Origin: Methylohalobius crimeensis 10Ki
Lineage (GTDB): Bacteria; Pseudomonadota; Gammaproteobacteria; Methylococcales; Methylothermaceae
Assembly: GCF_000421465.1 (NCBI RefSeq)
Contig: NZ_ATXB01000001.1
Coordinates: forward strand, 2,139,001-2,203,000
Direction of reading: 5' to 3'
DNA: 64,000 nucleotides
The number at the start of each line of letters is the position of its first letter. The first letter of the stretch is position 1. Below are positions 1-64,000 of the stretch, piece by piece. The translations under genes and the position numbers were made by a program. Below the pieces are notes generated by a model, which was not told the origin of the DNA, searched no databases, and worked only from the letters and a program-made list of their open reading frames with translations.

Positions 1-1
1 T

Positions 2-661
2 CTTTGCCTTCCCATGTCCGCCGTCTACGCGGTTCCCGTCCTTAATCTTTCCACCGGCATCAGTCCTGGAGGGAGTCCGATTGCTTACGGGAGTCTCGAT
101 AATCAGTGGGATGTCGTAGCAGAGCCAAGTGGTGTGGCATTAACGAGCGCTTCAGTTGTCCCCCCATCGCGTAGCCGATTCACTGATTTGGGTCCCGAAG
201 CAAGATGGGTTAGCGCTTCGATGCAGACAAACATTGATGCCCCTTGGGGTTTTTACACCTATGAAACCCGGTTCAATCTCGACCTTGCTTCGCTGGATGG
301 TATTTCTATCCAGGGGCGATATGCGGCCGATAACCGGCTGATAGAGATGCGCCTTAATGGGAATATTGCCTTTGTCGGCCCCAATATTTCCGGAGCTTCG
401 TGCTCGTCTACAGGTTGTGAAGAATTCACTTCGCCAACCCCATTTTCAATTGCCGATCTCTCGTGGTTCGCCGATGGTCTGAATGTTCTTCAAGTCACCA
501 TCGAAAACCAAGGCCCGACCACCGGCAATCCCACTTCCTTTGTTCTTAGCGGATCGGTAAGCGCCACTCGGATTTCTGAGCCCGCTACACTCCCCCTCTT
601 CCTTATCGGTTGGGCGGGTTCCACAATCCTGATACGGCGGGAGAGACATAACCACGCTTAA
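2..661 (+). CDS. PEP-CTERM sorted exported protein, 5' end outside window
   Basis: The frame is open to the left edge. The residues before the first internal Met (LCLP-MSAVYA-VPVLN) look like the end of a signal peptide with an AVYA cleavage site, so the true start lies upstream of the window. The C-terminus carries a PEP-CTERM-like sorting signal: EPATLPL, a short hydrophobic helix, then RRERH. Such proteins are secreted and processed by an exosortase, usually in exopolysaccharide-producing bacteria. The roughly 190-residue body resembles a secreted beta-sandwich but shows no enzyme motif that I recognise. The stop is 3 bp before the left end of an IS3 element, so any downstream partner has been separated from it. 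Function unknown; the sorting-signal call is fairly secure. Confidence 0.7.
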   Translation, partial: LCLPMSAVYAVPVLNLSTGISPGGSPIAYGSLDNQWDVVAEPSGVALTSASVVPPSRSRFTDLGPEARWVSASMQTNIDAPWGFYTYETRFNLDLASLDGISIQGRYAADNRLIEMRLNGNIAFVGPNISGASCSSTGCEEFTSPTPFSIADLSWFADGLNVLQVTIENQGPTTGNPTSFVLSGSVSATRISEPATLPLFLIGWAGSTILIRRERHNHA

Positions 662-714
662 AACTGAACCGCCCCGGTTTTGCCGGAGACTCCATTTCTT
701 GAGAGGATGGAGTC

Positions 715-1934
<1,220 letters not shown>

Positions 1935-1973
1935 CTCAAACTAACGGGTCTCCGGTGAACCCGGAGCGATTCA

Positions 1974-2413
1974 ACTTATGTTGGTCTTCTCTCCTATTCA
2001 GTTTGATAGGCCCTGCACCTTGAGGGGTCGTGTTCAAACAGAAAATGGGGAGTTGCGCGGCACAGCGTTGGAAGTAAATCAGGCTTCACCACCAGCCGAC
2101 TTGATTTCCGGCCATAGTGGAAAATCCCACCAGTGATGCCGGATTCAAACACTCTCTACCATATAAAAGGCCGGGGATCGCCCGGCCTGTGTGGGTTTCA
2201 CCAAAGGGTGGTGAACCGCCCCGACAGTTTTTGGGAATCATGGATGGGCCGCGCATGGGCCGGACCTATTCGCCAAAAAGCGAAATACCCATACGCGGTC
2301 CCAAGTGAAGTGTAGTATCAGTTTTAGTAGCGCCAAGCTTGCGGCGGCTCCCAGACATTTATTTTGTCTATCAAGTCACGATTATCTTTTCTTAGCTGTC
2401 GTGTCCCGAATGA
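1974..2413. other. Gene-free segment between IS3 and SNase-like gene
   Basis: About 440 bp with no convincing gene. The short open frames have no recognisable product. The segment contains a strong hairpin (2168-2188, annotated separately) and a second imperfect dyad at about 2193-2216 (GGTTTCACC ... GGTGAACC). It reads like a terminator and 3' region left between the IS and the minus-strand gene. Confidence 0.5.
2161..2188 (-). terminator. Rho-independent terminator, minus strand
   Basis: On the minus strand an 8-bp G+C stem (AGGCCGGG paired with CCCGGCCT, 5-nt loop) is followed directly by TTTTATAT. The plus strand has no T-run after the stem. It lies about 225 bp beyond the stop of the SNase-like gene and probably ends that transcript. 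Confidence 0.6.
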
Positions 2414-2902
2414 TCAATCAGAATGACGAAAGCGGTCTACCGGGAAACCCCAAACACCTAGACTTCGCCGGCGCGCAATTTTTTCCAGCACGTGGTATTC
2501 GAAAGGCGCATCGGGTAGGGCCACAGCCCAACCCTCCCTAATGAGATAGGCAGACAGATCCTCGCCCTCATCGAAAGTGCTGCGTCCTACCCAGCAGATA
2601 GCGCTAATGCTACCGTCGGCATACACCTCCTTTTCTTCACAGTGGACGAAGCCCTGAATTTTGAGCTCCAAGGCCATGGCCGCTCTCGATCCACAAGGCG
2701 TAGGACGTAGAAACCTCAGGCAAGTCCGGTCGGTAGGAGGAATATAAATACCGAACAGCCGGATCGTTCGCCCTTTCACTTTCAGAGTCGCGTCTTCCTG
2801 GACGATGGCGTAACTTACGATATCCGCCCCTTTTGTCTCCCCGAAGGCCCCCCAAAGGACCCCCAACAATATTCCTGTCATTACCTTCTTCCCACCTCCC
2901 AT
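2414..2902 (-). CDS. Exported SNase-like (thermonuclease-fold) protein, active site degenerate
   Basis: This roughly 160-residue protein has an N-terminal signal sequence (MGGGKKVMTGILLGVLWGAF) and a staphylococcal-nuclease-like OB fold. IRLFGI is the first strand block, CGSRAAMALEL takes the place of the helix after the catalytic loop, and DLSAYLIREGWAV plus ARRRSLGVWG form the C-terminal part. The nuclease's D-x-Y-G-R block is replaced by ADGSISAICWVG, and the usual catalytic Glu is not obvious. Hydrolysis is therefore doubtful and a binding role is possible. The start is the ATG at 2902, 5 nt after GGAGG; a TTG one codon upstream is less likely. Four cysteines in the mature part may form disulfides. 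It appears to be a single-gene unit. Confidence 0.65.
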   Translation of the reverse strand: MGGGKKVMTGILLGVLWGAFGETKGADIVSYAIVQEDATLKVKGRTIRLFGIYIPPTDRTCLRFLRPTPCGSRAAMALELKIQGFVHCEEKEVYADGSISAICWVGRSTFDEGEDLSAYLIREGWAVALPDAPFEYHVLEKIARRRSLGVWGFPVDRFRHSD

Positions 2903-3064
2903 CAAACCCTCCTTTCTCGAAAGTCCTCGAGCATATGCCCGTTTGGTTCTATTGCAGATGACATCAATGAAGCCCCCTGCTACAGTTCTGACAAAGTGCT
3001 CACAAATTTATTCTCACAAAGAGTTAGGATGTCGTTCGAAGCGATAACCCGGACTCATTAATTT

Positions 3065-4060
3065 ATGGGGAAAAACACAAAGGACAAAGGTGTGAGTACT
3101 CTCAGCCGACGTCGTTTTCTCACTACCGCAACAGGTTTTTTTGTCGGTTCCTACTTAACCGGATGCCAACTCCGTCACCAACCTCCGCTACGCGTGGCAA
3201 GCGGGGTGTGGTTGGGTTATGAACCCATGTTCCTGGCCAGGAAATACGGTTGGATCGACGACCGATCCATCCGCCTGATAGAAACCCGATCCACGAGCGA
3301 AGCACTGCGCCTGTTGTATGCCGGCCGGGTGGAGGGAGCCGCCCTGACGTTGGACGAGGTGTTAACCGCGCAAGCCCAGGGCGTACCACTGGAAATCGCA
3401 CTGATTTTCGATTTTTCCCGCGGCGCCGACGTCCTGCTGGCCCACCCCGATATCCCCGATCTTTTTTCTCTGGCAGACAGGCGAGTGGGAGTGGAAACCA
3501 CTGCGGTCGGCGCCGTGATGCTCTCGGCGGCACTCGAACGCGCGCATCTCACCTCCAAGGACATCATCCTGGTTCCTCTCTATTATCATGAACATCGTGA
3601 AGCCTATTTGAAAGGACGGGTAGACGCATTGGTCACTTTTGAACCCACTGCGAGCCTGCTGGAAGCGGAGGGCGCAAACCGACTGTTCGACAGTCGTCAA
3701 ATTCCCGATCGGATTATGGATGTTCTCGCCTTTAGGCCGGAAGCCCTCCCGATTCTTTCCGGCGCAGCGCGACGTTTGATCGCCGCCCATTTTCGCGCCG
3801 TCGATCGGCTGCGCACGGCCCCCCGAGCGACCGTGCGCGACATGCAGCAACGCTTGGAATTAACCGAAACCGAAATTTTGAAGGCTTATCAAGGCATACA
3901 CCTGCCCGGTCTGGAGGAAAACCGCCAATGGCTCATGGGGTCGCCGCCCCCTTTAGAGCGTCAAGCAGACAAGCTGCAGGCATTGATGCTGAAGCACAAA
4001 CTTCTCTCCCGCCCGGTCGCAGTCACGGGGCTGGCCACCGCAAGCTTACTGGAAACATAA
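3065..4060 (+). CDS. NitT/TauT-type periplasmic substrate-binding lipoprotein
   Basis: This 331-residue solute-binding protein is of the nitrate/sulfonate/taurine (SsuA/NMT1) class. It starts with a Tat-like SRRRFLTT motif, then a hydrophobic stretch ending in the lipobox LTGC, so it is likely a lipoprotein facing the periplasm. The body has typical landmarks: GVWLGYEPMFLARKYGW, the GVETTAVGAVML ligand loop, and GRVDALVTFEP. No permease or ATPase gene adjoins it. Its stop is one base before the ATG of the GGDEF-EAL sensor, so the two are surely co-expressed. I infer that it presents a ligand to that sensor rather than to a transporter. The ligand is unknown. Confidence 0.82.
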   Translation: MGKNTKDKGVSTLSRRRFLTTATGFFVGSYLTGCQLRHQPPLRVASGVWLGYEPMFLARKYGWIDDRSIRLIETRSTSEALRLLYAGRVEGAALTLDEVLTAQAQGVPLEIALIFDFSRGADVLLAHPDIPDLFSLADRRVGVETTAVGAVMLSAALERAHLTSKDIILVPLYYHEHREAYLKGRVDALVTFEPTASLLEAEGANRLFDSRQIPDRIMDVLAFRPEALPILSGAARRLIAAHFRAVDRLRTAPRATVRDMQQRLELTETEILKAYQGIHLPGLEENRQWLMGSPPPLERQADKLQALMLKHKLLSRPVAVTGLATASLLET

Positions 4061-4061
4061 T

Positions 4062-7000
4062 ATGGATTTGCTTATTCGTTTCCCCTTGCGCCTTTGGCTG
4101 CCGCTTGTGATTTTCTTGTCATTGGCGGGCACTTTGACCGTCTCCGTCTGGTCTACCCAACATTACCGCCATCGTCATCTTTACCGTGAAGCTCACCAGG
4201 ATATTTCCGCCCAAGCCCTCCACCTGGCAAGCGAAGCCGAACGTATGATGCGAACGACGCCCCGCCTCATGGCGCACAAACCCAGCCAACTGTATACCGA
4301 TCCGCAGGTGGCGGTAGTTGCGGTGCTCGATCCGGATGGCCGGGTGTTGTTCGCCCACCGCAAGGAATGGCAAGGTCTTTTTTTGACCGAGTTGCTCTCT
4401 CATTTCGACGCCAGTCGACTGGAAAAAACCGTCGCAGGGGCTCTGCCGAATGTGGTCGAACGGCGCGACCGGGCGAGACTTAGCATTCTGCATCCTTATC
4501 CTTTCCCCGTTTCCGAAGGTCAATTGCGCAGCCTTAAGCAGGGCGCCGTGTATTTGGAATACGATCTGAGCCCCGCCGTTGCCAATATTGGCGTGCAAGT
4601 CTTGACCGAAAGCGCGCCGATCGCTGCGGCAATTCTGATAGTCAGCATCGCGCTCGCCTGGATCTTGCATCAACAAATCACCCGACCGCTTGAATCCTTG
4701 CGTCAGGCAACTCGCGAGCTGGGACGGGGAAATCTCAACATCCCGATTCATGTGACCGGGGCGCCGGAATTCACCGAATTGGCCCAAAGCTTCCAAGGCA
4801 TGGCCAGCGAGCTTGAAAGCGCCATGCGCAATTTGATATCCAGCCGGGAACATTTGGCCACGACGCTGCATTCGATCGGCGACGCCTTGATCGCCACCGA
4901 TCTTGAAGGCCGGATCACCCTCATGAACCCCATCGCCGAGACACTGACCGGATGGTCCTTCGCCGAAGCCGAAGGCCAGTCCGTGGACCGGATTTTTCGC
5001 ATCGAGAATACTCAAACCGGTTGCCCCGCGCCGATTCCGGTCGAACAGGTCATTCGCACCGGTGAGGCGATGGGGTTGGCCAACCACACAGCACTCATCG
5101 CTCGCGACGGCAAACGCTATCACATTGCCGATTCCGCCGCCCCCATCCGAGACGACCGAGGTCAACTGACTGGCGTGGTGATGGTATTCCGCGACGTGAC
5201 CGAAGCCTACCGCCTCCGCGAAGCCCTGGCGGAAAGCGAACTGCATTACCGAACGCTGGCCGATTCCGGCCAGGCGCTCATCTGGGCTTCCGGCCCCGAC
5301 AAACGTTGCACTTACTTTAACCGCCCTTGGCTGGCATTCACCGGCCGCCGTTTGGAAGAAGAATTGGGCGACGGTTGGACCCAAGGAGTCCATCCGGACG
5401 ATCTCGCCGATTGTCTGGCCACCTATGAACAAGCGTTCGATCGGCGGAAGCCTTTCAGCATGGTTTATCGCCTCTGCCGCCACGACGGGACATATCGCTG
5501 GATCATCGACGAGGCCCAACCACGCTACACCAGCAAAGGCCGTTTTCTCGGCTACATCGGTCATTGCTTGGATATCACCGATCTCCGCCAGGCACAAACC
5601 GAAATCGAACACCGGAGGGCCGAACTGGAAGCGATTCTCGCGGCACTCCCGGATCTCTTTTTTCTATTGGATGGCGAGGGCAGATTTCTCGACTTCCGGG
5701 CGCAAAATCCGTCCGATCTTTATTTGCCGCCTGAAAATTTCATGGGACGACGCGTGAGCGAAGTGATGCCGCCCCAAGTCTCCCGGGATTTTCAGAAAGC
5801 CCTCGACAAGTTACGCCGCAGCGAACAAACCGTCACCCAGGAGCTGGAGCTGCCTTTTCCTCAGGGAAAGCGGTGGTTCGAGGCGCACATCAATCAAGTG
5901 GCTAACAGCGACGAACTGGTGGTGCTGGTACGCGACATCAGTTCCCGCAAGAACGCCGAAAAGGAAATCCATCGGCTGGCCTATTACGACGCCCTCACCG
6001 GTTTGCCCAACCGCCACCTGCTCATGGAGTACTTGCATCACAGTTTGGCCGGGGCGCAGCGCAGTGGCCACATCGGCGCCTTGTTGTTCATTGATTTGGA
6101 TCAGTTTAAACGGGTCAACGATGCCCGTGGCCATCAAGTGGGCGACCGGGTACTCAAGCAAGTAGGCGCCAGACTCACGCGCTTCCTACGCGAAGGAGAC
6201 ATGGTGGCCCGTTTGGGCGGAGACGAGTTCGTGGTGCTGCTCACCGATCTTGCCGACGAGCGCGAGGCGGCCGCGCACCTGGCCAGATCCGTAGCCCAGA
6301 AGGTACGCATCACGCTGCAACCGCCTTTCAATGTAGACGGCGTGGATTATCATATCGGCGCCAGCATCGGCATCACGGTATTTCCCAAGGAAAATGAGAA
6401 TTGCGACGACCTGCTTCGGGAAGCCGATACCGCCATGTACCAAGCCAAGGAAGCGGGACGCGGCGGCGTGCTCTACTTCGAGCCGAACATGCAACGGGAG
6501 GTCCGGGAGCGCTTGGCCTTGGAGCAGGATCTCCATCGTGCCGTGGATGCCGATGAACTGGTGTTGTTCCTCCAACCCCAAGTGGACCGCAACATGCGCC
6601 TCAAAGGAGCGGAAGTCTTGCTTCGCTGGCGGCATCCCGAGCGTGGGCTCGTCTCTCCCATCACTTTCATTCCCATCGCCGAGGAATCGGGCCTCATCCA
6701 AAATCTCGGAGATTGGGTATTTGGCGAGACGGCCCGTTTACTCAAGCATTTCGACGATACCGGCCATCCGCTGCGTCTAGCGGTAAACGTCAGCCCCCGC
6801 CAATTCCGAGCGCCCAACTTCGTGGACCGACTGCGCTCCACCCTACTGCACTCCGGAGCCGATCCCAACCACCTGGTGCTGGAAGTCACCGAAAACCTGG
6901 TTATCGAAGACATTCACGATACCATCGCCAAAATGGAGGAGCTACGCACCTTGGGCATTCACTTCGCCATTGACGACTTCGGCACCGGCTACTCTTCCCT

Positions 7001-7265
7001 GGCCTATCTGAAACGATTACCGCTCAAAGAGCTTAAAATCGACCGCACCTTTACCCAAGATCTGCCCGACGACCTCAACGATGCCGCCTTGGTGGAAACC
7101 ATTTTGTCGGTGGCTCGCCACCTGAATCTGGAAGTGGTCGCCGAGGGGGTAGAAACCCGGATTCAGCGGGACTTTCTCGAAGAACGCGGCTGCATCTATT
7201 TCCAAGGATATCTGTTCGACCGACCTTTGCCTTGGGAAGAATTCATCGCCAAGTGGAGAATTTGA
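4062..7265 (+). CDS. Membrane sensor diguanylate cyclase/phosphodiesterase (HAMP-PAS-PAS-PAS-GGDEF-EAL)
   Basis: The protein has 1067 residues. TM1 spans about residues 10-30, then come a periplasmic domain, TM2 at about 187-206, HAMP to about 258, three PAS domains (about 265-630), GGDEF (about 635-800) and EAL (about 815-1060). The cyclase motif RLGGDEF is intact, and REGD five residues before it fits the RxxD product-inhibition site. The phosphodiesterase signature is EVL in place of EAL, a common active variant. The other conserved residues are present (LAVNVS, EVTEN, IDDFGTGYSS, ELKIDR, VAEGVE). Both activities are therefore plausible and net direction cannot be read. Together with the upstream binding lipoprotein it looks like a two-gene module linking an outside ligand to c-di-GMP. 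Confidence 0.92.
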   Translation: MDLLIRFPLRLWLPLVIFLSLAGTLTVSVWSTQHYRHRHLYREAHQDISAQALHLASEAERMMRTTPRLMAHKPSQLYTDPQVAVVAVLDPDGRVLFAHRKEWQGLFLTELLSHFDASRLEKTVAGALPNVVERRDRARLSILHPYPFPVSEGQLRSLKQGAVYLEYDLSPAVANIGVQVLTESAPIAAAILIVSIALAWILHQQITRPLESLRQATRELGRGNLNIPIHVTGAPEFTELAQSFQGMASELESAMRNLISSREHLATTLHSIGDALIATDLEGRITLMNPIAETLTGWSFAEAEGQSVDRIFRIENTQTGCPAPIPVEQVIRTGEAMGLANHTALIARDGKRYHIADSAAPIRDDRGQLTGVVMVFRDVTEAYRLREALAESELHYRTLADSGQALIWASGPDKRCTYFNRPWLAFTGRRLEEELGDGWTQGVHPDDLADCLATYEQAFDRRKPFSMVYRLCRHDGTYRWIIDEAQPRYTSKGRFLGYIGHCLDITDLRQAQTEIEHRRAELEAILAALPDLFFLLDGEGRFLDFRAQNPSDLYLPPENFMGRRVSEVMPPQVSRDFQKALDKLRRSEQTVTQELELPFPQGKRWFEAHINQVANSDELVVLVRDISSRKNAEKEIHRLAYYDALTGLPNRHLLMEYLHHSLAGAQRSGHIGALLFIDLDQFKRVNDARGHQVGDRVLKQVGARLTRFLREGDMVARLGGDEFVVLLTDLADEREAAAHLARSVAQKVRITLQPPFNVDGVDYHIGASIGITVFPKENENCDDLLREADTAMYQAKEAGRGGVLYFEPNMQREVRERLALEQDLHRAVDADELVLFLQPQVDRNMRLKGAEVLLRWRHPERGLVSPITFIPIAEESGLIQNLGDWVFGETARLLKHFDDTGHPLRLAVNVSPRQFRAPNFVDRLRSTLLHSGADPNHLVLEVTENLVIEDIHDTIAKMEELRTLGIHFAIDDFGTGYSSLAYLKRLPLKELKIDRTFTQDLPDDLNDAALVETILSVARHLNLEVVAEGVETRIQRDFLEERGCIYFQGYLFDRPLPWEEFIAKWRI

Positions 7266-7325
7266 TTCCCCTGTCGAGGGAACTCCATATATTAATAAAG
7301 TATGCGGAACTCCCTCCAATGGTCC

Positions 7326-7808
7326 TCACTTTCGCCAACACTGAAACTTGTATTTCACCTGGGGTTGGGGAGGAAAACCCACTACCTGAAAACGCCGGAC
7401 AAGCTCAGCGCCACGTGCACATCCACTGGGACAAGGATCGCTCACCGAATCCCCGGGTTCTACCCACCCTGTCCAAGCGGTTCCGCAATCGACCTTACCG
7501 GATAGCTGTGGATCCGCCGACCTCACTCTCGGAGCGGGTGGGGTTGACGCTGAAGCCAACATCTCTTCGGTAACCGAAACCGTCGGTTGTACTTGATAAA
7601 CCGCGACAGTGACCAGGACCCCGAAGAAGAGAAACATCATCATGACCGCATAGAGTTTGGTGCGGGGATTGTCCACGGATCTGAATAAGGCAATGACAAC
7701 ACTCCCGGCAACCAAGATAATCAACCCAATAATACCCAATGGCGAGGTCACGGCATACTTGAAGACCGCCGTCCAAGCTTCTAGCATAGTTGCAGATTGA
7801 TCCGGCAT
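7326..7808 (-). CDS. Hypothetical membrane protein with two TM segments and Cys-containing tail
   Basis: This 160-residue protein is not recognised. It has two hydrophobic helices (about residues 23-42, SPLGIIGLIILVAGSVVIAL; and 52-71, KLYAVMMMFLFFGVLVTVAV). A roughly 85-residue C-terminal domain follows, with four cysteines (VDCGTAW, DPCPSGCARG, FQCWRK), probably outside the cytoplasm and perhaps disulfide-bonded or metal-binding. The ATG follows GAGGGAGAG. The gene is convergent with the GGDEF-EAL gene and monocistronic. The spaced cysteines favour a real protein. Confidence 0.6.
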   Translation of the reverse strand: MPDQSATMLEAWTAVFKYAVTSPLGIIGLIILVAGSVVIALFRSVDNPRTKLYAVMMMFLFFGVLVTVAVYQVQPTVSVTEEMLASASTPPAPRVRSADPQLSGKVDCGTAWTGWVEPGDSVSDPCPSGCARGAELVRRFQVVGFPPQPQVKYKFQCWRK

Positions 7809-8062
7809 CTCTCCCTCTCTGAGATTGATAGATCGTCAAAACAGTAGCACTCATTCGGGCGAAAAAGTAGTCTCCTTTTTCAATATCTCGATCGGGATAA
7901 GAAAAAGCTAGAACAATCTGCCGAACTTGGCCGCATCGGTGTAGGATTAGCCCAAAGTCGGGACTTTGCCCTAACCACTGGCAGCTCGAAATCATCCCCC
8001 ATATAATTGAAAACTTTTATCAATCGTAAATTCACGTGTTTCCATTTCAAGAGACCTATCCC

Positions 8063-8488
8063 ATGCATATCCGGTTGAGCTTGACGGCGGGCTTTGTTTT
8101 TATTCTTGCCGGCTGCGCCGGTACGCCGGAAGGCAAGCCAACGGACAAGCAGTGGCAACCCACCACCTTGTCGGATCGGACGATCAAGCAGGCTCGGCAA
8201 TCAAGCCGCGACTATTTCGGTTGTATTCAAGACCAGTTGGCCCATTACCGCTATCGAGGCGGCGACTCCCGCTACGAGACCGAGGCGCTGCTCAAGCCTT
8301 GCGAAAAGCGCTTGGAACCGATTCGAACCGCCTTCGCCGAAGAAGGCGTGGATCCGCGCATCACCCGACGCTATCTCAAGCGCAAACGCACCCAAGCGGC
8401 CCGTCATGTGCTGCGCTTGATTATGGCGATGGAGGCCCAATATAAAACCAACGGGGATGGGCATGAGTCAGCTCAAGCCGGAGGATGA
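8063..8488 (+). CDS. Small lipoprotein of unknown function
   Basis: This protein of about 141 residues has a lipoprotein signal peptide, MHIRLSLTAGFVFILAGC, with the lipobox LAGC. The start used is the ATG at 8063, because it gives a clean signal peptide; a GTG nine codons upstream only adds polar residues. The mature part is charged and helical (SSRDYFGCIQDQL, RYLKRKRTQAARHVLRLI), with two cysteines. It lies about 60 bp before the DUF2760-Hsp70 operon on the same strand and could belong to that transcript. Function unknown. Confidence 0.65.
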   Translation: MHIRLSLTAGFVFILAGCAGTPEGKPTDKQWQPTTLSDRTIKQARQSSRDYFGCIQDQLAHYRYRGGDSRYETEALLKPCEKRLEPIRTAFAEEGVDPRITRRYLKRKRTQAARHVLRLIMAMEAQYKTNGDGHESAQAGG

Positions 8489-8547
8489 TACAATCGGCCT
8501 ATTTCCATCGCCCTGTGACGATAACAACGATGAATTGAAGAGGAATC

Positions 8548-9207
8548 ATGAACATTGATCTATCCAGGCTTCCGGAAACGCTCGATGCCCTGCATTTGAT
8601 CCTGGGGGTTTCCGTAGTCGTTTTATTGTTTTTGCTGGTCCTGGTGTTGACCTTGGCGGTCATCGTGTTGCTGCGCCGCAGCGCCGCCCCCCGGACCGAA
8701 ATCACCGAAAAGGTAGTAGAAAAGCCCGTGGTGGAGGAAAAACCCGCGCCCACGCCTCCCCCAGCGGCAAAACCCGAGGTGGAGGAAAAACCCGCTCCGC
8801 CCCCCAAACCGATCGTTTTGCGGGAACCCACGCCGGACGCCGCGCTCCAGCTTTTGGGACTGCTTCAATCCGAAGCGCGCCTGATCGATTTCCTGGAAGA
8901 AGATATCGGCGCCTATTCCGACGCCGACGTGGGCGCCGCGGCTCGGATCGTTCACGAAGGTTGCCGCAAGGTGCTTGACGAGCATTTCGAAATTTCACCG
9001 GTTCGAACCGAAGAAGAAGGCAGCCGGATCAAGGTGGCCAAAGGCTTCGACTCGGCCGAAACCCGCCTCACCGGCAATATCGTCGGCGAACCGCCTTTCC
9101 AAGGCGTGCTGATCCACCGCGGCTGGCGCGCCACCCAAGTCAAGCTTCCCCAACTGTCGGAGGGGCACAAGGCGGACATTCTGGCCCCCGCGGAGGTGGA
9201 GCTATGA
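8548..9207 (+). CDS. DUF2760 membrane-anchored protein, Hsp70 partner
   Basis: This 219-residue protein has one N-terminal transmembrane helix (about residues 18-42). A Pro/Glu/Lys-rich linker (about 50-90) with a repeated VEEKPAP element follows. The C-terminal globular domain has DUF2760 hallmarks (LLGLLQSEARLIDFLEEDI, GCRKVL, PFQGVLIHRGWRA). The family is uncharacterised but is found beside unusual Hsp70 genes, as here: its stop overlaps the start of the next gene (ATGA). I infer a membrane anchor or adaptor for the two Hsp70s. A ribosome-binding site, GAGGAA, precedes the ATG. Confidence 0.85.
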   Translation: MNIDLSRLPETLDALHLILGVSVVVLLFLLVLVLTLAVIVLLRRSAAPRTEITEKVVEKPVVEEKPAPTPPPAAKPEVEEKPAPPPKPIVLREPTPDAALQLLGLLQSEARLIDFLEEDIGAYSDADVGAAARIVHEGCRKVLDEHFEISPVRTEEEGSRIKVAKGFDSAETRLTGNIVGEPPFQGVLIHRGWRATQVKLPQLSEGHKADILAPAEVEL

Positions 9208-11252
9208 GTGAGGAAAAACGCTACTCGGTCGGCATCGATCTGGGCACCACCAATAGCGTGGTGTCGTGGGTGGACCTGAGCCAGTGCGATCGGGAAAAAG
9301 CGCCGGTGGAAGTGGCGGGTATTCCCCAATTGATCGCCCCGGGCGAAGTGGAGGAGCGCGGGCAGCTGCCTTCCTTCGAATATCTGCCCCATCCCGACGA
9401 ACTGGGCGCCGAGGACCGGGTTCTCCCGTGGCGCGAGAACGTCGATCATATCGTCGGCGTGCTGGCTCGGGAAATGGGCAGCAAAACCCCCATCCGGCTG
9501 GTGGCGAGCGCCAAAAGCTGGCTTTGCCATGCCGGCGTCAACCCCAAGGATGCTTTCCTGCCCATCGAAGCGCCGGAGGAAGTCCCCCGGACCTCTCCCT
9601 ACCAAGCTTCCCTGGAATACCTCCAGCATCTGCGCGACGCCTGGAACCACCAACACCCGGACAGCCCGCTGGAGCAGCAGGACTTGGTCATCACCGTCCC
9701 GGCTTCCTTCGATCCGGCGGCGCGCGAGCTGACCGCCGAAGCCGCCCGGGAAGCGGGATTGTCACAGGCGATTCTGCTGGAAGAACCCCAGGCGGCTCTG
9801 TACAGCTGGATTCAGCGCACCGAGGGGCAGTGGCGCGAACAGGTCCAGGTGGGCGACATCATCCTGGTGGTGGACGTGGGCGGCGGTACCACCGACCTGT
9901 CCCTGATCGCCGTCACCGAGGAAGACGGCAACCTCCAGCTCAACCGCGTCGCGGTGGGGGATCACATTCTTCTCGGCGGCGACAACATGGACCTGGCTTT
10001 GGCCTACGTGGTCAAAATGAAGCTGGAGCAGGAAGGCAAGCCCCTCGATCCCTGGCAGGTACAGGCGCTGACCCACAGTTGCCGCGGCGCCAAGGAACAG
10101 CTTTTGGCGGATCCGGATCTGGCCCAGGCCCCGGTGGTCGTCCCCAGCCGCGGCTCCAAGCTGATCGGCGGCACGCTGCGCGCCGAGTTGACCCGGGAAG
10201 AAGTGAACCGAACCCTCATCGATGGCTTTTTCCCACAGGTGGAGGTTACCGAGAAACCCATTTCCCGCCCGCGCACCGGTCTGACCACCCTGGGCCTTCC
10301 CTACGCCCAGGACGCCCGCATCACCGCCCACTTGGCCCATTTCCTCAGCCGCCAGGTGAGTGCCGTGGACGAGTTGGAAGGCGTGGATCTACCCGAAAAC
10401 GCACGTTTTATCCATCCTTCGGCGGTGCTTCTCAACGGCGGGGTGTTCAAGCCCCAACTGTTGTCCGACCGACTACTGGCGGTGGTCAATCAGTGGCTGA
10501 CCGCTGATGACGCCCCGGCCGCCCGCCTCCTGGAAGGCGCCGATCTGGATCTGGCGGTGGCCCGCGGCGGCTCCTATTACGGCTATGTTCGCATGGGCGG
10601 GGGCGTCCGCATTCGCGGCGGAACGGCGGCGGCCTACTACATCGGCGTGGAGAGCGCCATGCCCGCGGTCCCCGGCTTCCCGCCTCCGATTCGCCTATTG
10701 TGCGTCGCGCCCTTCGGCATGGAAGAAGGCACCGAAGCGCCCCTGCCGCCCCACGAGTTCGGCGTGGTGGTGGGCGAGCCGGTGCGGTTCCGCTTTTTCA
10801 ATTCCACCATCCGCCGCGAAGACCCGGTAGGTGCCCTGCTCGATCACTGGACCGACGAGGAAGTCCAGGAACTGGCGGAAATCGAAGTCACTCTGTCCCC
10901 GGAAAATCACCAGCCCGGCGAAGTGGTTCCGGTTCAACTGGCGGCCCTCTACACCGAAGTGGGCACCTTGCGCTTGGAAGCGGTGGCCAAAGACACCGGC
11001 GAACGCTGGAAAGTGGAATTCGAGGTCCGCGGACAAGAATCGACGCAATCTCAAGCCGAGGAGTCGTCCTCGACGCGCGAAACATCCGAAAGCCTTGAAG
11101 AAACTTCGGAATCCGAATCGCCGGAGCCTACTTCCGAATCCACTCCGGAAACCGAAGCCGAGGCGACCGAGTCCGCAGAGGAACCCGGCGCGCCGGAAGG
11201 TGAAAGTTCGGAGCAGGAACAGAAACCGAGTTTCTGGCCATTCAAGAAGTAA
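9204..11252 (+). CDS. Hsp70-family protein (DnaK-like ATPase) with acidic tail
   Basis: This 682-residue protein has a clear Hsp70 ATPase domain: phosphate-1 loop GIDLGTTNSVVSW, phosphate-2 loop VVDVGGGTTDLSLI, and adenosine-loop region VLLNGGVFKP. The substrate-binding part diverges from DnaK. Instead of a normal helical lid there is a Ser/Glu/Pro-rich acidic stretch of about 70 residues ending in a short basic/aromatic tail, FWPFKK. It overlaps the DUF2760 gene by 4 bp and is followed 9 bp later by a second Hsp70. No DnaJ or GrpE is present here, so this is a specialised chaperone-like ATPase rather than the housekeeping DnaK. Its client is unknown. Confidence 0.88.
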   Translation: MSEEKRYSVGIDLGTTNSVVSWVDLSQCDREKAPVEVAGIPQLIAPGEVEERGQLPSFEYLPHPDELGAEDRVLPWRENVDHIVGVLAREMGSKTPIRLVASAKSWLCHAGVNPKDAFLPIEAPEEVPRTSPYQASLEYLQHLRDAWNHQHPDSPLEQQDLVITVPASFDPAARELTAEAAREAGLSQAILLEEPQAALYSWIQRTEGQWREQVQVGDIILVVDVGGGTTDLSLIAVTEEDGNLQLNRVAVGDHILLGGDNMDLALAYVVKMKLEQEGKPLDPWQVQALTHSCRGAKEQLLADPDLAQAPVVVPSRGSKLIGGTLRAELTREEVNRTLIDGFFPQVEVTEKPISRPRTGLTTLGLPYAQDARITAHLAHFLSRQVSAVDELEGVDLPENARFIHPSAVLLNGGVFKPQLLSDRLLAVVNQWLTADDAPAARLLEGADLDLAVARGGSYYGYVRMGGGVRIRGGTAAAYYIGVESAMPAVPGFPPPIRLLCVAPFGMEEGTEAPLPPHEFGVVVGEPVRFRFFNSTIRREDPVGALLDHWTDEEVQELAEIEVTLSPENHQPGEVVPVQLAALYTEVGTLRLEAVAKDTGERWKVEFEVRGQESTQSQAEESSSTRETSESLEETSESESPEPTSESTPETEAEATESAEEPGAPEGESSEQEQKPSFWPFKK

Positions 11253-11261
11253 TCTTCTCGG

Positions 11262-14033
11262 GTGAGTCAATCAACACGCTATCTGGTCGGCATCGATCTG
11301 GGCACCACCCATACGGTGGTGGCCTACGCCGACCTGAGCCAAGGAAGAGAAGCATCGATCGAGCGGTTTGCCGTCCCCCAACTGATCGCTCCCGGAGAGA
11401 TCGCCGACCGCTCTTTGTTGCCTTCGGTACGCTACCATCCGACCGAGGGCGAGCTGGCCCCGGCATCCCTTAACCTCCCCTGGATGCCGCCAGATATCGG
11501 CGATCCGGTCCCCGGCCCCGTGATCGGTGAATTGGCCCGGCAATTGGGCGCCAAGTCGCAAGGCCGTTTGGTCACCAGCGCCAAGAGCTGGCTTTGCAAC
11601 CCCAACGTGGACCGCACCGCCGACATCTTGCCGTGGGGCTCGCCCCAAGAGGTAAGCCGGGTTTCCCCACTGATCGCCTGCGCCAGTTATCTCGCCCATG
11701 TGCGCGGCGCGTGGAATGTGCGATTTCCAGAGCACCCCCTGGAGCGACAGGAGGTGGTGGTCACCATTCCGGCCTCCTTCGACGAGGCGGCCCGGGCCTT
11801 GACCGTGGAAGCGACAAAAATCGCCGGGATTTCCCGTCCGCGCCTGCTGGAGGAACCCCAGGCGGTCTGTTACGACTGGCTCTACCGCCATCGCGACGAC
11901 TTGAGCCCCCTCGCCGATTCCCGTCTGCTGTTGGTGGCGGATTTGGGCGGAGGCACCACCGATTTAACTTTGATCCGGATCCAAGGAGGGGCGAACGGCC
12001 ATTCGCCCCGACTGACCCGCGTCGGGGTCGGGGATCACCTGCTTTTGGGCGGGGATAACATCGATCTCATGCTGGCCCATTTGGTCGAAGAACGCCTGCT
12101 TGATCAGGGGCACAAACTTTCCACCGGCGAATTTTCTCAATTGATCGAACAATGCCGCATCGCCAAGGAGCGCCTGCTGGCCGACCCGAGCCCGGACCAA
12201 GCCACGGTAACCGTGCTGGGCAGCGGCGCCAAACTCATCGGCGGGGCCCGCTCGGTCACCCTCGACCGGGACGAAGTCCATGAAGTGGTTCTGGAAGGCT
12301 TCTTCTGCCCCACCCCCCTGGCCAAACATCCGCAAGGCAAGCGCAGCGGATTGGTGGAGTTCGGTCTCCCCTATGAAGCCGATCCGGCCGTCACCCGCCA
12401 CATCGCCGCATTTCTCAAATCTCACGCGCAAGTGGCCCAAGAAGCCCTGGGAGACCCGGAAAGCGCGCCGGTACCAGATACGGTCTTGCTCAACGGCGGT
12501 GTTTTCTTGAGCCCGGTAATCACCGATCGGCTGTTGCAAGTGTTGGAAAGTTGGCGTCCTCGGCCCGTCACGACGCTGGACAATCCCCATCCGGAATTTG
12601 CCGTGGCATCGGGCGCGGTAGCTTATGCCATGGCCCGCCGTGGCTTTCAAACCAAAATCGGAGGCGGGTCGGCACGCAGTTATTTTCTGGTGGTGGAGAG
12701 CGAAGCAGGAGAATCGCAAGGCATGTGCCTCCTCCCCCGAGGCACCGAGGAAGAACAGGAAATCCTCTTGAAGGACCGCGTCTTCGCCCTGCGGCTGGGA
12801 CAACCGGTTCGCTTTCACCTGGTTTCCTCCACCGAAGACACCCCATATACTCCTGGCGACAAGGTGCCTTTGGACAATGAAAGGTTTACCCTGCTGCCTC
12901 CTTTGGCGATGGCCCTGTCGGCGGAGGACAAGGGTGAAGTCCAAGTGCGACTGGCCGCTAGACTGACCGAGATCGGCACCTTGGAATTGGAGTGCGTGGC
13001 CCTGGACGACCCCGGTCGTCGCTGGCGACTGGCTTTCGAGCTTCGCCGTCCGAGCCGCCAGGCACAGGTTCAGGATGTTTCCCATCCTCATTTGGAGGAA
13101 GCTCGGAACTTGATTCGGGCCGTATTCGGGAAAAAATCCAAAGACGTCTCCCCCAAGCTGGTCAAAACCCTGCGCGGAGAATTGGAAAAGCGCCTCGGCC
13201 CGCGCCACCGTTGGGATGTTCCACTGCTAAGGGCGCTCGCCGATACCTTGCTGGAAGGGATCAAATTCCGCCGCCGCAGCCCGGAACACGAGCGCACCTG
13301 GTTCAGCCTGACCGGTTTCTGCCTGCGGCCGGGGTTCGGCTATCCCCTGGATGAATGGCGCATCGAACAAGTCTGGCCCATTTATCGGCAAGGACTGCAA
13401 TTCGTCAATGTGATCCAAAATTGGGCCGAGTGGTGGACCTTTTGGCGCCGAATCGCCGGCGGTTTGGATCCGGCGAATCAGAATGCCATTTTCCATGACC
13501 TGACCGGTTACCTGGACCCCGCCAAGCTCCGTCAAAAGGGCACGCAGAAAAACTTGAAGCTGCGCAGCAACGAAAACATGATCCGCTTGGCGGCGGTCCT
13601 GGAACATCTGCCGGTGGATGAGAAAATTCAGCTGGGGGAATGGTTTTTGACCCGCCTCCAAAACCCCAAGGAGCCGGAAGAAATCCTCGCTTGGGCGCTG
13701 GGCCGGTTGGGCAGCCGAGACCCCTTTTACGGCAGCACCCACCATACGGTGCCCGCCGGCGTGGCCGAACATTGGCTGCAAACCCTGTTGACCCTGGATT
13801 TCAAGCAAAAACCGGCGCTGGGATTCGCCGCCGCGCTCCTGGCGCGAAGGAGCGGCGATCGGGCGCGGGATATTCACGCCGACATGCGGGTGGCGGTGGT
13901 TCAAACGCTCCAACAGGCCAAGGCGCCGGTTTCCTGGATCAGGATGGTCCAGGAAGTGGTAAGGCTTTCCGAGGAAGACGAAAAACGCCTGTTCGGAGAA
14001 GCCTTGCCGCCGGGACTGAAGCTGATTGCCTAA
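11262..14033 (+). CDS. Hsp70-family protein with C-terminal DUF3731-like domain
   Basis: This 923-residue protein begins at GTG, 9 bp after the previous Hsp70. The ATPase loops are present (GIDLGTTHTVVAY, VADLGGGTTDLTLI, VLLNGGVFLSP). After residue ~600 the fold departs from Hsp70 into a large helical extension of over 300 residues (RNLIRAVFGKKSKDVSPKLV, FSLTGFCLRPGFGYPLDEWR, RIAGGLDPANQNAIF) matching what I recall as DUF3731. DUF2760 plus a short Hsp70 plus a long Hsp70 is a recurring set, which suggests that they act as one complex. Its stop overlaps that of the convergent ABC exporter gene. Confidence 0.88.
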   Translation: MSQSTRYLVGIDLGTTHTVVAYADLSQGREASIERFAVPQLIAPGEIADRSLLPSVRYHPTEGELAPASLNLPWMPPDIGDPVPGPVIGELARQLGAKSQGRLVTSAKSWLCNPNVDRTADILPWGSPQEVSRVSPLIACASYLAHVRGAWNVRFPEHPLERQEVVVTIPASFDEAARALTVEATKIAGISRPRLLEEPQAVCYDWLYRHRDDLSPLADSRLLLVADLGGGTTDLTLIRIQGGANGHSPRLTRVGVGDHLLLGGDNIDLMLAHLVEERLLDQGHKLSTGEFSQLIEQCRIAKERLLADPSPDQATVTVLGSGAKLIGGARSVTLDRDEVHEVVLEGFFCPTPLAKHPQGKRSGLVEFGLPYEADPAVTRHIAAFLKSHAQVAQEALGDPESAPVPDTVLLNGGVFLSPVITDRLLQVLESWRPRPVTTLDNPHPEFAVASGAVAYAMARRGFQTKIGGGSARSYFLVVESEAGESQGMCLLPRGTEEEQEILLKDRVFALRLGQPVRFHLVSSTEDTPYTPGDKVPLDNERFTLLPPLAMALSAEDKGEVQVRLAARLTEIGTLELECVALDDPGRRWRLAFELRRPSRQAQVQDVSHPHLEEARNLIRAVFGKKSKDVSPKLVKTLRGELEKRLGPRHRWDVPLLRALADTLLEGIKFRRRSPEHERTWFSLTGFCLRPGFGYPLDEWRIEQVWPIYRQGLQFVNVIQNWAEWWTFWRRIAGGLDPANQNAIFHDLTGYLDPAKLRQKGTQKNLKLRSNENMIRLAAVLEHLPVDEKIQLGEWFLTRLQNPKEPEEILAWALGRLGSRDPFYGSTHHTVPAGVAEHWLQTLLTLDFKQKPALGFAAALLARRSGDRARDIHADMRVAVVQTLQQAKAPVSWIRMVQEVVRLSEEDEKRLFGEALPPGLKLIA

Positions 14034-15769
14034 GACAAAGCCGCAATTACCGCTTGTGGTTCCGTCACCGGGCGGGCAACCCCATTCCCCAGCTGATAGA
14101 CTTCGTCGGCGATCTCCACCATCGTGGGTTGATGCGACACCGCCAGAATCGTCACTTTTTCCTTGAGTCCCGCCAAGGTGCGACAAATGGCGCGCTGGTT
14201 GTCCGGGTCCAAGGCGCTGGTGGCCTCGTCCAGAATCAGCAGGCTGGGGCGGTGGGCCAGGGCCCGGGCAATCATGATTCGCTGCCTTTGGCCGCCGGAA
14301 AGACGCGCGCCCCGCTCCCCCACGATCGTATGCATGCCCTCGGGAAAATCGGCGACGAACTCCCAGGCGCCGGCGGCCTGCAGGGCCCATCGGACGTGCC
14401 GTTCGGTCAAGTCGGGGTCGCCGAAAGTGATATTGTAGAAAATGCTATCGTGAAGCAGGAGATTGTCCTGGGGCACATAACCGATCATCCGCCGCCACGC
14501 GCGCAAATCGACCTCGCCGATTTCCACACCGTCCAGCAGAATCCGGCCCTGCCGAGGATGTAAAAGGCCGATGATCAGATCGATCACGGTGCTTTTGCCG
14601 GCCCCGGAAAAACCGATCAAGGCGGTCAATTTACCGGCCGGAATATGCAGAGAAAGATCCTCGAATACCGGCTGGGTTCCGTAGGCAAACGCGACGTGCT
14701 CCAATTCGATCGCTTGGGTCAAGGTCGGAACCAGATTACCGCCCACCGGCTCCACATGGCGCCGGGCTTCATCGATGGTTTGGCGAAGGGACCAATAAGC
14801 GCTTTCGCAAGTGGCCATATTCTGCAACATCCGCTGCACCTTGCCCATCCCGCTCATGACCCGGCTCAGCAGCAACAACAAAACCATGACTTCCGTCGCC
14901 GGCATGTGCCAATGCACCAAACCCAGGTAGAATCCCGCCGCCACCAAAATGATGAAGGCCGGCCCTTGCACCGCTTTCAGTGCCTCCTTGCTGAGCACTT
15001 CCCGCTCCAAGGCTTTGTTCAAGCGATTGGTCTCCGCCGCGATCACCCGATCGGCCAAATCCTCCCGCCCCATCGCCTTGAGCGGCTTGACCGACTGCAA
15101 GCAATCGGTCAATTGACCGAGCAATGCTTTCAACACGCGGGTTTGACGTTTGCCGGCCTTGCGCGCCATGCGCACAAAATAATGCAGCACCGAGATCACC
15201 ACCGCCGCGCCGGCGATATAAGCCAAAGTCGCCCGCCAGGAGATGCTCGCCGCCACTCCGATATAAGCCAACATTTGAATAATCGCCGCCAACATGGAAG
15301 TGCCGAAAAAATAAGCCTTGGAGGCTCGATCCGGCTCGCTGGACATGGCGTTGGCAAGCGTCCCCACCGGTTGGCGGAGATAGAAGGTCCACTGGGCGGT
15401 CAGTAGCGCTTTGAGCAGGCTCAGACGTAAATCGGTAGCCACCCGGGCAATGGTATAACCGACGTATTTATTGGCGAATAGAACGAAGCCGCTCCGGAGC
15501 ACCGTACCCGTAAGCAGCACCACGATCAATACCCCCAAGGTGGGCGTCATCCCCAACCAACGCAGGGCCTGCAGCAAATAGCCGCTCCCGCCCTGCTTGC
15601 CGGTCAAAACGATTTCTCCGCCCTGCCCCGATTGTTCCACCGCCGAGGTCAATACCGGCAGCAGGGCGGTCATGCTGGCCCCTTCGACCAAGCCGGCCAG
15701 AATCAACGCCACCAGAACGACGGCACTTTGCCAGGGATAAGCTTGTATGAACTGGATCAAAAGGCGCAT
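14030..15769 (-). CDS. ABC exporter, fused permease-ATPase (MsbA/lipid-flippase type)
   Basis: This is a protein of about 579 residues. Several transmembrane helices lie in the first ~300 residues. The ATPase domain follows: Walker A GFSGAGKST, signature LSGGQRQR, Walker B LLILDEATSALD, H-loop AVSHQ. The start is set at the ATG at 15769 (MRLLIQF), which gives the usual exporter N-terminus; the frame upstream is charged and overlaps the next gene. It lies 16 bp downstream of the serine-palmitoyltransferase-like gene on the same strand, so it is probably the last gene of that operon. I infer export or flipping of the lipid made by the cluster. ABC half-exporters also move peptides and other lipids, so the substrate is not proven. 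Confidence 0.88.
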   Translation of the reverse strand: MRLLIQFIQAYPWQSAVVLVALILAGLVEGASMTALLPVLTSAVEQSGQGGEIVLTGKQGGSGYLLQALRWLGMTPTLGVLIVVLLTGTVLRSGFVLFANKYVGYTIARVATDLRLSLLKALLTAQWTFYLRQPVGTLANAMSSEPDRASKAYFFGTSMLAAIIQMLAYIGVAASISWRATLAYIAGAAVVISVLHYFVRMARKAGKRQTRVLKALLGQLTDCLQSVKPLKAMGREDLADRVIAAETNRLNKALEREVLSKEALKAVQGPAFIILVAAGFYLGLVHWHMPATEVMVLLLLLSRVMSGMGKVQRMLQNMATCESAYWSLRQTIDEARRHVEPVGGNLVPTLTQAIELEHVAFAYGTQPVFEDLSLHIPAGKLTALIGFSGAGKSTVIDLIIGLLHPRQGRILLDGVEIGEVDLRAWRRMIGYVPQDNLLLHDSIFYNITFGDPDLTERHVRWALQAAGAWEFVADFPEGMHTIVGERGARLSGGQRQRIMIARALAHRPSLLILDEATSALDPDNQRAICRTLAGLKEKVTILAVSHQPTMVEIADEVYQLGNGVARPVTEPQAVIAALS

Positions 15770-15785
15770 GCCGGCTGCTTTAGCT

Positions 15786-16982
15786 TCACGCGGCCAGTCC
15801 GTGTGCGGTAAAAACTTCCCTGAAAATCGCAAGCAAACGATCGATCTGCTCTTCCTCGTGGGCGGCACTCATACTGCAACGGAGGAGACAGTGCTCATCG
15901 GGGGTTGCGGGCGGCATCACCAAATTGACATAAGCGCCGCGTTCGAGCAACTCATGCCAAACAAGCAGCGCTTGCTCGCGGGATTCTCCCAGCATGATCG
16001 GAATGACCGGACTCAGTTGCGGCCCCAAGCGGCATCCCAACGACTTGAGTCCTTCCCGGAAACGACGGGCATTGCGCCAAAGCCGGTCGCGGAGATCCGA
16101 GCCTTCCCGCAGCAGCCGCAAGGCCACCCGGGTGGAGGCGATCAAGGAAGGCGAGGAAGAAGCGGTGAAAATATAAGGCCGCGCCGCATAGCGGAGAATG
16201 TCCAGTTCCGGGTGAGGACTGACGCAATACCCGCCGATCGCCCCCAGGCTCTTGCTGAACGTTCCGACAATGAAATCCGCTCCGTCGAGCACGCCTTCGG
16301 ATTCCACCAAACCGCGTCCCTGCGCCCCCAGAACCCCCAGGGAATGGGCTTCGTCCACCATCAGGTAGGCACCGTATTTCCGTTTGAGTTCGACGATCTC
16401 TTTCAGCGGCGCCATATCGCCGAGCATGCTGTAGATCCCTTCCACCACGATCAAGGTTCGGGAGGCCCGTTCCTTAAGGCGACGCAGGCGCTTGTCCAAG
16501 TCGTCCGCGTCGTTGTGGCGGAAACGGAGCACTTCGGCCTGGCTCATCCGGCAGCCGTCATAGATGCTGGCGTGGCAATCGGCATCCAGCAGGATCACGT
16601 CATCCGGACCGGGCAGGGTCGAAAGCAAGGCCAGATTCGCCAAGTAACCGGTGGAAAACACCACGCCATGGGGAAGGCCGTAGAATTCGGCAAATTCCCG
16701 CTCCAAGGCCTGGTGATCGGCGTAATTGCCGTTGGCCATGCGCGAGCCGGTGGTCCCGCATCCTTCTTCGCGCACCGCTTTTTCGGCCGCGGCGATGCAG
16801 TCCGGATGAAAAGTCAGGCCCAGATAATTGTTGGTCCCCGCCAAAATCGCTCGGCGACCGTTGACGATCGCTTCGGTGGGCGACAGGATTTTTTCTACGG
16901 TCACGTTGAACGGATCGGCGCCCAAAGCCTTGAGCCGATCTCTCGCTTCCTGCAGCGGTTTGAACTTATCCAGCAAGGTCAT
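15786..16982 (-). CDS. spt: Serine-palmitoyltransferase-like alpha-oxoamine synthase
   Basis: This 398-residue PLP enzyme belongs to the alpha-oxoamine synthase family (SPT, BioF, KBL, ALAS). The PLP-lysine motif reads GTFSKSLGAIGG. The TFSKS form is typical of serine palmitoyltransferase, whereas BioF and KBL have T(F/L)GKA-type motifs. Other landmarks are NNYLGLTFHP, GCGTTGSR and the PLP-binding DEAHSLGVLG. Expected reaction: L-serine plus an acyl thioester gives 3-ketosphinganine, the first step of sphingolipid synthesis. The upstream ACP gene overlaps it by 4 bp, which fits an ACP-delivered acyl donor. BioF or KBL is the alternative, but the TFSKS motif and neighbours favour SPT. Confidence 0.8.
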   Translation of the reverse strand: MTLLDKFKPLQEARDRLKALGADPFNVTVEKILSPTEAIVNGRRAILAGTNNYLGLTFHPDCIAAAEKAVREEGCGTTGSRMANGNYADHQALEREFAEFYGLPHGVVFSTGYLANLALLSTLPGPDDVILLDADCHASIYDGCRMSQAEVLRFRHNDADDLDKRLRRLKERASRTLIVVEGIYSMLGDMAPLKEIVELKRKYGAYLMVDEAHSLGVLGAQGRGLVESEGVLDGADFIVGTFSKSLGAIGGYCVSPHPELDILRYAARPYIFTASSSPSLIASTRVALRLLREGSDLRDRLWRNARRFREGLKSLGCRLGPQLSPVIPIMLGESREQALLVWHELLERGAYVNLVMPPATPDEHCLLRCSMSAAHEEEQIDRLLAIFREVFTAHGLAA

Positions 16983-17239
16983 TGGTCTTGGAGCAGCTGT
17001 TGAATCTTGTCGGCCAAATCGCCGACGGTGCGCACATCGGGAAGCACATTCAAGGGAATGGACACATCGAACCGGTCCTCGATTTCCTGCAGCAAATTCA
17101 TCACTTTCATGGAGTCGAGTCCCAGGTTACCCACCAGTTCGGTATGTTCGTCCACCTCATCGGCTCCGGGGGCCAGAGCTCGAATGGTGGCGATCAATTC
17201 AGCCAAAATATCTTGATAACTCATCATTTCATTTATCAA
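16979..17239 (-). CDS. Acyl carrier protein dedicated to the ceramide locus
   Basis: This 86-residue ACP carries the phosphopantetheine-attachment motif GLDSMKV (Ser at about residue 43). The fold is typical and acidic (LAELIATIRALAPGADEVDEHTEL, IEDRFDVSIPLNVL). Two further ATGs lie 4 and 5 codons in (MMSYQDIL), and either could be the true start. It overlaps the SPT-like gene by 4 bp. It probably carries the fatty acyl chain loaded by the fatty acyl-AMP ligase upstream and hands it to the SPT-like enzyme. It differs from a housekeeping AcpP in sequence and context. Confidence 0.85.
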   Translation of the reverse strand: MINEMMSYQDILAELIATIRALAPGADEVDEHTELVGNLGLDSMKVMNLLQEIEDRFDVSIPLNVLPDVRTVGDLADKIQQLLQDQ

Positions 17240-17273
17240 AATTGAAGGGGATTCATTACTATTCCGGCACGCC

Positions 17274-18248
17274 TTAAATCTGACCGGCCAAGGTCAGACG
17301 CAAGCCGGTCGCAAATTGAATTTCCGGGTGCCAATCCAGCACCCGGCAGATGGCGCTATTGTCGCACACCCAATCCGGATGGCGCAGCTCGTTCACCTTC
17401 GCCGGGCTCAACATGGGGGGACGGCCCGACAGGCGAGCGCCGCCAGCCGCCAAACGAGCCAGCATCCGAAGCAGCCATTCCGGAACTGGCACACGCAAGG
17501 CGGCACCGCCGCGAAACGCTTCGGCCACGGCGATCACTTCTTCCCAGTCGTAACCTTGCTCTTTGCCATCGTGCAATTCGAAAATCCCTCGCTCACCTCC
17601 CCTGATCGCTTGCGCCACCGCCCGCGCCAGATCATCCACGAAGAGCAGGGAAAAGCGCGCCGTGGAAGCCCCCAAAATAGGCGCCACGCCCTTCGTCATC
17701 GCCACAAGCAGCGGCAACAGTTCGCGATCGCCGGGTCCGTATACCGCCGGCGGTCTCAATGCCAGCCACGGTAAGGCATCTCCAAATTGGGCGACGGCTT
17801 TTTCAGCTCGGTGCTTGCTTAAAGCATAGGGAGATAAATCCGGCTCACGGGCGGCCAGGGAAGAGATCAGGACAAAACGCGGCGGCTTGACCTGGGCCGC
17901 CGCCATACGCGCCAGGGTTTCGGTTCCGGCAACGTTGACCGCATCGAAATCGGCTTGGGTGAGGCCTCGCACCAGGCCGGCGCAATGGACGACACCTTCG
18001 GCGCCTTCCAGGAGATGTTCCAAGGCGCTCGAATCCGCCATCGAACCGGTACACAGCTCGACCGATTCTGAGTCGCGAGGAGAACTGACATCGGCGGGAA
18101 GGCGGGATTCCGACCCGGGCCTGACCAATAGACGCACCCGCCAGCCGCAATGAAGCAAGTGGCGGGCGATGCGGCCGCCAATGAAACCGGTGGCGCCGGT
18201 GAGGGCGATTAAAGAATTGCGCGGCTCAGCGGACGACAAACCGACCAA
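17274..18248 (-). CDS. NAD(P)-dependent epimerase/dehydratase-type reductase, putative ceramide reductase (CerR-like)
   Basis: This 324-residue extended short-chain dehydrogenase has the Rossmann motif TGATGFIG near the N-terminus and the catalytic YxxxK as YALSK (about residue 150). The start is TTG, 3 bp after the stop of the acyl-AMP ligase; no better start was seen. In Caulobacter ceramide synthesis a protein of this type reduces the 3-keto group of the acylated sphingoid intermediate and sits between the acyl-ACP synthetase and ACP genes, as it does here. On sequence alone it could be a sugar epimerase or dihydroflavonol-reductase-like enzyme; the operon position drives the call. Confidence 0.72.
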   Translation of the reverse strand: MVGLSSAEPRNSLIALTGATGFIGGRIARHLLHCGWRVRLLVRPGSESRLPADVSSPRDSESVELCTGSMADSSALEHLLEGAEGVVHCAGLVRGLTQADFDAVNVAGTETLARMAAAQVKPPRFVLISSLAAREPDLSPYALSKHRAEKAVAQFGDALPWLALRPPAVYGPGDRELLPLLVAMTKGVAPILGASTARFSLLFVDDLARAVAQAIRGGERGIFELHDGKEQGYDWEEVIAVAEAFRGGAALRVPVPEWLLRMLARLAAGGARLSGRPPMLSPAKVNELRHPDWVCDNSAICRVLDWHPEIQFATGLRLTLAGQI

Positions 18249-18251
18249 GCG

Positions 18252-20003
18252 TCAAACCGCGGCCCGGCGTCCCTTGGGTTGGGGCTGGGCGAAGTCGTGG
18301 GTTGCAATATAATTCTGCCGAGCCTTGGAGCGGGACAGCTTGCCGGACGAGGTTCGCGGCAAGGTGTGCAAGGGCACCAATTCCACGATGGTGTCGACGC
18401 CGATCTCCGACTGCACCTGCGAGCGGATTCGAGCGACCAAATCGGCCCGCTTGGCCTCGTCATTCTCCCGGCACTGGACCACGATCACGGTCAAATCGCC
18501 GCCGTCGGGACCGGGCACACCGAAAGCCAAGGCGTCTCCCGGACGCACTTCCGGTTGCCGTTGAGCCAAATACTCCAGATCCTGAGGCCAGATATTGCGA
18601 CCGTTGACGATGATCAAATCCTTGGCGCGCCCGGTGAGATACAAGCGATCCCCGACCCGGTAACCGAGATCCCCGGTATTGAGCCAACCATCCTCCGACA
18701 ACACTTCCTGGGTACTGTCGGGATCTTGGAAATAACCCGACATGACGCTGGGCCCGCGCAGATACACGCTTCCCACCTGACGATCGGAGACTTCCTTGCC
18801 GTCGGCATCGAGGATTTTAAGCTCAAATCCCGAGAGCAAATGACCGCAATCGACAAATTCATTGGTCCGCCCGGAATCGGAAGCGGCCGGTTCGGCACGG
18901 CCTTCGGAGGCCAAGCATTCGGCATCCACCCGATCCACTTTCAACCCTTGTCCCAGAGGGGCGAAAGTGACCGCCAAGGAACATTCCGCCATTCCGTAAC
19001 AGGGCAGGAAAGCCGTTTCCTTAAACCCCGCCGGCGCCAATGCTTGGGCGAATTCACGCAGGGAACCGGTGCAAATCATCTCCGCCCCGACTCCGGCCAC
19101 GCGCCAAGCGCTCAAATCGTACTGGGCCGCCTCTCCCGGGCGCAGGCGGCGCTGACACAGTTCGTACCCGAACGGAGGGCCGAAAGAAATGGTCGCCTTA
19201 TTCTTGGAAAGCAAAGCCAACCATTGGCGCGGGCGCATGGCGAACTCCCGGGTTCCCAGGTAGTCCACGGAAACCTGGGAAGCGACCGGGGTCAACATCA
19301 ACCCCACCAAACCCATGTCGTGATAGAAGGGCAACCAGGAAACGGCACGATCTCCCGGGCGCAGATCGACCCCGTACTGGGCGATGCCCGCCAGATTGTC
19401 CATCACCGCCGCTTGAGTGATCATCACCCCGCGCGGGAATCGGGTGCTGCCCGAGGTATATTGCAAATAGGCCAACTCATTCAGTTTGAGCGGGACAAGC
19501 TCCGTCTCCGCCGAGGGCAGTGCGTGAAAATCCTCGGGCGATCCGAAATAGTCAATATCCAGATCCTCGGCGGCTTCCTCCAGGAAGGAGACGAAGTTTT
19601 CCGGGGCCATGGCGATGTGGGGACGACAGCTCTGCAAGAGCGCGCGCAATTGCCGTACATACGCCTGATGACTTCCCAGGCTCAAAGGAATGGGCAAAGG
19701 CACCGGCACCAAGCCGGCATACTGACAGGCAAAGAAAAATCGGATAAAGTCAGGAGTGGTTTCAGCAACCAAGGCCACTCGGGACTCGCGGGGCAGATTC
19801 AGTCCGGCCAACCGCTTTGCCAAATCAAGCGCCTGCAGGCGCAAATCGGCATACGGCAGCACTTCCAACAATTCCCCGCGGCCGTTGTAAAAGTTACAAC
19901 CCGTGTGGCCCAGCGCGGCATAGTCTAGCGCTTCCGATAGCGAGCCGAAATCGGCCCGCCTGAGCGGGAGCGTGTTTTCAGTTGGCGTAGCTTGAGCACC
20001 CAA
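18252..20003 (-). CDS. Fatty acyl-AMP ligase / acyl-ACP synthetase
   Basis: This 583-residue ANL-superfamily enzyme has the P-loop YTSGSTRFPRGVMIT, the FAAL-typical WLPFYHDMGLVG, YGMAECSLAV for adenine binding, and the hinge TGDLGYRVGDRLYLTGRAKDLIIVNGRNIWP. Expected reaction: fatty acid plus ATP gives acyl-AMP, with transfer to the phosphopantetheine of an ACP, here most likely the ACP encoded two genes downstream. The start is TTG after GGGGAGAGG. It is the first gene of the minus-strand ceramide operon, so its upstream region (20004-20333) should hold the promoter. It resembles FAALs of polyketide/lipid pathways; the absence of PKS or NRPS genes nearby and the SPT gene point to lipid synthesis. 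Confidence 0.87.
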   Translation of the reverse strand: MGAQATPTENTLPLRRADFGSLSEALDYAALGHTGCNFYNGRGELLEVLPYADLRLQALDLAKRLAGLNLPRESRVALVAETTPDFIRFFFACQYAGLVPVPLPIPLSLGSHQAYVRQLRALLQSCRPHIAMAPENFVSFLEEAAEDLDIDYFGSPEDFHALPSAETELVPLKLNELAYLQYTSGSTRFPRGVMITQAAVMDNLAGIAQYGVDLRPGDRAVSWLPFYHDMGLVGLMLTPVASQVSVDYLGTREFAMRPRQWLALLSKNKATISFGPPFGYELCQRRLRPGEAAQYDLSAWRVAGVGAEMICTGSLREFAQALAPAGFKETAFLPCYGMAECSLAVTFAPLGQGLKVDRVDAECLASEGRAEPAASDSGRTNEFVDCGHLLSGFELKILDADGKEVSDRQVGSVYLRGPSVMSGYFQDPDSTQEVLSEDGWLNTGDLGYRVGDRLYLTGRAKDLIIVNGRNIWPQDLEYLAQRQPEVRPGDALAFGVPGPDGGDLTVIVVQCRENDEAKRADLVARIRSQVQSEIGVDTIVELVPLHTLPRTSSGKLSRSKARQNYIATHDFAQPQPKGRRAAV

Positions 20004-20333
20004 GAGCCTCTCCCCTTAAAAATCCAGCAATCCGGCAGGCATCAAAACAAACAACGGACAAAACATATGCACCCTTTCGCGATCCTTGGCGGCTCCTGGC
20101 AATGGTAGCCCAGGATGTTGTTTTCCGTTGTTTTAGTTGCTTTCGCGCGAAAGCAAGGTAACCTATGAGCAAAAAGCATCATAGCATTTCCGCCAATCCG
20201 GAGACAAGCACCAGATTTGGCGCCGCCAGGTACGGCTTCACGTCCCTGACTCTCAGGGATTAAGCATAGCGTGTTGCCAATTAACAATCAACTGTATCTT
20301 TACGGCAACGATACAACAGTTCATTTCCAAGCA
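20004..20333. promoter_or_regulatory. Divergent control region of the ceramide locus
   Basis: About 330 bp between the divergent acyl-AMP ligase and N-acyltransferase genes. It contains a perfect 20-bp palindrome (20137-20156), a direct repeat GTTGTTTT (20117-20124 and 20127-20134), and an inverted pair AAACAACGGA (20049-20058) / TCCGTTGTTT (20124-20133). I could not fix -35/-10 elements with confidence. The density of symmetrical sites suggests regulated expression of both arms. Confidence 0.5.
20137..20156. promoter_or_regulatory. Perfect 20-bp palindrome, candidate operator
   Basis: TTGCTTTCGCGCGAAAGCAA equals its own reverse complement. Its length and central position between two divergent lipid genes fit a dimeric repressor site (TetR- or GntR-like size). 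No regulator gene is in the cluster, so the binding protein is unknown. As RNA it would form a stem with almost no loop, so a DNA site is more likely than a terminator. Confidence 0.5.
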
Positions 20334-21467
20334 ATGACCGCGAAAATTTCCATCCAGCCCGTCACCCATACCCGGCATCTGACTGAATTTATCCGTCTCC
20401 CTTACCGGCTATACGGTAATGATCCCCACTGGATTCCGCCTTTACGACTGGAACGGCGTCAGCTTCTCTCCCGCAAAAATCCCTATTTCTCCCACGCGCA
20501 CTGGCAGGGCTGGCTCGCCTGGCGCGGCAGTCGTCCGGTGGGCCGCATCAGCGCTCAGATCGACCGACTCTATCTAGAGCAACATCATCGGAAAGTAGGC
20601 TTTTTCGGGATGCTCGAGGCGGTCGATGACGAAGAAGTCTTCGCCCGCCTGTTGGCCCAAGCGGAAAGCTGGCTGAAAAAAGAAGGCATGGAATCGATCC
20701 AAGGCCCCTTCAATCTTTCCATCAATCACGAATGCGGCCTCTTGGTCAATGGCTTTCAGCAGCCTCCCATGATCATGATGCCTTACAATCCACCTTATTA
20801 TGCCGACCAACTGGAAAAACACGACTATCGCAAAGCTCAGGACCTTTTGGCTTACCTGCTATCGGCCCGAACCGCTCCTCCCGAGGGCGCAAGCCAACTC
20901 GCCGCCAAGGCCGCCGAAACCATCCGCGTCAGGCCGCTTGACCGGCCTCGCCTGACCGAGGAATTCGAATTGCTTCGCTCGCTGTTCAACGACGCCTGGC
21001 GGGATAATTGGGGGTTTATTCCCTTCACCCGGGCAGAATTTCAGGAAATGGGCAAAATGTTGAGCCACATCGTCCCCGACGATTTCGTCCAGATTGCCGA
21101 AATGAACGGCGAAGCGGTGGGCATGATCGCCGCCATGCCCGACCTGAATCAGTTGCTCACCGGACTCGACGGGCGCTTGCTGCCATTCAACTGGCTCAAG
21201 CTCCTGTGGCGCTGGAAGACGGCCTACCCCGACGCCGGGCGGGTGATGCTGATGGGAATCCCGCGAAAATGGCAGCAAAACCTTCTGGGGGCGGCCATCG
21301 CCTATCGGCTGATCGAGGCCTTGCGGCAAGCAGGACTTGCCCAAGGCATGCGGCAAATGGAGTTATCCTGGATTCTGGAAAACAACACGAGGATTCGAGG
21401 AATCATAGAGAACCTCGGCGCCGCTTGTTACAAGCGCTATCGGATTTACGCGAAAACCCTGCCATGA
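20334..21467 (+). CDS. GNAT-like N-acyltransferase, putative bacterial ceramide synthase (bCerS-like)
   Basis: This is a protein of about 377 residues starting at ATG 20334 (MTAKISIQPV); a GTG 21 codons upstream adds an unlikely N-terminus. Landmarks are FIRLPYRLYGNDPHWIPPL near the start, IQGPFNLSINHECGLLV with PPMIMMPYNPPYY in the middle, and LSWILENNTRIRGIIENLGAACYKRYRIYAK at the end. This family is sometimes misnamed dATP pyrophosphohydrolase. It includes, as I recall, the bacterial ceramide synthase of Caulobacter, which N-acylates 3-ketosphinganine. Position beside the SPT operon supports that role here. The next gene overlaps by 4 bp. Confidence 0.7.
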   Translation: MTAKISIQPVTHTRHLTEFIRLPYRLYGNDPHWIPPLRLERRQLLSRKNPYFSHAHWQGWLAWRGSRPVGRISAQIDRLYLEQHHRKVGFFGMLEAVDDEEVFARLLAQAESWLKKEGMESIQGPFNLSINHECGLLVNGFQQPPMIMMPYNPPYYADQLEKHDYRKAQDLLAYLLSARTAPPEGASQLAAKAAETIRVRPLDRPRLTEEFELLRSLFNDAWRDNWGFIPFTRAEFQEMGKMLSHIVPDDFVQIAEMNGEAVGMIAAMPDLNQLLTGLDGRLLPFNWLKLLWRWKTAYPDAGRVMLMGIPRKWQQNLLGAAIAYRLIEALRQAGLAQGMRQMELSWILENNTRIRGIIENLGAACYKRYRIYAKTLP

Positions 21468-22255
21468 CTACGCCCCGCCTATTCGATGCCGTCCTGTTGG
21501 CCGCGGACCGGGAAGGAGAAAATCCGGTGGCCCGCGCTGCGGGCGCGCCGTGCAAAACGCTGACCCCGATCGGCGGCCAATCCCTGCTGTCCCGCGTTCT
21601 GGATGCCTTGGAACACTGTCCCACGGTGCAGCGCTGCATCCTTTGCGGGCCCAGCGAACCGATTATGTCCGAACCCTCCATTTCCTCTGTACTCGAGCTT
21701 CCTTGGCTGGAATGGATTGCCCCCCAACCCTCCCCCAGCCTTAGCGCATTGGCCGGCTTGGCGCACATTCCGGAAAACCGACCGGCGCTTCTAACCACTG
21801 CCGACCTCGCTTTTCCCGACCCCCGGGTCTTCGAGGATTTTTGCCGTGGGGCCGCAACCCTGGGCGGGGATGTGGCGGTAGGGCTGATTCCCTATCAAAC
21901 CGTCGCCGCGCGCTATCCCGGGGTCCGGCGCACCAGCCTGAAATTCACCGACGGACCTTTCTGCACCTGCAACCTGTTCGCCTTTCTGACCCCGAAGGGT
22001 CGTACCATGGTCGAATTCTGGCGGAATCTGGAACGGGAACGCAAACACCCCTGGCGCCTCGTTCGGGCGCTCGATATGATCGCCCTCATCCGTTATTTGC
22101 TGGGCCGTCTCAGCACCCAGGCAATATCGCAGCGGATAGAGAAAAAAATGGGGATCCAAGTCAATTTCGTGGTTCTCCCTTATCCCGATGCTGCCATCGA
22201 CGTGGATACCGAAGACGACTTACACTTGGTTCGGGCTGCGGTCGGAGACGATTAA
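21464..22255 (+). CDS. MobA-like nucleotidyltransferase, possible lipid head-group enzyme
   Basis: This protein of 263 residues starts at the ATG that overlaps the stop of the N-acyltransferase gene (ATGA), which indicates translational coupling. It looks like an NTP-transferase of the GT-A/MobA fold. AVLLAADREGENPVARAAGAPCKTLTPIGG replaces the usual glycine-rich nucleotide loop and keeps the Lys, LLTTADLAFPD supplies the metal-binding Asp, and DVDTEDDLHLV ends the domain. Molybdenum-cofactor or sugar activation is possible on fold alone. Tight coupling to a ceramide-synthase-like gene suggests CTP-dependent activation of a polar head group. Its stop overlaps that of the OmpA-like gene on the other strand. 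Confidence 0.65.
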   Translation: MTTPRLFDAVLLAADREGENPVARAAGAPCKTLTPIGGQSLLSRVLDALEHCPTVQRCILCGPSEPIMSEPSISSVLELPWLEWIAPQPSPSLSALAGLAHIPENRPALLTTADLAFPDPRVFEDFCRGAATLGGDVAVGLIPYQTVAARYPGVRRTSLKFTDGPFCTCNLFAFLTPKGRTMVEFWRNLERERKHPWRLVRALDMIALIRYLLGRLSTQAISQRIEKKMGIQVNFVVLPYPDAAIDVDTEDDLHLVRAAVGDD

Positions 22256-23604
22256 CGGGACGCGCTCAACACGGGTATCGGCACGAATTCGATTTCCACC
22301 CGCCGGTTTTTGGCCCGTCCTGCCCGACTCCGATTGCTCGCCACCGGTTTTTCTCCCCCCCATACTCGCATTTCCAAACGCTCCGACGAAATCCCTTGGC
22401 GAATCAGAAAATCCCGGACTTTTTCGGCCCATTGGCGCGCCAAATTCAAGTTGACCTGTTCGCTGCGCCAGCGGGCATCGTCGCTGTGGCCGTTGATGAC
22501 CAGTACCCCGGAAAAATGTTCGAGACAATATTGCGCCAACAAATTCAAACGGTTTCTTTGAAGGGGCGACCAGGATTTTTGGTCGGAATCGTAATGATAT
22601 AGACGCAGCGATTCCGGGCCGAACAATTTCAATGGAATTTTTGGCCCCGCCGCGGCTTGCGCCTCTGATGCGGTCACCACCTGGGAAGGTTTCAGCCCTT
22701 CCTGGCGCAAAAACTGGCGCACCGCCCGGAAACGCTTTTCAAACCACAGCGCTCCTTGCTTGTCTTCCAAGCTCGACAGAACATCCGACACCACAACTTG
22801 CCCTTGGCTTTGGCTCTTCAAGAGCGTCGCGATCTGAGACAAGACTGTCCGGAGCTCCCGAGATATCAATGCCTGGAAAGGAGAAAAGGAAAAATGGAGA
22901 TTCCGAAAATCCCTGATTCCGAAAGACGGCAGCCGGCGGCGACAGGCCTGAAATCGATCGTAAACCTCCCACAGCCGTACCGCCGAGATGGAGACTCGGG
23001 CTTCCCAGCCGCCTTCATCCTCCCACGGGCGGCGATAATAAAACTCGGGAAAGGAACCGTTAAACAGCGCCGTCAGCATTCTCTCCGCGCGGATGCCCTC
23101 GACCCACAAACGCTGTCCCAGACGACCGCGCGATTCAATGCCGTCCACGGGCAGACGCCGACCGGGTGTTTCCCCGTGATGCCAAGGCGCCGGCTGTACC
23201 TGAACGCCGGCCTCGATCACCTGGGCTTCATTTTCCAACACGAGCTGCAAGCGTAGCGGCTGACCCGCCTCTTGGAGGAAATGAACCCGTCCCAAATGAG
23301 GAATCGCTTGTTCCAGACGACAAGATTGTTGATCCGTGTACACATCCCACCGCCCTTCCGCCAAAGGGACTTGATGGAAATCGGCCGTTGCCGCGGCGGC
23401 CCATAGATACAAGCCTAAGTGCCATTTGATGCTTCGCCATCCTTGGTTCGCACCCTTCCGGGCGCACTTCAGGCGCCCAAATCGGCTATCCTGCCGATTT
23501 GTGATGCTTCGCCATCGCCGGCTTTGCATCCTTCCGGCGACTTTCAGGCACCCAAGCCGACTGATCCGCCACTTGGTCTCCTTGGGAATGCGTTTTCGAG
23601 CCAT
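22252..23604 (-). CDS. OmpA-like envelope protein, start uncertain
   Basis: The C-terminal ~100 residues form an OmpA-type peptidoglycan-binding domain (LVINGHSDDARWRSEQVNLNLARQWAEKV, RVWGGEKPVASNRSRAGRAKNRRVEIEF). The ~280 residues before it are unfamiliar. A short hydrophobic stretch, LGLYLWAAAATADF, lies about 70 residues from the farthest ATG (23604) and looks like a signal-peptide core, so translation may begin nearer 23420. The basic segment before it is encoded by a hairpin-rich 75-bp tandem repeat and may not be translated. A weak ribosome site (GGAG) precedes the 23604 ATG. The protein probably tethers the outer membrane to peptidoglycan. A role with the ceramide locus is not shown. 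Confidence 0.7.
   Translation of the reverse strand: MARKRIPKETKWRISRLGCLKVAGRMQSRRWRSITNRQDSRFGRLKCARKGANQGWRSIKWHLGLYLWAAAATADFHQVPLAEGRWDVYTDQQSCRLEQAIPHLGRVHFLQEAGQPLRLQLVLENEAQVIEAGVQVQPAPWHHGETPGRRLPVDGIESRGRLGQRLWVEGIRAERMLTALFNGSFPEFYYRRPWEDEGGWEARVSISAVRLWEVYDRFQACRRRLPSFGIRDFRNLHFSFSPFQALISRELRTVLSQIATLLKSQSQGQVVVSDVLSSLEDKQGALWFEKRFRAVRQFLRQEGLKPSQVVTASEAQAAAGPKIPLKLFGPESLRLYHYDSDQKSWSPLQRNRLNLLAQYCLEHFSGVLVINGHSDDARWRSEQVNLNLARQWAEKVRDFLIRQGISSERLEMRVWGGEKPVASNRSRAGRAKNRRVEIEFVPIPVLSASR
23428..23577. repeat. Two-copy 75-bp tandem repeat with hairpins
   Basis: Copies at 23428-23502 and 23503-23577 both begin GATGCTTCGCCATC and share CCTTCCGG and TTCAGGC blocks; similarity is strong over the first ~58 bp. 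Copy 1 contains stems ATCGGC/GCCGAT and GGGCGC/GCGCCC. The period is a multiple of three, so the OmpA-like frame stays open through it. It resembles a dispersed structured intergenic element rather than protein-coding sequence. Confidence 0.75.
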
Positions 23605-23718
23605 GTCGCTCCATCCGGTCAGTCGTATGCTTATTTATCGGCCGGAGATGGACTGGCTTTAGGGGTGAAAACCGTGGCGGGTGGAAGCCGGGGAGTGCTG
23701 GTTTTAAATCCGTCTTTT

Positions 23719-24504
23719 CTAGTCCGCTTCGCGCAAAAAGCAGCGCACTGTCGATTCAAAACAATCCGGCTGATCTATATGGATCCAATGGCCGGCGTGT
23801 TCGATGGTTTTAATACGAGCCTGGGGAAACAAGGAGCGGATGGCTTGATGGTAGGCGGGTTTGATGTACTCGGAGAGCCCGCCGGATACGAATAGGGTCG
23901 GCCCGGCGAAGGGCTGAATCGTCGCATCGAGTGGGAAACCGCTGAGTGCCGGCAGAGCGGAGGCGAGCAGATCCAAATCCACACGCCAGTCATAACTGCT
24001 GTTGTGGGTAATCAAATTTTGCAGCAGAAATTGACGCACCACCGGGTTTTCGATTCGAGGCGCCAACCACTCATCGGCCTGACGGCGACTGGTCACCTGA
24101 TCCAGAGGAAGGGCCTTGAGCGCTTCGACGACGTGATCGAAACTATGCGCATATTGCACCGGTGCGATATCGGCCACCACCAGTTTGGACACCAAATCGG
24201 GACGACTCAGGGCCAAGCGCATGGCCACCTTGCCCCCCATGCTGTGTCCCAGCAAGTGGGCCGTCTGCACGTCTTCCCTGGCCAGAAGAGCCGCCAAATC
24301 CGCCGCCATATGAGGGTAATCCAAGGGTGCCGCGTGCGGCGATTCTCCGTGACCGCGCAAATCCGGCACCCACACTTGAAACTCCCCCGCCAAACGCTGG
24401 GCAAGCGAATACCAATTGCGCCCGGCGCCGAAAAGCCCGTGCAAAATCAATAGCGGCGGTCCCTCGTCGCCGAAGCGCTTGCAATATAAATCGACGGTTT
24501 CCAC
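23719..24504 (-). CDS. Alpha/beta-fold hydrolase (YbfF-type esterase)
   Basis: This 261-residue alpha/beta hydrolase has HGLFGAGRNW (oxyanion region), the nucleophile elbow GHSMGG (Ser about residue 94), and a C-terminal catalytic His in HAGHWIHIDQP. DLRGHGESPH is also typical. The start is GTG, after AGGAA. It matches the YbfF-like esterases acting on short acyl or acyl-CoA esters. It lies 24 bp downstream of lpdA on the same strand and probably shares the pyruvate dehydrogenase transcript. The natural substrate is unknown. Confidence 0.83.
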   Translation of the reverse strand: METVDLYCKRFGDEGPPLLILHGLFGAGRNWYSLAQRLAGEFQVWVPDLRGHGESPHAAPLDYPHMAADLAALLAREDVQTAHLLGHSMGGKVAMRLALSRPDLVSKLVVADIAPVQYAHSFDHVVEALKALPLDQVTSRRQADEWLAPRIENPVVRQFLLQNLITHNSSYDWRVDLDLLASALPALSGFPLDATIQPFAGPTLFVSGGLSEYIKPAYHQAIRSLFPQARIKTIEHAGHWIHIDQPDCFESTVRCFLREAD

Positions 24505-24528
24505 GGGGGGATTCCTGCTTCAGGATGA

Positions 24529-25950
24529 CTATTTGGTCTCTTTTCGAGACTTGCCAAGATAAAGGTCGGTGATCGATCCGTCAATCATCTCGGCGGCAAA
24601 GGCGATTGTCTCCGATAAGGTGGGGTGGGGATGAATGGTCAAAGCAATATCCTCCACATCGGCTCCCATTTCCAGGGCATGCACCGTCTCGGCAACCAAT
24701 TCACCGGCATGAGGACCGACGATACCGGCACCCAGGATACGGCCGGTCTTGCGATCGCTCAGCAGTTTGGTCAATCCTTCGCGGCGCCCGATGCCCAACG
24801 CTCTTCCGCTGGCGGCCCAAGGGAAAATACCCTTATCGTATTCCACGCCGGCCGCTTTCAATTCCGGCTCGCTTTTGCCCATCCAAGCCACCTCCGGATC
24901 GGTGTAGGCCACCGAAGGAATGGTCAATGCCTGGAAAGCCGAAGGCAGGTCGCATATCACCTCGGCCGCCACCTTGCCTTCATGGGTTGCCTTATGGGCC
25001 AACATGGGATTACCCACGATATCGCCGATGGCGTGAATGTGCCGCACCGAAGTGCGCTGACGATCGTCGACCTCGATGAAGCCGCGCTCGTCGGCTTGAA
25101 TGCCCGCCGCCTCCAAATCGAGCGAATCGCTGTTGGGTCGCCGGCCCACCGCCACTAAAATACGATCGAAAGTTTGACTTTCGGGAGCTTCGGAACCCTC
25201 GAAGCTAACCTTCAATCCTTGATCGCTCGCCTCCACGGCAGTGACCTTGCTATTCAGCCAGATGCCTTCATAGCGCTTGGAAATGGTTTGATGGAGGGGC
25301 TTGACCAGGTCCGGATCCGCCCCCGGAAGCAATTGATCGGCGAGTTCCACCACGCTGACCTTGGCTCCCAGCGCATGGTAGAAACACGCCATTTCCAGGC
25401 CGATGACACCGCCGCCGACCACGAGCAGGGATTCGGGGATTTCCTCCAATGCCAATGCACCGGTGGAGTCCATGATCCGGGAATCGTTGGGCCATCCCGG
25501 GAGTTTCACCGGGCGGGATCCCGCGGCGATGATGGCATGCTGAAAAGAGACGGTTTCGGCGCCCTCTTCGGTTTCCACTTCCAGCTTCCGATCGGAAACG
25601 AAATGCCCCGTGCCTTGCACGACTTGCACTTGACGTTGCTTGGCCAACCCCGCAAGACCGGTATTGAGCGTCTTGACCACTCGATCCTTCCAGCGGCGCA
25701 CTTGCTCCAGATCGATTTCCGGCTCGCCGAATTTGATTCCCTTGCCCGCGCAATCCCGTGCCTGATAAATCACTTCGGCCAGATGCAACAAAGCTTTGGA
25801 GGGGATGCAGCCCACATTCAGACATACGCCCCCCAGAACCGGATAACGCTCCACCAACGTCACGCGTTTGCCCAAATCGGCGGCCCGAAATGCGGCGGTG
25901 TAACCGCCGGGACCCGCGCCCAAGACTAGAACTTCGGTTTCGATCGCCAT
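24529..25950 (-). CDS. lpdA: Dihydrolipoyl dehydrogenase (E3 of pyruvate dehydrogenase)
   Basis: This 473-residue FAD enzyme reoxidises the lipoyl groups of E2 with NAD+. FAD-binding GAGPGGYTAAFRAADLG is at the N-terminus, followed by the redox-active disulfide GGVCLNVGCIPSK. The NAD-binding loop is VVGGGVIGLEMA, and the C-terminal dimer interface carries the His-Glu pair (HPHPTLSETI). No lipoyl domain is fused to it. The gene is 11 bp after aceF and completes aceE-aceF-lpdA. A good ribosome-binding site, GGGAGG, precedes the ATG. Confidence 0.97.
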   Translation of the reverse strand: MAIETEVLVLGAGPGGYTAAFRAADLGKRVTLVERYPVLGGVCLNVGCIPSKALLHLAEVIYQARDCAGKGIKFGEPEIDLEQVRRWKDRVVKTLNTGLAGLAKQRQVQVVQGTGHFVSDRKLEVETEEGAETVSFQHAIIAAGSRPVKLPGWPNDSRIMDSTGALALEEIPESLLVVGGGVIGLEMACFYHALGAKVSVVELADQLLPGADPDLVKPLHQTISKRYEGIWLNSKVTAVEASDQGLKVSFEGSEAPESQTFDRILVAVGRRPNSDSLDLEAAGIQADERGFIEVDDRQRTSVRHIHAIGDIVGNPMLAHKATHEGKVAAEVICDLPSAFQALTIPSVAYTDPEVAWMGKSEPELKAAGVEYDKGIFPWAASGRALGIGRREGLTKLLSDRKTGRILGAGIVGPHAGELVAETVHALEMGADVEDIALTIHPHPTLSETIAFAAEMIDGSITDLYLGKSRKETK

Positions 25951-25961
25951 CTTTACCTCCC

Positions 25962-27626
25962 TTATAAGACCAACTGGCGCAAATCTCCCAACAATTCCCC
26001 GTACCGGACCACGAATTGCGCGCCTTCGGCACCGTCAATGACCCGATGGTCGTAGGAAAGAGAAATGGGCAACATCAATCTGGGCGCAAACTGACTCCCG
26101 TCCCATACCGGCTGCATGCGCGCCCGGGAGAGTCCTAGAATGGCCACTTCCGGCACGTTGACGATGGGGGTGAAAAAACTGCCCCCAATACCTCCCAGGC
26201 TGGAAACCGAGAAGCACCCGCCCTGAAGATCGTCCGGCTTCAGCTTGCCGGCCCGCGCCCGGGCGCTGACCTCCGCCAACTCTTCGGCCAATGCCCATAC
26301 CCCCTTCCGGTCCACATCGCGGACGACGGGTACCACCAAGCCATCGGGCGTCGCCACCGCCACACCGATATGACAATATTGCTTTAAAAGCAGACTTTGC
26401 CCGTCCGGGGCCAATGAAGCATTGAAGTTGGGGAATTCCTTAAGTACCTTGGGCAAAGCTTTGAGCATGAACGCCAGCGGCGTCAACTTGACCTTTCTTC
26501 GCTCCGCCTCGCCTTTGAGACTCTGGCGGAATTCCTCCAATTCCGTGATGTCCACTTCGTGATGCTGGGTGACTTGCGGCGCATTGAGCCAGGCGCGCTG
26601 CAAATGGGGGCCGGTCAAGCGCTTCAAGCGCGACAAGGGCATCGATTCCACCGGTCCGAACTTGGAAAAGTCGATCTCCGGCACCGCCGGAATACCCGCG
26701 ATGCCCTCCTCGGCCGGCGCTTTTTGAAGGCGTGACTTGACGAATTCCTCCACGTCTTCTTTCAGAATTCGCCCTTTGGGACCGCTTCCCTCGACTTGTT
26801 GTAAATCCACCCCCAGCTTTCGGGCGAATTTGCGTACGGAAGGGCTGGCATAAGGCGGCACCCCTTCCGGGGCTTTCTTCGCCGCCGGCGCCTGGGGAGT
26901 CGGTGCCGGGGCGGGCGCGGCCGCCTCCGGAGCGGCCTCGGCTTGTGCGGGCACGGCGGGTTCCGGCTGGGCGGGGGGCGCTTCCTCGGCCGCGGCCTCG
27001 GGTTCGACCGCTGCACCCGCCGCCGCCAGACGAACGATGAGATCCCCTTCCTTTACTTGATCTCCCACCTTCACCATGACTTCCTCGACCTGCCCCGCCT
27101 CGGGCGAGGGCACGTCCATGGAGGCCTTGTCGCTTTCCAGCGTGATCAGAGGCGATTCCTGTTCGACCCGATCCCCCGGCTTCACCAGCACCTCAATGAC
27201 GTCCACGACATCCACATCGCCCAGGGGCGGCACGCGTATCTCTTGGATCTCGCCTTTTTCAGCCTTTGGTTGCGGCGCTTCGGAAACTTGGGATTCCGGC
27301 TGCGGTGGCGCCTCGGCTTGCTCCGGGGCAGTGGTTTCCGCCGGGGGTTCCGAGGGCGCTGCCTCGGGTTCGGTTTCGGCTTCGGCTTCGACCGCCTCCA
27401 CGCGGACGATGGGATCTCCTTCCTTCACTTGATCCCCTACCTTGACCAATACCTCCTTGATCTGCCCCGCTTCGGACGCAGGCACGTCCATGGAGGCCTT
27501 GTCGCTTTCCAGCGTAATCAGGGGCGATTCCTGCTCGATCCGATCCCCCGGTTTCACCAGCACCTCGATGACATCCACGGCATCCACATCGCCCAACGGT
27601 GGCACGCAAATTTCCTTTACACTCAC
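25962..27626 (-). CDS. aceF: Dihydrolipoamide acetyltransferase (E2 of pyruvate dehydrogenase), two lipoyl domains
   Basis: This 554-residue E2 has two N-terminal lipoyl domains (each with ESDKASMDVP, the Lys being lipoylated) separated by Ala/Pro/Glu-rich swinging linkers. A peripheral-subunit-binding domain (ASPSVRKFARKLGVDL, GPKGRILKEDV) and the catalytic domain ending in SYDHRVIDGAEGAQF follow. It transfers the acetyl group to CoA and forms the complex core. The start is GTG. It sits between aceE (54 bp upstream) and lpdA. The two lipoyl-coding segments are very alike at DNA level, a sign of recent duplication or gene conversion. Confidence 0.97.
   Translation of the reverse strand: MSVKEICVPPLGDVDAVDVIEVLVKPGDRIEQESPLITLESDKASMDVPASEAGQIKEVLVKVGDQVKEGDPIVRVEAVEAEAETEPEAAPSEPPAETTAPEQAEAPPQPESQVSEAPQPKAEKGEIQEIRVPPLGDVDVVDVIEVLVKPGDRVEQESPLITLESDKASMDVPSPEAGQVEEVMVKVGDQVKEGDLIVRLAAAGAAVEPEAAAEEAPPAQPEPAVPAQAEAAPEAAAPAPAPTPQAPAAKKAPEGVPPYASPSVRKFARKLGVDLQQVEGSGPKGRILKEDVEEFVKSRLQKAPAEEGIAGIPAVPEIDFSKFGPVESMPLSRLKRLTGPHLQRAWLNAPQVTQHHEVDITELEEFRQSLKGEAERRKVKLTPLAFMLKALPKVLKEFPNFNASLAPDGQSLLLKQYCHIGVAVATPDGLVVPVVRDVDRKGVWALAEELAEVSARARAGKLKPDDLQGGCFSVSSLGGIGGSFFTPIVNVPEVAILGLSRARMQPVWDGSQFAPRLMLPISLSYDHRVIDGAEGAQFVVRYGELLGDLRQLVL
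27033..27609. repeat. Direct repeat of lipoyl-domain coding DNA, offset 372 bp
   Basis: Segments of about 210 bp at roughly 27033-27243 and 27399-27609 are nearly the same; for example CACGTCCATGGAGGCCTTGT begins at both 27111 and 27483. They encode the two lipoyl domains of aceF. Even third-codon positions are often shared, which implies homogenisation rather than only functional constraint. Confidence 0.8.
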
Positions 27627-27680
27627 CCTCTCACCCTGTTGTTCTAAAGTCAGAATTGTTTTCCGTAGCTGGCCCTCGAG

Positions 27681-30392
27681 CTATACCGTCCACGGGAGCG
27701 GTTTGTCCGGATCGATTCCGTACTTGTCGATAGCCTCCTTGACCCGCTTCATGGGCATGCTTCCTTCATCGGCCAACGCCTTGAGCGCCGTCATGGCGAC
27801 GCTATATCGATCCACCTCGAAAAATTCCCGTAAATTCTTGCGAACGTCGCTGCGTCCGAAACCGTCGGTCCCGAGTACGTAATAAGGACGCGGCACGAAC
27901 TGGCGGATTTGATCGGCATGGGCACGTATATAATCGCTCGCCGCTACCACCGGGCCGCGAGTCGGCTCCAAACAGCCGGTCACATACGGCAACCGGGGTT
28001 TCTTAGAGGTGGGATGGCGCAAATTCCAACGCTCTGCGCCCACGCCTTCGCGTTGCAACTCGGAGTAGCTGGTAACGCTCCAGACGGCGGCGGTAATGCC
28101 GAAATCTTCCTGCAGCAAATCGGCTGCGGCGATGACTTCGCGCAAAATGGTGCCGCTGCCGAACAACTGCACCTGGGCATCCTCCGATCCCGAGAACCGA
28201 TACATGCCGTTCAAGATGCCTTCCTCCGCACCTTCCGGCAAGGCCGGGTGGGCATAATTCTCGTTCATCACGGTCAAGTAGTAATAGACGTTCTCGCCGT
28301 CTTCCATCATCCGACGCATACCGTCGCGAATGATGACCGCCAACTCGTAACCGAAGCAAGGATCGTAAGCCACACAGTTGGGCACCGCGGAGAAAAACAG
28401 CAAATTGTGACCGTCCTGGTGCTGCAAGCCTTCCCCCGCCAGGGTGGTTCGGCCGGCGGTTCCGCCCATCAAAAACCCACGCGCCTGCATATCCCCGGCC
28501 GCCCAGCACAGATCCCCGACGCGCTGGTAACCGAACATCGAGTAATAGGTGTAAAACGGCACTGTCGGCAGATCGTTGTTGCTGTATGAGGTGGCCGCGG
28601 CGATCCAGTCGCTCATGGAGCCGGATTCGGAGATTCCTTCCTCCAGAACCTGACCTTCTTGATCCTCGCGGTAGTAGGCGATCTGTCCCGCATCCTCGGG
28701 CTCGTAAAGCTGCCCCACATGGGAATAGATCCCGTACTGGCGGAACAATCCCTCCATGCCGAAAGTCCGGGCTTCGTCGGGTACGATGGGAACCACGTGC
28801 TTGCCTACTTGGCGATCTCGCATCAAACCGGTCAGGATGCGGACGAACATCATGGTGGTGGACATCTCCCGATCGCCGGTTCCCTGCAAAGCGAAATCGA
28901 ACGCCTTGGCCTCGGGCTTCGGCAGGGACTTGCTGGGTTGGCGCCGGCGTCGGGGCAAATAGCCCCCGAGGGCACGGCGACGCTCGTGGAGGTACTCCAT
29001 CTGCGGGCTATCCTCCGGCGGCTTATAAAAAGGCGCCTCCGCCAATTTGGCGTCGGGAATGGGAATATCGAAGCGATCGCGGAATTGGCGGAGTATTTTT
29101 TCCTCCAGCTTCTTTTGCTGGTGGGCGCCCATGCGGCCCTGGCCGGCCTCCCCCATGCCGTAGCCCTTGATGGTTTTGGCCAGAATCACCGTGGGCTGTC
29201 CGGTATGCTTCGTCGCCGCGGCATAGGCGGCATACACCTTGCGCGGATCGTGCCCCCCCCGGTCGAGACGGAAGATTTCCTCGTCCGACATGTGGGCCAC
29301 CATCTCCCGAAGCTCCGGATACTTACCGAAGAAATGTTCGCGCACATAGGCACCATCCTTGGCCTTATAAGTCTGATATTCGCCGTCCACCGCCTCTTCC
29401 ATGCGTTTTTTCAATATCCCTTTGGAGTCCTGGGCCAATAGCGGATCCCAACGCGATCCCCAGATCACCTTGATGACGTTCCAACCGGCGCCGCGGAAAA
29501 GCCCTTCCAGCTCCTGAATGATTTTGCCGTCGCCGCGCACCGGCCCATCGAGGCGTTGCAGATTGCAGTTGACCACGAAGATCAAATTGTCCAGGCGTTC
29601 ACGCCCCGCCAGGGACAATCCGCCGATGGATTCGGGCTCGTCCATCTCGCCGTCGCCGCAGAAACACCAAACCTTGCGGCCCTCGGTGTTGGCCAGGTTG
29701 CGATCGTGCAGATAGCGCATGAAGCGCGCCTGATAGATGGCCATCAAGGGACCCAGCCCCATGGATACGGTCGGGAATTGCCAAAAATCCGGCATCAACC
29801 AGGGATGGGGATAGGAGGAGAGACCTTCGCCTCCCACTTCGGAGCGGAATTGATGCAAATGCTCCTCGGTCAACCGGCCCTCGAGGAATGCCCGGGCGTA
29901 AATCCCCGGTGAGACATGCCCCTGGAAATAGACCAAATCTCCCCCGAAATCTTCACTCGGAGCGCGGAAAAAGTGGTTGAAGCCCACCTCATACAAGGTC
30001 GCCGCGGAAGCGAAAGACGCGATGTGTCCCCCGTATTCGGTGGATTTTCGATTCGCCTGGACCACCATCGCCATGGCATTCCAGCGAATATAGGAACGGA
30101 TCTGACGCTCGATGGCCAAGTCGCCCGGGCAGCGTTCTTCCAAATGCGGAGGAATGGTATTGATATAAGCGGTGGATGCGGTAAACGGGATATTGATATC
30201 GGAACGCCGGGCCTCGTCGATCAAACGCTCCACCAAATAATGAGCTCGCTGCGGCCCCTGGGCTCGAATCACCGCTTCCAGGGCTTCCACCCATTCCCGG
30301 GTTTCCTCCGGGTCGGAATCCTGGAACAGCTGTCTGCCGGGCAGCCTGCTCAAATCAAGATTTTCTCCTACGGAGCTCTTCGAGTGTGTCAC
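27681..30392 (-). CDS. aceE: Pyruvate dehydrogenase E1, homodimeric type
   Basis: This 903-residue thiamine-diphosphate enzyme decarboxylates pyruvate and acetylates the E2 lipoyl groups. It has FFRAPSEDFGGDLVYFQGHVSPGIYARAF and the ThDP/Mg motif CGDGEMDEPES ... VVNCNLQRLDGPVRGDG. Length matches the gammaproteobacterial AceE type. The start is GTG at 30392, 4 nt after GGAGG. That GTG overlaps the stop of the upstream Uma2 remnant (GTGA), so translation may be coupled to it. The operon runs ffh-moaA-Uma2'-aceE-aceF-lpdA-hydrolase with little spacing. No PdhR gene or clear operator is visible nearby. Confidence 0.97.
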   Translation of the reverse strand: MTHSKSSVGENLDLSRLPGRQLFQDSDPEETREWVEALEAVIRAQGPQRAHYLVERLIDEARRSDINIPFTASTAYINTIPPHLEERCPGDLAIERQIRSYIRWNAMAMVVQANRKSTEYGGHIASFASAATLYEVGFNHFFRAPSEDFGGDLVYFQGHVSPGIYARAFLEGRLTEEHLHQFRSEVGGEGLSSYPHPWLMPDFWQFPTVSMGLGPLMAIYQARFMRYLHDRNLANTEGRKVWCFCGDGEMDEPESIGGLSLAGRERLDNLIFVVNCNLQRLDGPVRGDGKIIQELEGLFRGAGWNVIKVIWGSRWDPLLAQDSKGILKKRMEEAVDGEYQTYKAKDGAYVREHFFGKYPELREMVAHMSDEEIFRLDRGGHDPRKVYAAYAAATKHTGQPTVILAKTIKGYGMGEAGQGRMGAHQQKKLEEKILRQFRDRFDIPIPDAKLAEAPFYKPPEDSPQMEYLHERRRALGGYLPRRRRQPSKSLPKPEAKAFDFALQGTGDREMSTTMMFVRILTGLMRDRQVGKHVVPIVPDEARTFGMEGLFRQYGIYSHVGQLYEPEDAGQIAYYREDQEGQVLEEGISESGSMSDWIAAATSYSNNDLPTVPFYTYYSMFGYQRVGDLCWAAGDMQARGFLMGGTAGRTTLAGEGLQHQDGHNLLFFSAVPNCVAYDPCFGYELAVIIRDGMRRMMEDGENVYYYLTVMNENYAHPALPEGAEEGILNGMYRFSGSEDAQVQLFGSGTILREVIAAADLLQEDFGITAAVWSVTSYSELQREGVGAERWNLRHPTSKKPRLPYVTGCLEPTRGPVVAASDYIRAHADQIRQFVPRPYYVLGTDGFGRSDVRKNLREFFEVDRYSVAMTALKALADEGSMPMKRVKEAIDKYGIDPDKPLPWTV

Positions 30393-30682
30393 ATAACCTC
30401 CAAAATACTTGCCAAACGATCCAAGTCCAAATGCAAATCCGTTACCGCTTCACTGACCGCCACGTCCTCCAAGGCCCGGATCTCAGGCGCGCCGAACGTT
30501 TCTCCGGAAGGCAGCGAATCCCCCTGCCGCCGGCAGATCTCGACAACCGCTTCCTGATGACGTCTAGTCGGCGCGGGCGCCATCGCATGGGGAATGCCCT
30601 CGATCAACTCCCAACGCTCGTCGTCGGACCAAGTGAGGTAATCCGCATAGGTAAATTTAAATTCGGCTTCGGCCAAGGGCAT
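30389..30682 (-). pseudogene. Uma2-family (DUF820) nuclease remnant with in-frame internal deletion
   Basis: This 97-residue frame begins exactly like Uma2-family putative endonucleases (FTYADYLTWSDDERWELIEGIPHAMAPAPTRRHQEAVVEI) but lacks the central half that carries the PD-(D/E)XK-type catalytic residues. The ending (SGETFGAPEIRALEDVAVS, LHLDLDRL) resembles the usual Uma2 C-terminus, so roughly 90 residues seem deleted from the middle without frame loss. It has a ribosome-binding site (GGAGG) at the end of moaA, and its own 3' end supplies the ribosome-binding site of aceE. It may persist only as a translational bridge. Confidence 0.65.
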
Positions 30683-30685
30683 GGC

Positions 30686-31678
30686 TTAACCTCCGGTCAC
30701 ATTCATATGACGCAGAACGATCGGTTGCTCGTCCAATTCGAAATAGTGTCTTTCCGGCTTGATCTCCATCGCTTTCATAATAGCCGCCTTCAACCGGTCC
30801 CCTTCACCGGGATAGCGACGCAGCACTTGCTTCAGATCCACCGAGTGCTCGTTACCCAGGCACAGAAGCAGCCGGCCCTCCACGGTCAGGCGAACCCGGT
30901 TGCAATCGGCGCAAAAATTATGACTGTGGGGGGAAATGAATCCCACCCTCGATTCGGTCCCGGCCACCTTGAAATAGCGCGACGGTCCGCCGGTACGCCG
31001 ATGCTCGACCACCGGCAAAAGCTTGAATTCGCGCATCAGATCGGCCCGCACTTGGTCGGAAGAATAAAACACCGCCGCCCGATCGTGACCGTCGATCACC
31101 CCCAAGGGCATCTCTTCGATGAAGCTGATATCCAAGCCCTTGTCCACGGCAAAGCGAACCAGATCCACCACCTCGTCGTGGTTGCTGCCCCTCATCACCA
31201 CGGTATTGAGCTTGATTCCGGAAAATCCCGCTTGCCGAGCGGCTTCGATCCCGGTCAATACCCGACTCAGATCCCCCACCCGGGTCAAGTGCCGAAACCG
31301 TTCGGGTCTCAGGCTGTCGAGACTGATATTGATCCGGCGCACCCCCACCGCCGCCAACTGCCGGGCGCTAGCGGCCAGACGCATGCCGTTGGTGGTCATC
31401 ACCAATTCCTTGAGAGGAAGCCGGCCGATTTTTTCGATCAATTCCAGCGCCCCGCGCCGCACCAAGGGTTCTCCGCCAGTGATGCGGATTTTCTCCACTC
31501 CCAGCGCCACGAAGGCTTCCGCCAGGGTATAGATCTCTTCCAGCGTCAGAATCTGCGCCCGAGGTAGAAAGGTCATGTCCTCGGCCATGCAATACCGGCA
31601 ACGCAAATCGCAGCGGTCGGTGATGGAAATGCGCAGATAACGGATTCGGCGGCCGAAACGATCGATCAGTTGGGTCAA
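30686..31678 (-). CDS. moaA: GTP 3',8-cyclase (molybdenum cofactor biosynthesis)
   Basis: This 330-residue radical-SAM enzyme catalyses the first step of molybdopterin synthesis from GTP. The N-terminal cluster motif is [10 protein letters not shown] (CxxxCxxC). The C-terminal second cluster cysteines lie in [24 protein letters not shown]-binding GGEP is present, and the protein ends in the conserved Gly-Gly tail (NVTGG). It lies between ffh and the Uma2 remnant; no other mo genes are in the window. Confidence 0.96.
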
Positions 31679-31689
31679 GATTCACCCCT

Positions 31690-33054
31690 TCAAAACGGCA
31701 TTTTCGGCATCCCGCCACCAGGCATCCCCGGGAATCCGCCTTTGCCGAAGCCTTTCTTTTTCTTCATTTTCTTCATCATCTTCTGCATCTGGCCAAACTG
31801 CTTCAGCAAGCGGTTCACATCCTGGATCTGGACGCCGGAGCCGCCGGCGATCCGCCGTTTTCGCGAGTTATTGATCACCGCGGGAAAACGACGCTCGTGG
31901 GGGGTCATGGCGTTGATGATGGCAATTTGGCGATTGATGTCCCGGTCGTTCACGCTCTCCTTGACGTTTTTGGGCAACTCTCCCATGCCGGGCAGCTTGT
32001 CCAGAAGCTTGGATACTCCGCCCATTTTGTTGAGCTGCATCAACTGATCGCGCATATCCGCCAGGTCGAAACCTTTGCCCTTTTGAATTTTATTGGCGAA
32101 TTTCTCCGCCTTGCCGCGGTCGATCTTGCTTTCGACCTCCTCGATAAGACTGAGCACGTCCCCCATGCCCAAGATCCTGGAGGCAATCCGGTCGGGATGA
32201 AACAATTCCAGGGCGTCGCTTTTCTCCCCGGTCCCGATGAATTTAATCGGTTTGCCGGTGATATGACGGATCGACAATGCCGCCCCGCCGCGGGCATCCC
32301 CATCGGCCTTGGTCAGCACCACCCCGGTCAAAGGGAGCGCGTCGTGAAAAGCCTTGGCGGTATTGGCCGCATCCTGACCGGTCATGCTATCCACCACGAA
32401 CAGGGTTTCGATCGGATGAACCGCGGCATGGATCGCTTGGATCTCCCCCATCATAGCCTGATCGATGTGCAAACGGCCGGCGGAGTCGATCAGCACCGCG
32501 TCCACCAGATGCTTTTTGGCGTAGTCCACCGCTCTTTGGGCGATTGTCACCGGATCTTCATCGGAGGTGGACGGGACGAATTCGACTCCCACTTCCCCGG
32601 CCAGGGTCTCGAGCTGGTCGATGGCGGCGGGACGATACACGTCGGTACTGACGACCGCGACTTTTTTCTTCTGCCGTTCCTTGAGCCAGCGAGCCAGCTT
32701 GGCCACGGACGTGGTCTTGCCCGCCCCCTGAAGGCCGGCCATCAGGATGACCGCGGGTGGTTGGGTGGCCAGATCGAGGCCGGAGCTTTCTCCACCGATC
32801 ACCTCGATGAGCTCCTGATGGACGATCTTGACGAACGCCTGCCCCGGCGTCAGGCTGGACTGAACTTCCTGGCCCAGGGCGCGCGTTTTGATCCTTTCGA
32901 TAAAGGCTTTGACCACCGGCAAGGCGACATCCGCCTCCAGCAGGGCCATGCGCACCTCGCGCAAGGTATCTTTGATATTATCCTCGGTCAGCCGCCCCTG
33001 GCCGCGGATTTTCTTGAAAGACTGGGTCAAGCGTTCGGAAAGATTGTCAAACAT
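31690..33054 (-). CDS. ffh: Signal recognition particle protein Ffh
   Basis: This 454-residue SRP54 GTPase binds 4.5S RNA and signal sequences for co-translational membrane targeting. An N-domain (MFDNLSERLTQSFKKIRG) is followed by the G-domain with GLQGAGKTTSVAKLA, DTAGR-equivalent DSAGRLHID, and TKADGDARGG. The C-terminal methionine-rich M-domain contains the RNA-binding GSG motif (IAGGSGVQIQDVNRLLKQFGQM) and ends in a Met/Gly/Lys-rich tail. It is the first gene of the minus-strand run leading to pyruvate dehydrogenase and is divergent from the CcsA-like gene. Confidence 0.97.
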   Translation of the reverse strand: MFDNLSERLTQSFKKIRGQGRLTEDNIKDTLREVRMALLEADVALPVVKAFIERIKTRALGQEVQSSLTPGQAFVKIVHQELIEVIGGESSGLDLATQPPAVILMAGLQGAGKTTSVAKLARWLKERQKKKVAVVSTDVYRPAAIDQLETLAGEVGVEFVPSTSDEDPVTIAQRAVDYAKKHLVDAVLIDSAGRLHIDQAMMGEIQAIHAAVHPIETLFVVDSMTGQDAANTAKAFHDALPLTGVVLTKADGDARGGAALSIRHITGKPIKFIGTGEKSDALELFHPDRIASRILGMGDVLSLIEEVESKIDRGKAEKFANKIQKGKGFDLADMRDQLMQLNKMGGVSKLLDKLPGMGELPKNVKESVNDRDINRQIAIINAMTPHERRFPAVINNSRKRRIAGGSGVQIQDVNRLLKQFGQMQKMMKKMKKKKGFGKGGFPGMPGGGMPKMPF

Positions 33055-33150
33055 TTTGCACTATCACCTGAAATACACTAGAACGATACCGGCTGTTCAA
33101 AGCTTCATGTCATCCATACATTATGCCAGACTAAGGTCCAGAGGAAAGCT

Positions 33151-34026
33151 TTGTCGACTTTAACCCACATGTCCGCCATTTTCGCCATCGTCTTATACGC
33201 CGTCGCCACCGCCCTTCTGTTGCGCCGTCCCGGCACGCTTGGCGGCAGCCCGGGACAAGTCTCGACCAGAGGAAACGAGTTCGCCCCGAGCAGCCCCCCA
33301 CACCGATGGCTGGGACGAGTACCGTTTAAGCTTGGCTTGGCTTGGCTCGGACTCGTCCTGCACGGTGCCGCGCTGATCGGTTTGATGATCACCCCCGCGG
33401 GCGTCGACCTGGGCTTTTTCAGTACCGCCACCTTGGTCAGCCTGATGATCGTCCTGCTGTTTCTCCTCGCGGCGATCGACAAACCGGTGGATAAACTGGG
33501 GGTGGCCGTCCTGCCGCTGGCCGCGATGACATTGATCCTTAGACTGACTTTTCCGGAGGAAGTGCATACCCTAACCGATCCTTCTCCGGGCATGGAAGCG
33601 CATATCCTGGTTTCCATCCTGGCATTCAGCCTGCTCAACATCGCCGCCCTGCAGGCCTTGCTTCTGGCCTTTCAAGACTGGCAACTGCATCGCAAACGGA
33701 CCAATTGGTTTCTGCGTTCCTTGCCTTCCCTACAGACGATGGAAAGCCTGCTCTTTCAGATGATCGGTATCGGTTTTCTGCTTCTCAGCGTATCCTTGGC
33801 CACCGGTTTCCTGTTCATTCAGGATCTGTTCGCCCAACACCTGGTCCATAAAACCGTGCTGTCGATCCTTTCATGGCTGGTGTTCGGGGTACTGCTGGCA
33901 GGGAGGTGGCGCTTCGGTTGGCGGGGACGGACCGCGATCCGCTGGACTTTGGGAGGATTCGTCATGCTCACGCTGGCTTATTTCGGAAGCAAGCTGGTGC
34001 TGGAAATTATTCTGGAAAGAACCTAA
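33151..34026 (+). CDS. CcsA/YpjD-family inner-membrane protein
   Basis: This 291-residue multi-pass membrane protein is of the cytochrome c assembly (CcsA/HemX-like) family, with about eight hydrophobic segments. MEAHILVSILAFSLLNIAALQALLLA and LSWLVFGVLLAGRWRFGWRGRTAIRWTLGGF match the conserved His/Trp blocks of the family. The usual partner arrangement, divergent from ffh, is seen in many Gammaproteobacteria where the gene is called ypjD. The start is TTG at 33151; an ATG six codons in (33169) is equally possible. A heme-handling role is inferred from family only. Confidence 0.88.
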   Translation: MSTLTHMSAIFAIVLYAVATALLLRRPGTLGGSPGQVSTRGNEFAPSSPPHRWLGRVPFKLGLAWLGLVLHGAALIGLMITPAGVDLGFFSTATLVSLMIVLLFLLAAIDKPVDKLGVAVLPLAAMTLILRLTFPEEVHTLTDPSPGMEAHILVSILAFSLLNIAALQALLLAFQDWQLHRKRTNWFLRSLPSLQTMESLLFQMIGIGFLLLSVSLATGFLFIQDLFAQHLVHKTVLSILSWLVFGVLLAGRWRFGWRGRTAIRWTLGGFVMLTLAYFGSKLVLEIILERT

Positions 34027-34029
34027 ATC

Positions 34030-34305
34030 TTAAGCCCGATCGGCACAATTCAACCACGTTCTTTCAGGGAAATTTTTGTATTCACGGCACCTCAGACGAA
34101 CAATCTCCCGGTCGATACTGACGATTGCCTGCACTTTCTCGACACCGGCTTTTTCCACCCCCCCAACCGGGCCTTGCTTCATTCTTTCATAGAGCACCTG
34201 ACGCTTTCGCTCTATTTGTCCCACCCGATTCCAAGAAGACTCGCGGGCATAAACCAGCATTTTTTGACTTAAGGCCAAGGCCAGATTGAGTGTTTCCAAT
34301 TCCAT
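34030..34305 (-). CDS. FliT-like flagellar chaperone, second copy
   Basis: A small helical protein of about 91 residues starting at ATG 34305 (MELETLNLALALSQKML), after AAGGGAG. A longer frame upstream overlaps the preceding gene and is unlikely. Charged amphipathic helices (RESSWNRVGQIERKRQVLYERM) and position after fliS suggest a FliT-type export chaperone, which in enterobacteria caps FliD and restrains the flagellar regulator. Sequence alone is too weak to be sure. It is the last gene of the flagellar run. Confidence 0.5.
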   Translation of the reverse strand: MELETLNLALALSQKMLVYARESSWNRVGQIERKRQVLYERMKQGPVGGVEKAGVEKVQAIVSIDREIVRLRCREYKNFPERTWLNCADRA

Positions 34306-34318
34306 TCGTATGCTCCCT

Positions 34319-34648
34319 TCAACCGGCACCGGCCCGATAGGCCGCAACCGCCTTTTTCCCTCCCCGCAATTGTTGCAATCGACTCGCCACCTCATTTTTT
34401 TTTCGCTCGATGTTCTCGGTCAAAGCGGAGTCTTCCACGAGAACTCTTTCTATGAAGGTCTTGAATTCTTCCTCCGATCGAAAAAAAATTCGGCGATTCG
34501 AACAGAGGTACGCCAACAATTTTCTTCGCCGCTTTTCCAAATTCACCACCCCGTCGTAATCGCCCGACTCGGCTGCTTGCAACATCAAGGCGTTTACTTG
34601 CAACACCTCTTCGGCTCCCGACAGCTCACTCACCGAGTTTTCAATCAC
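34319..34648 (-). CDS. FliT-like flagellar chaperone, first copy
   Basis: This 109-residue helical protein (VLQVNALMLQAAESGDYDGVVNLEKRRRKLLAYL, FKTFIERVLVEDSALTENIERKKNEVASRLQQL) overlaps the stop of fliS by 4 bp (ATGA), so it is translationally coupled to it. Length, helical pattern and the fliD-fliS-fliT order favour a FliT-like chaperone. It is followed 13 bp later by another small protein of the same type, so the two may be paralogues with divided roles. Confidence 0.6.
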   Translation of the reverse strand: MIENSVSELSGAEEVLQVNALMLQAAESGDYDGVVNLEKRRRKLLAYLCSNRRIFFRSEEEFKTFIERVLVEDSALTENIERKKNEVASRLQQLRGGKKAVAAYRAGAG

Positions 34649-35064
34649 GAGGATTCCTCCGGTACGCTTTGCCGGAGCTCTTCAGGAATGGCTTGCCAAG
34701 CATCTTTTATGCCCTCTAACAATCCGTAAACTTCATCCAAGGCGGACAAATCGTTCTTTAGATTGGCCTCCAGCAAGCGCCTTTGCATATAGACATACAA
34801 TTCTTCGAGATTGCGCGCCAACTCGCCCCCGCTTTTTTCGTCGAGACTTGCGCGCAAACCATCCAGAACGGCGATGGCCTGTCCGACTTTCTGGCCTTTC
34901 AGGGCGATTTCCCCTCGCTGAAGCGCCCCCTTGGCGATTGCTATCCTCTCCAAGCCCCCCTCGAACAACATGGTGATCAATTGATGAGGGTTGGCCGTCG
35001 CCGCCCCCACCCGGGTGCCTACCTGCTTATACATATCGAGCGCATAATTTGCAGTCATGCTCAT
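34645..35064 (-). CDS. fliS: Flagellar export chaperone FliS
   Basis: A protein of about 139 residues with the FliS signature (YALDMYKQVGTRVGAATANPHQLITMLFEGGLERIAIAKGAL) and the later YVYMQRRLLEANLKND block. It binds unpolymerised flagellin and delivers it to the export gate. The ATG at 35064 is preferred because AGGAGG lies 7 nt upstream; the ATG at 35070 is too close to it. It follows fliD and overlaps the first FliT-like gene. Confidence 0.95.
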   Translation of the reverse strand: MSMTANYALDMYKQVGTRVGAATANPHQLITMLFEGGLERIAIAKGALQRGEIALKGQKVGQAIAVLDGLRASLDEKSGGELARNLEELYVYMQRRLLEANLKNDLSALDEVYGLLEGIKDAWQAIPEELRQSVPEESS

Positions 35065-35080
35065 CTCCATCCCTCCTGTT

Positions 35081-37117
35081 TTATTTCGAATTTGAAGACA
35101 GATTATTGAAGGGCAGCGTGGCCAATTGCTGTCCGAGAAAGTCGCCCGTCGTTTGCAAGCGCCCCAGTATTAGATCCATCGCATTAAACTGATCCAAGAG
35201 ACGCTGCTCGAGATTCGCCATCCGTTCATTCAGTTTGACGCGTTCCTCTCCTATTTGATCGATGCCCTTTTGTAACCCTTCCATGCGGGCGGAGATCGTT
35301 CCATCGCTTTCCAGCAAGCCTCCCAGGACGGAATCGAGTTTTTCCATCAATCCCCTGGAAAAAGCGACCGAACCGAGGGAACCGCTGGCACCGCCTTCGA
35401 TAAACAACTTCATCCCTTCGGCATCCCCTTGTGCGGCAGTGAGGAACCGTCCTTCGCCGTCGGCGGTATTGCCGCCGATGGTTCCGGCGACATCCTGCCC
35501 GGCCGTTCCCACAGCCACGCCCAGCCCCAGACTGGCGGTGGTATTGGTATCCACCTCGGTGATTTCCACTTGGGAATCGGAACCATGGGACTGAGACTCG
35601 ATCACAAAGCGATTATTGGCGGAATCGTAATTCACCGTTACTTTGCCTCCCGAGGATCTCAATGCGGAGTCCCCGTTGATTCGGGCCTGGATTTCGGTCG
35701 CCAACTCGTCGTGGGAGGCGTAGGTCTTTTGGGTCAGCTGAATTTGGCCGGAAAGCGTCCCGTCCACACGAACGCGGAAGGTATCGTTGTTTGCATCCAC
35801 GCTCAGGGAGCTCACGGCCCCGCCATTCAAAACGCCGCGCGTGGCGGCTTGGGTGATTTCCACCCCATATTCGCCGCTTTCGGTGGCCTCGGTGCTGTCC
35901 AGGTATTGCACCCTTTCGCTCGCAGGAATGCCGGTTACCGAGAATACCGCCGCCACCCCCTTGGGATCTTGTTTCAGTGCGGATTCCAGTTTCCCCTGGT
36001 CGAATTCCAAGGTGCCGTCGACCTGAGTTCGGATGCCCAAATCCGCCAGTGTCCGAATCGACGAGTCCTCCAAGCCGCTGACCACATCTCCCATGACGCG
36101 GCGAATCTGTTGGACGCCGGTCCGAATCGCCGCATCCCCCAGCAATGCACCCCCGGTTTGGGAAGCGGGATCGTAACCGGTCAACTCCTTCACCGACCCC
36201 ATCAATTTATTGAAATTCTCAACGAAACCGCCCACCGCATCCACGATCCCCGAAGTATCCTCCTGGACGCTCAGCTGGACGTGTTCGCCGGGGTTCGCTT
36301 TCTCCAAATTCAGGGTGATGCCCTTCAAGGTCTGGTCCAAGGTATTGGACGGACTGGTCACATCCAGACCGTCGATACCGACTATCGCGTCTTGGGCCGC
36401 GCGCGTTTGGGTCATATGGGTGGCGGCCGCATTGAAAGCCAATCGCGACAGGCCGGCGGCATCGGTATCGTTGCCGTCCCCGTCGCTTACGTCAATCTGA
36501 ATGCTGTTGTCGGCGCCGGTTTTCTCCGAACTCAATACCAACCGATACGCCGTGCCGTCGTTCACGATCGATGCGTTAACCCCGGCATCGGCCTCGTTGA
36601 TGGCGTCGCGCAGTCCGGTGAGGGTATTATTGCTCGCATCCAGATTCAGGGTCAGGACCCCTTGATCGGGATTTTGGGTAAAACCGTTATACGTGTCGCC
36701 CACCGGATCGTAATCGGTGGTACCGAAACGAATGGTCAGCGTCCCCGACCCCACCCCCTCGCCGGGATCGGCGAATCCGCCGCTCGCCAGACTATGAGAC
36801 GCGGCCAGTTGCTTGACCTCGAGGCTGAATTCACCGGGATCGGCATTCGTTTCCGCCGATGCGGTCAATATCGACTCGTCGCTGGAAGTTGCCTTCAATG
36901 CCTCGAAACCGGAGCTTTGCCGCAGCCCCGCAAGGCTACTGCGAAAGCTGGACAAAGCGCTTTTGAACGTGCCGTAGGAAGAAAGCTTGGTTTGCAGCTC
37001 CGCCTCGCGACGGTCCTGCTGGAAGGCAACCGGCTGACGCTCAACCTGAACCAGGCTCTGCACCATCCCGGAAATATCCAGCCCGGACCCCAAGCCCGTC
37101 GATGTCAATACCGGCAT
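35081..37117 (-). CDS. fliD: Flagellar hook-associated protein 2 (filament cap)
   Basis: This 678-residue FliD caps the flagellar filament and promotes flagellin assembly. The N-terminal FliD_N region reads TSTGLGSGLDISGMVQSLVQVERQPVAFQQDR, and the C-terminal coiled-coil region ends LDQFNAMDLILGRLQTTGDFLGQQLATL. It is longer than the ~470-residue enterobacterial form. The extra length is in the central variable domains, which contain flagellin-hook-IN-like repeats (TLNLDASNNTLTGLRDAINEA, ATEIQARINGDSALRSSGGKVTV). It lies between flaG and fliS. Confidence 0.95.
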   Translation of the reverse strand: MPVLTSTGLGSGLDISGMVQSLVQVERQPVAFQQDRREAELQTKLSSYGTFKSALSSFRSSLAGLRQSSGFEALKATSSDESILTASAETNADPGEFSLEVKQLAASHSLASGGFADPGEGVGSGTLTIRFGTTDYDPVGDTYNGFTQNPDQGVLTLNLDASNNTLTGLRDAINEADAGVNASIVNDGTAYRLVLSSEKTGADNSIQIDVSDGDGNDTDAAGLSRLAFNAAATHMTQTRAAQDAIVGIDGLDVTSPSNTLDQTLKGITLNLEKANPGEHVQLSVQEDTSGIVDAVGGFVENFNKLMGSVKELTGYDPASQTGGALLGDAAIRTGVQQIRRVMGDVVSGLEDSSIRTLADLGIRTQVDGTLEFDQGKLESALKQDPKGVAAVFSVTGIPASERVQYLDSTEATESGEYGVEITQAATRGVLNGGAVSSLSVDANNDTFRVRVDGTLSGQIQLTQKTYASHDELATEIQARINGDSALRSSGGKVTVNYDSANNRFVIESQSHGSDSQVEITEVDTNTTASLGLGVAVGTAGQDVAGTIGGNTADGEGRFLTAAQGDAEGMKLFIEGGASGSLGSVAFSRGLMEKLDSVLGGLLESDGTISARMEGLQKGIDQIGEERVKLNERMANLEQRLLDQFNAMDLILGRLQTTGDFLGQQLATLPFNNLSSNSK

Positions 37118-37130
37118 TTTTTATCCTCCG

Positions 37131-37526
37131 TCAGGCACGCTCTTTGACAAACATGCCGCTCATCTCCTCGAGATGCTCGGCAAGCTCGATCACTTCCTTG
37201 GGCGGGATCGAGCGAATCAATTCATCGGTCTCCGCATCCTTGATTTCCACCACCATTTCACCCAAGGTCTCGTTCAAGGTGAAATGGAGGCTGCGATTGG
37301 CACGCTGAAAATAATCATTGATCGATGTGACCGCTTGGGAAACTTCTTGCTTCCCCGCCTCTTCGCCGGTCGCACCCATTTGCGGTTGAATCTCATTGCT
37401 CGGGGAATTTCCCTGTTTCAAGGGAGAAGAGATTTCTCCCGTCCCCTCGCGGACGCCGGAAAAGGATTCTCGAGCATTCACCGGCCGGAAGAAATCGGCC
37501 ATGGAAGAAATTTTTCCACTATCCAT
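37131..37526 (-). CDS. flaG: FlaG family flagellar protein
   Basis: This 131-residue protein has a disordered N-terminal half and the conserved FlaG C-terminal domain (SLHFTLNETLGEMVVEIKDAETDELIRSIPPKEVIELAEHLEEM). FlaG affects filament length in other bacteria. It lies between the flagellin and fliD genes. A GC-rich hairpin separates it from the flagellin stop, so its expression is probably lower than that of flagellin. The start is ATG after AGGTGAGG; a second ATG eight codons in is possible. Confidence 0.88.
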   Translation of the reverse strand: MDSGKISSMADFFRPVNARESFSGVREGTGEISSPLKQGNSPSNEIQPQMGATGEEAGKQEVSQAVTSINDYFQRANRSLHFTLNETLGEMVVEIKDAETDELIRSIPPKEVIELAEHLEEMSGMFVKERA

Positions 37527-37555
37527 GGGTCTGCCTCACCTTCGTGATCGGTCAA

Positions 37556-37578
37556 TGCAGGCGGCCAAGCCGCCTGCA
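37556..37578 (-). terminator. Hairpin between flagellin and flaG (attenuator or terminator-like)
   Basis: TGCAGGCGGC-CAA-GCCGCCTGCA forms a perfect 10-bp stem with a 3-nt loop, 21 bp after the flagellin stop on the transcribed strand. No T-run follows on the minus strand (ATTGACCG), so it is not a classical terminator. It may protect the flagellin mRNA 3' end or reduce read-through into flaG. Confidence 0.5.
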
Positions 37579-37598
37579 CTTTAGAAGAGATCGGAAAC

Positions 37599-39077
37599 TT
37601 ATCCCAGCAATTGCAAGACCCCCTGCGAGGCGGCGTTGGCCTGGGCGAGCATCGCCGTACCTGCCTGCTGAAGGACTTGGCTCCGGGCCAACTCGGCCGA
37701 TTCCTGGGCGAAGTCGGCATCGCGGATACGGGAGCGGGCGGCAGTGACGTTCTGGGAGATGCTTTCCAGATTGGCGATGGTACTGTCGAAGCGGTTCTGG
37801 ACCGCGCCCAGATCGGCGCGCTGGGTCGCGATGCCGCTCAATGCTTTGTCGATTACTGAGATAGCGTCGTTCGCACTGGATTGACTCGATATGTCAACCT
37901 CGGCCACTTGAGAAAGCTGGGAAGCGGTTGCAGTATTGGCGGCAGTTGTAAGCAAAGTCTGGCCCGTGTCATCGCTCACCACACTGAAGCCTTTGTCGGC
38001 TTCAAACGAAACTTGGCCGCCCACAACCACGCTATCAGTAGCTGTTCCTCCATCTAAGGTGGTACCCCCAACGTCAATCGTGTCAGTAGTGGCAGTGCTG
38101 GTAAAATCTGCGATATTTATGTCATCGCCTTTCTCATTGACCAAAGTAATACTCTGCTTATCATCGCTGAGTGTTGCGGTAATGCCGGTTTCACCAGTAC
38201 GATTATTAACAGCATCGGCAAGATTTGTCAGATCCGATTGGGTGACACCCGCGGAAATACTGACTGCAGTATTGGAAGAGGAAGATAGATTAAAGGCAAC
38301 CGTACCATCGCCCCCTAAGTTGTCGAGCGTTACCTCGGTTCGCGCCGTCGCCGATACGCCAGTCTCACCGCTAACATTGTTGACCGCATTGGCAATGGTA
38401 CTGGCCTCAGTATCAGCTGTGATAACCGACCCAGAAATCGTTGCAGTCCCATTCGGCCCATTGATTGTCAAGTCTTGCTGTGCAACCCCATTCCCACCGG
38501 AAATATCCGCCGCTGCACTTAGACTGCCTGACGTACCAACATGACTTTGACCGTCGGCCTGATGCGCCCCGATATCCGTGGCACGGGCGCTGCCAATAGA
38601 GACGTTGATGGATTCGTTGGCGTTGGCACCGATGTGGAATTTTCCGTTGGTAAACGAACCGTCGAGCAGCTTCTTGCCGTTGAACGTGGTGGTGTCGGCA
38701 ATCCGGTTCAGTTCCTCTTGAAGCTGATTGACTTCCTTCTGCAGGTTGACCCGATCGGTGTCCGAATTGGTATCGTTGGCGGATTGAATCGCCAATTCGC
38801 GCATCCGCTGCAAAATATTGGTCGATTCCTGCAGCGCCCCTTCGGCGGTCTGAGCCACCGAAATGCCGTCGTTGGCATTCCGCACCGCCTGGTTCAAGCC
38901 CCGAATCTGAGACGTCATCCGATCCGAGATCGCCAGACCCGCCGCGTCGTCCTTGGCGCTGTTGATGCGCAGCCCCGAGGAAAGTCGCTCCATCGCGGTC
39001 TGCTGGGACATCTGGCTGCGATTCAATTGACGCTGGGCGTTGAGCGATGCAATGTTGGTATTGATAACTTGTGCCAT
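37599..39077 (-). CDS. fliC: Flagellin
   Basis: This 492-residue flagellin forms the filament. The conserved D0/D1 ends are clear: N-terminal [20 protein letters not shown] through [21 protein letters not shown] and [13 protein letters not shown], and C-terminal [24 protein letters not shown] through the closing VLQLLG. The middle (about residues 175-400) is Ser/Thr/Val-rich, with repeated N-x-V-S/N-x-R-T-G-E-T-G-I/V motifs, and its DNA is visibly A+T-richer than the ends, as expected of the exposed variable domains. A strong ribosome-binding site, GGAGGT, and a sigma-28-type promoter precede it. It heads the cluster fliC-flaG-fliD-fliS-fliT-fliT. Confidence 0.97.
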
Positions 39078-39131
39078 AGTAGGTTACCTCCGGTGTGCTT
39101 GGAATAAAGAAACATTTCGCGTTCATTCCAG

Positions 39132-39158
39132 TTAGCGGGCGGAGGTAAAAAAACTTTA
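39132..39158 (-). promoter_or_regulatory. Sigma-28 (FliA) promoter of flagellin
   Basis: On the minus strand TAAAGTTT, an 11-bp spacer, then CCCGCTAA matches the flagellar sigma-28 consensus TAAAGTTT-N11-GCCGATAA (all 8 bases at -35, 6 of 8 at -10). It lies about 55 bp before the flagellin ATG, leaving a short leader with a strong GGAGGT. Confidence 0.85.
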
Positions 39159-39296
39159 GCCGTCGATCGCAAATTTTTAATTGTGCGCTGACAACGCCAC
39201 GATTCGACTCCATGAAGTCCCGGCACGATTGCGTTAACATGCGCACACGAAAAAACAAGATTCAAATTCAACCATTCAAGCTGCTCCGTTACCGAC

Positions 39297-40817
39297 ATGC
39301 CGGAAAATCAACCCCCTCCCTTGGGCGCCGTCATCGACATCGGCTCCAACGCAATCCGCCTGCGTATCGGCGGACTCGGCCATAACGGCCGACTGAATCT
39401 GATCGAATCCGTGCGCGCGCCCGTACGATTGGGACAAGACGTATTTCAGAATGGCGAGCTCAGCGATGCGACCATCGATCGGACGCTGAAGGCCTTTTCC
39501 GACTTCCGCGCGCTCATCGACCAAAGGGCCATCCCTTCAGCCCAGGTCCGGGCGGTGGCCACCAGCGCCATGCGCGAGGCGGACAACCGGCAAGCATTGA
39601 TTGAGAAAGTACAGCGGGAAACCGGCATCCCAATCGAAGTCATCTCCGGCGAGGAGGAAGCGAGACTGGTTTATCAGGCGATCCAGCACGCCTTGCCGGA
39701 ACTGGCGGAGAACAACGTCCTACTCATCGATATCGGCGGCGGCAGCGTGGAGTTCGTGGTACTGGAAAAAGGCGAAGTGGCGGCGCTGGAAAGCTTCAAA
39801 ATGGGCACGGTCCGGCTCCTGTCTCAATTTTCCGGACGCGACAACAAGGATTTCGCCCGCATCCTGGACGAATTTTTCGACGCCAATGCCGGCAAGCTGC
39901 GCGAGTTGATCGACGGAATCGACATCCAATTGAGTGTCGGTACCGGGGGCAACATCGAGACTTTGGGACAACTGGGCCGCGCCCTGCTCGGCAACGATTC
40001 ACCGAAACGACTCAGCTATGCCAATCTGAAAGCCCTCGGCAAACGCCTGGACGAACTGGGCTACGACCAGCGGGTCGAGCAATTGCGGCTACGGCCGGAC
40101 CGCGCCGATGTCATCATTCCCGCCTGCCACACGCTTCGCAAGTCGCTCAAACTGGTGGGCAAACCCGATTTATCCATTCCCGGCATCGGGCTGGCCGAAG
40201 GGACTTTACTCGACCTTTTACGGGGCCGCCTTACCTCAGCCACCCACGACGCTCTCGCCTGGGCGCGGGCGGTGGCGCGCAAGTATCACTGCGATATGCG
40301 CTACGTGGAACACATACGCCGTCTGGCCCTGACCTTGTTCGATCAATTGGCCACCGTTCACGGACTCCCCGCCTATGATCGACTGCTGTTGGAAATGGCC
40401 GCCCTGATTCATGAAATCGGGATCTTCGTCCGTCCCGACGGCCACCACCGCCATGCCTATTATCTGATCGGCGCGATGCCGATGCTGGGGATTTCGGCGG
40501 AAGAACAAAAGCTCCTGGCGGTCATCGTCCGCGCCCACCGCAAGAAGCTGCCCGACACCGACAGCGAAGCCCTCAAAAATCTGGACAAAGGCGCGCAACA
40601 ACGATGGCTGAAGCTGGTGGCCCTGCTGCGACTGGCCATTGCCTTGAACAAGGAACGGCAGAACGCCGTCCAGCAAATTCAATGTTTGTGTCAGGACAAA
40701 CAGGTGGAAATCGCTTGCAGCGGTAAGGGGGACTTTCTGTTGGAGCGCTGGGCGGTGATCCGGGATCGGGAAATCATCGAGCGCGGCCTGGATCGAACCA
40801 TCGAGGTGGTATTTTGA
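39297..40817 (+). CDS. ppx: Exopolyphosphatase (Ppx/GppA family)
   Basis: This 506-residue ASKHA-fold phosphatase hydrolyses inorganic polyphosphate, or pppGpp as GppA. The phosphate loop [17 protein letters not shown] is at the N-terminus, [12 protein letters not shown] and [10 protein letters not shown] follow, and the HD-like C-terminal domain contains [23 protein letters not shown]. Full length for the family. Ppx and GppA cannot be told apart securely by reading. It is divergent from the flagellar cluster and overlaps bioA by 4 bp. Confidence 0.92.
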
Positions 40818-42106
40818 TCGACTGGAATCGAGGCCTGGCCTTCGACCGCGATCATCTCTGGCATCCCTACAGCAATCTCCCCGCCCATTACCCGGTTTGG
40901 CCGGTCGCATCGGCCCAAGGCGTGCGCCTAAAACTAGCCGACGAGCGCGAGCTGATCGACGGCATGGCCTCGTGGTGGTGCGCCATTCACGGTTACAACC
41001 ATCCCCGCCTGAACGCCGCCGTCGAGGCCCAGCTCGGAAAAATGGCCCACGTGATGTTCGGGGGACTGACTCACGAGCCCGCGATCGAATTGGGTGAACG
41101 ACTGGTGAATCTGACCCCGACGCCGCTGGATAAAGTGTTTCTGTGCGATTCCGGCTCGGTGGCGGTGGAAGTGGCGCTCAAAATGGCCCTGCAATATTGG
41201 CAAGCCCGCGGTAATTCGGGGAAGAAACGCTTCTTGGCCCTGCGCGGCGGCTATCACGGCGACACCTTGGGAGCCATGACGGTGTGCGATCCGGTGACCG
41301 GAATGCACCACCTGTTCTCCGACTTCCTGCCGCGCCAGTTGTTCGCACCCCATCCATCCTGCGGTTTTCACGACCCATGGGATCCGGAAGCGATCCAACC
41401 TTTGGCGGAACTTCTTGAGCGCCGCCATCACGAACTCGCCGCCGTGATTCTGGAGCCTATCGTTCAGGGGGCCGGGGGCATGCGTTTTTATCATCCGGAA
41501 TACCTGAAAGCCGTTCGACAGCTATGCGACGAGTATGAAGTACTCCTGATCGCCGACGAGATCGCCACCGGATTCGGCCGCACCGGGCGGCTGTTCGCTT
41601 GCCAGCACGCCGATATCGCACCGGATATTCTATGTGTGGGCAAGGCGATTACCGGAGGCTACCTTACCCTCGCCGCCACCCTCACCACCCCAAACATCGC
41701 CGAAACCATCGGCCAAGGCGAAGCCGGCTGTTTCATGCACGGCCCCACCTTCATGGCCAATCCCTTGGCGTGCGCGGTGGCGTCGGCCAGCATCGACCTC
41801 CTGCTGGAATCGGACTGGCAGTCCCGTGTGAAACGAATCGAAACCGGGCTGCGCCGGGGACTGGCGCCTTGCGCGGAACTGGCCAGCGTCAAAGAAGTGC
41901 GGGTGCTGGGAGCGATCGGCGTAGTGGAAATGCGGGAACCGGTGGACCTGGCGGTCATCACGCCGAGCTTCGTAGATGCCGGTGTCTGGCTGCGACCGTT
42001 CGGGAAGCTGGTCTATACCATGCCGGCCTATATCATGAACGACCGGGAATTGGAATTTTCGACCTCGGCGATCCGTCAGGTGATCGAGTCGGAGTCAAAG
42101 CGGTGA
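40814..42106 (+). CDS. bioA: Adenosylmethionine-8-amino-7-oxononanoate aminotransferase
   Basis: This 430-residue class-III PLP aminotransferase of biotin synthesis converts 8-amino-7-oxononanoate to 7,8-diaminopelargonate with S-adenosylmethionine as amino donor. It has [30 protein letters not shown] (typical of BioA), the PLP Asp in [14 protein letters not shown], and the catalytic Lys in [13 protein letters not shown]. The start is TTG overlapping the ppx stop (TTGA). The last 74 bp lie antisense over the end of the glycosyltransferase gene. Other bio genes are not in the window. Confidence 0.95.
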
Positions 42107-45100
42107 GCCACTCGTCAAGGTGATCCTCCAAAATCCAGGATTTGCGTACCCAATCTCTCAATTGCTCGCCCTCTTTCGCCAAAGCATCCGGCTCGTTGAC
42201 CCGTTCCCGGATTGCCTTTATCCACAAATCGGGCTGATTGGGCAAGCGACAAACCGGGGGATTTTCATATTGATAGGGGTAAATATCGGTGCAGATGACC
42301 GGCCAACCGAGAATACCGTACTCCAAGAGCCGCAGATTGGATTTCGCCTCGTTGTATTTATTCCGCTCGAGGGGGGCCATCGCCAGATCCAGGTCGAGAC
42401 TGGCAAGCTTTTCAGGATAGCCATCGAACGCCACACCGGAATGAAATTCGGCCACATAGGGACGCAAAGGCTCCGGGCACATGCCTAAAAATACCCAGTC
42501 CACTTCTGGGGCGGTGGTTTCGAGTATCGGCAACAAAAACATCAAATCGGCATGATGCTGGATCGCCCCGGCCCAGCCGACCCGAGGTTTCCCGCCTTTC
42601 CGGCGATGAGATTCAATGTTCCCCCACCGAGACCATTCCAGACGATTGGGAACCACTCGAATATCTTCGATCATTCCTTCCAGCGCCTGAGCCATTGGTC
42701 GGGTACCGACAATCAAACGATCGCTCATCCTGAGCATCTTACGCAAGCGTTTCTTGGCGTCCTTGTTCTTTCCGGCCAAGGGATGTCGGGAGGGCAATTG
42801 AAAGATCAAGTCATCCTGGGAATAAATCAGGAAAGTGTCGGTATATCGGCGATAGGTTTCCCACAAATCCACATAGGAATCGGTCAGCGCTTCGTGCAGA
42901 AAAACCACATCGGGCGCCGCCCGGACCAGCTCGGTGACGCTCATCCGCAAAGGATTGCTTTCGCCGGCATGTGGCGGCAAAAGCTTGCTGGACACCGCTC
43001 CCGTATTCGTCAATTGCCGCACCGGCGCTCTCATGCGGTACTCGCCGATGCCCGCATCATCCAATGGCATACCGACGATTTTTAAAGTATCGCGTCTCAG
43101 ATGCGTCCAAGGGACGTCAACGCTGATTTCCAATGTCGGCGTACGGTCTCTGAGGCTGAGATTCGGATTATAGGCGGGGTCGCGGGCAAGGACCGGCAGC
43201 CAATCTTCCAGCATCGCATCTTTTTCTTGGATGGCGCGCTGTTGTCCCTTGAAATCATATTCACTTCGCAAGCTACCCGAGCCATGATGCATTACGGTCA
43301 CTTCCGGCGTCCAGACAATCAGATAATTCCGTTGACGCAACCGGAGGCAAAAGTCGATATCATTAAATAGAACTCTATAACGCTCGGGATTCAAGCCGCC
43401 AATTTCCCGATAAAGAGATTTGCGGACCAACAAACAGGCTGCAGTAACCGCCGACAGATTTTGAACAAGCTGCAAACGTCCCATATACCCCGGGTCATCC
43501 AGACTCGAGCCAATATGCCAATGCTCGGCGACACCAACACCGCCCATACCCAGGATGACGCCGGCATGTTGCACAGTACCGTCTGGATAAACCAAGCGTG
43601 CGCCCACCGCACCCACTTCGGAACGCAAACCGTGTCGCATCAGCCGTTCCAACCAATTTTCCTGCAAAATAACGGTATCGTTGTTCAAAAGCAGGAGAAA
43701 TTCCCCTGTTGCAACTTCCGCGGCCGCGTTATTGATTGCTGAAAAGTTGTAAGGATGAGGATAAGGAAGCACCCGAACCCGGGAATCTCGAACGGTTAAC
43801 TGCTCCAGATAATCAAGGGTTTCCCGTTCCCGGCTTTGATTGTCGATCACAATGATCTCGTAGTCGGGATAGACGGTCTTTTCCAGTACGCTCTCGACAC
43901 ATGGCTGAAGCAAATCCAGTCGGTCCTTGGTGGGTATAAGAATGGAAACTCGCGGCGTCTTGTCGAGGGGGTATTGAATGCTTCGTATACCGGCCAGAAA
44001 ACCTTCCCTTACTTTTGCAGACACCTCGCAGCGCGCCAAGTGGTCATTGACTGCGTGGGTTTGCGCCGCGGATCGTTCCGAAGTGACAGAAGCATCTTGA
44101 TCCGGTCGGTGCACCAGCACCTCGGCCAAGTGACCGAATCCTTTCTCCCCCCAGATATCCAACACTCGAAGCGCCAAGTCGTAACTTTCAGCACCAAAAA
44201 GATCGGTTAAACCACCCAACTCCAACAACGCATCCCGACGAACCATGATAGGACCTAAATAATCATTTGCCCGCAGCAAATCCAAGTTGAAATCCGGTTT
44301 AAAACGGGGAGCATGGAATACTCCATCCGATGAAACCTGTCCTTCGTCCATATAAATCAGACGCCACTCCGGACGGGCATGAACCGCTTCCGCACCTGTA
44401 AGCAAGGCATGCGTTTCCAAGCGATCTCCGGGCTTAAGCTGCCAGACCCAGTGAGCTTCTATGGCGGCAATCGCTTTGTTCAAGGCTTCGGCTAAGGAAG
44501 ATTTGGAATCCATCTGATGCCAGGCCAATTGAGGTAAGTCTTGCCACAGAGGGTCGGGGCATGGCAACGGGCTAATTACTGATAATCGCCAATGTTCATA
44601 AGACTGGGCAGCGATGCTGTCTAGCGTGTCGGCCAAGTAATTTTGTTTACTACTATCTATAAGCGGGACAACACAATGGAATTTTGGTTGATTTGGCCAT
44701 TTTTGAATCCGCTCAAGCCGGTGGATTAATTCTCGCTCAGGAGGAATACTTCGGTTTAACCAGTGCTGATACTGAGCGCTTTCAGTATATATGGAATAAT
44801 ATGGAACTCTAGAATTAGAAGGATTATCCTGAAATATAAATTTTTTGGATATATTGTCAATAGAGGCATTGGAATAACACACCATCCCCAGCCGCTTAGC
44901 ATTAAATTCCAGATAATTCCATACTGAAACTTTTCGGAGGTATTTGACTTTCTCCTCACTAGGCATTCTAAACCATGCAATTTTTCTAGCTACATAAGCC
45001 AAATCGCCTTTGGAAAGCAAGTGCAAAACGAAACAGACATCTCCACAACCAGAACAAAGTCGCCCAAAAAGAGACATTACGTTAGGCTCTTCAATTGCCA

Positions 45101-46193
45101 AGGCATCTTCTCGCCAAAATAGCATACAAATTGGTTCACCAAGATTGTTAAAACCTTGGGAAAAAATCTTTTTCACAACTTCAGGGCCATGAATTTTTCT
45201 GTTCTGATTAGAAAAACGCCCTCCCCAATGGGCAGGTTCAAGCGGACGACCATGAATATTGACTGGGTCACGCCACCCCATTGCCAAGGTTACATTAGGA
45301 TCACTCTGAATTGCCTTGACAAGTACTTCAACCGCATTTTGTTCCAACCAATCATCATCATACAAAGGCTTAATCAAGTCTCCCTTTGCCAATTGGATAC
45401 CTTTGGTAAGATTAGGAGCCTCACCGATTTCTGGAGGATCGTTACGCACGTAGCGAAGAGTGATCTTAGGATATTTACGCAAATATTCGCGCGTAATGCT
45501 TTCAATTTCTTTCCCTTTGCTATCATCGAGCACCAAGATTTCCTTGGGTTCATACGTTTGCTCTATAGCGCTTTTTAGAGATTGCGCAAAAAATTGCGGT
45601 TTGCAGGCTGGGATTACCATCGAAACCAAAGGCAGATCTTTGATTTGCCTGCATTTCTTTCTGTATTCTACGACAAACGAATCATCCCTCGTTTCTAGCC
45701 CTCTCAACCACGGATCGTGGCTTTCTCCAACCTCATATTTACCCGAAGGGATCAAACCTACAAAACGAGCCAGACGATTAAGTTCTTCTTGGTCTAAAAG
45801 ATATTGATGTCCCCATTCGCGAAAACAGATATTTAAGTATTCAGCCCCTGTTTGTATCCATTCATAGCCAAACTTATTTATCCATTGCCTCCGACGCCAT
45901 GTGCCATCCAAGTAAGATTGAACCGCTTGGTTCAAATCAGGAGTGGCCAATCGAATGCGGCCACTAGGCTTCAATACACGCCTAACTTCCCGAAGAAAAA
46001 CAATCAACTCAGTCTGAGTCAGATGTTCAATAAAATGCTCGCTGAATATATGCGAGACGCTATCATTATCAAATGGCAATCCATGACGCACATCCCATTT
46101 TAAATCCGCGTCCTCGCTATCAAGGTCTATATTGATAAATCCCGGTAAATATACCTTGCCGCTACCTATATGTAAACGAATTGCTTCCTGCAT
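42033..46193 (-). CDS. Multi-domain surface-polysaccharide glycosyltransferase with N-terminal methyltransferase
   Basis: This 1386-residue protein reads as five blocks. A class-I methyltransferase-like domain (about 1-150; [27 protein letters not shown]) comes first. A GT2 domain (about 190-420; [19 protein letters not shown]) and a second GT2-like domain (about 500-740; [15 protein letters not shown]) follow. A third GT2 (about 745-1010; [25 protein letters not shown]) and a GT4-like C-terminal domain ([18 protein letters not shown]) complete it. It is likely cytoplasmic and builds several linkages of an O-antigen or capsule. DNA for the N-terminal third (about 44700-46193) is much A+T-richer than the rest, so the gene looks mosaic. 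It follows the DegT and acyltransferase genes on the same strand. Confidence 0.83.
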
Positions 46194-46265
46194 CTCATGC
46201 CCTACAGGTTTTTGACTCAGGAAATAAAAAGATAGTTTTCATAGCGTGATAAATAACAGTCAGCT

Positions 46266-46835
46266 TTAATTATCAGAATCTTTAAGGAGAGAAATCTCCA
46301 ACTCGAGCATACCCCGTTTACGCTCTCTGACGCGTTTAGCTGGAACACCCCAATATACACCGAACGGTTCACAATCACGGGTGACCAAAGTCAACGCGCC
46401 TATCGCGCATCCAATACCAAGCCGGACGTTCGGCAAGACGATCGATCCGCTCCCAATAATGACATGCTTTTCAAGTACTACGGAGCCATGTGTGACCGCC
46501 TTGAACGCATCTGGAACCATTGGATTCGTAAGCGCAACCCCGGAATAGTCGTCATTACTTGAATAAATCGAAACCCGCGAAGAAAGTCCGCAGAAATTTT
46601 CCAAAACAATTTTTCCTTGACCGATCAGACTACTAAACACCGCAATGTGAATATAGTTGCCTAGATGAATACCACCATCTCCAGCAGATAACACACAAAA
46701 ATCATCAATACGCACATGATTTCCGATCGAAATACTTTCAGCACCATAAATCGACGCCTTATCGGAAATCAAAACGTGTTCACCTAAACTTGCAAAACCC
46801 ATGCTCTTCAACTGTTTTCGGGTAAGCCAGACCAT
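46266..46835 (-). CDS. Left-handed beta-helix sugar O/N-acyltransferase
   Basis: A hexapeptide-repeat acyltransferase of about 189 residues. Imperfect [LIV]-G-x-x-x-x repeats run from ISDKASIYGAESISIGNHVRIDDF to IIGSGSIVLPNVRLGIGCAIGALTLV, with the cap YWGVPAKRVRERK. Relatives acetylate sugars of surface polysaccharides. The start is ATG 46835 after AAGGGTG, 2 bp beyond the DegT stop; a longer upstream frame overlaps that gene. Following an aminotransferase, it may acylate the new amino group. Its low G+C content marks it as part of the acquired island. Confidence 0.82.
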   Translation of the reverse strand: MVWLTRKQLKSMGFASLGEHVLISDKASIYGAESISIGNHVRIDDFCVLSAGDGGIHLGNYIHIAVFSSLIGQGKIVLENFCGLSSRVSIYSSNDDYSGVALTNPMVPDAFKAVTHGSVVLEKHVIIGSGSIVLPNVRLGIGCAIGALTLVTRDCEPFGVYWGVPAKRVRERKRGMLELEISLLKDSDN

Positions 46836-46837
46836 AA

Positions 46838-48004
46838 TCACCCTTCTGCAATTAATCGACAGATAGACTCGACAACATCTATTGGTAACTCGGCGAACAT
46901 CGGCAAACACAGAACTTTTCGGCTGACTTCGTATGCCCTCGGCAGATGTTCCAACTTGGCGGACTCAAACCCCCGATACATCGGAAATTCAGAAATTAAT
47001 GGATAAAAGTACCGGCGCGCATGTATTCCTTCTCTTCGCAGTTTATAATAGAGGTCATCACGCGTCAGCGGATACCCATCCTCCACAAGAATCGGAAAAT
47101 ATGCGTAATTCCACTCCAACTTCTCAGGCACATTCAACAACCGAATCCCCGACACGCCCGTAAGTAGCTCGCGATAGCGATGAGAAACTGCAGAACAAGA
47201 TGCATGCCAAGTGCCGTAGTGCTTGAGCGCCACAACCCCATATGCCGCCTGAAATTCGTTCATCTTGCCATTAATTCCCGGAGCGACGACTGTAACCTCA
47301 TCAGCAAAACCAAAATTCTTTAGATAATCAATCCGTTGCTTAGTCTTTGCATCAGGACAGATGATGGCACCACCCTCAAAAGTGTGAAACACTTTCGTCG
47401 CATGGAAACTCAACACTGATAGATCGCCATGGCGCAATATCGAACCGCCTGAATCCCTGACTCCGAAAGCATGCGCCGCATCGTAGATAACCTTGAGCCC
47501 GTATATATCAGCGATGCGTTGAATTGCTTCAAAATCACAGGGAATGCCGTAAGTATGGACAGGAAGGATAGAGGTAGTACGAGGAGTGATCGCCTCCTCA
47601 ATTTTTTTGGGATCAATTGAAAAAGTGACAGGATCGATATCGACAAAGACAGGCGTTAGGCCGTTCCAAAGTAGGGCGTGAGTAGTGGCTACAAAAGAGT
47701 AGGGAGTAGTAATTACTTCGCCAGCAACTCGCAGTGCCTGCAGTGCGGTAACCAAACCAATAGTCCCATTACAAAAAAGTGCTAAATGCTCAACCCCGAG
47801 AAATTCCGCTAGCTCACGCTCGAATTGTTCGTGAAACGGACCACAGTTGGTTAAAACGCGGCTATCCCAGATGGCCTCAAGGCATGAGATGAATTCCTCA
47901 AGTGGAGGCATCGCCGGTCGTTTCACATGGACCGGCTCTAATCTTTCTTCCCTAAAGAGCCTTTCATTGCTGCACCCTTGATGAGTCAAGCCAATTTTAA
48001 TCAT
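46838..48004 (-). CDS. DegT/DnrJ/EryC1-family nucleotide-sugar aminotransferase (VioA-like)
   Basis: This 388-residue PLP aminotransferase has CNGTIGLVTALQAL, ITTPYSFVATTHALLWNGLTPVFVDID, the PLP Asp region VIYDAAHAFGV, and the catalytic Lys in SFHATKVFHTFEGGAI. The wording of these motifs resembles enzymes that make dTDP-4-amino-4,6-dideoxyglucose (VioA/PerA type). Together with the adjacent acyltransferase this predicts an N-acylated amino-dideoxysugar in the surface polysaccharide. No dTDP-sugar synthesis genes are in the window. It is the first gene of a three-gene run; upstream lies an IS4 element. Confidence 0.88.
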   Translation of the reverse strand: MIKIGLTHQGCSNERLFREERLEPVHVKRPAMPPLEEFISCLEAIWDSRVLTNCGPFHEQFERELAEFLGVEHLALFCNGTIGLVTALQALRVAGEVITTPYSFVATTHALLWNGLTPVFVDIDPVTFSIDPKKIEEAITPRTTSILPVHTYGIPCDFEAIQRIADIYGLKVIYDAAHAFGVRDSGGSILRHGDLSVLSFHATKVFHTFEGGAIICPDAKTKQRIDYLKNFGFADEVTVVAPGINGKMNEFQAAYGVVALKHYGTWHASCSAVSHRYRELLTGVSGIRLLNVPEKLEWNYAYFPILVEDGYPLTRDDLYYKLRREGIHARRYFYPLISEFPMYRGFESAKLEHLPRAYEVSRKVLCLPMFAELPIDVVESICRLIAEG

Positions 48005-48201
48005 ATAAGTTTCATGTCACTTTATTCTATATTTTAAAAAGGCATAACTCGTGCCATTTACTTATCCTCTTAAAAAATCAGGAAAAGTACGACCATCCCG
48101 AATAAATTGCGTCAACCGACCGACGCTTGGATCAAGCAAGCGGCAAAATTTTGCCAGATCAAAAGCCCTTGAAGGTTACATGGAAGGAAATAAGGATGTA
48201 G

Positions 48202-48208
48202 CTTGTAG
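48202..48208. repeat. Left target-site duplication of IS4 element
   Basis: CTTGTAG immediately before the left inverted repeat; the same 7 bp follow the right end at 49358-49364. Confidence 0.88.
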
Positions 48209-49357
48209 CCTTAGTACAGGACAAAATCTGTAACCTACTGATAGTATGGGGATCATTTGATGATTTTCACCCTATCCTTGATATGAATGATTCCGTTTCT
48301 GCGCTTCGGGCCGTATTGGCTGAGCATCTCCCCTGGCATGGTGCCCGCTTGAACTTTCTGGCTCAGTTTCTGTTGGCCTTGTTCCAGGTACGCAGCGTCA
48401 ATCTGGCCGAATTGGCCACGGCTTTCCGTGGCAAGGCGCAAGTGGCTTCGCACTATAAGCGTTTGCAGCGGTTCTTTCGGGGCTTTACGATCAACTATGA
48501 CGTGCTGGCGCGGCTGCTGGTGCATTTGTTTGCGGTGGGTGAAGGGCCGTGGTATCTGACCTTGGATCGTACCAATTGGAAATTGGGTAAGATCGAAATC
48601 AATTTTCTGGTGTTGGGCATTGCCCAGAAGGGGATGGCCTTGCCGGTGCTGTGGACGGTGTTGGGCAAAGCGGGCAATTCTCATACCGACCAGCGCATCG
48701 AATTGATGCAACGCTTTCTGGCGAACTTTGGTAAAACCCGCATCCGGGCGCTGTTGGCCGATCGAGAGTTTGTCGGTCAAAAATGGTTTACCTGGCTTCA
48801 GACCCAGGGCATTCCCTTTCATATTCGGATCAAGGAAAACACCCGAATTCCCAACACCTGGAATCGCGCCACCCCAGCCTGGCTGTTCTTTAGATCGCTT
48901 AGGCCCGGACAGATGCGTCACTTGGAAGGGCGTCGACCGGTCTGGGACTGCTTTATTCATATATCGGCTTTGCGGCTGGCCGATAACGAACTTTTGATCG
49001 TGGCAACTCACGGTGCGCCCCAGAGCGAGGCGTTCACCGCCTATGGGCAGCGTTGGGAAATCGAAACCCTGTTCGGCGCCTTGAAGTCCCGCGGCTTCAA
49101 TTTGGAGGACACCCATCTGACTCATCCCGACCGCCTCAGCAAACTGCTGGCGCTTTTGGCGCTCGCCTTTGCTTGGAGTTGGCGTACCGGTGAGGTACTG
49201 ACTGAACAAAAGCCCATTGAGGTAAAAAAACGCTCCAGCGACCGGTCAAGTCCGTCTTCCGACATGGCCTCGATTTCATCCGCAATCTCCTCTTCAACCT
49301 CTTCGATCGATGGACGGATTTTCTATGGCTATTGAAGTTTTTTGTCCCGTACTGAGG
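48209..49357 (+). mobile_element. IS4-family insertion sequence with intact 7-bp target duplication
   Basis: The element runs from CCTTAGTACAGGACAAAA to TTTTGTCCCGTACTGAGG, an imperfect inverted repeat of about 18 bp. It is flanked on both sides by CTTGTAG, so the ends are exact and the insertion is probably recent. It carries one transposase gene whose reading frame shifts near the 3' end. It lies beside the polysaccharide genes, upstream of the DegT gene. Confidence 0.92.
48283..49335 (+). CDS. IS4-family transposase, frame change near C-terminus
   Basis: This 350-residue DDE transposase has the first Asp in LTLDRTNW, the second in LLADREFVG, and the Y-R-E-K signature as YGQRWEIETLFGALK. 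From residue ~317 the in-frame ending is a Ser-rich tail with no family likeness. At GTA-AAA-AAA (A-run 49224-49230) the -1 frame opens into TLQRPVKSVFRHGLDFIRN ... LLKFFVPY, the usual family C-terminus, with its stop (49353-49355) inside the right inverted repeat. So either one A has been lost or the A7 run serves -1 frameshifting to a 357-residue form. Activity is uncertain. Confidence 0.88.
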   Translation: MNDSVSALRAVLAEHLPWHGARLNFLAQFLLALFQVRSVNLAELATAFRGKAQVASHYKRLQRFFRGFTINYDVLARLLVHLFAVGEGPWYLTLDRTNWKLGKIEINFLVLGIAQKGMALPVLWTVLGKAGNSHTDQRIELMQRFLANFGKTRIRALLADREFVGQKWFTWLQTQGIPFHIRIKENTRIPNTWNRATPAWLFFRSLRPGQMRHLEGRRPVWDCFIHISALRLADNELLIVATHGAPQSEAFTAYGQRWEIETLFGALKSRGFNLEDTHLTHPDRLSKLLALLALAFAWSWRTGEVLTEQKPIEVKKRSSDRSSPSSDMASISSAISSSTSSIDGRIFYGY

Positions 49358-49364
49358 CTTGTAG
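49358..49364. repeat. Right target-site duplication of IS4 element
   Basis: CTTGTAG directly after the right inverted repeat, identical to 48202-48208. Confidence 0.88.
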
Positions 49365-49862
49365 CAGTAAAGCGATTCCACCTCCTTCGACTGATTCCGC
49401 AAGCTTCATCCGAGCAACACAGTTAATGCAGCGCATCGACGTAACCCCTCTTCTTATTGGTGCTAAAGTTAATTGTTCTCTCCTCGATCACATTTGCAAC
49501 TCAGCAATCTACCAACTGCCACTACAGTACTGGTGATCTGTTATGAACCGGAGGGGGAGCGGATTACGAAGGCGCCAGAATGCATTTTTAATGTCATCCT
49601 CACCGCTAACCATGAGACGCGATGATGTTGCCAAATTTCAACTCTACGGGGAAACCACTATGTGATTGCTTATCCCAAGGAAAAGAAGGCTAGTCGAGAA
49701 AGAGTATTGACGGGTAGGGGATTTTTACGACGAGCGCCGCCGCTTGGAGCTTTTCAAATGTACAATTTCGTTCGCCTGGGGAAGCGCAACTAGCAGCGAC
49801 AAACGCCTTTTTCTGTAGGTTCGCCTTCCCTTGACTCCTGTCACTACTTGGTTAAATACTTG
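49365..49862. other. Gene-free 498-bp segment between IS4 and ubiX
   Basis: No frame of convincing length or likeness, no strong hairpin with a T-run, and no terminal repeats were seen. A roughly 44-codon open stretch (about 49662-49793) has no start context and no recognised product. It probably represents eroded sequence at the edge of the polysaccharide island. Confidence 0.45.
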
Positions 49863-50474
49863 TTAACGCCTGCTCAGGCCTTTCCAAGGCCCTACCAACC
49901 CTTCAATCTCAATGCCGAAAAAGCCCAAAATCCTTCCCACGCTTTCGTCGATCATTTCGGCCAAAGTCTTTTCACGGCCGTAGAAGGCGGGTAGCGGCGG
50001 AAAAATGACGCCTCCCATTTCGGTGACACTTTCCATGTTGCGCAGATGGGCGAGATTCAGGGGGGTTTCGCGGGGAACCAGGACCAAAGACCGGCGTTCT
50101 TTCAAAGTGACGTCGGCGGCGCGGGTGATGAGATTGTCGCCGAAGCCGTGGGCCACGGCCGCCAGGGTTTTCATGGAACAGGGCGCGATCACCATCCCTT
50201 CGGTCTTGAAGGCACCGCTGGCGATGGCGGCCGCGATGTCGTTAACATCGTAATAAACGTCCGCGAGTTCCTGGAGTTGGCGACGCTTCATCCCCAGTTC
50301 GTGGTGCAGATTGACCACGCCGGCATGGGAGATAACCAAGTGCGATTCCCACTCGGGCAAGGTTTTCAACAACTCCAGAATGCGCACTCCGTACACGGCG
50401 CCGGTCGCCCCGGTGAGGGCGACGATCAGACGGCGGGTCTTGATGGCTTCTTCTAGATTGCCCTCAGCGGTCAT
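49863..50474 (-). CDS. ubiX: Flavin prenyltransferase UbiX
   Basis: A 203-residue protein that makes prenylated FMN for the UbiD decarboxylase of ubiquinone synthesis. The FMN-binding LIVALTGATGAVYGVRILELL is near the N-terminus. VIAPCSMKTLAAVAHGFGDNLITRAADVTLKERRSLVLVPRETPLN and GGVIFPPLPAFYG are the standard family blocks. The start is the ATG at 50474, which overlaps the stop of pip by 4 bp; the frame upstream only shadows pip. ubiD is not in the window. Confidence 0.95.
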   Translation of the reverse strand: MTAEGNLEEAIKTRRLIVALTGATGAVYGVRILELLKTLPEWESHLVISHAGVVNLHHELGMKRRQLQELADVYYDVNDIAAAIASGAFKTEGMVIAPCSMKTLAAVAHGFGDNLITRAADVTLKERRSLVLVPRETPLNLAHLRNMESVTEMGGVIFPPLPAFYGREKTLAEMIDESVGRILGFFGIEIEGLVGPWKGLSRR

Positions 50475-51412
50475 GCCAACTGCTCCGCCATCTGATCGGT
50501 GGCATCCACCAAGGCATCGATCATTTCCTCGCCGGCGGCGATGTGACCCGCATGCGCCAAGATTCTGAGGCGCGCGCCGGGCAGACGCCGGCGCAGAGAA
50601 AACGCCGTCTCCACGGGGCAGACCAGATCCTGACGACCGTGGAGGATGATACAAGGCAAGGTTCGAATCCGGTGGCAATCGCGCAGGATTTGGTTTTCCT
50701 CTACAAAGTAACGGTGAGCGGCATAATGGAGTTCTATTTTGGTCTTGGGCAGCAAGAGCTCAGGGTCCTGCAAGGCATCCGGATCAAAATCCGCCCCCAA
50801 AGTCACCGCCGCCCCCCAACGATTCCAAGCCTCTACGACGCGCAACTGCAAAGCTTCGTTATGGCCGGTGACGGCCTTGTACATGCCTTCGATCAAATCA
50901 TTCCACCCCGAAACCGGCAGGCTCTTGACCAATTGGTGCCAATAATCCGGATAAATCCGACGCGCACCATCCCGGACGAACCAATCCAGATCCATCTGTC
51001 TCGCCAGAAACAAGCCTCGCAGGATCAACCCCAGACTCCGCTCGGGATGCTGCTGGGCATACAAGAGCGCCAGCGCCGCCCCCCACGAACCGCCGAATAA
51101 CAACCAGCGGTTGATTCTGAGCCGAGCGCGAACGGTTTCCAAATCTTCGACCAGCTTCCAGGTATCGTTGTGGCGCAATTCTCCAACCGGTTCGGAGCGA
51201 CCGCAGCCCCGTTGGTCCAGCAAAATCACGCGATAGTGCTTTGGATCGAAGAATCGCCGATGATCGGGACGGCAACCCGAACCCGGACCTCCGTGCAGAA
51301 AGAGGACAGGTATCCCTTCGGGATGACCGCATTCCTCGTAATAAATACGGTGGCCGTCGGCTTCCAATTGATGAACCGCGTAAGGTTCCAGGGGAGGATA
51401 GAGCGTTTTCAT
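50471..51412 (-). CDS. pip: Proline iminopeptidase
   Basis: This 313-residue alpha/beta hydrolase removes N-terminal proline from peptides. It has FLHGGPGSGCRPDHRRFFDPKHYRVILLDQRGCGRS (oxyanion loop and early core), the nucleophile elbow GGSWGAALALLYAQ, and a C-terminal His in AHAGHIAAGEE. Length and motifs match the bacterial peptidase family S33. It overlaps ubiX by 4 bp. A terminator for the upstream outer-membrane gene lies about 40 bp before its start. Confidence 0.93.
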   Translation of the reverse strand: MKTLYPPLEPYAVHQLEADGHRIYYEECGHPEGIPVLFLHGGPGSGCRPDHRRFFDPKHYRVILLDQRGCGRSEPVGELRHNDTWKLVEDLETVRARLRINRWLLFGGSWGAALALLYAQQHPERSLGLILRGLFLARQMDLDWFVRDGARRIYPDYWHQLVKSLPVSGWNDLIEGMYKAVTGHNEALQLRVVEAWNRWGAAVTLGADFDPDALQDPELLLPKTKIELHYAAHRYFVEENQILRDCHRIRTLPCIILHGRQDLVCPVETAFSLRRRLPGARLRILAHAGHIAAGEEMIDALVDATDQMAEQLA

Positions 51413-51450
51413 GACCGCCTATTGTAGTGGAAAATGGGCTTCAGGCGGAC

Positions 51451-51478
51451 AAAAACAAGGGGCCACGAGGGCCCCTTG
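51451..51478 (-). terminator. Rho-independent terminator of the outer-membrane protein gene
   Basis: On the minus strand the perfect 9-bp stem CAAGGGGCC/GGCCCCTTG is followed by TTTTTG, 26 bp after the stop of the outer-membrane barrel gene and just before pip. Confidence 0.88.
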
Positions 51479-51503
51479 CTGACAAGTGGATGAAAAACGG
51501 TTG

Positions 51504-52391
51504 TTAGAAACCGAAACCGATATAGCCACCGGCGGTGAGGCCGTCGGTATCGGTATCTTCCACACCGCTCAGGCTGCTTTCGCTACCCGGAGTCACGTGA
51601 TAGCGGAAGTCGGCGCCGGCATAGAAGTTTTTCCAAAGATTGACCTCGGCACCCGCACCGAACATCAATCCCGGATTAAACACGGTCACCCCGTCGGACG
51701 GCGGGCTGACCACATGGACGGCAAAGCCGACCGGAATAATCCAGGGCCGAATGATGCTGTCACGCAAGAATCGGATTTTGGGCGCGGCGCTGATCGTGAA
51801 CTGGGTCACGGTGGAGGTTTCCGGAGCTTTATTGGGCGCCAACTGAGTGACGACAACCCCTTGATCGCTGTCGGTTAGCAGGGAGTTGCCCTGGGCGAAA
51901 CGCTTGTATTCGAACATCACTTCACCCAGAAGATCCGTACCGTCAAGCATGGTGCCTTCGGTCAATCCGAAAATATCATGAGAGAGATTGTGCTCGAAAC
52001 CGGCGCCAATGTAGAAACCATTCTGGCCTTTGGCCGCAGAGCTGTTAGGAGAAGGCAGCACATCTTTTCCCCGATCGGTCATCAGGCGCGCATAACCGCC
52101 GCGGAAGAAGAGCAAGTTATCATGTTTCGGATGTGCGCCGATTTCAACCCCGGCCTGCTGCTTCCATTCTTCCAGTTCCATCATTTGCTGATGGTGGCCT
52201 TCCTGATGGGCTTTCAAATCGGCCAATTCCCGCTTGAGCAAACGCAGTTGATCTTCCAACTGCTGCATGCGGGAAGCCGCGCCGCCGCCGTGGTCGTGAT
52301 TTTTATGGGCATGGGCTTGAGGCGCGACCGCAGCCGCCGCCAACAGCGAACCTCCGGCCATTGCCTTGGCAATATGTTTTAAGGTCTTCAT
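51504..52391 (-). CDS. Outer-membrane beta-barrel protein with His-rich and coiled-coil N-terminus
   Basis: A protein of about 295 residues. The signal peptide (MKTLKHIAKAMAGGSLLAAAAVAPQAHA) is cleaved before HKNHDHGGG. A short coiled coil (MQQLEDQLRLLKRELADLKAHQEGHH) follows. The rest has alternating hydrophobic strands and ends GGYIGFGF, with the C-terminal Phe typical of barrels assembled by the BAM complex. The start is ATG 52391, 9 nt after GGGGAGG. The histidines might bind metal, but no family function is recognised. The gene stands alone with a strong terminator, which suggests high expression. Confidence 0.78.
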   Translation of the reverse strand: MKTLKHIAKAMAGGSLLAAAAVAPQAHAHKNHDHGGGAASRMQQLEDQLRLLKRELADLKAHQEGHHQQMMELEEWKQQAGVEIGAHPKHDNLLFFRGGYARLMTDRGKDVLPSPNSSAAKGQNGFYIGAGFEHNLSHDIFGLTEGTMLDGTDLLGEVMFEYKRFAQGNSLLTDSDQGVVVTQLAPNKAPETSTVTQFTISAAPKIRFLRDSIIRPWIIPVGFAVHVVSPPSDGVTVFNPGLMFGAGAEVNLWKNFYAGADFRYHVTPGSESSLSGVEDTDTDGLTAGGYIGFGF

Positions 52392-52645
52392 GGTTACCAT
52401 CCTCCCCGATTCGGGTTATTAATTTTCCACCGTTCCCTTTAAATATTGAAGTCTGGACAATCCCTTTACCTCAGTCGCTTTTGCTTTTTGCTTAAAAGCA
52501 ACATTCGAATACAACTTTATGCTAGCAGACAACTTTTAGAGAAACAAATATTTTGCAATAATGTCTTGCAGATTATGACAGTCTTGATATATCGAGGCAA
52601 AAACCGTCCATCTCAGCGACTGTAGCAAATAAACAACGGGGGGCC

Positions 52646-54511
52646 ATGAATATTACCCTGGACAAACTCCGCACCCCAAGCCTGGTGCTGTTACACGACC
52701 TATTGATGATCCCCCTTGCCTGGATGGGCGCGTACTGGCTGCGCTTTAATCTGGAATCCATACCGGAAGGGGTTCTTCTGAAAGGCTTCGCATTTCTTCC
52801 GTGGGTGGTGGCCACCCAAGGGATCATTTTCTATTACTTTCGTTTGTATCGCAGCCTATGGCGTTTCGCCTCCTTACCGGATCTGCTGCAGATCGCCAAA
52901 GCGGTGCTCATGGGTACGGCTTGCATCGCCGTCGGCGGATGGCTGTACGATCGTCTGGAATCGATCCCCCGTTCGGTGCCTTTTATTTATAGCGCCTTAT
53001 TGCCGATTCTCATCGGCACCCCTCGGTTGATCTATCGATCCTGGAAAGACCAGGTATCCGCCTTTATGACGGGCAAACGCACCTTGGTGGTGGGCGCGGG
53101 CCGAGCCGGCGAGATGCTGGTCAGGGACCTCTTGCAAGCCAATGCCCCGGAATACCGGCCGATGGTCCTGGTGGATGACGATTCCAAAAAAAAGGGCCGC
53201 GAGATTCGGGGCATCCGCGTCGCCGGAGGATGCCAGAAAATTCCCCGGCTGGTCAAAAAATACCGCATAGACGCCATTCTGATCGCTATTCCATCGGCAA
53301 GCGACCGACAAATGCGGCGAATCGTCGAATACTGCGAGCAGACGGATGTGCCATTCCTTACCCTGCCTTCCTTGAAGGAAAGTTTGTTTTACCGTATGCT
53401 CGACATGGGTTTACGGGAGGTGTCGATCGAGGACCTTCTGGGGCGCGAACCCGCTCAACTCGACTGGCAAGCCATCCGCACCCACTTGCGCCACAAAACC
53501 GTCTTGATTACCGGCGCCGGCGGGTCCATCGGTTCCGAACTATGCCGGCAACTGGCCTCCATGCCGATGGAACGGCTGATCCTGTTCGAATTGTGCGAAT
53601 ACAATTTATTCCGGATTGAAAACGACCTGCGCCGATGCTTCCCGGAGCTCCCCATCGTACCGATATTGGGCAACATTACCGATCCGGCCTCCGTACGCCA
53701 AGTGATGGAAACCCATCGCCCGCAGATCGTCTTCCACGCCGCCGCTTATAAACATGTCCCTTTATTGGAAAATCAGCTACGCGAGGCGGTGCACAACAAT
53801 TGCCTGGGGACCCGCATCGTCGCCGAGGCGGCCATCGAAGCGGAAGCGGAAGAATTCGTACTGATCTCCACCGACAAGGCGGTCAACCCTTGCAACGTGA
53901 TGGGCGCGACCAAACGGGCCGCCGAGATGATTTGCCAGAGTCTGGACAGTCTTGGTTCCACGCGCTTTCTCACTGTACGGTTCGGCAACGTGCTCGATTC
54001 GGCCGGCAGCGTGGTGCCATTGTTTCGCGAACAAATCCGCATGGGCGGCCCGGTCACCGTCACCCATCCCGAAATCAGCCGCTATTTCATGACCATTCCG
54101 GAGGCGTGTCAACTGATCATGCAGGCGGCGACGGCGGGCCAGGGAGGAGAAATTTTCATCCTGGACATGGGCGAGCCGATCAAAATCCGTTATCTGGCCG
54201 AACAAATGCTCCGCCTGAGCGGCAAACGTCCGGGGATCGATATCGAAATTCGCTACGTCGGTCTGCGTCCCGGCGAAAGGCTGAACGAAGAATTGTTCCA
54301 CCGGGACGAAAATCTGGTGGCCACCGTCCATCAAAAACTGCTCCTGGCCCATTCGCGTCCCTGCGATCCCCGAATCATCGCCAAACTGCTCGATCAAATG
54401 GTCAAGGCCTGTCAAACATCCGATGAAAGTCAGATCATGATCTTGCTCCGCACCCTGGTTCCCGAGTATCGCCCCCAACTGACGCTCGAGCGCCGACTCA
54501 CCTCGGCCTAG
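52646..54511 (+). CDS. Membrane-bound nucleotide-sugar 4,6-dehydratase/epimerase (WbpM/FlaA1-like)
   Basis: A 621-residue protein with four N-terminal transmembrane helices (to about residue 125) and a CoA-binding-like Rossmann domain (TLVVGAGRAGEMLVRDLL). The catalytic short-chain-dehydrogenase domain follows (LITGAGGSIGSELCRQLASM, FHAAAYKHVPLLE). The catalytic site STDKAVNPCNVMGATK has Met in place of the usual Tyr, as in FlaA1/WbpM. Such enzymes convert UDP-GlcNAc to a 4-keto-6-deoxy sugar for O-antigen or glycoprotein synthesis. It stands apart from the 42-48 kb glycan genes but likely serves the same polymer. The stop overlaps that of the convergent PLP-protein gene. Confidence 0.92.
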   Translation: MNITLDKLRTPSLVLLHDLLMIPLAWMGAYWLRFNLESIPEGVLLKGFAFLPWVVATQGIIFYYFRLYRSLWRFASLPDLLQIAKAVLMGTACIAVGGWLYDRLESIPRSVPFIYSALLPILIGTPRLIYRSWKDQVSAFMTGKRTLVVGAGRAGEMLVRDLLQANAPEYRPMVLVDDDSKKKGREIRGIRVAGGCQKIPRLVKKYRIDAILIAIPSASDRQMRRIVEYCEQTDVPFLTLPSLKESLFYRMLDMGLREVSIEDLLGREPAQLDWQAIRTHLRHKTVLITGAGGSIGSELCRQLASMPMERLILFELCEYNLFRIENDLRRCFPELPIVPILGNITDPASVRQVMETHRPQIVFHAAAYKHVPLLENQLREAVHNNCLGTRIVAEAAIEAEAEEFVLISTDKAVNPCNVMGATKRAAEMICQSLDSLGSTRFLTVRFGNVLDSAGSVVPLFREQIRMGGPVTVTHPEISRYFMTIPEACQLIMQAATAGQGGEIFILDMGEPIKIRYLAEQMLRLSGKRPGIDIEIRYVGLRPGERLNEELFHRDENLVATVHQKLLLAHSRPCDPRIIAKLLDQMVKACQTSDESQIMILLRTLVPEYRPQLTLERRLTSA

Positions 54512-55188
54512 ACCGTTTTTTGCCGGGGGCCGAACAGGGCGGTTCCGATCCGGACCATCGTCGCCCCCTCCGAAACCGCCGCCTCCATATCGGTCGACAT
54601 GCCCATGGATAAGGTATCCAGCCCCAAATCGGCGAGTTCCTCATAAAGCCCGTATAAACGCTGAAACGGACGACGCTGGGCCTCGAAATCCTCGGCCGGC
54701 GCGGGCAGAGCCATCAATCCCCGCAAACGGAGGCGCGGCAAGGCCCCCACCGCCCGCGCAAAATCCGTTACCTCCGGGGGAGAAACGCCGGATTTACTTT
54801 CCTCGCCGCTCACGTTCACCTGGAGACAAATGTTCAACGGCGGTAGCCAATCCGGGCGTTGCTCACTCAAACGGCGTGCGATTTTGAGTCGATCCACACC
54901 ATGAACCCAAGCAAAATGGGCCGCAATGTCCCGGGTTTTATTGGATTGGATCGGGCCGATGAAATGCCAGGTTATCTGGCAATGCGACAAGGCTTTCTGC
55001 TTGGCTAATGCTTCTTGCAGATAGTTCTCCCCGAAGTGGCACACGCCTAAGCGATAGGCTTCGAGAAGCCGCCGCGGCGGTTGGGTTTTCCCCACCGCCA
55101 CCAGAGTCACGTGCGTATCGCGACCGGCTTGCTCAAGTGCCGATCGGATCCTTTGTTGTATCTTCTGGAGTCGCTGCTGGATGGTCAT
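54508..55188 (-). CDS. YggS-family PLP homeostasis protein
   Basis: A 226-residue type-III-fold PLP protein (YggS/PROSC). VTLVAVGKTQPPRRLLEAY carries the PLP Lys, CHFGENYLQEA and WHFIGPIQSNK are family hallmarks, and LSMGMSTDMEAAVSEGATMVRIGTALFG binds the phosphate. It buffers pyridoxal phosphate; no catalytic reaction is known. The start is ATG 55188, since the frame upstream runs into the pilT promoter and start. It is divergent from pilT, an arrangement found in many Gammaproteobacteria. Confidence 0.93.
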   Translation of the reverse strand: MTIQQRLQKIQQRIRSALEQAGRDTHVTLVAVGKTQPPRRLLEAYRLGVCHFGENYLQEALAKQKALSHCQITWHFIGPIQSNKTRDIAAHFAWVHGVDRLKIARRLSEQRPDWLPPLNICLQVNVSGEESKSGVSPPEVTDFARAVGALPRLRLRGLMALPAPAEDFEAQRRPFQRLYGLYEELADLGLDTLSMGMSTDMEAAVSEGATMVRIGTALFGPRQKTV

Positions 55189-55203
55189 GGATTTCGTCTG
55201 GTC

Positions 55204-55218
55204 TATAATTTCTATAAT
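55204..55218 (+). promoter_or_regulatory. Candidate -10 elements upstream of pilT
   Basis: Two TATAAT hexamers 9 bp apart (55204-55209 and 55213-55218) lie about 32-46 bp before the pilT ATG, in the pilT-yggS divergent gap. No good -35 was matched. Confidence 0.4.
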
Positions 55219-55249
55219 TAAGGCAATTGCGTCACTACAAGGATCTTCC

Positions 55250-56284
55250 ATGGACATTGCAGAACTGCTTGCTTTCTCGGTCAAAAACAATGCCTCGGAC
55301 TTGCACTTGTCCGCCGGGCTTCCTCCCATGATTCGGGTGGACGGGGACGTCCGCCGGATCAACGTACCGCCTCTGGAGCATAAGGAAGTCCACGCGCTGA
55401 TCTACGATATCATGAACGATAAGCAGCGCCGCGATTATGAAGAATTTTTGGAAACCGACTTTTCCTTCGATCTGCCCGGCGTCGCCCGGTTTCGTGTCAA
55501 CGCGTTTCATCAGGACCGGGGCGCCGGATCGGTGTTTCGGACCATCCCTTCCAAAGTACTGACTCTGGACGATTTGGGTTGTCCGACTTTTTTTCGCGAA
55601 GTTACCCAAAAGCCGCGCGGACTAATTTTGGTCACCGGCCCTACCGGCTCGGGTAAGTCGACCACCCTGGCGGCGATGATCGACCATGTCAACTCCAACA
55701 ATTACTCTCATATTCTCACCATCGAGGATCCGATCGAATTCGTGCATCAAAGCAAGAAGTCCCTCATCAATCAACGCGAAGTTCACCGCGACACCTTGGG
55801 TTTCAACGAGGCCTTGCGCTCGGCCCTGCGCGAAGACCCGGATGTCATTCTGGTGGGGGAATTGCGGGACTTGGAAACCATCCGCTTGGCCTTGACCGCG
55901 GCCGAAACCGGCCACTTGGTATTCGGCACCCTGCACACCTCGTCGGCGGCCAAAACCATCGACCGCATCATCGACGTCTTTCCCGCCGCGGAAAAAGCGA
56001 TGATCCGCTCCATGCTGTCCGAATCCCTTCAGGCGGTCATCGCCCAGACCCTGCTCAAGAAAATCGGCGGCGGCCGGACCGCGGCGTGGGAAATCATGGT
56101 GGGCACCTCCGCCATCCGCAACCTGATCCGCGAGGACAAAGTGGCGCAAATGTACTCGGCCATTCAAACCGGCCGCAAGGAAGGCATGCAAACCCTCGAT
56201 CAGCACCTTCAGGAGCTGGTGGAGAAAGGGCTCATCTCCCGCCAAAGCGCCCGGATCAAGGCCGTCAACAAAGCTGCATTCTAA
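55250..56284 (+). CDS. pilT: Type IV pilus retraction ATPase PilT
   Basis: This 344-residue hexameric ATPase depolymerises type IV pili for twitching motility. Walker A is GPTGSGKSTTLAAM; the Asp box DPIEF, Walker B PDVILVGELRD and the His box GHLVFGTLHT are all present. It also has the PilT-specific AIRNLIREDK and GMQTLDQHL. The start is ATG 55250 after AAGGA; a GTG further upstream is in the promoter. pilU follows 12 bp later. Confidence 0.96.
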   Translation: MDIAELLAFSVKNNASDLHLSAGLPPMIRVDGDVRRINVPPLEHKEVHALIYDIMNDKQRRDYEEFLETDFSFDLPGVARFRVNAFHQDRGAGSVFRTIPSKVLTLDDLGCPTFFREVTQKPRGLILVTGPTGSGKSTTLAAMIDHVNSNNYSHILTIEDPIEFVHQSKKSLINQREVHRDTLGFNEALRSALREDPDVILVGELRDLETIRLALTAAETGHLVFGTLHTSSAAKTIDRIIDVFPAAEKAMIRSMLSESLQAVIAQTLLKKIGGGRTAAWEIMVGTSAIRNLIREDKVAQMYSAIQTGRKEGMQTLDQHLQELVEKGLISRQSARIKAVNKAAF

Positions 56285-56296
56285 AGAGGTCGCCTC

Positions 56297-57415
56297 ATGA
56301 ACGTCGAATCTTTGCTCACTCTCATGGTCCACAAGAAAGCTTCCGACTTGTTCGTCATCGCCGGCCGGCCGCCGTGCATGAAGGTCAACGGCAAGGTGGA
56401 ACCGATCAGCCCCAAGAGCCTTAGCGAACCGATGGCCCGGGAATTGGTGTTGGGTGCCATGGATACACGTCAACGCGACGAGTTCGAGAACGCGCGCGAA
56501 TGCAATTTCGCCATCGCGGTGAAGGATTTAGCCCGCTTCCGGGTCAGCGCCTACTACCAGCGCAGCAGCCCGGCCATGGTTATCCGTCGGATCCAGGACT
56601 ACATTCCGGAAGTGGAGGAACTGCATCTTCCGCCGGTCCTCAAGGAATTGGCCATGACCAAGCGCGGCCTGATCATCTTCGTCGGCGCCACCGGCACCGG
56701 TAAATCCACCTCATTGGCGGCGATGCTCAAACACCGCAACCACCAAAGCTCGGGCCACATCATCACCATCGAAGACCCGATCGAATACACCCACCAACAC
56801 GCCGGTTGCATCGTTACCCAGCGGGAAGTGGGCACCGATACCGAGTCCTACCAAGTGGCGCTCAAAAACACCCTCCGCCAAGCCCCGGACGTCATCCTGA
56901 TCGGCGAGGTCAGAACCCGCGAAACCATGCAGCACGCCATCACTTTCGCCGAAACCGGGCATTTGTGTCTAACCACACTCCATGCCAACAACGCCAACCA
57001 GGCCCTGGACCGGATTCTGCATTTCTTTCCCGAAGACATGCACGACCAGCTATTCATGGACTTGTCCTTGAACCTCAAGGCCATCGTCGCCCAACAATTG
57101 ATTCGGCGGGCTGACAGTGAAGGCCGGTATCCGGCGGTGGAGATTCTCATCAATACGCCGCTGGCCTCGGACCTGATTCGCAAGGGAGAGATCCATAAAC
57201 TCAAGGACTTGATGAAGCGGTCTCGGGAACAAGGCATGCAAACTTTCGATCAATGCCTGTACGACCTTTACCGGGAAGGCAAAATCGGCTACGAAGATGC
57301 CCTCAATGCCGCCGATTCGCGCAATGAAGTACGCTTGATGATCAAACTGGGCGCCGACGGCGGAGCCGGCCAATACGGCGAACTGGATAAGATGGATCTG
57401 GTGGACGACGAGTAG
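56297..57415 (+). CDS. pilU: Type IV pilus retraction ATPase PilU
   Basis: This 372-residue PilT paralogue has Walker A GATGTGKSTSLAAM, DPIEY, PDVILIGEVRTRETM and GHLCLTTLHANNANQALDRI. It supports PilT during retraction under load. The C-terminal tail after residue ~345 is acidic (ELDKMDLVDDE). The ribosome-binding site AGAGG lies before the ATG. It forms an operon with pilT. A short stem GTAGGGG/CCCCTAC overlaps the stop region. Confidence 0.95.
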   Translation: MNVESLLTLMVHKKASDLFVIAGRPPCMKVNGKVEPISPKSLSEPMARELVLGAMDTRQRDEFENARECNFAIAVKDLARFRVSAYYQRSSPAMVIRRIQDYIPEVEELHLPPVLKELAMTKRGLIIFVGATGTGKSTSLAAMLKHRNHQSSGHIITIEDPIEYTHQHAGCIVTQREVGTDTESYQVALKNTLRQAPDVILIGEVRTRETMQHAITFAETGHLCLTTLHANNANQALDRILHFFPEDMHDQLFMDLSLNLKAIVAQQLIRRADSEGRYPAVEILINTPLASDLIRKGEIHKLKDLMKRSREQGMQTFDQCLYDLYREGKIGYEDALNAADSRNEVRLMIKLGADGGAGQYGELDKMDLVDDE

Positions 57416-57442
57416 GGGCAGCCCCTACAAAAATTGTTCACG

Positions 57443-58747
57443 TCAGCTCCGATAAACCACCCGACCGTCGACCAGGGTATAACGCACCCTGCCCTTCATG
57501 GGTTGTCCCCAGTAAGGCGTATTACGCCCCTGGCTGAGCCAGGTGGTTTCTCCCACCTCCCAGAGCACTCCGGGGTCGAACACACACAGGTCGGCAGGCG
57601 CACCGGCGGTCAACCTCCCCCCGGCCAAGCCCAAGGCCTGTGCCGGTCCGATGGTCAAGCGGGCGATCGCCTGGGAAAGGGACAAGACGCCCTCGTCCAC
57701 CAAGCGAAGGGTCAAGGGAAGCAAAATCTCCAAACCCGCGATGCCGGGCTCGGTGGCCGCGAACACATCCCGTTTCGCATCCGCCTCATGGGGTTGATGG
57801 TCGCTGCAGATCGCCGTCACCGCCCCCGCGGCCACCGCCTCCCGTAGACCGTCTCGATCCACGGCGGATCGCAGCGGGGGTTGGACGTGCGCAAGGGGAT
57901 CGAAGCCTTCGACGGCAGCTTCGGTCAAATGCAATTGATGAGCCGCCACATCGGCGCTTACCGGCAACCCTTGCTGCTTGGCCGCGGCGATCATTCCCGT
58001 CGCGGAACGAGTGCTTAGACAGGCAAAATGCACCTGCGCCCCAATGTCCTCCACCAAGGCCAGGATCTGAGCGACCGCGACGGTTTCAGCGCTCGCCGGA
58101 ATGCCCGGCAAGCCCAAGCGGGTCGCCACTGCGCCTTCATGGACGCACCCCCCCGCCGACAACCAACGTTCCTGGGGCCGGACGATCGCCGGCAAGCCGT
58201 AGGTGGCGGCATATTCCAAGGCTCGTCGCCAAATCATGGGATTGGCCAAGGGGCGACGACCGTTGCTCACCGCCATACAACCGGCAAGCTTAAGTGCGTG
58301 CATTTCACTCAACAGCTCCCCTGCCAAGCCCCGGGTGAGGGCCCCTACCACCACCACCTTAGCCCTATTGGAAAGTTCCGCCCGCTCCCGAATCAGCTCC
58401 ACCACCGCCGGCGTGTCGATGACCGGATCGGTCTCCGGAGAACAACAGAGCGTCGTGATCCCCGCCTTGGCCGCCGCGGCGGTCTCGGTGGCGACGGTCG
58501 CCTTGTGTTCGTAACCCGGTTCCCCTAAGAATACGGACAAATCAATAAACCCGGGGCTGATGACACTGCCTTCGGCATCCAGAATCTCGTCCGCTTGAAA
58601 TCCGACAGGCTGATCCCCAACCGCGATGATTCGCCCATCCGCGACATAAACGCCGCCCTTAGGCAGCTCACTGCCCATTCCCGTTTGTTCCGAATCGCTG
58701 GCCGGGTCCAGCAAGCGACCTTCCACGATGGCGATCCGTTGGCTCAT
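57443..58747 (-). CDS. Dihydroorotase-like protein PyrC', metal site lost (ATCase partner)
   Basis: This 434-residue amidohydrolase-fold protein resembles class-I dihydroorotase ([47 protein letters not shown]). The first metal-binding motif HxH of the DxHVHLREPG block is replaced by SVF, and other ligands are altered (GCMAVSNG), so catalysis is unlikely. In Pseudomonas-like bacteria such an inactive homologue is needed for assembly of the PyrB complex, and the gene is likewise next to pyrB. Its ATG overlaps the pyrB stop by 4 bp. An active dihydroorotase must be encoded elsewhere. Confidence 0.88.
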
Positions 58748-59706
58748 ACCTGAACCGCCCCCATCGCCAGCGCCATCACCGCCATTCGGATGCCAATCCC
58801 GTGACTGACTTGTTCCAGAATCACCGAATGAACCCCGTCGGCCACATCCGACGCCATCTCCACGCCGCGATTGATCGGCCCCGGATGCATCACCAAGCAA
58901 TCCGGCTTGGCGCGCTCAAGGCGTGCCTGGGTCAGACCGAAACACTGATAATATTCGTGCTCGCTCGGCAACAAGGCACCTTGCATCCGCTCTCTTTGCA
59001 GGCGGAGCATGATCACCACATCCACGTCTTCCAGACCGGCATCCAGATCGCAATAAGGCTCGGCGCCCAAATCTTCCACCGCCACCGGTAACAAGGTGCG
59101 CGGCGCGATTACCCGCACTTCGGGGACTCCCAAGGTTTTCAAGGCGTGAATCTGAGAACGGGCCACTCGCGAATGCAGAATATCGCCGACGATGGCCACC
59201 TTGAGGGATTCGAAATCCGGTTTGTGCCGGCGGATGGTGAAAACATCCAACAAGGCCTGAGTGGGGTGCGCGTGGCGGCCGTCGCCGGCGTTGATGACAC
59301 TGATGTGGGGCGCCACGTGGCGGGCGATGAAATGGGCCGCGCCGCTGTCGGCGTGGCGGACCACGAACATATCCACGAACATCGCCTCCAGATTGCGGAT
59401 CGTGTCGAGCAAACTTTCCCCCTTGGCGGTGGCGGAGACGGCGACGTTCAGATTGAGCACGTCCGCGGATAAGCGTTTGGCCGCTAATTCGAAGGTGGTG
59501 CGGGTGCGGGTGCTGGTCTCGAAAAACAGATTGACCACGGTTTTGCCGCGCAAAAGCGGGACTTTTTTAACCTTTTGCTCGGTGACGCTGCCGAAGGATT
59601 CGGCGGTATCCATGATCCGCGTCAACCATTCCCGACTCAAGGCTTCGAGCGTCAGAAAGTGACGCAGCCGTCCCTGCTGGTCCAGTTGCAAATCCTCGTC
59701 TCCCAT
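58744..59706 (-). CDS. pyrB: Aspartate carbamoyltransferase catalytic subunit
   Basis: This 320-residue enzyme condenses carbamoyl phosphate with aspartate in pyrimidine synthesis. The carbamoyl-phosphate-binding [15 protein letters not shown] is clear, as are [20 protein letters not shown] and the C-terminal [13 protein letters not shown]. The start is ATG 59706, 2 bp after pyrR; the longer upstream frame overlaps pyrR. It is followed by the inactive dihydroorotase PyrC' with a 4-bp overlap, which matches class-A ATCases that form a PyrB-PyrC' dodecamer. No pyrI gene is present. Confidence 0.96.
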
Positions 59707-59708
59707 GT

Positions 59709-60245
59709 TCAAGCGCCGCCAGAGAACAATTCCAGACGTAAGGGCTCGGGACCGGTCAGTTTGATACGCTGTCCCGGCGGCAGCTCGATCCGGGCGCCGG
59801 CGCATTCTGCCTGGACGGGCAATTCGCGGCCGTTGCGGTCGAGCAACACGCCGAGCACCACCTGCCGGGGACGCCCGTAATCGAACAGCTCATTGAGTGC
59901 CGCGCGGACGGTGCGGCCGGTATACAGGACGTCATCCACCAGGATGATATTCCGATCCTCGGTGTTGGGCAAACGACTGGGGCGAACCTCGGGATGCATC
60001 CCGATCCGGGAAAAATCGTCCCGGTAGAAAGAAATGTTCAATTGGCCGATGGCCTCGGCGACCCCCAAGCGCTTACGCAACCATTCGGCAACCCACACGC
60101 CGCCGGTATGAATGCCCACGATCAAAGGATTGTCCATTTGGCGCATATCGATCTGCCTGCGCAGGCAAGCTTCCAATGCCGCCAACGGCGCCTGTACATC
60201 CCACTCCCTTACCTCACCCCCGATACCGATCGACGCCGTTTTCAT
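59709..60245 (-). CDS. pyrR: PyrR bifunctional regulator/uracil phosphoribosyltransferase
   Basis: A 178-residue type-I phosphoribosyltransferase with the PRPP loop [21 protein letters not shown] and the early block [18 protein letters not shown]. In Bacillus PyrR attenuates pyr transcription by binding RNA; in Gammaproteobacteria its regulatory role is less clear, and I saw no PyrR-type anti-antiterminator in the leader here. It overlaps ruvX by 4 bp upstream and precedes pyrB by 2 bp. Confidence 0.93.
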
Positions 60246-60676
60246 GCCGCGTGTTCGCGATGGTTGAGCCAGGTTTGCAAAATCAGCTTGGCCGCCACCT
60301 GATCGTTGAATTCTTGGACCTTGCGGGCTCGCAGATTGACTTCGTCGAACAACAGGCGCCGGGATTCGAAGCTGGTCAGGTGTTCATCCACCGGATAGAC
60401 CGGCACCTGATAGCGGGCCTCCAATTGACGGCAAAATTTGCGCATCAAGGGCGTGATGGGGTTGTCCTGGCCGTCGGGCTGACAGGCGATCCCCACGATC
60501 AATCCGTCGGGGCACCAAGTATTCACCAGGCGGTCGATGGCTTCCCAGCGGACGCTTTTCTTTTCCGAACGGATGGTTTCCAAAGGGGAAGCCGTCCCGG
60601 TAATCCGCTGCCCCACCGCCACCCCGATTTTATGGGTGCCGTAATCGAAACCCAAATAAGTACCACGCTTATCCAT
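60242..60676 (-). CDS. ruvX: Putative Holliday-junction resolvase / pre-16S rRNA nuclease YqgF
   Basis: This 144-residue RNase-H-fold protein has LGFDYGTHKIGVAVG (first catalytic Asp), LIVGIACQPDGQDNPIT, and the C-terminal VYPVDEHLTSFESRR with Asp-Glu plus the later conserved DQVAAKLILQTWL. It matures the 5' end of 16S rRNA and has been proposed as a Holliday junction resolvase. It overlaps yqgE upstream by 8 bp and pyrR downstream by 4 bp, the usual gammaproteobacterial order. Confidence 0.94.
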   Translation of the reverse strand: MDKRGTYLGFDYGTHKIGVAVGQRITGTASPLETIRSEKKSVRWEAIDRLVNTWCPDGLIVGIACQPDGQDNPITPLMRKFCRQLEARYQVPVYPVDEHLTSFESRRLLFDEVNLRARKVQEFNDQVAAKLILQTWLNHREHAA

Positions 60677-61238
60677 GACCGGCCTGCGAGGATAAAAGAT
60701 CGAGATCGATCCCCAAGCGGCCGGCGGCGGCCCGCCAACGCTGAATCGGTGGAAGATCGAATAAAATATCGGATGCGGCGGGTACGTTGAGCCAGGCGTT
60801 ATCGAGCATTTCCTGCTCCAACTGCCCTTCCCCCCAACCGGCGTAGCCCAGGGCGATCAAATTTTTCTCCGGCCCACCGCCGGCGGCAATCGCTTCCAAG
60901 ATGTCGCGAGATGTGGTCAATCCGATCTCGTCATTGATCGCCAAGGTGCCTTCCCAATCGCCCACGGGGCTATGGAGGACGAAACCGCGTTCCGGCTGAA
61001 CCGGCCCGCCGAGATACACCGGTTGGTCGGCAACGGCGGTGTTTTGAGCGGGAATTTGCATGGAGTCGAGAATATCCGCAAGGCGCATCTCCAGGGGCCT
61101 GGAAATGACGATTCCCAACGCCCCCTGAGCGCTATGCTGGCATAAATAGGTCACCGAATGGGAAAAGTTCGGGTCCTCCAGTGTCGGCATGGCAATGAGA
61201 AACTGCCCGGTTAAATAAGTATGGTCGTGTTGCGTCAT
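60669..61238 (-). CDS. YqgE/AlgH family protein
   Basis: A 189-residue protein of the UPF0301 family: YLTGQFLIAMPTLEDPNFSHSVTYLC at the start, GALGIVISRPLEMRLADIL, and YLGGPVQPERGFVLHSP. The biochemical role is not established; AlgH was named as an alginate regulator in Pseudomonas. The start is ATG 61238 (MTQHDHTYLTG); the upstream frame overlaps the TonB-like gene. It sits between the TonB-like gene and ruvX. Confidence 0.93.
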   Translation of the reverse strand: MTQHDHTYLTGQFLIAMPTLEDPNFSHSVTYLCQHSAQGALGIVISRPLEMRLADILDSMQIPAQNTAVADQPVYLGGPVQPERGFVLHSPVGDWEGTLAINDEIGLTTSRDILEAIAAGGGPEKNLIALGYAGWGEGQLEQEMLDNAWLNVPAASDILFDLPPIQRWRAAAGRLGIDLDLLSSQAGHG

Positions 61239-61254
61239 ATCACCCTCGAATCTG

Positions 61255-62166
61255 TCAACGGTCCATGGCCAGACCCGCCTCATTGTAAAACTTCCAGGTA
61301 CGGGTAATGACGATCTCATCCGCCTGGGCCGCCAATTCGTCGGGAAAAGGAGAAAACGGCGCGGCCAACCGCATGATCCGGATCGCCGCATCGTCCAGCA
61401 CGCGATGTCCCGAAGAACGGAGAATTTTGATTTTTTCCATCTTGCCTTCCCTGCTCACCCACACGCTGACTACCAGGGAGCCGGACAACCCCTTGCGCCG
61501 CGCCTCATCGGGATAATTCAAGTTGCCGATCCGCTCCACCTTCTCCTGCCACGCCCGCTCATAGGCGGCGGCAACGTATTTGTGGGCGCTGATGAGCTCA
61601 CGAATCGGCACCACCCGCTCGTTAGGGGAATATCGCACCGGCTGCGTGGCTGCGACACCCAGTTCGGCGATCTGGCGGGCCAAGAGGCGCCGGTCCAGAT
61701 GGGGCTCGCTTGCCGCTTCCGTGGGCTGACCATCGTGAGGCAAGGCGGCATCCGCTTGCGCCTGGGTCAAATGGGAATTGTTCTGCAGATCTGCCTCCGC
61801 CGGTTCGTCACCGGGATTTGTGTGATGCTTTTCAGCCGGCTGCCCGCTCGGCTTGGTAGGCGGTTCCCTGCGGGAAGACGCCGTCGCTTCCGCCGACCGT
61901 CCAAACTCTGATGGTTGAACCGGACGAGACGGCTTAGCCAGAGGTTTCCCCTCTCCCTCGCTGTCGCTCTGGGCCAAATAGTCCGCCTTGTCGGGCCGCT
62001 TGGTATCGGGTTGGGCAATCAATTCGATATCCAAGGTGCGCTCGATTTTGGGAATATCGGGCATGCGGAAACGGATACCGAAAATCAACCCGGCATGCAC
62101 CACCAAGGCCACGAGGACCGCGACCAACATTCGATCGGACGGACTGCCGAAGGTCCCTTGGGTCAT
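61255..62166 (-). CDS. TonB-like energy transducer
   Basis: A 303-residue protein with one N-terminal transmembrane helix (about residues 12-32), a long Pro/Glu/Ser/Lys-rich periplasmic spacer (about 55-170), and a TonB C-terminal domain. In that domain YPDEARRKGLSGSLVVSVWVSREGKMEKIKILRSSGHRVLDDAAIRIMR carries the usual YP motif. It lies between gshB and yqgE with a 4-bp overlap upstream (ATGA). No ExbB, ExbD or receptor gene is in the window. It could couple inner-membrane energy to an outer-membrane transporter or act in envelope structure. Confidence 0.88.
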   Translation of the reverse strand: MTQGTFGSPSDRMLVAVLVALVVHAGLIFGIRFRMPDIPKIERTLDIELIAQPDTKRPDKADYLAQSDSEGEGKPLAKPSRPVQPSEFGRSAEATASSRREPPTKPSGQPAEKHHTNPGDEPAEADLQNNSHLTQAQADAALPHDGQPTEAASEPHLDRRLLARQIAELGVAATQPVRYSPNERVVPIRELISAHKYVAAAYERAWQEKVERIGNLNYPDEARRKGLSGSLVVSVWVSREGKMEKIKILRSSGHRVLDDAAIRIMRLAAPFSPFPDELAAQADEIVITRTWKFYNEAGLAMDR

Positions 62167-63125
62167 CGCTTAAGCAATCCTTCGATTTCATTCATCAACT
62201 GAGCACTGATATTTAATTTGAATAGTTTATCCAATTCCTGAACGCAAGTGGGGCTCGTCACATTGATTTCGGTGAGATAGTCGCCGATTACGTCGATACC
62301 GACGAAGATCAAACCACGCTCGCGCAACTGCGGCCCCACCTGGGCGCAAATCCAGCGGTCGCGGTCGGTCAAGGCCCGCCCCTCGGCCCGTCCGCCGGCG
62401 GCCAGATTGCCCCGTAATTCCCCCGACGCCGGCACTCTCGCCAGAGCATGGGGAACCGGCTCTCCGTTAATCAACAGAATACGCTTGTCGCCGGCCGCGA
62501 TTTCCGGCAGGTATTTTTGCGCCATCACGAACCGGCGGCCATGGGCGGTCATCAACTCCATAACGACACTGAAGTTGGGATCATCGGGATGCAAGTAGAA
62601 AATCGAAGCTCCTCCCATGCCATCCAACGGTTTGAGGATGATCTCCCCCTGCTCGCGCAAAAATTGCCGGAATTGCCGCACATCGCGAGACACCAAGGTG
62701 GGTGCGCAACACTGGGGAAACCAAGCGGTGAAGAGTTTTTCATTGGCGTCCCGCAAGGAGCGGGGCTTGTTCACCACCAGCGTACCGCGCTGCTCGGCGC
62801 ATTCAAGCAAATAGGTCGCATAAATGTATTCTTGATCGAAGGGAGGATCCTTGCGCATCAAGATCACATCCAAATCATCCAGCGGACGCTCGCATTCTTC
62901 CTCGAAGGAATACCATCGCTGCGCATCGCGTTGGAGGGAAAGACGGCGCATGCGCGCATAAGTTCGACCGTCGCGGAGGTAAAGGTCATTCATTTCCATA
63001 TAAAATAAATCCCAACTCCGCGCCTGGGCTTCGAGCAGCAAGGCGAAGGTGGTGTCTTTATGAACTTTGATCTCCCCGATGGGATCCATGACAACGCCGA
63101 GTTCTATATTTGAGCTGGTGGCCAT
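62163..63125 (-). CDS. gshB: Glutathione synthetase
   Basis: A 320-residue ATP-grasp ligase joining gamma-glutamylcysteine and glycine. It has VVMDPIGEIKVHKDTTFALLLEA at the start, MRKDPPFDQEYIYATYLLE, the ATP-binding LKPLDGMGGASIFYL, and the C-terminal DVIGDYLTEINVTSPT. The first ATG has GGAGG 12 nt upstream; a second start 12 codons in (MDPIGE) is less likely. It heads the minus-strand operon gshB-tonB-yqgE-ruvX-pyrR-pyrB-pyrC'. Confidence 0.96.
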   Translation of the reverse strand: MATSSNIELGVVMDPIGEIKVHKDTTFALLLEAQARSWDLFYMEMNDLYLRDGRTYARMRRLSLQRDAQRWYSFEEECERPLDDLDVILMRKDPPFDQEYIYATYLLECAEQRGTLVVNKPRSLRDANEKLFTAWFPQCCAPTLVSRDVRQFRQFLREQGEIILKPLDGMGGASIFYLHPDDPNFSVVMELMTAHGRRFVMAQKYLPEIAAGDKRILLINGEPVPHALARVPASGELRGNLAAGGRAEGRALTDRDRWICAQVGPQLRERGLIFVGIDVIGDYLTEINVTSPTCVQELDKLFKLNISAQLMNEIEGLLKR

Positions 63126-63201
63126 GAAGGAACTTTGCCTCCGCTGATTTCAATCGATTTGGCTTAAGATTGGATGCAAATGGAAATGGTATCATCCTTT
63201 T

Positions 63202-63230
63202 TTGCCGAAACGTCGCATTTGGGTTAAAAT
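63202..63230 (+). promoter_or_regulatory. Sigma-70-type promoter for rpmB-rpmG
   Basis: TTGCCG (63202-63207), a 17-bp spacer, then TAAAAT (63225-63230), ending 38 bp before the rpmB ATG. Spacing and position suit a housekeeping promoter. Confidence 0.55.
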
Positions 63231-63268
63231 TCACCGTTTAAATTCATTGGATAGATCGGGGTTAAACC

Positions 63269-63505
63269 ATGTCCAGAGTGTGTCAAGTAACGGGCAAACG
63301 ACCCATTACCGGCAACAATGTGTCCCATGCCAACAATAAAACCAAGCGGCGTTTTTTGCCCAATCTGCACGAGCACCGGTTTTGGGTGGAAAGCGAGAAC
63401 CGCTGGGTTAAACTGCGGATCTCCAGCCAAGGTATGCGCATCATCGACAAAAAAGGCATTGACGTGGTGCTGGCCGACATGCGTCAGCGCGGCATCAAGA
63501 TCTAA
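63269..63505 (+). CDS. rpmB: 50S ribosomal protein L28
   Basis: A 78-residue ribosomal protein of the large subunit: [34 protein letters not shown] is the hallmark start, and the C-terminal half ([26 protein letters not shown]) is typical of the proteobacterial form. Only one cysteine is present in the N-terminal block, so this is the zinc-free type. rpmG follows 23 bp later, the conserved order in Proteobacteria. Confidence 0.98.
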
Positions 63506-63528
63506 CTTACCTTCAGAGGTCACATAGC

Positions 63529-63684
63529 ATGCGGGATAAAATCAAGCTCGTCTCGACAGCCGGTACCGGCTATTACTACACCACCACCAAAAACAAGCGC
63601 ACCACGCCCGACAAGCTGGAATTCAAAAAATACGATCCGGTGGTTCGCAAACACGTGGTTTTTAAAGAAGCCAAAATCAAATAA
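63529..63684 (+). CDS. rpmG: 50S ribosomal protein L33
   Basis: A 51-residue basic large-subunit protein ([20 protein letters not shown], then [20 protein letters not shown], ending KEAKIK). It lacks the CxxC pairs of the zinc-binding L33 form. AGAGGT lies 10 nt before the ATG. It is co-transcribed with rpmB and followed directly by a terminator hairpin. Confidence 0.98.
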
Positions 63685-63688
63685 TTTT

Positions 63689-63732
63689 CTCCCCCGCAGC
63701 TCCCAGGTTGCGGGGGAGACTGTTTGTTATTG
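63689..63732 (+). terminator. Terminator of rpmB-rpmG
   Basis: A perfect 10-bp stem CTCCCCCGCA/TGCGGGGGAG with a 10-nt loop, starting 5 bp after the rpmG stop and followed by ACTGTTTGTTATT. The U-tract is imperfect. The same stem may also serve transcripts from the converging gene. Confidence 0.72.
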
Positions 63733-64000
63733 AGCGAATAGCTCCCCCGTTTCCGTCGCCGCGCCCTCTTCCTCGCCCAGCGACTGGACAGGCGCTCCGT
63801 ATTCCGGCGTCGTTTGCGCCGCATCATCGGCGAACAAATTCGAATCTTCCACCTCAGCCGGCGCCTCAATTTTTGCGCTCTCACTTCGCGCCGGCGGCTC
63901 AGACACAGCCGCACTATCCGCCTGCCCCCATCCCTGCAACCAATGGCGACCGCTCTCGGTTTGCAAGCCAATTCCCAATCCCGCCAGGCTTATCAACACG
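63727..64000 (-). CDS. Partial hypothetical protein, C-terminal part only
   Basis: The frame continues past the right edge of the window, so the N-terminus is missing. The visible ~90 residues begin with a hydrophobic segment (LISLAGLGIGLQ) followed by an acidic, Ala/Glu/Ser-rich tail with no recognised domain (EAPAEVEDSNLFADDA, SLGEEEGAATETGELFAQ). It is convergent with rpmB-rpmG. Function unknown. Confidence 0.5.
   Translation of the reverse strand, partial: VLISLAGLGIGLQTESGRHWLQGWGQADSAAVSEPPARSESAKIEAPAEVEDSNLFADDAAQTTPEYGAPVQSLGEEEGAATETGELFAQ

Follow-up and report, generated by a model that had tools for sequence, protein, structure and literature searches.

The window, by which we mean the whole stretch of 64,000 nucleotides analysed, carries between positions 14030 and 22255 a minus-strand run of five genes and, opposite it, a plus-strand pair. 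The run is transcribed in the order fatty acyl-AMP ligase (FAAL, 18252-20003), CerR-like reductase (17274-18248), acyl carrier protein (ACP, 16979-17239), serine palmitoyltransferase (SPT, 15786-16982) and ABC exporter (14030-15769), and its members are separated by only 3-34 nt or overlap: the ACP and SPT genes share 4 nt, and the exporter ATG lies 16 nt past the SPT stop codon. The plus-strand pair consists of a GNAT-type N-acyltransferase (20334-21467) and a MobA/CofC-like nucleotidyltransferase (21464-22255), which likewise overlap by 4 nt. A divergent intergenic region of 330 nt (20004-20333), read directly in the sequence, separates the FAAL and GNAT genes and presumably holds the promoters of both. 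All the genes named by an earlier, sequence-only reading of this DNA were found at these positions. That reading had described the GNAT as divergently coupled to the nucleotidyltransferase; the two genes are in fact co-directional, and it is the GNAT and FAAL genes that diverge. The ABC exporter falls within the span it delimited and is absent from its text.

The product of 15786-16982 scores 623.3 bits against NF047599, the NCBI equivalog model for proteobacterial SPT, whose cut-off is 500. When compared with PDB sequences, it matches the Sphingomonas SPTs (430-453 bits) far better than 2-amino-3-ketobutyrate CoA ligase (KBL, 250 bits), BioF (199 bits), cysteate C-fatty acyltransferase (Cfat, 196 bits) or CqsA. 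A tree of 51 rows places it within a proteobacterial clade of 45 SPTs (support 100/99) that includes 2x8u, 2jg2 and the E. coli spt product, with BioF and KBL, on long outgroup branches, outside this clade (support 100/97). The phylogeny proposed by the sequence-only reading as a check thus groups the enzyme with the structurally solved Sphingomonas SPTs, apart from BioF and KBL. The TFSKS motif of PLP binding, on which that reading had relied, is present, its lysine being K244, and an alignment of 21 sequences shows H137, D210, H213, K244 and R368 to be invariant; we take these to be active-site residues by correspondence to the numbering of the S. paucimobilis enzyme. The arginine found in a loop of the Sphingomonas SPTs (R378-type) is Met356 in this protein. 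This does not exclude SPT activity because the position is occupied by a residue other than arginine in nearly all proteobacterial SPTs scored, being arginine in only 3 of the 97 SPT loci with a readable motif and leucine in the E. coli SPT.

Two other assignments of this enzyme have to be weighed against SPT. A paralogue of BioF or KBL, serving biotin or threonine metabolism and lying beside lipid genes by chance, would have the same PLP fold, and the bioF model TIGR00858 does score 343 bits; the protein nevertheless remains below both the bioF and the KBL cut-offs, a separate BioF encoded elsewhere in the genome exceeds its own cut-off, and the linkage to AcpR, FAAL and GNAT genes is conserved. 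These cut-offs, together with the tree, rule out BioF and KBL unless a long-branch artefact has distorted the tree, and we regard the probability of such a paralogue as negligible. An α-oxoamine synthase other than SPT, condensing alanine, glycine or cysteate with acyl-AcpR to yield, with the help of the same accessory genes, 1-deoxyceramides, lipids of the sulfonolipid type or other aminoketone lipids, is improbable for other reasons. The family is diverse in its substrates, Cfat is a solved homologue and Met356 differs from the Sphingomonas residue, but the match to SPT is far higher than that to any of the other family members compared, the score lies above the equivalog cut-off, and the E. 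coli SPT, which also does without the loop arginine, uses serine (PMC9386255). Serine and acyl-AcpR have been shown to be the substrates of the SPTs of E. coli BL21, C. crescentus and S. wittichii, and the E. coli BL21 enzyme makes 3-oxo-sphinganine from acyl-AcpR (PMC9386255).

The neighbours of the SPT gene fit an AcpR-dependent system. The FAAL, encoded by the first gene of the run and assigned to the AasR type of acyl-AcpR synthetases, reaches 817 bits against the fatty acyl-AMP ligase model NF006624 (cut-off 600) and shares 49% identity with its counterpart in the E. coli spt locus. The ACP carries the PF00550 domain (47 bits) with the phosphopantetheine site LGLDSMKVM and falls under every listed NCBIfam cut-off for the AcpP equivalogs, and its gene lies directly upstream of spt in the same run as the FAAL, an arrangement that suggests a dedicated ACP of the AcpR type and its AasR partner. 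The candidate ceramide reductase, a member of the extended SDR/epimerase family (Pfam Epimerase, 87 bits), is 39% identical to the corresponding protein of the E. coli locus and 38% identical to that of the Caulobacter sp. HMWF025 locus, and its gene keeps its operon position in most of the loci compared; judged through these two proteins, it is a homologue of CC_1164 by both sequence and position.

The GNAT protein shares 44% identity with E. coli YghO and, over its full length, 43% with the GNAT from L174, a Caulobacteraceae locus organized like that of C. crescentus; through this relative it is a homologue of CC_1154 in sequence and in locus. Its AlphaFold model (pLDDT 92.4) has a GNAT fold and matches tandem GNATs such as 7q3a, with E-values down to 1e-14. 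We therefore name the protein as a candidate bacterial ceramide synthase of the bCerS/YghO type, an assignment that depends on homology and a predicted fold. The nucleotidyltransferase contains PF12804 (51 bits) and the invariant residues R16, K31, D114, D246 and D248; its model (pLDDT 91.8) predicts an NTP-transferase fold, whose best matches include cytidylyltransferases. Its gene adjoins that of the GNAT in the position held in C. crescentus by CC_1153, which is required for CPG2 in that bacterium (PMC11324152).

Several characterized or annotated loci resemble this one. The ceramide/CPG2 cluster of C. crescentus (CC_1168-CC_1152), compared via related loci and with gene roles taken from PMC11324152, shares the order aasR-cerR-acpR-spt and has a GNAT-type cerS gene that adjoins a CofC/MobA-like nucleotidyltransferase, so the Caulobacter-like order proposed by the sequence-only reading is borne out. 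The present locus differs from that cluster in having no CpgB, CpgD or second LptF/LptG genes, in carrying an ABC exporter after SPT and in having its CpgA/CpgD-like pair elsewhere. The spt locus of E. coli, found in E. coli B and many other isolates, has the identical order of yghO, FAAL, epimerase, acp and spt, with the GNAT divergent from the FAAL; its SPT is 54% identical to the one studied here, and the lower values given above for FAAL, YghO and CerR come from the same comparison. There, genes of the lptG-lptF type follow, and neither a nucleotidyltransferase nor an ABC exporter is annotated beside the locus. In the loci of Pseudomonas asuensis and Pseudomonas sp. KK4, whose genus is also that of the P. 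luteola cluster described in PMC11324152, the GNAT-nucleotidyltransferase pair faces a FAAL-CerR-ACP-SPT run, behind which comes the same ABC exporter, at 46-48% identity. LptF2/G2 and CpgA-like genes are on site in both; one of the two loci has a CpgD-like gene as well, the other a DAGK-type kinase.

The FAAL-CerR-ACP-SPT run with its GNAT and nucleotidyltransferase is kept in the same-genus genomes and across several phyla, and because both the order and the strands are conserved in this way, the run is not a product of chance. Among 104 SPT loci, from which near-duplicates of the fetched loci had been removed and of which several come from one genus, the ACP was present in all 104, the FAAL and CerR in 85, the GNAT in 63, the nucleotidyltransferase in 52 (in 49 of them together with the GNAT) and the exporter in 41. 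These counts are minimum values because many contigs stop close by, and the fractions should not be read as frequencies in a population, the loci having been selected by their resemblance to this SPT. In the order sampled, all nine same-genus genomes have the SPT, which in one of them is divided between contigs, and a close homologue occurs in three others; more widely, the SPT cut-off was exceeded in 21 of 369 sampled genomes of Gammaproteobacteria (about 6%). A DNA match to this SPT was found in 4056 of 5426 complete E. coli genomes, the best listed matches being annotated spt, while the rest may include paralogues. The five ceramide genes have been described in alpha-, beta- and gamma-proteobacteria (PMC9386255, PMC11324152), and Spt-like proteins have been reported in metagenome-assembled genomes (MAGs) of 38 phyla from the Black Sea (PMC11334938). 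The view that a gammaproteobacterial locus of this kind is noteworthy in itself does not survive the E. coli loci, the class-wide search and this literature, which together rule out novelty by taxonomic placement. Phage records with SPT-like matches, 33-38% identical and partly annotated as KBL, were set aside.

Taken with the five genes that Caulobacter needs to make ceramide (PMC11324152), homology to which was judged through Caulobacteraceae relatives, these observations make it very likely that the organism produces a ceramide backbone by the known AcpR-dependent proteobacterial route. The equivalog-level SPT, its phylogeny, the operon order and the homology of the GNAT to those of the Caulobacteraceae and E. 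coli loci all support the bacterial ceramide route put forward by the sequence-only reading. That the locus is complete, as it also proposed, holds for the five backbone genes; the genes for a headgroup lie elsewhere or were not found. From these gene identities we infer the substrates and products: AasR would use ATP to activate a free fatty acid, which it would load onto the dedicated AcpR, and SPT would condense the acyl-AcpR with L-serine to give 3-oxo-sphinganine. Ceramide, or a derivative carrying a headgroup, would then probably be flipped by the linked ABC exporter across the inner membrane to its outer leaflet, and the nucleotidyltransferase, together with a CpgA/CpgD-like pair, probably builds a headgroup of the phosphoglycerate type. 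The gene system itself is already known in other bacteria, E. coli among them, where part of it has been demonstrated biochemically; it is the linkage of the exporter and the headgroup pair lacking a kinase that merit experiment.

The exporter is a half-size ABC protein of MsbA/ABCB-like type with PF00664 and PF00005 domains and remains under the listed NCBIfam exporter cut-offs. It belongs to the same superfamily as the lipid A flippase MsbA, to structures of which it gives a phmmer match of 168 bits, but at 249 bits it falls well short of the cut-off of the MsbA equivalog TIGR02203 (602 bits). This score and the tree rule it out as the MsbA of the cell; two fragments of other exporters of the genome are also below this cut-off. 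Its identity to the nearest full-length exporters of the genome is no more than 29-30%, and in a quick tree the sampled spt-linked exporters group in a single clade that excludes the two nearest of these (SH-aLRT 99). Its orthologues in the 41 SPT loci share the strand of the SPT gene in every case; some follow that gene immediately, and others lie close to LptF2-LptG2 and ACP genes. The contigs concerned are assigned to Gammaproteobacteria, Nitrosomonadaceae, Desulfobulbaceae and Geobacteraceae or labelled Myxococcota or Calditrichota, though MAG labels can be mistaken. According to PMC11087976, bacterial sphingolipids had no identified flippase or transporter, and CC_1166, proposed as a possible flippase, is absent from the beta- and gamma-proteobacteria examined (PMC11324152). 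Given these statements and the linkage, the exporter is a reasonable candidate for a sphingolipid flippase, and its conservation makes it a concrete one to set against the flippase question raised in PMC11087976.

We put the chance that it carries ceramide or a headgroup derivative across the inner membrane, from inner leaflet to outer, at a little under even. A substantial share of the remaining probability falls to a general lipid or drug exporter with no part in sphingolipid transport, sharing the operon through co-expression or common descent. In favour of this stand the 63 of 104 SPT loci scored, E. coli among them, that have no exporter; several of the 41 loci that do have one come from close relatives, and a substrate is not readable from sequence. 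Less easily reconciled with it are the same-strand linkage across several phyla, with the recurrence of the two positions described above, and the separation of the linked clade from the other exporters of the genome.

Outside the locus, a CpgD-like cytidylyltransferase (52% identity) and a CpgA-like CDP-alcohol phosphotransferase (46%) are encoded side by side 1.94 Mb away in this genome (G000:C1:198893-201116), names that rest on family membership and synteny in relatives rather than on the C. crescentus sequences. The same pair is present in four same-genus genomes; in another, G001, neither gene had a strong match. In two of the four, the pair is neighboured by a gene for a protein of 383 aa. 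One copy of this protein shares 39% identity with a protein encoded next to the ceramide genes of Caulobacter sp. HMWF025, a likeness that supports a role in sphingolipid metabolism. A complete CpgA-D set of the Caulobacter CPG2 type was not recovered, as the CpgA-like and CpgD-like genes were accompanied by no DAGK-type CpgB: CpgB is a kinase of the DAGK family (PMC10331486), and the searches of this genome found no such kinase, whether CpgB or ceramide kinase. Nor was there a second LptFG pair, a single pair exceeding the cut-off in this genome and in the same-genus genomes searched; genome G044 has two.

The occurrence of the CpgA/CpgD-like pair with no kinase suggests a simpler headgroup route. 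We tentatively propose that the nucleotidyltransferase and this pair build a phosphoglycerate-type headgroup, and possibly the phosphoglycerate is placed directly on ceramide. A fuller scheme, in which the exporter belongs to a dedicated spt-linked flippase family of several phyla and in this genus serves a short route, the CpgA-like enzyme transferring phosphoglycerate from the CDP-glycerate made by CpgD (an activity taken from PMC12275187) to ceramide without a kinase, is more speculative and on present evidence unlikely.

The genome containing the window (3.5 Mb, 99% complete) has two pMMO/AMO subunit A genes that score identically, and the organism is therefore very probably a methanotroph. 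A search of open-access text found no report, by title, of sphingolipids in this group of methanotrophs; the locus predicts that they are made there, and they may prove an addition to the lipid biomarkers by which methanotrophs are recognized.

On the window, the sphingolipid genes are bordered by an adjacent pair of Hsp70/DnaK-like genes (9204-14033, plus strand; 682 and 923 aa), the second of whose products carries DUF3731. This pair ends head-to-head against the ABC exporter gene, and in most genomes of the genus it keeps its place next to the sphingolipid genes. Within the genus, a gene for a MotY_N and OmpA-domain protein (22252-23604, minus strand) is likewise a conserved neighbour of the locus.

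A Bacteroidota-type SPT-like protein, distinct from the window SPT, is encoded in family f2 of the same order (locus L077, 3371-4531; locus L078, 9992-11152) and scores about 505 bits against NF047600, below the cut-off of 640. In L078, a GNAT gene, whose product is 38% identical to the window GNAT, and a CerR-like gene also lie near the SPT-like gene. The order thus possibly has two types of ceramide locus, with these SPT-like genes marking the second.

Plasmid pPNP1 of Pseudomonas sp. JS425 (L204) bears a FAAL-epimerase-ACP-SPT-ABC run in which an IS5 transposase occupies the usual GNAT position; sphingolipid genes can move by horizontal transfer. Of the Rfam families, only the ALIL pseudoknot, which serves IS3-type insertion sequences as their frameshift element, matched anywhere in the window (993-1109, plus strand, 108 bits).

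A 383-aa protein without a Pfam match (L194, 10270-11418; L180, 4498-5646) is encoded both next to the CpgD-like gene, a headgroup cytidylyltransferase candidate, in the same-genus genomes G003 and G009 and, as a counterpart with 39% identity, alongside the ceramide genes that Caulobacter sp. HMWF025 carries.
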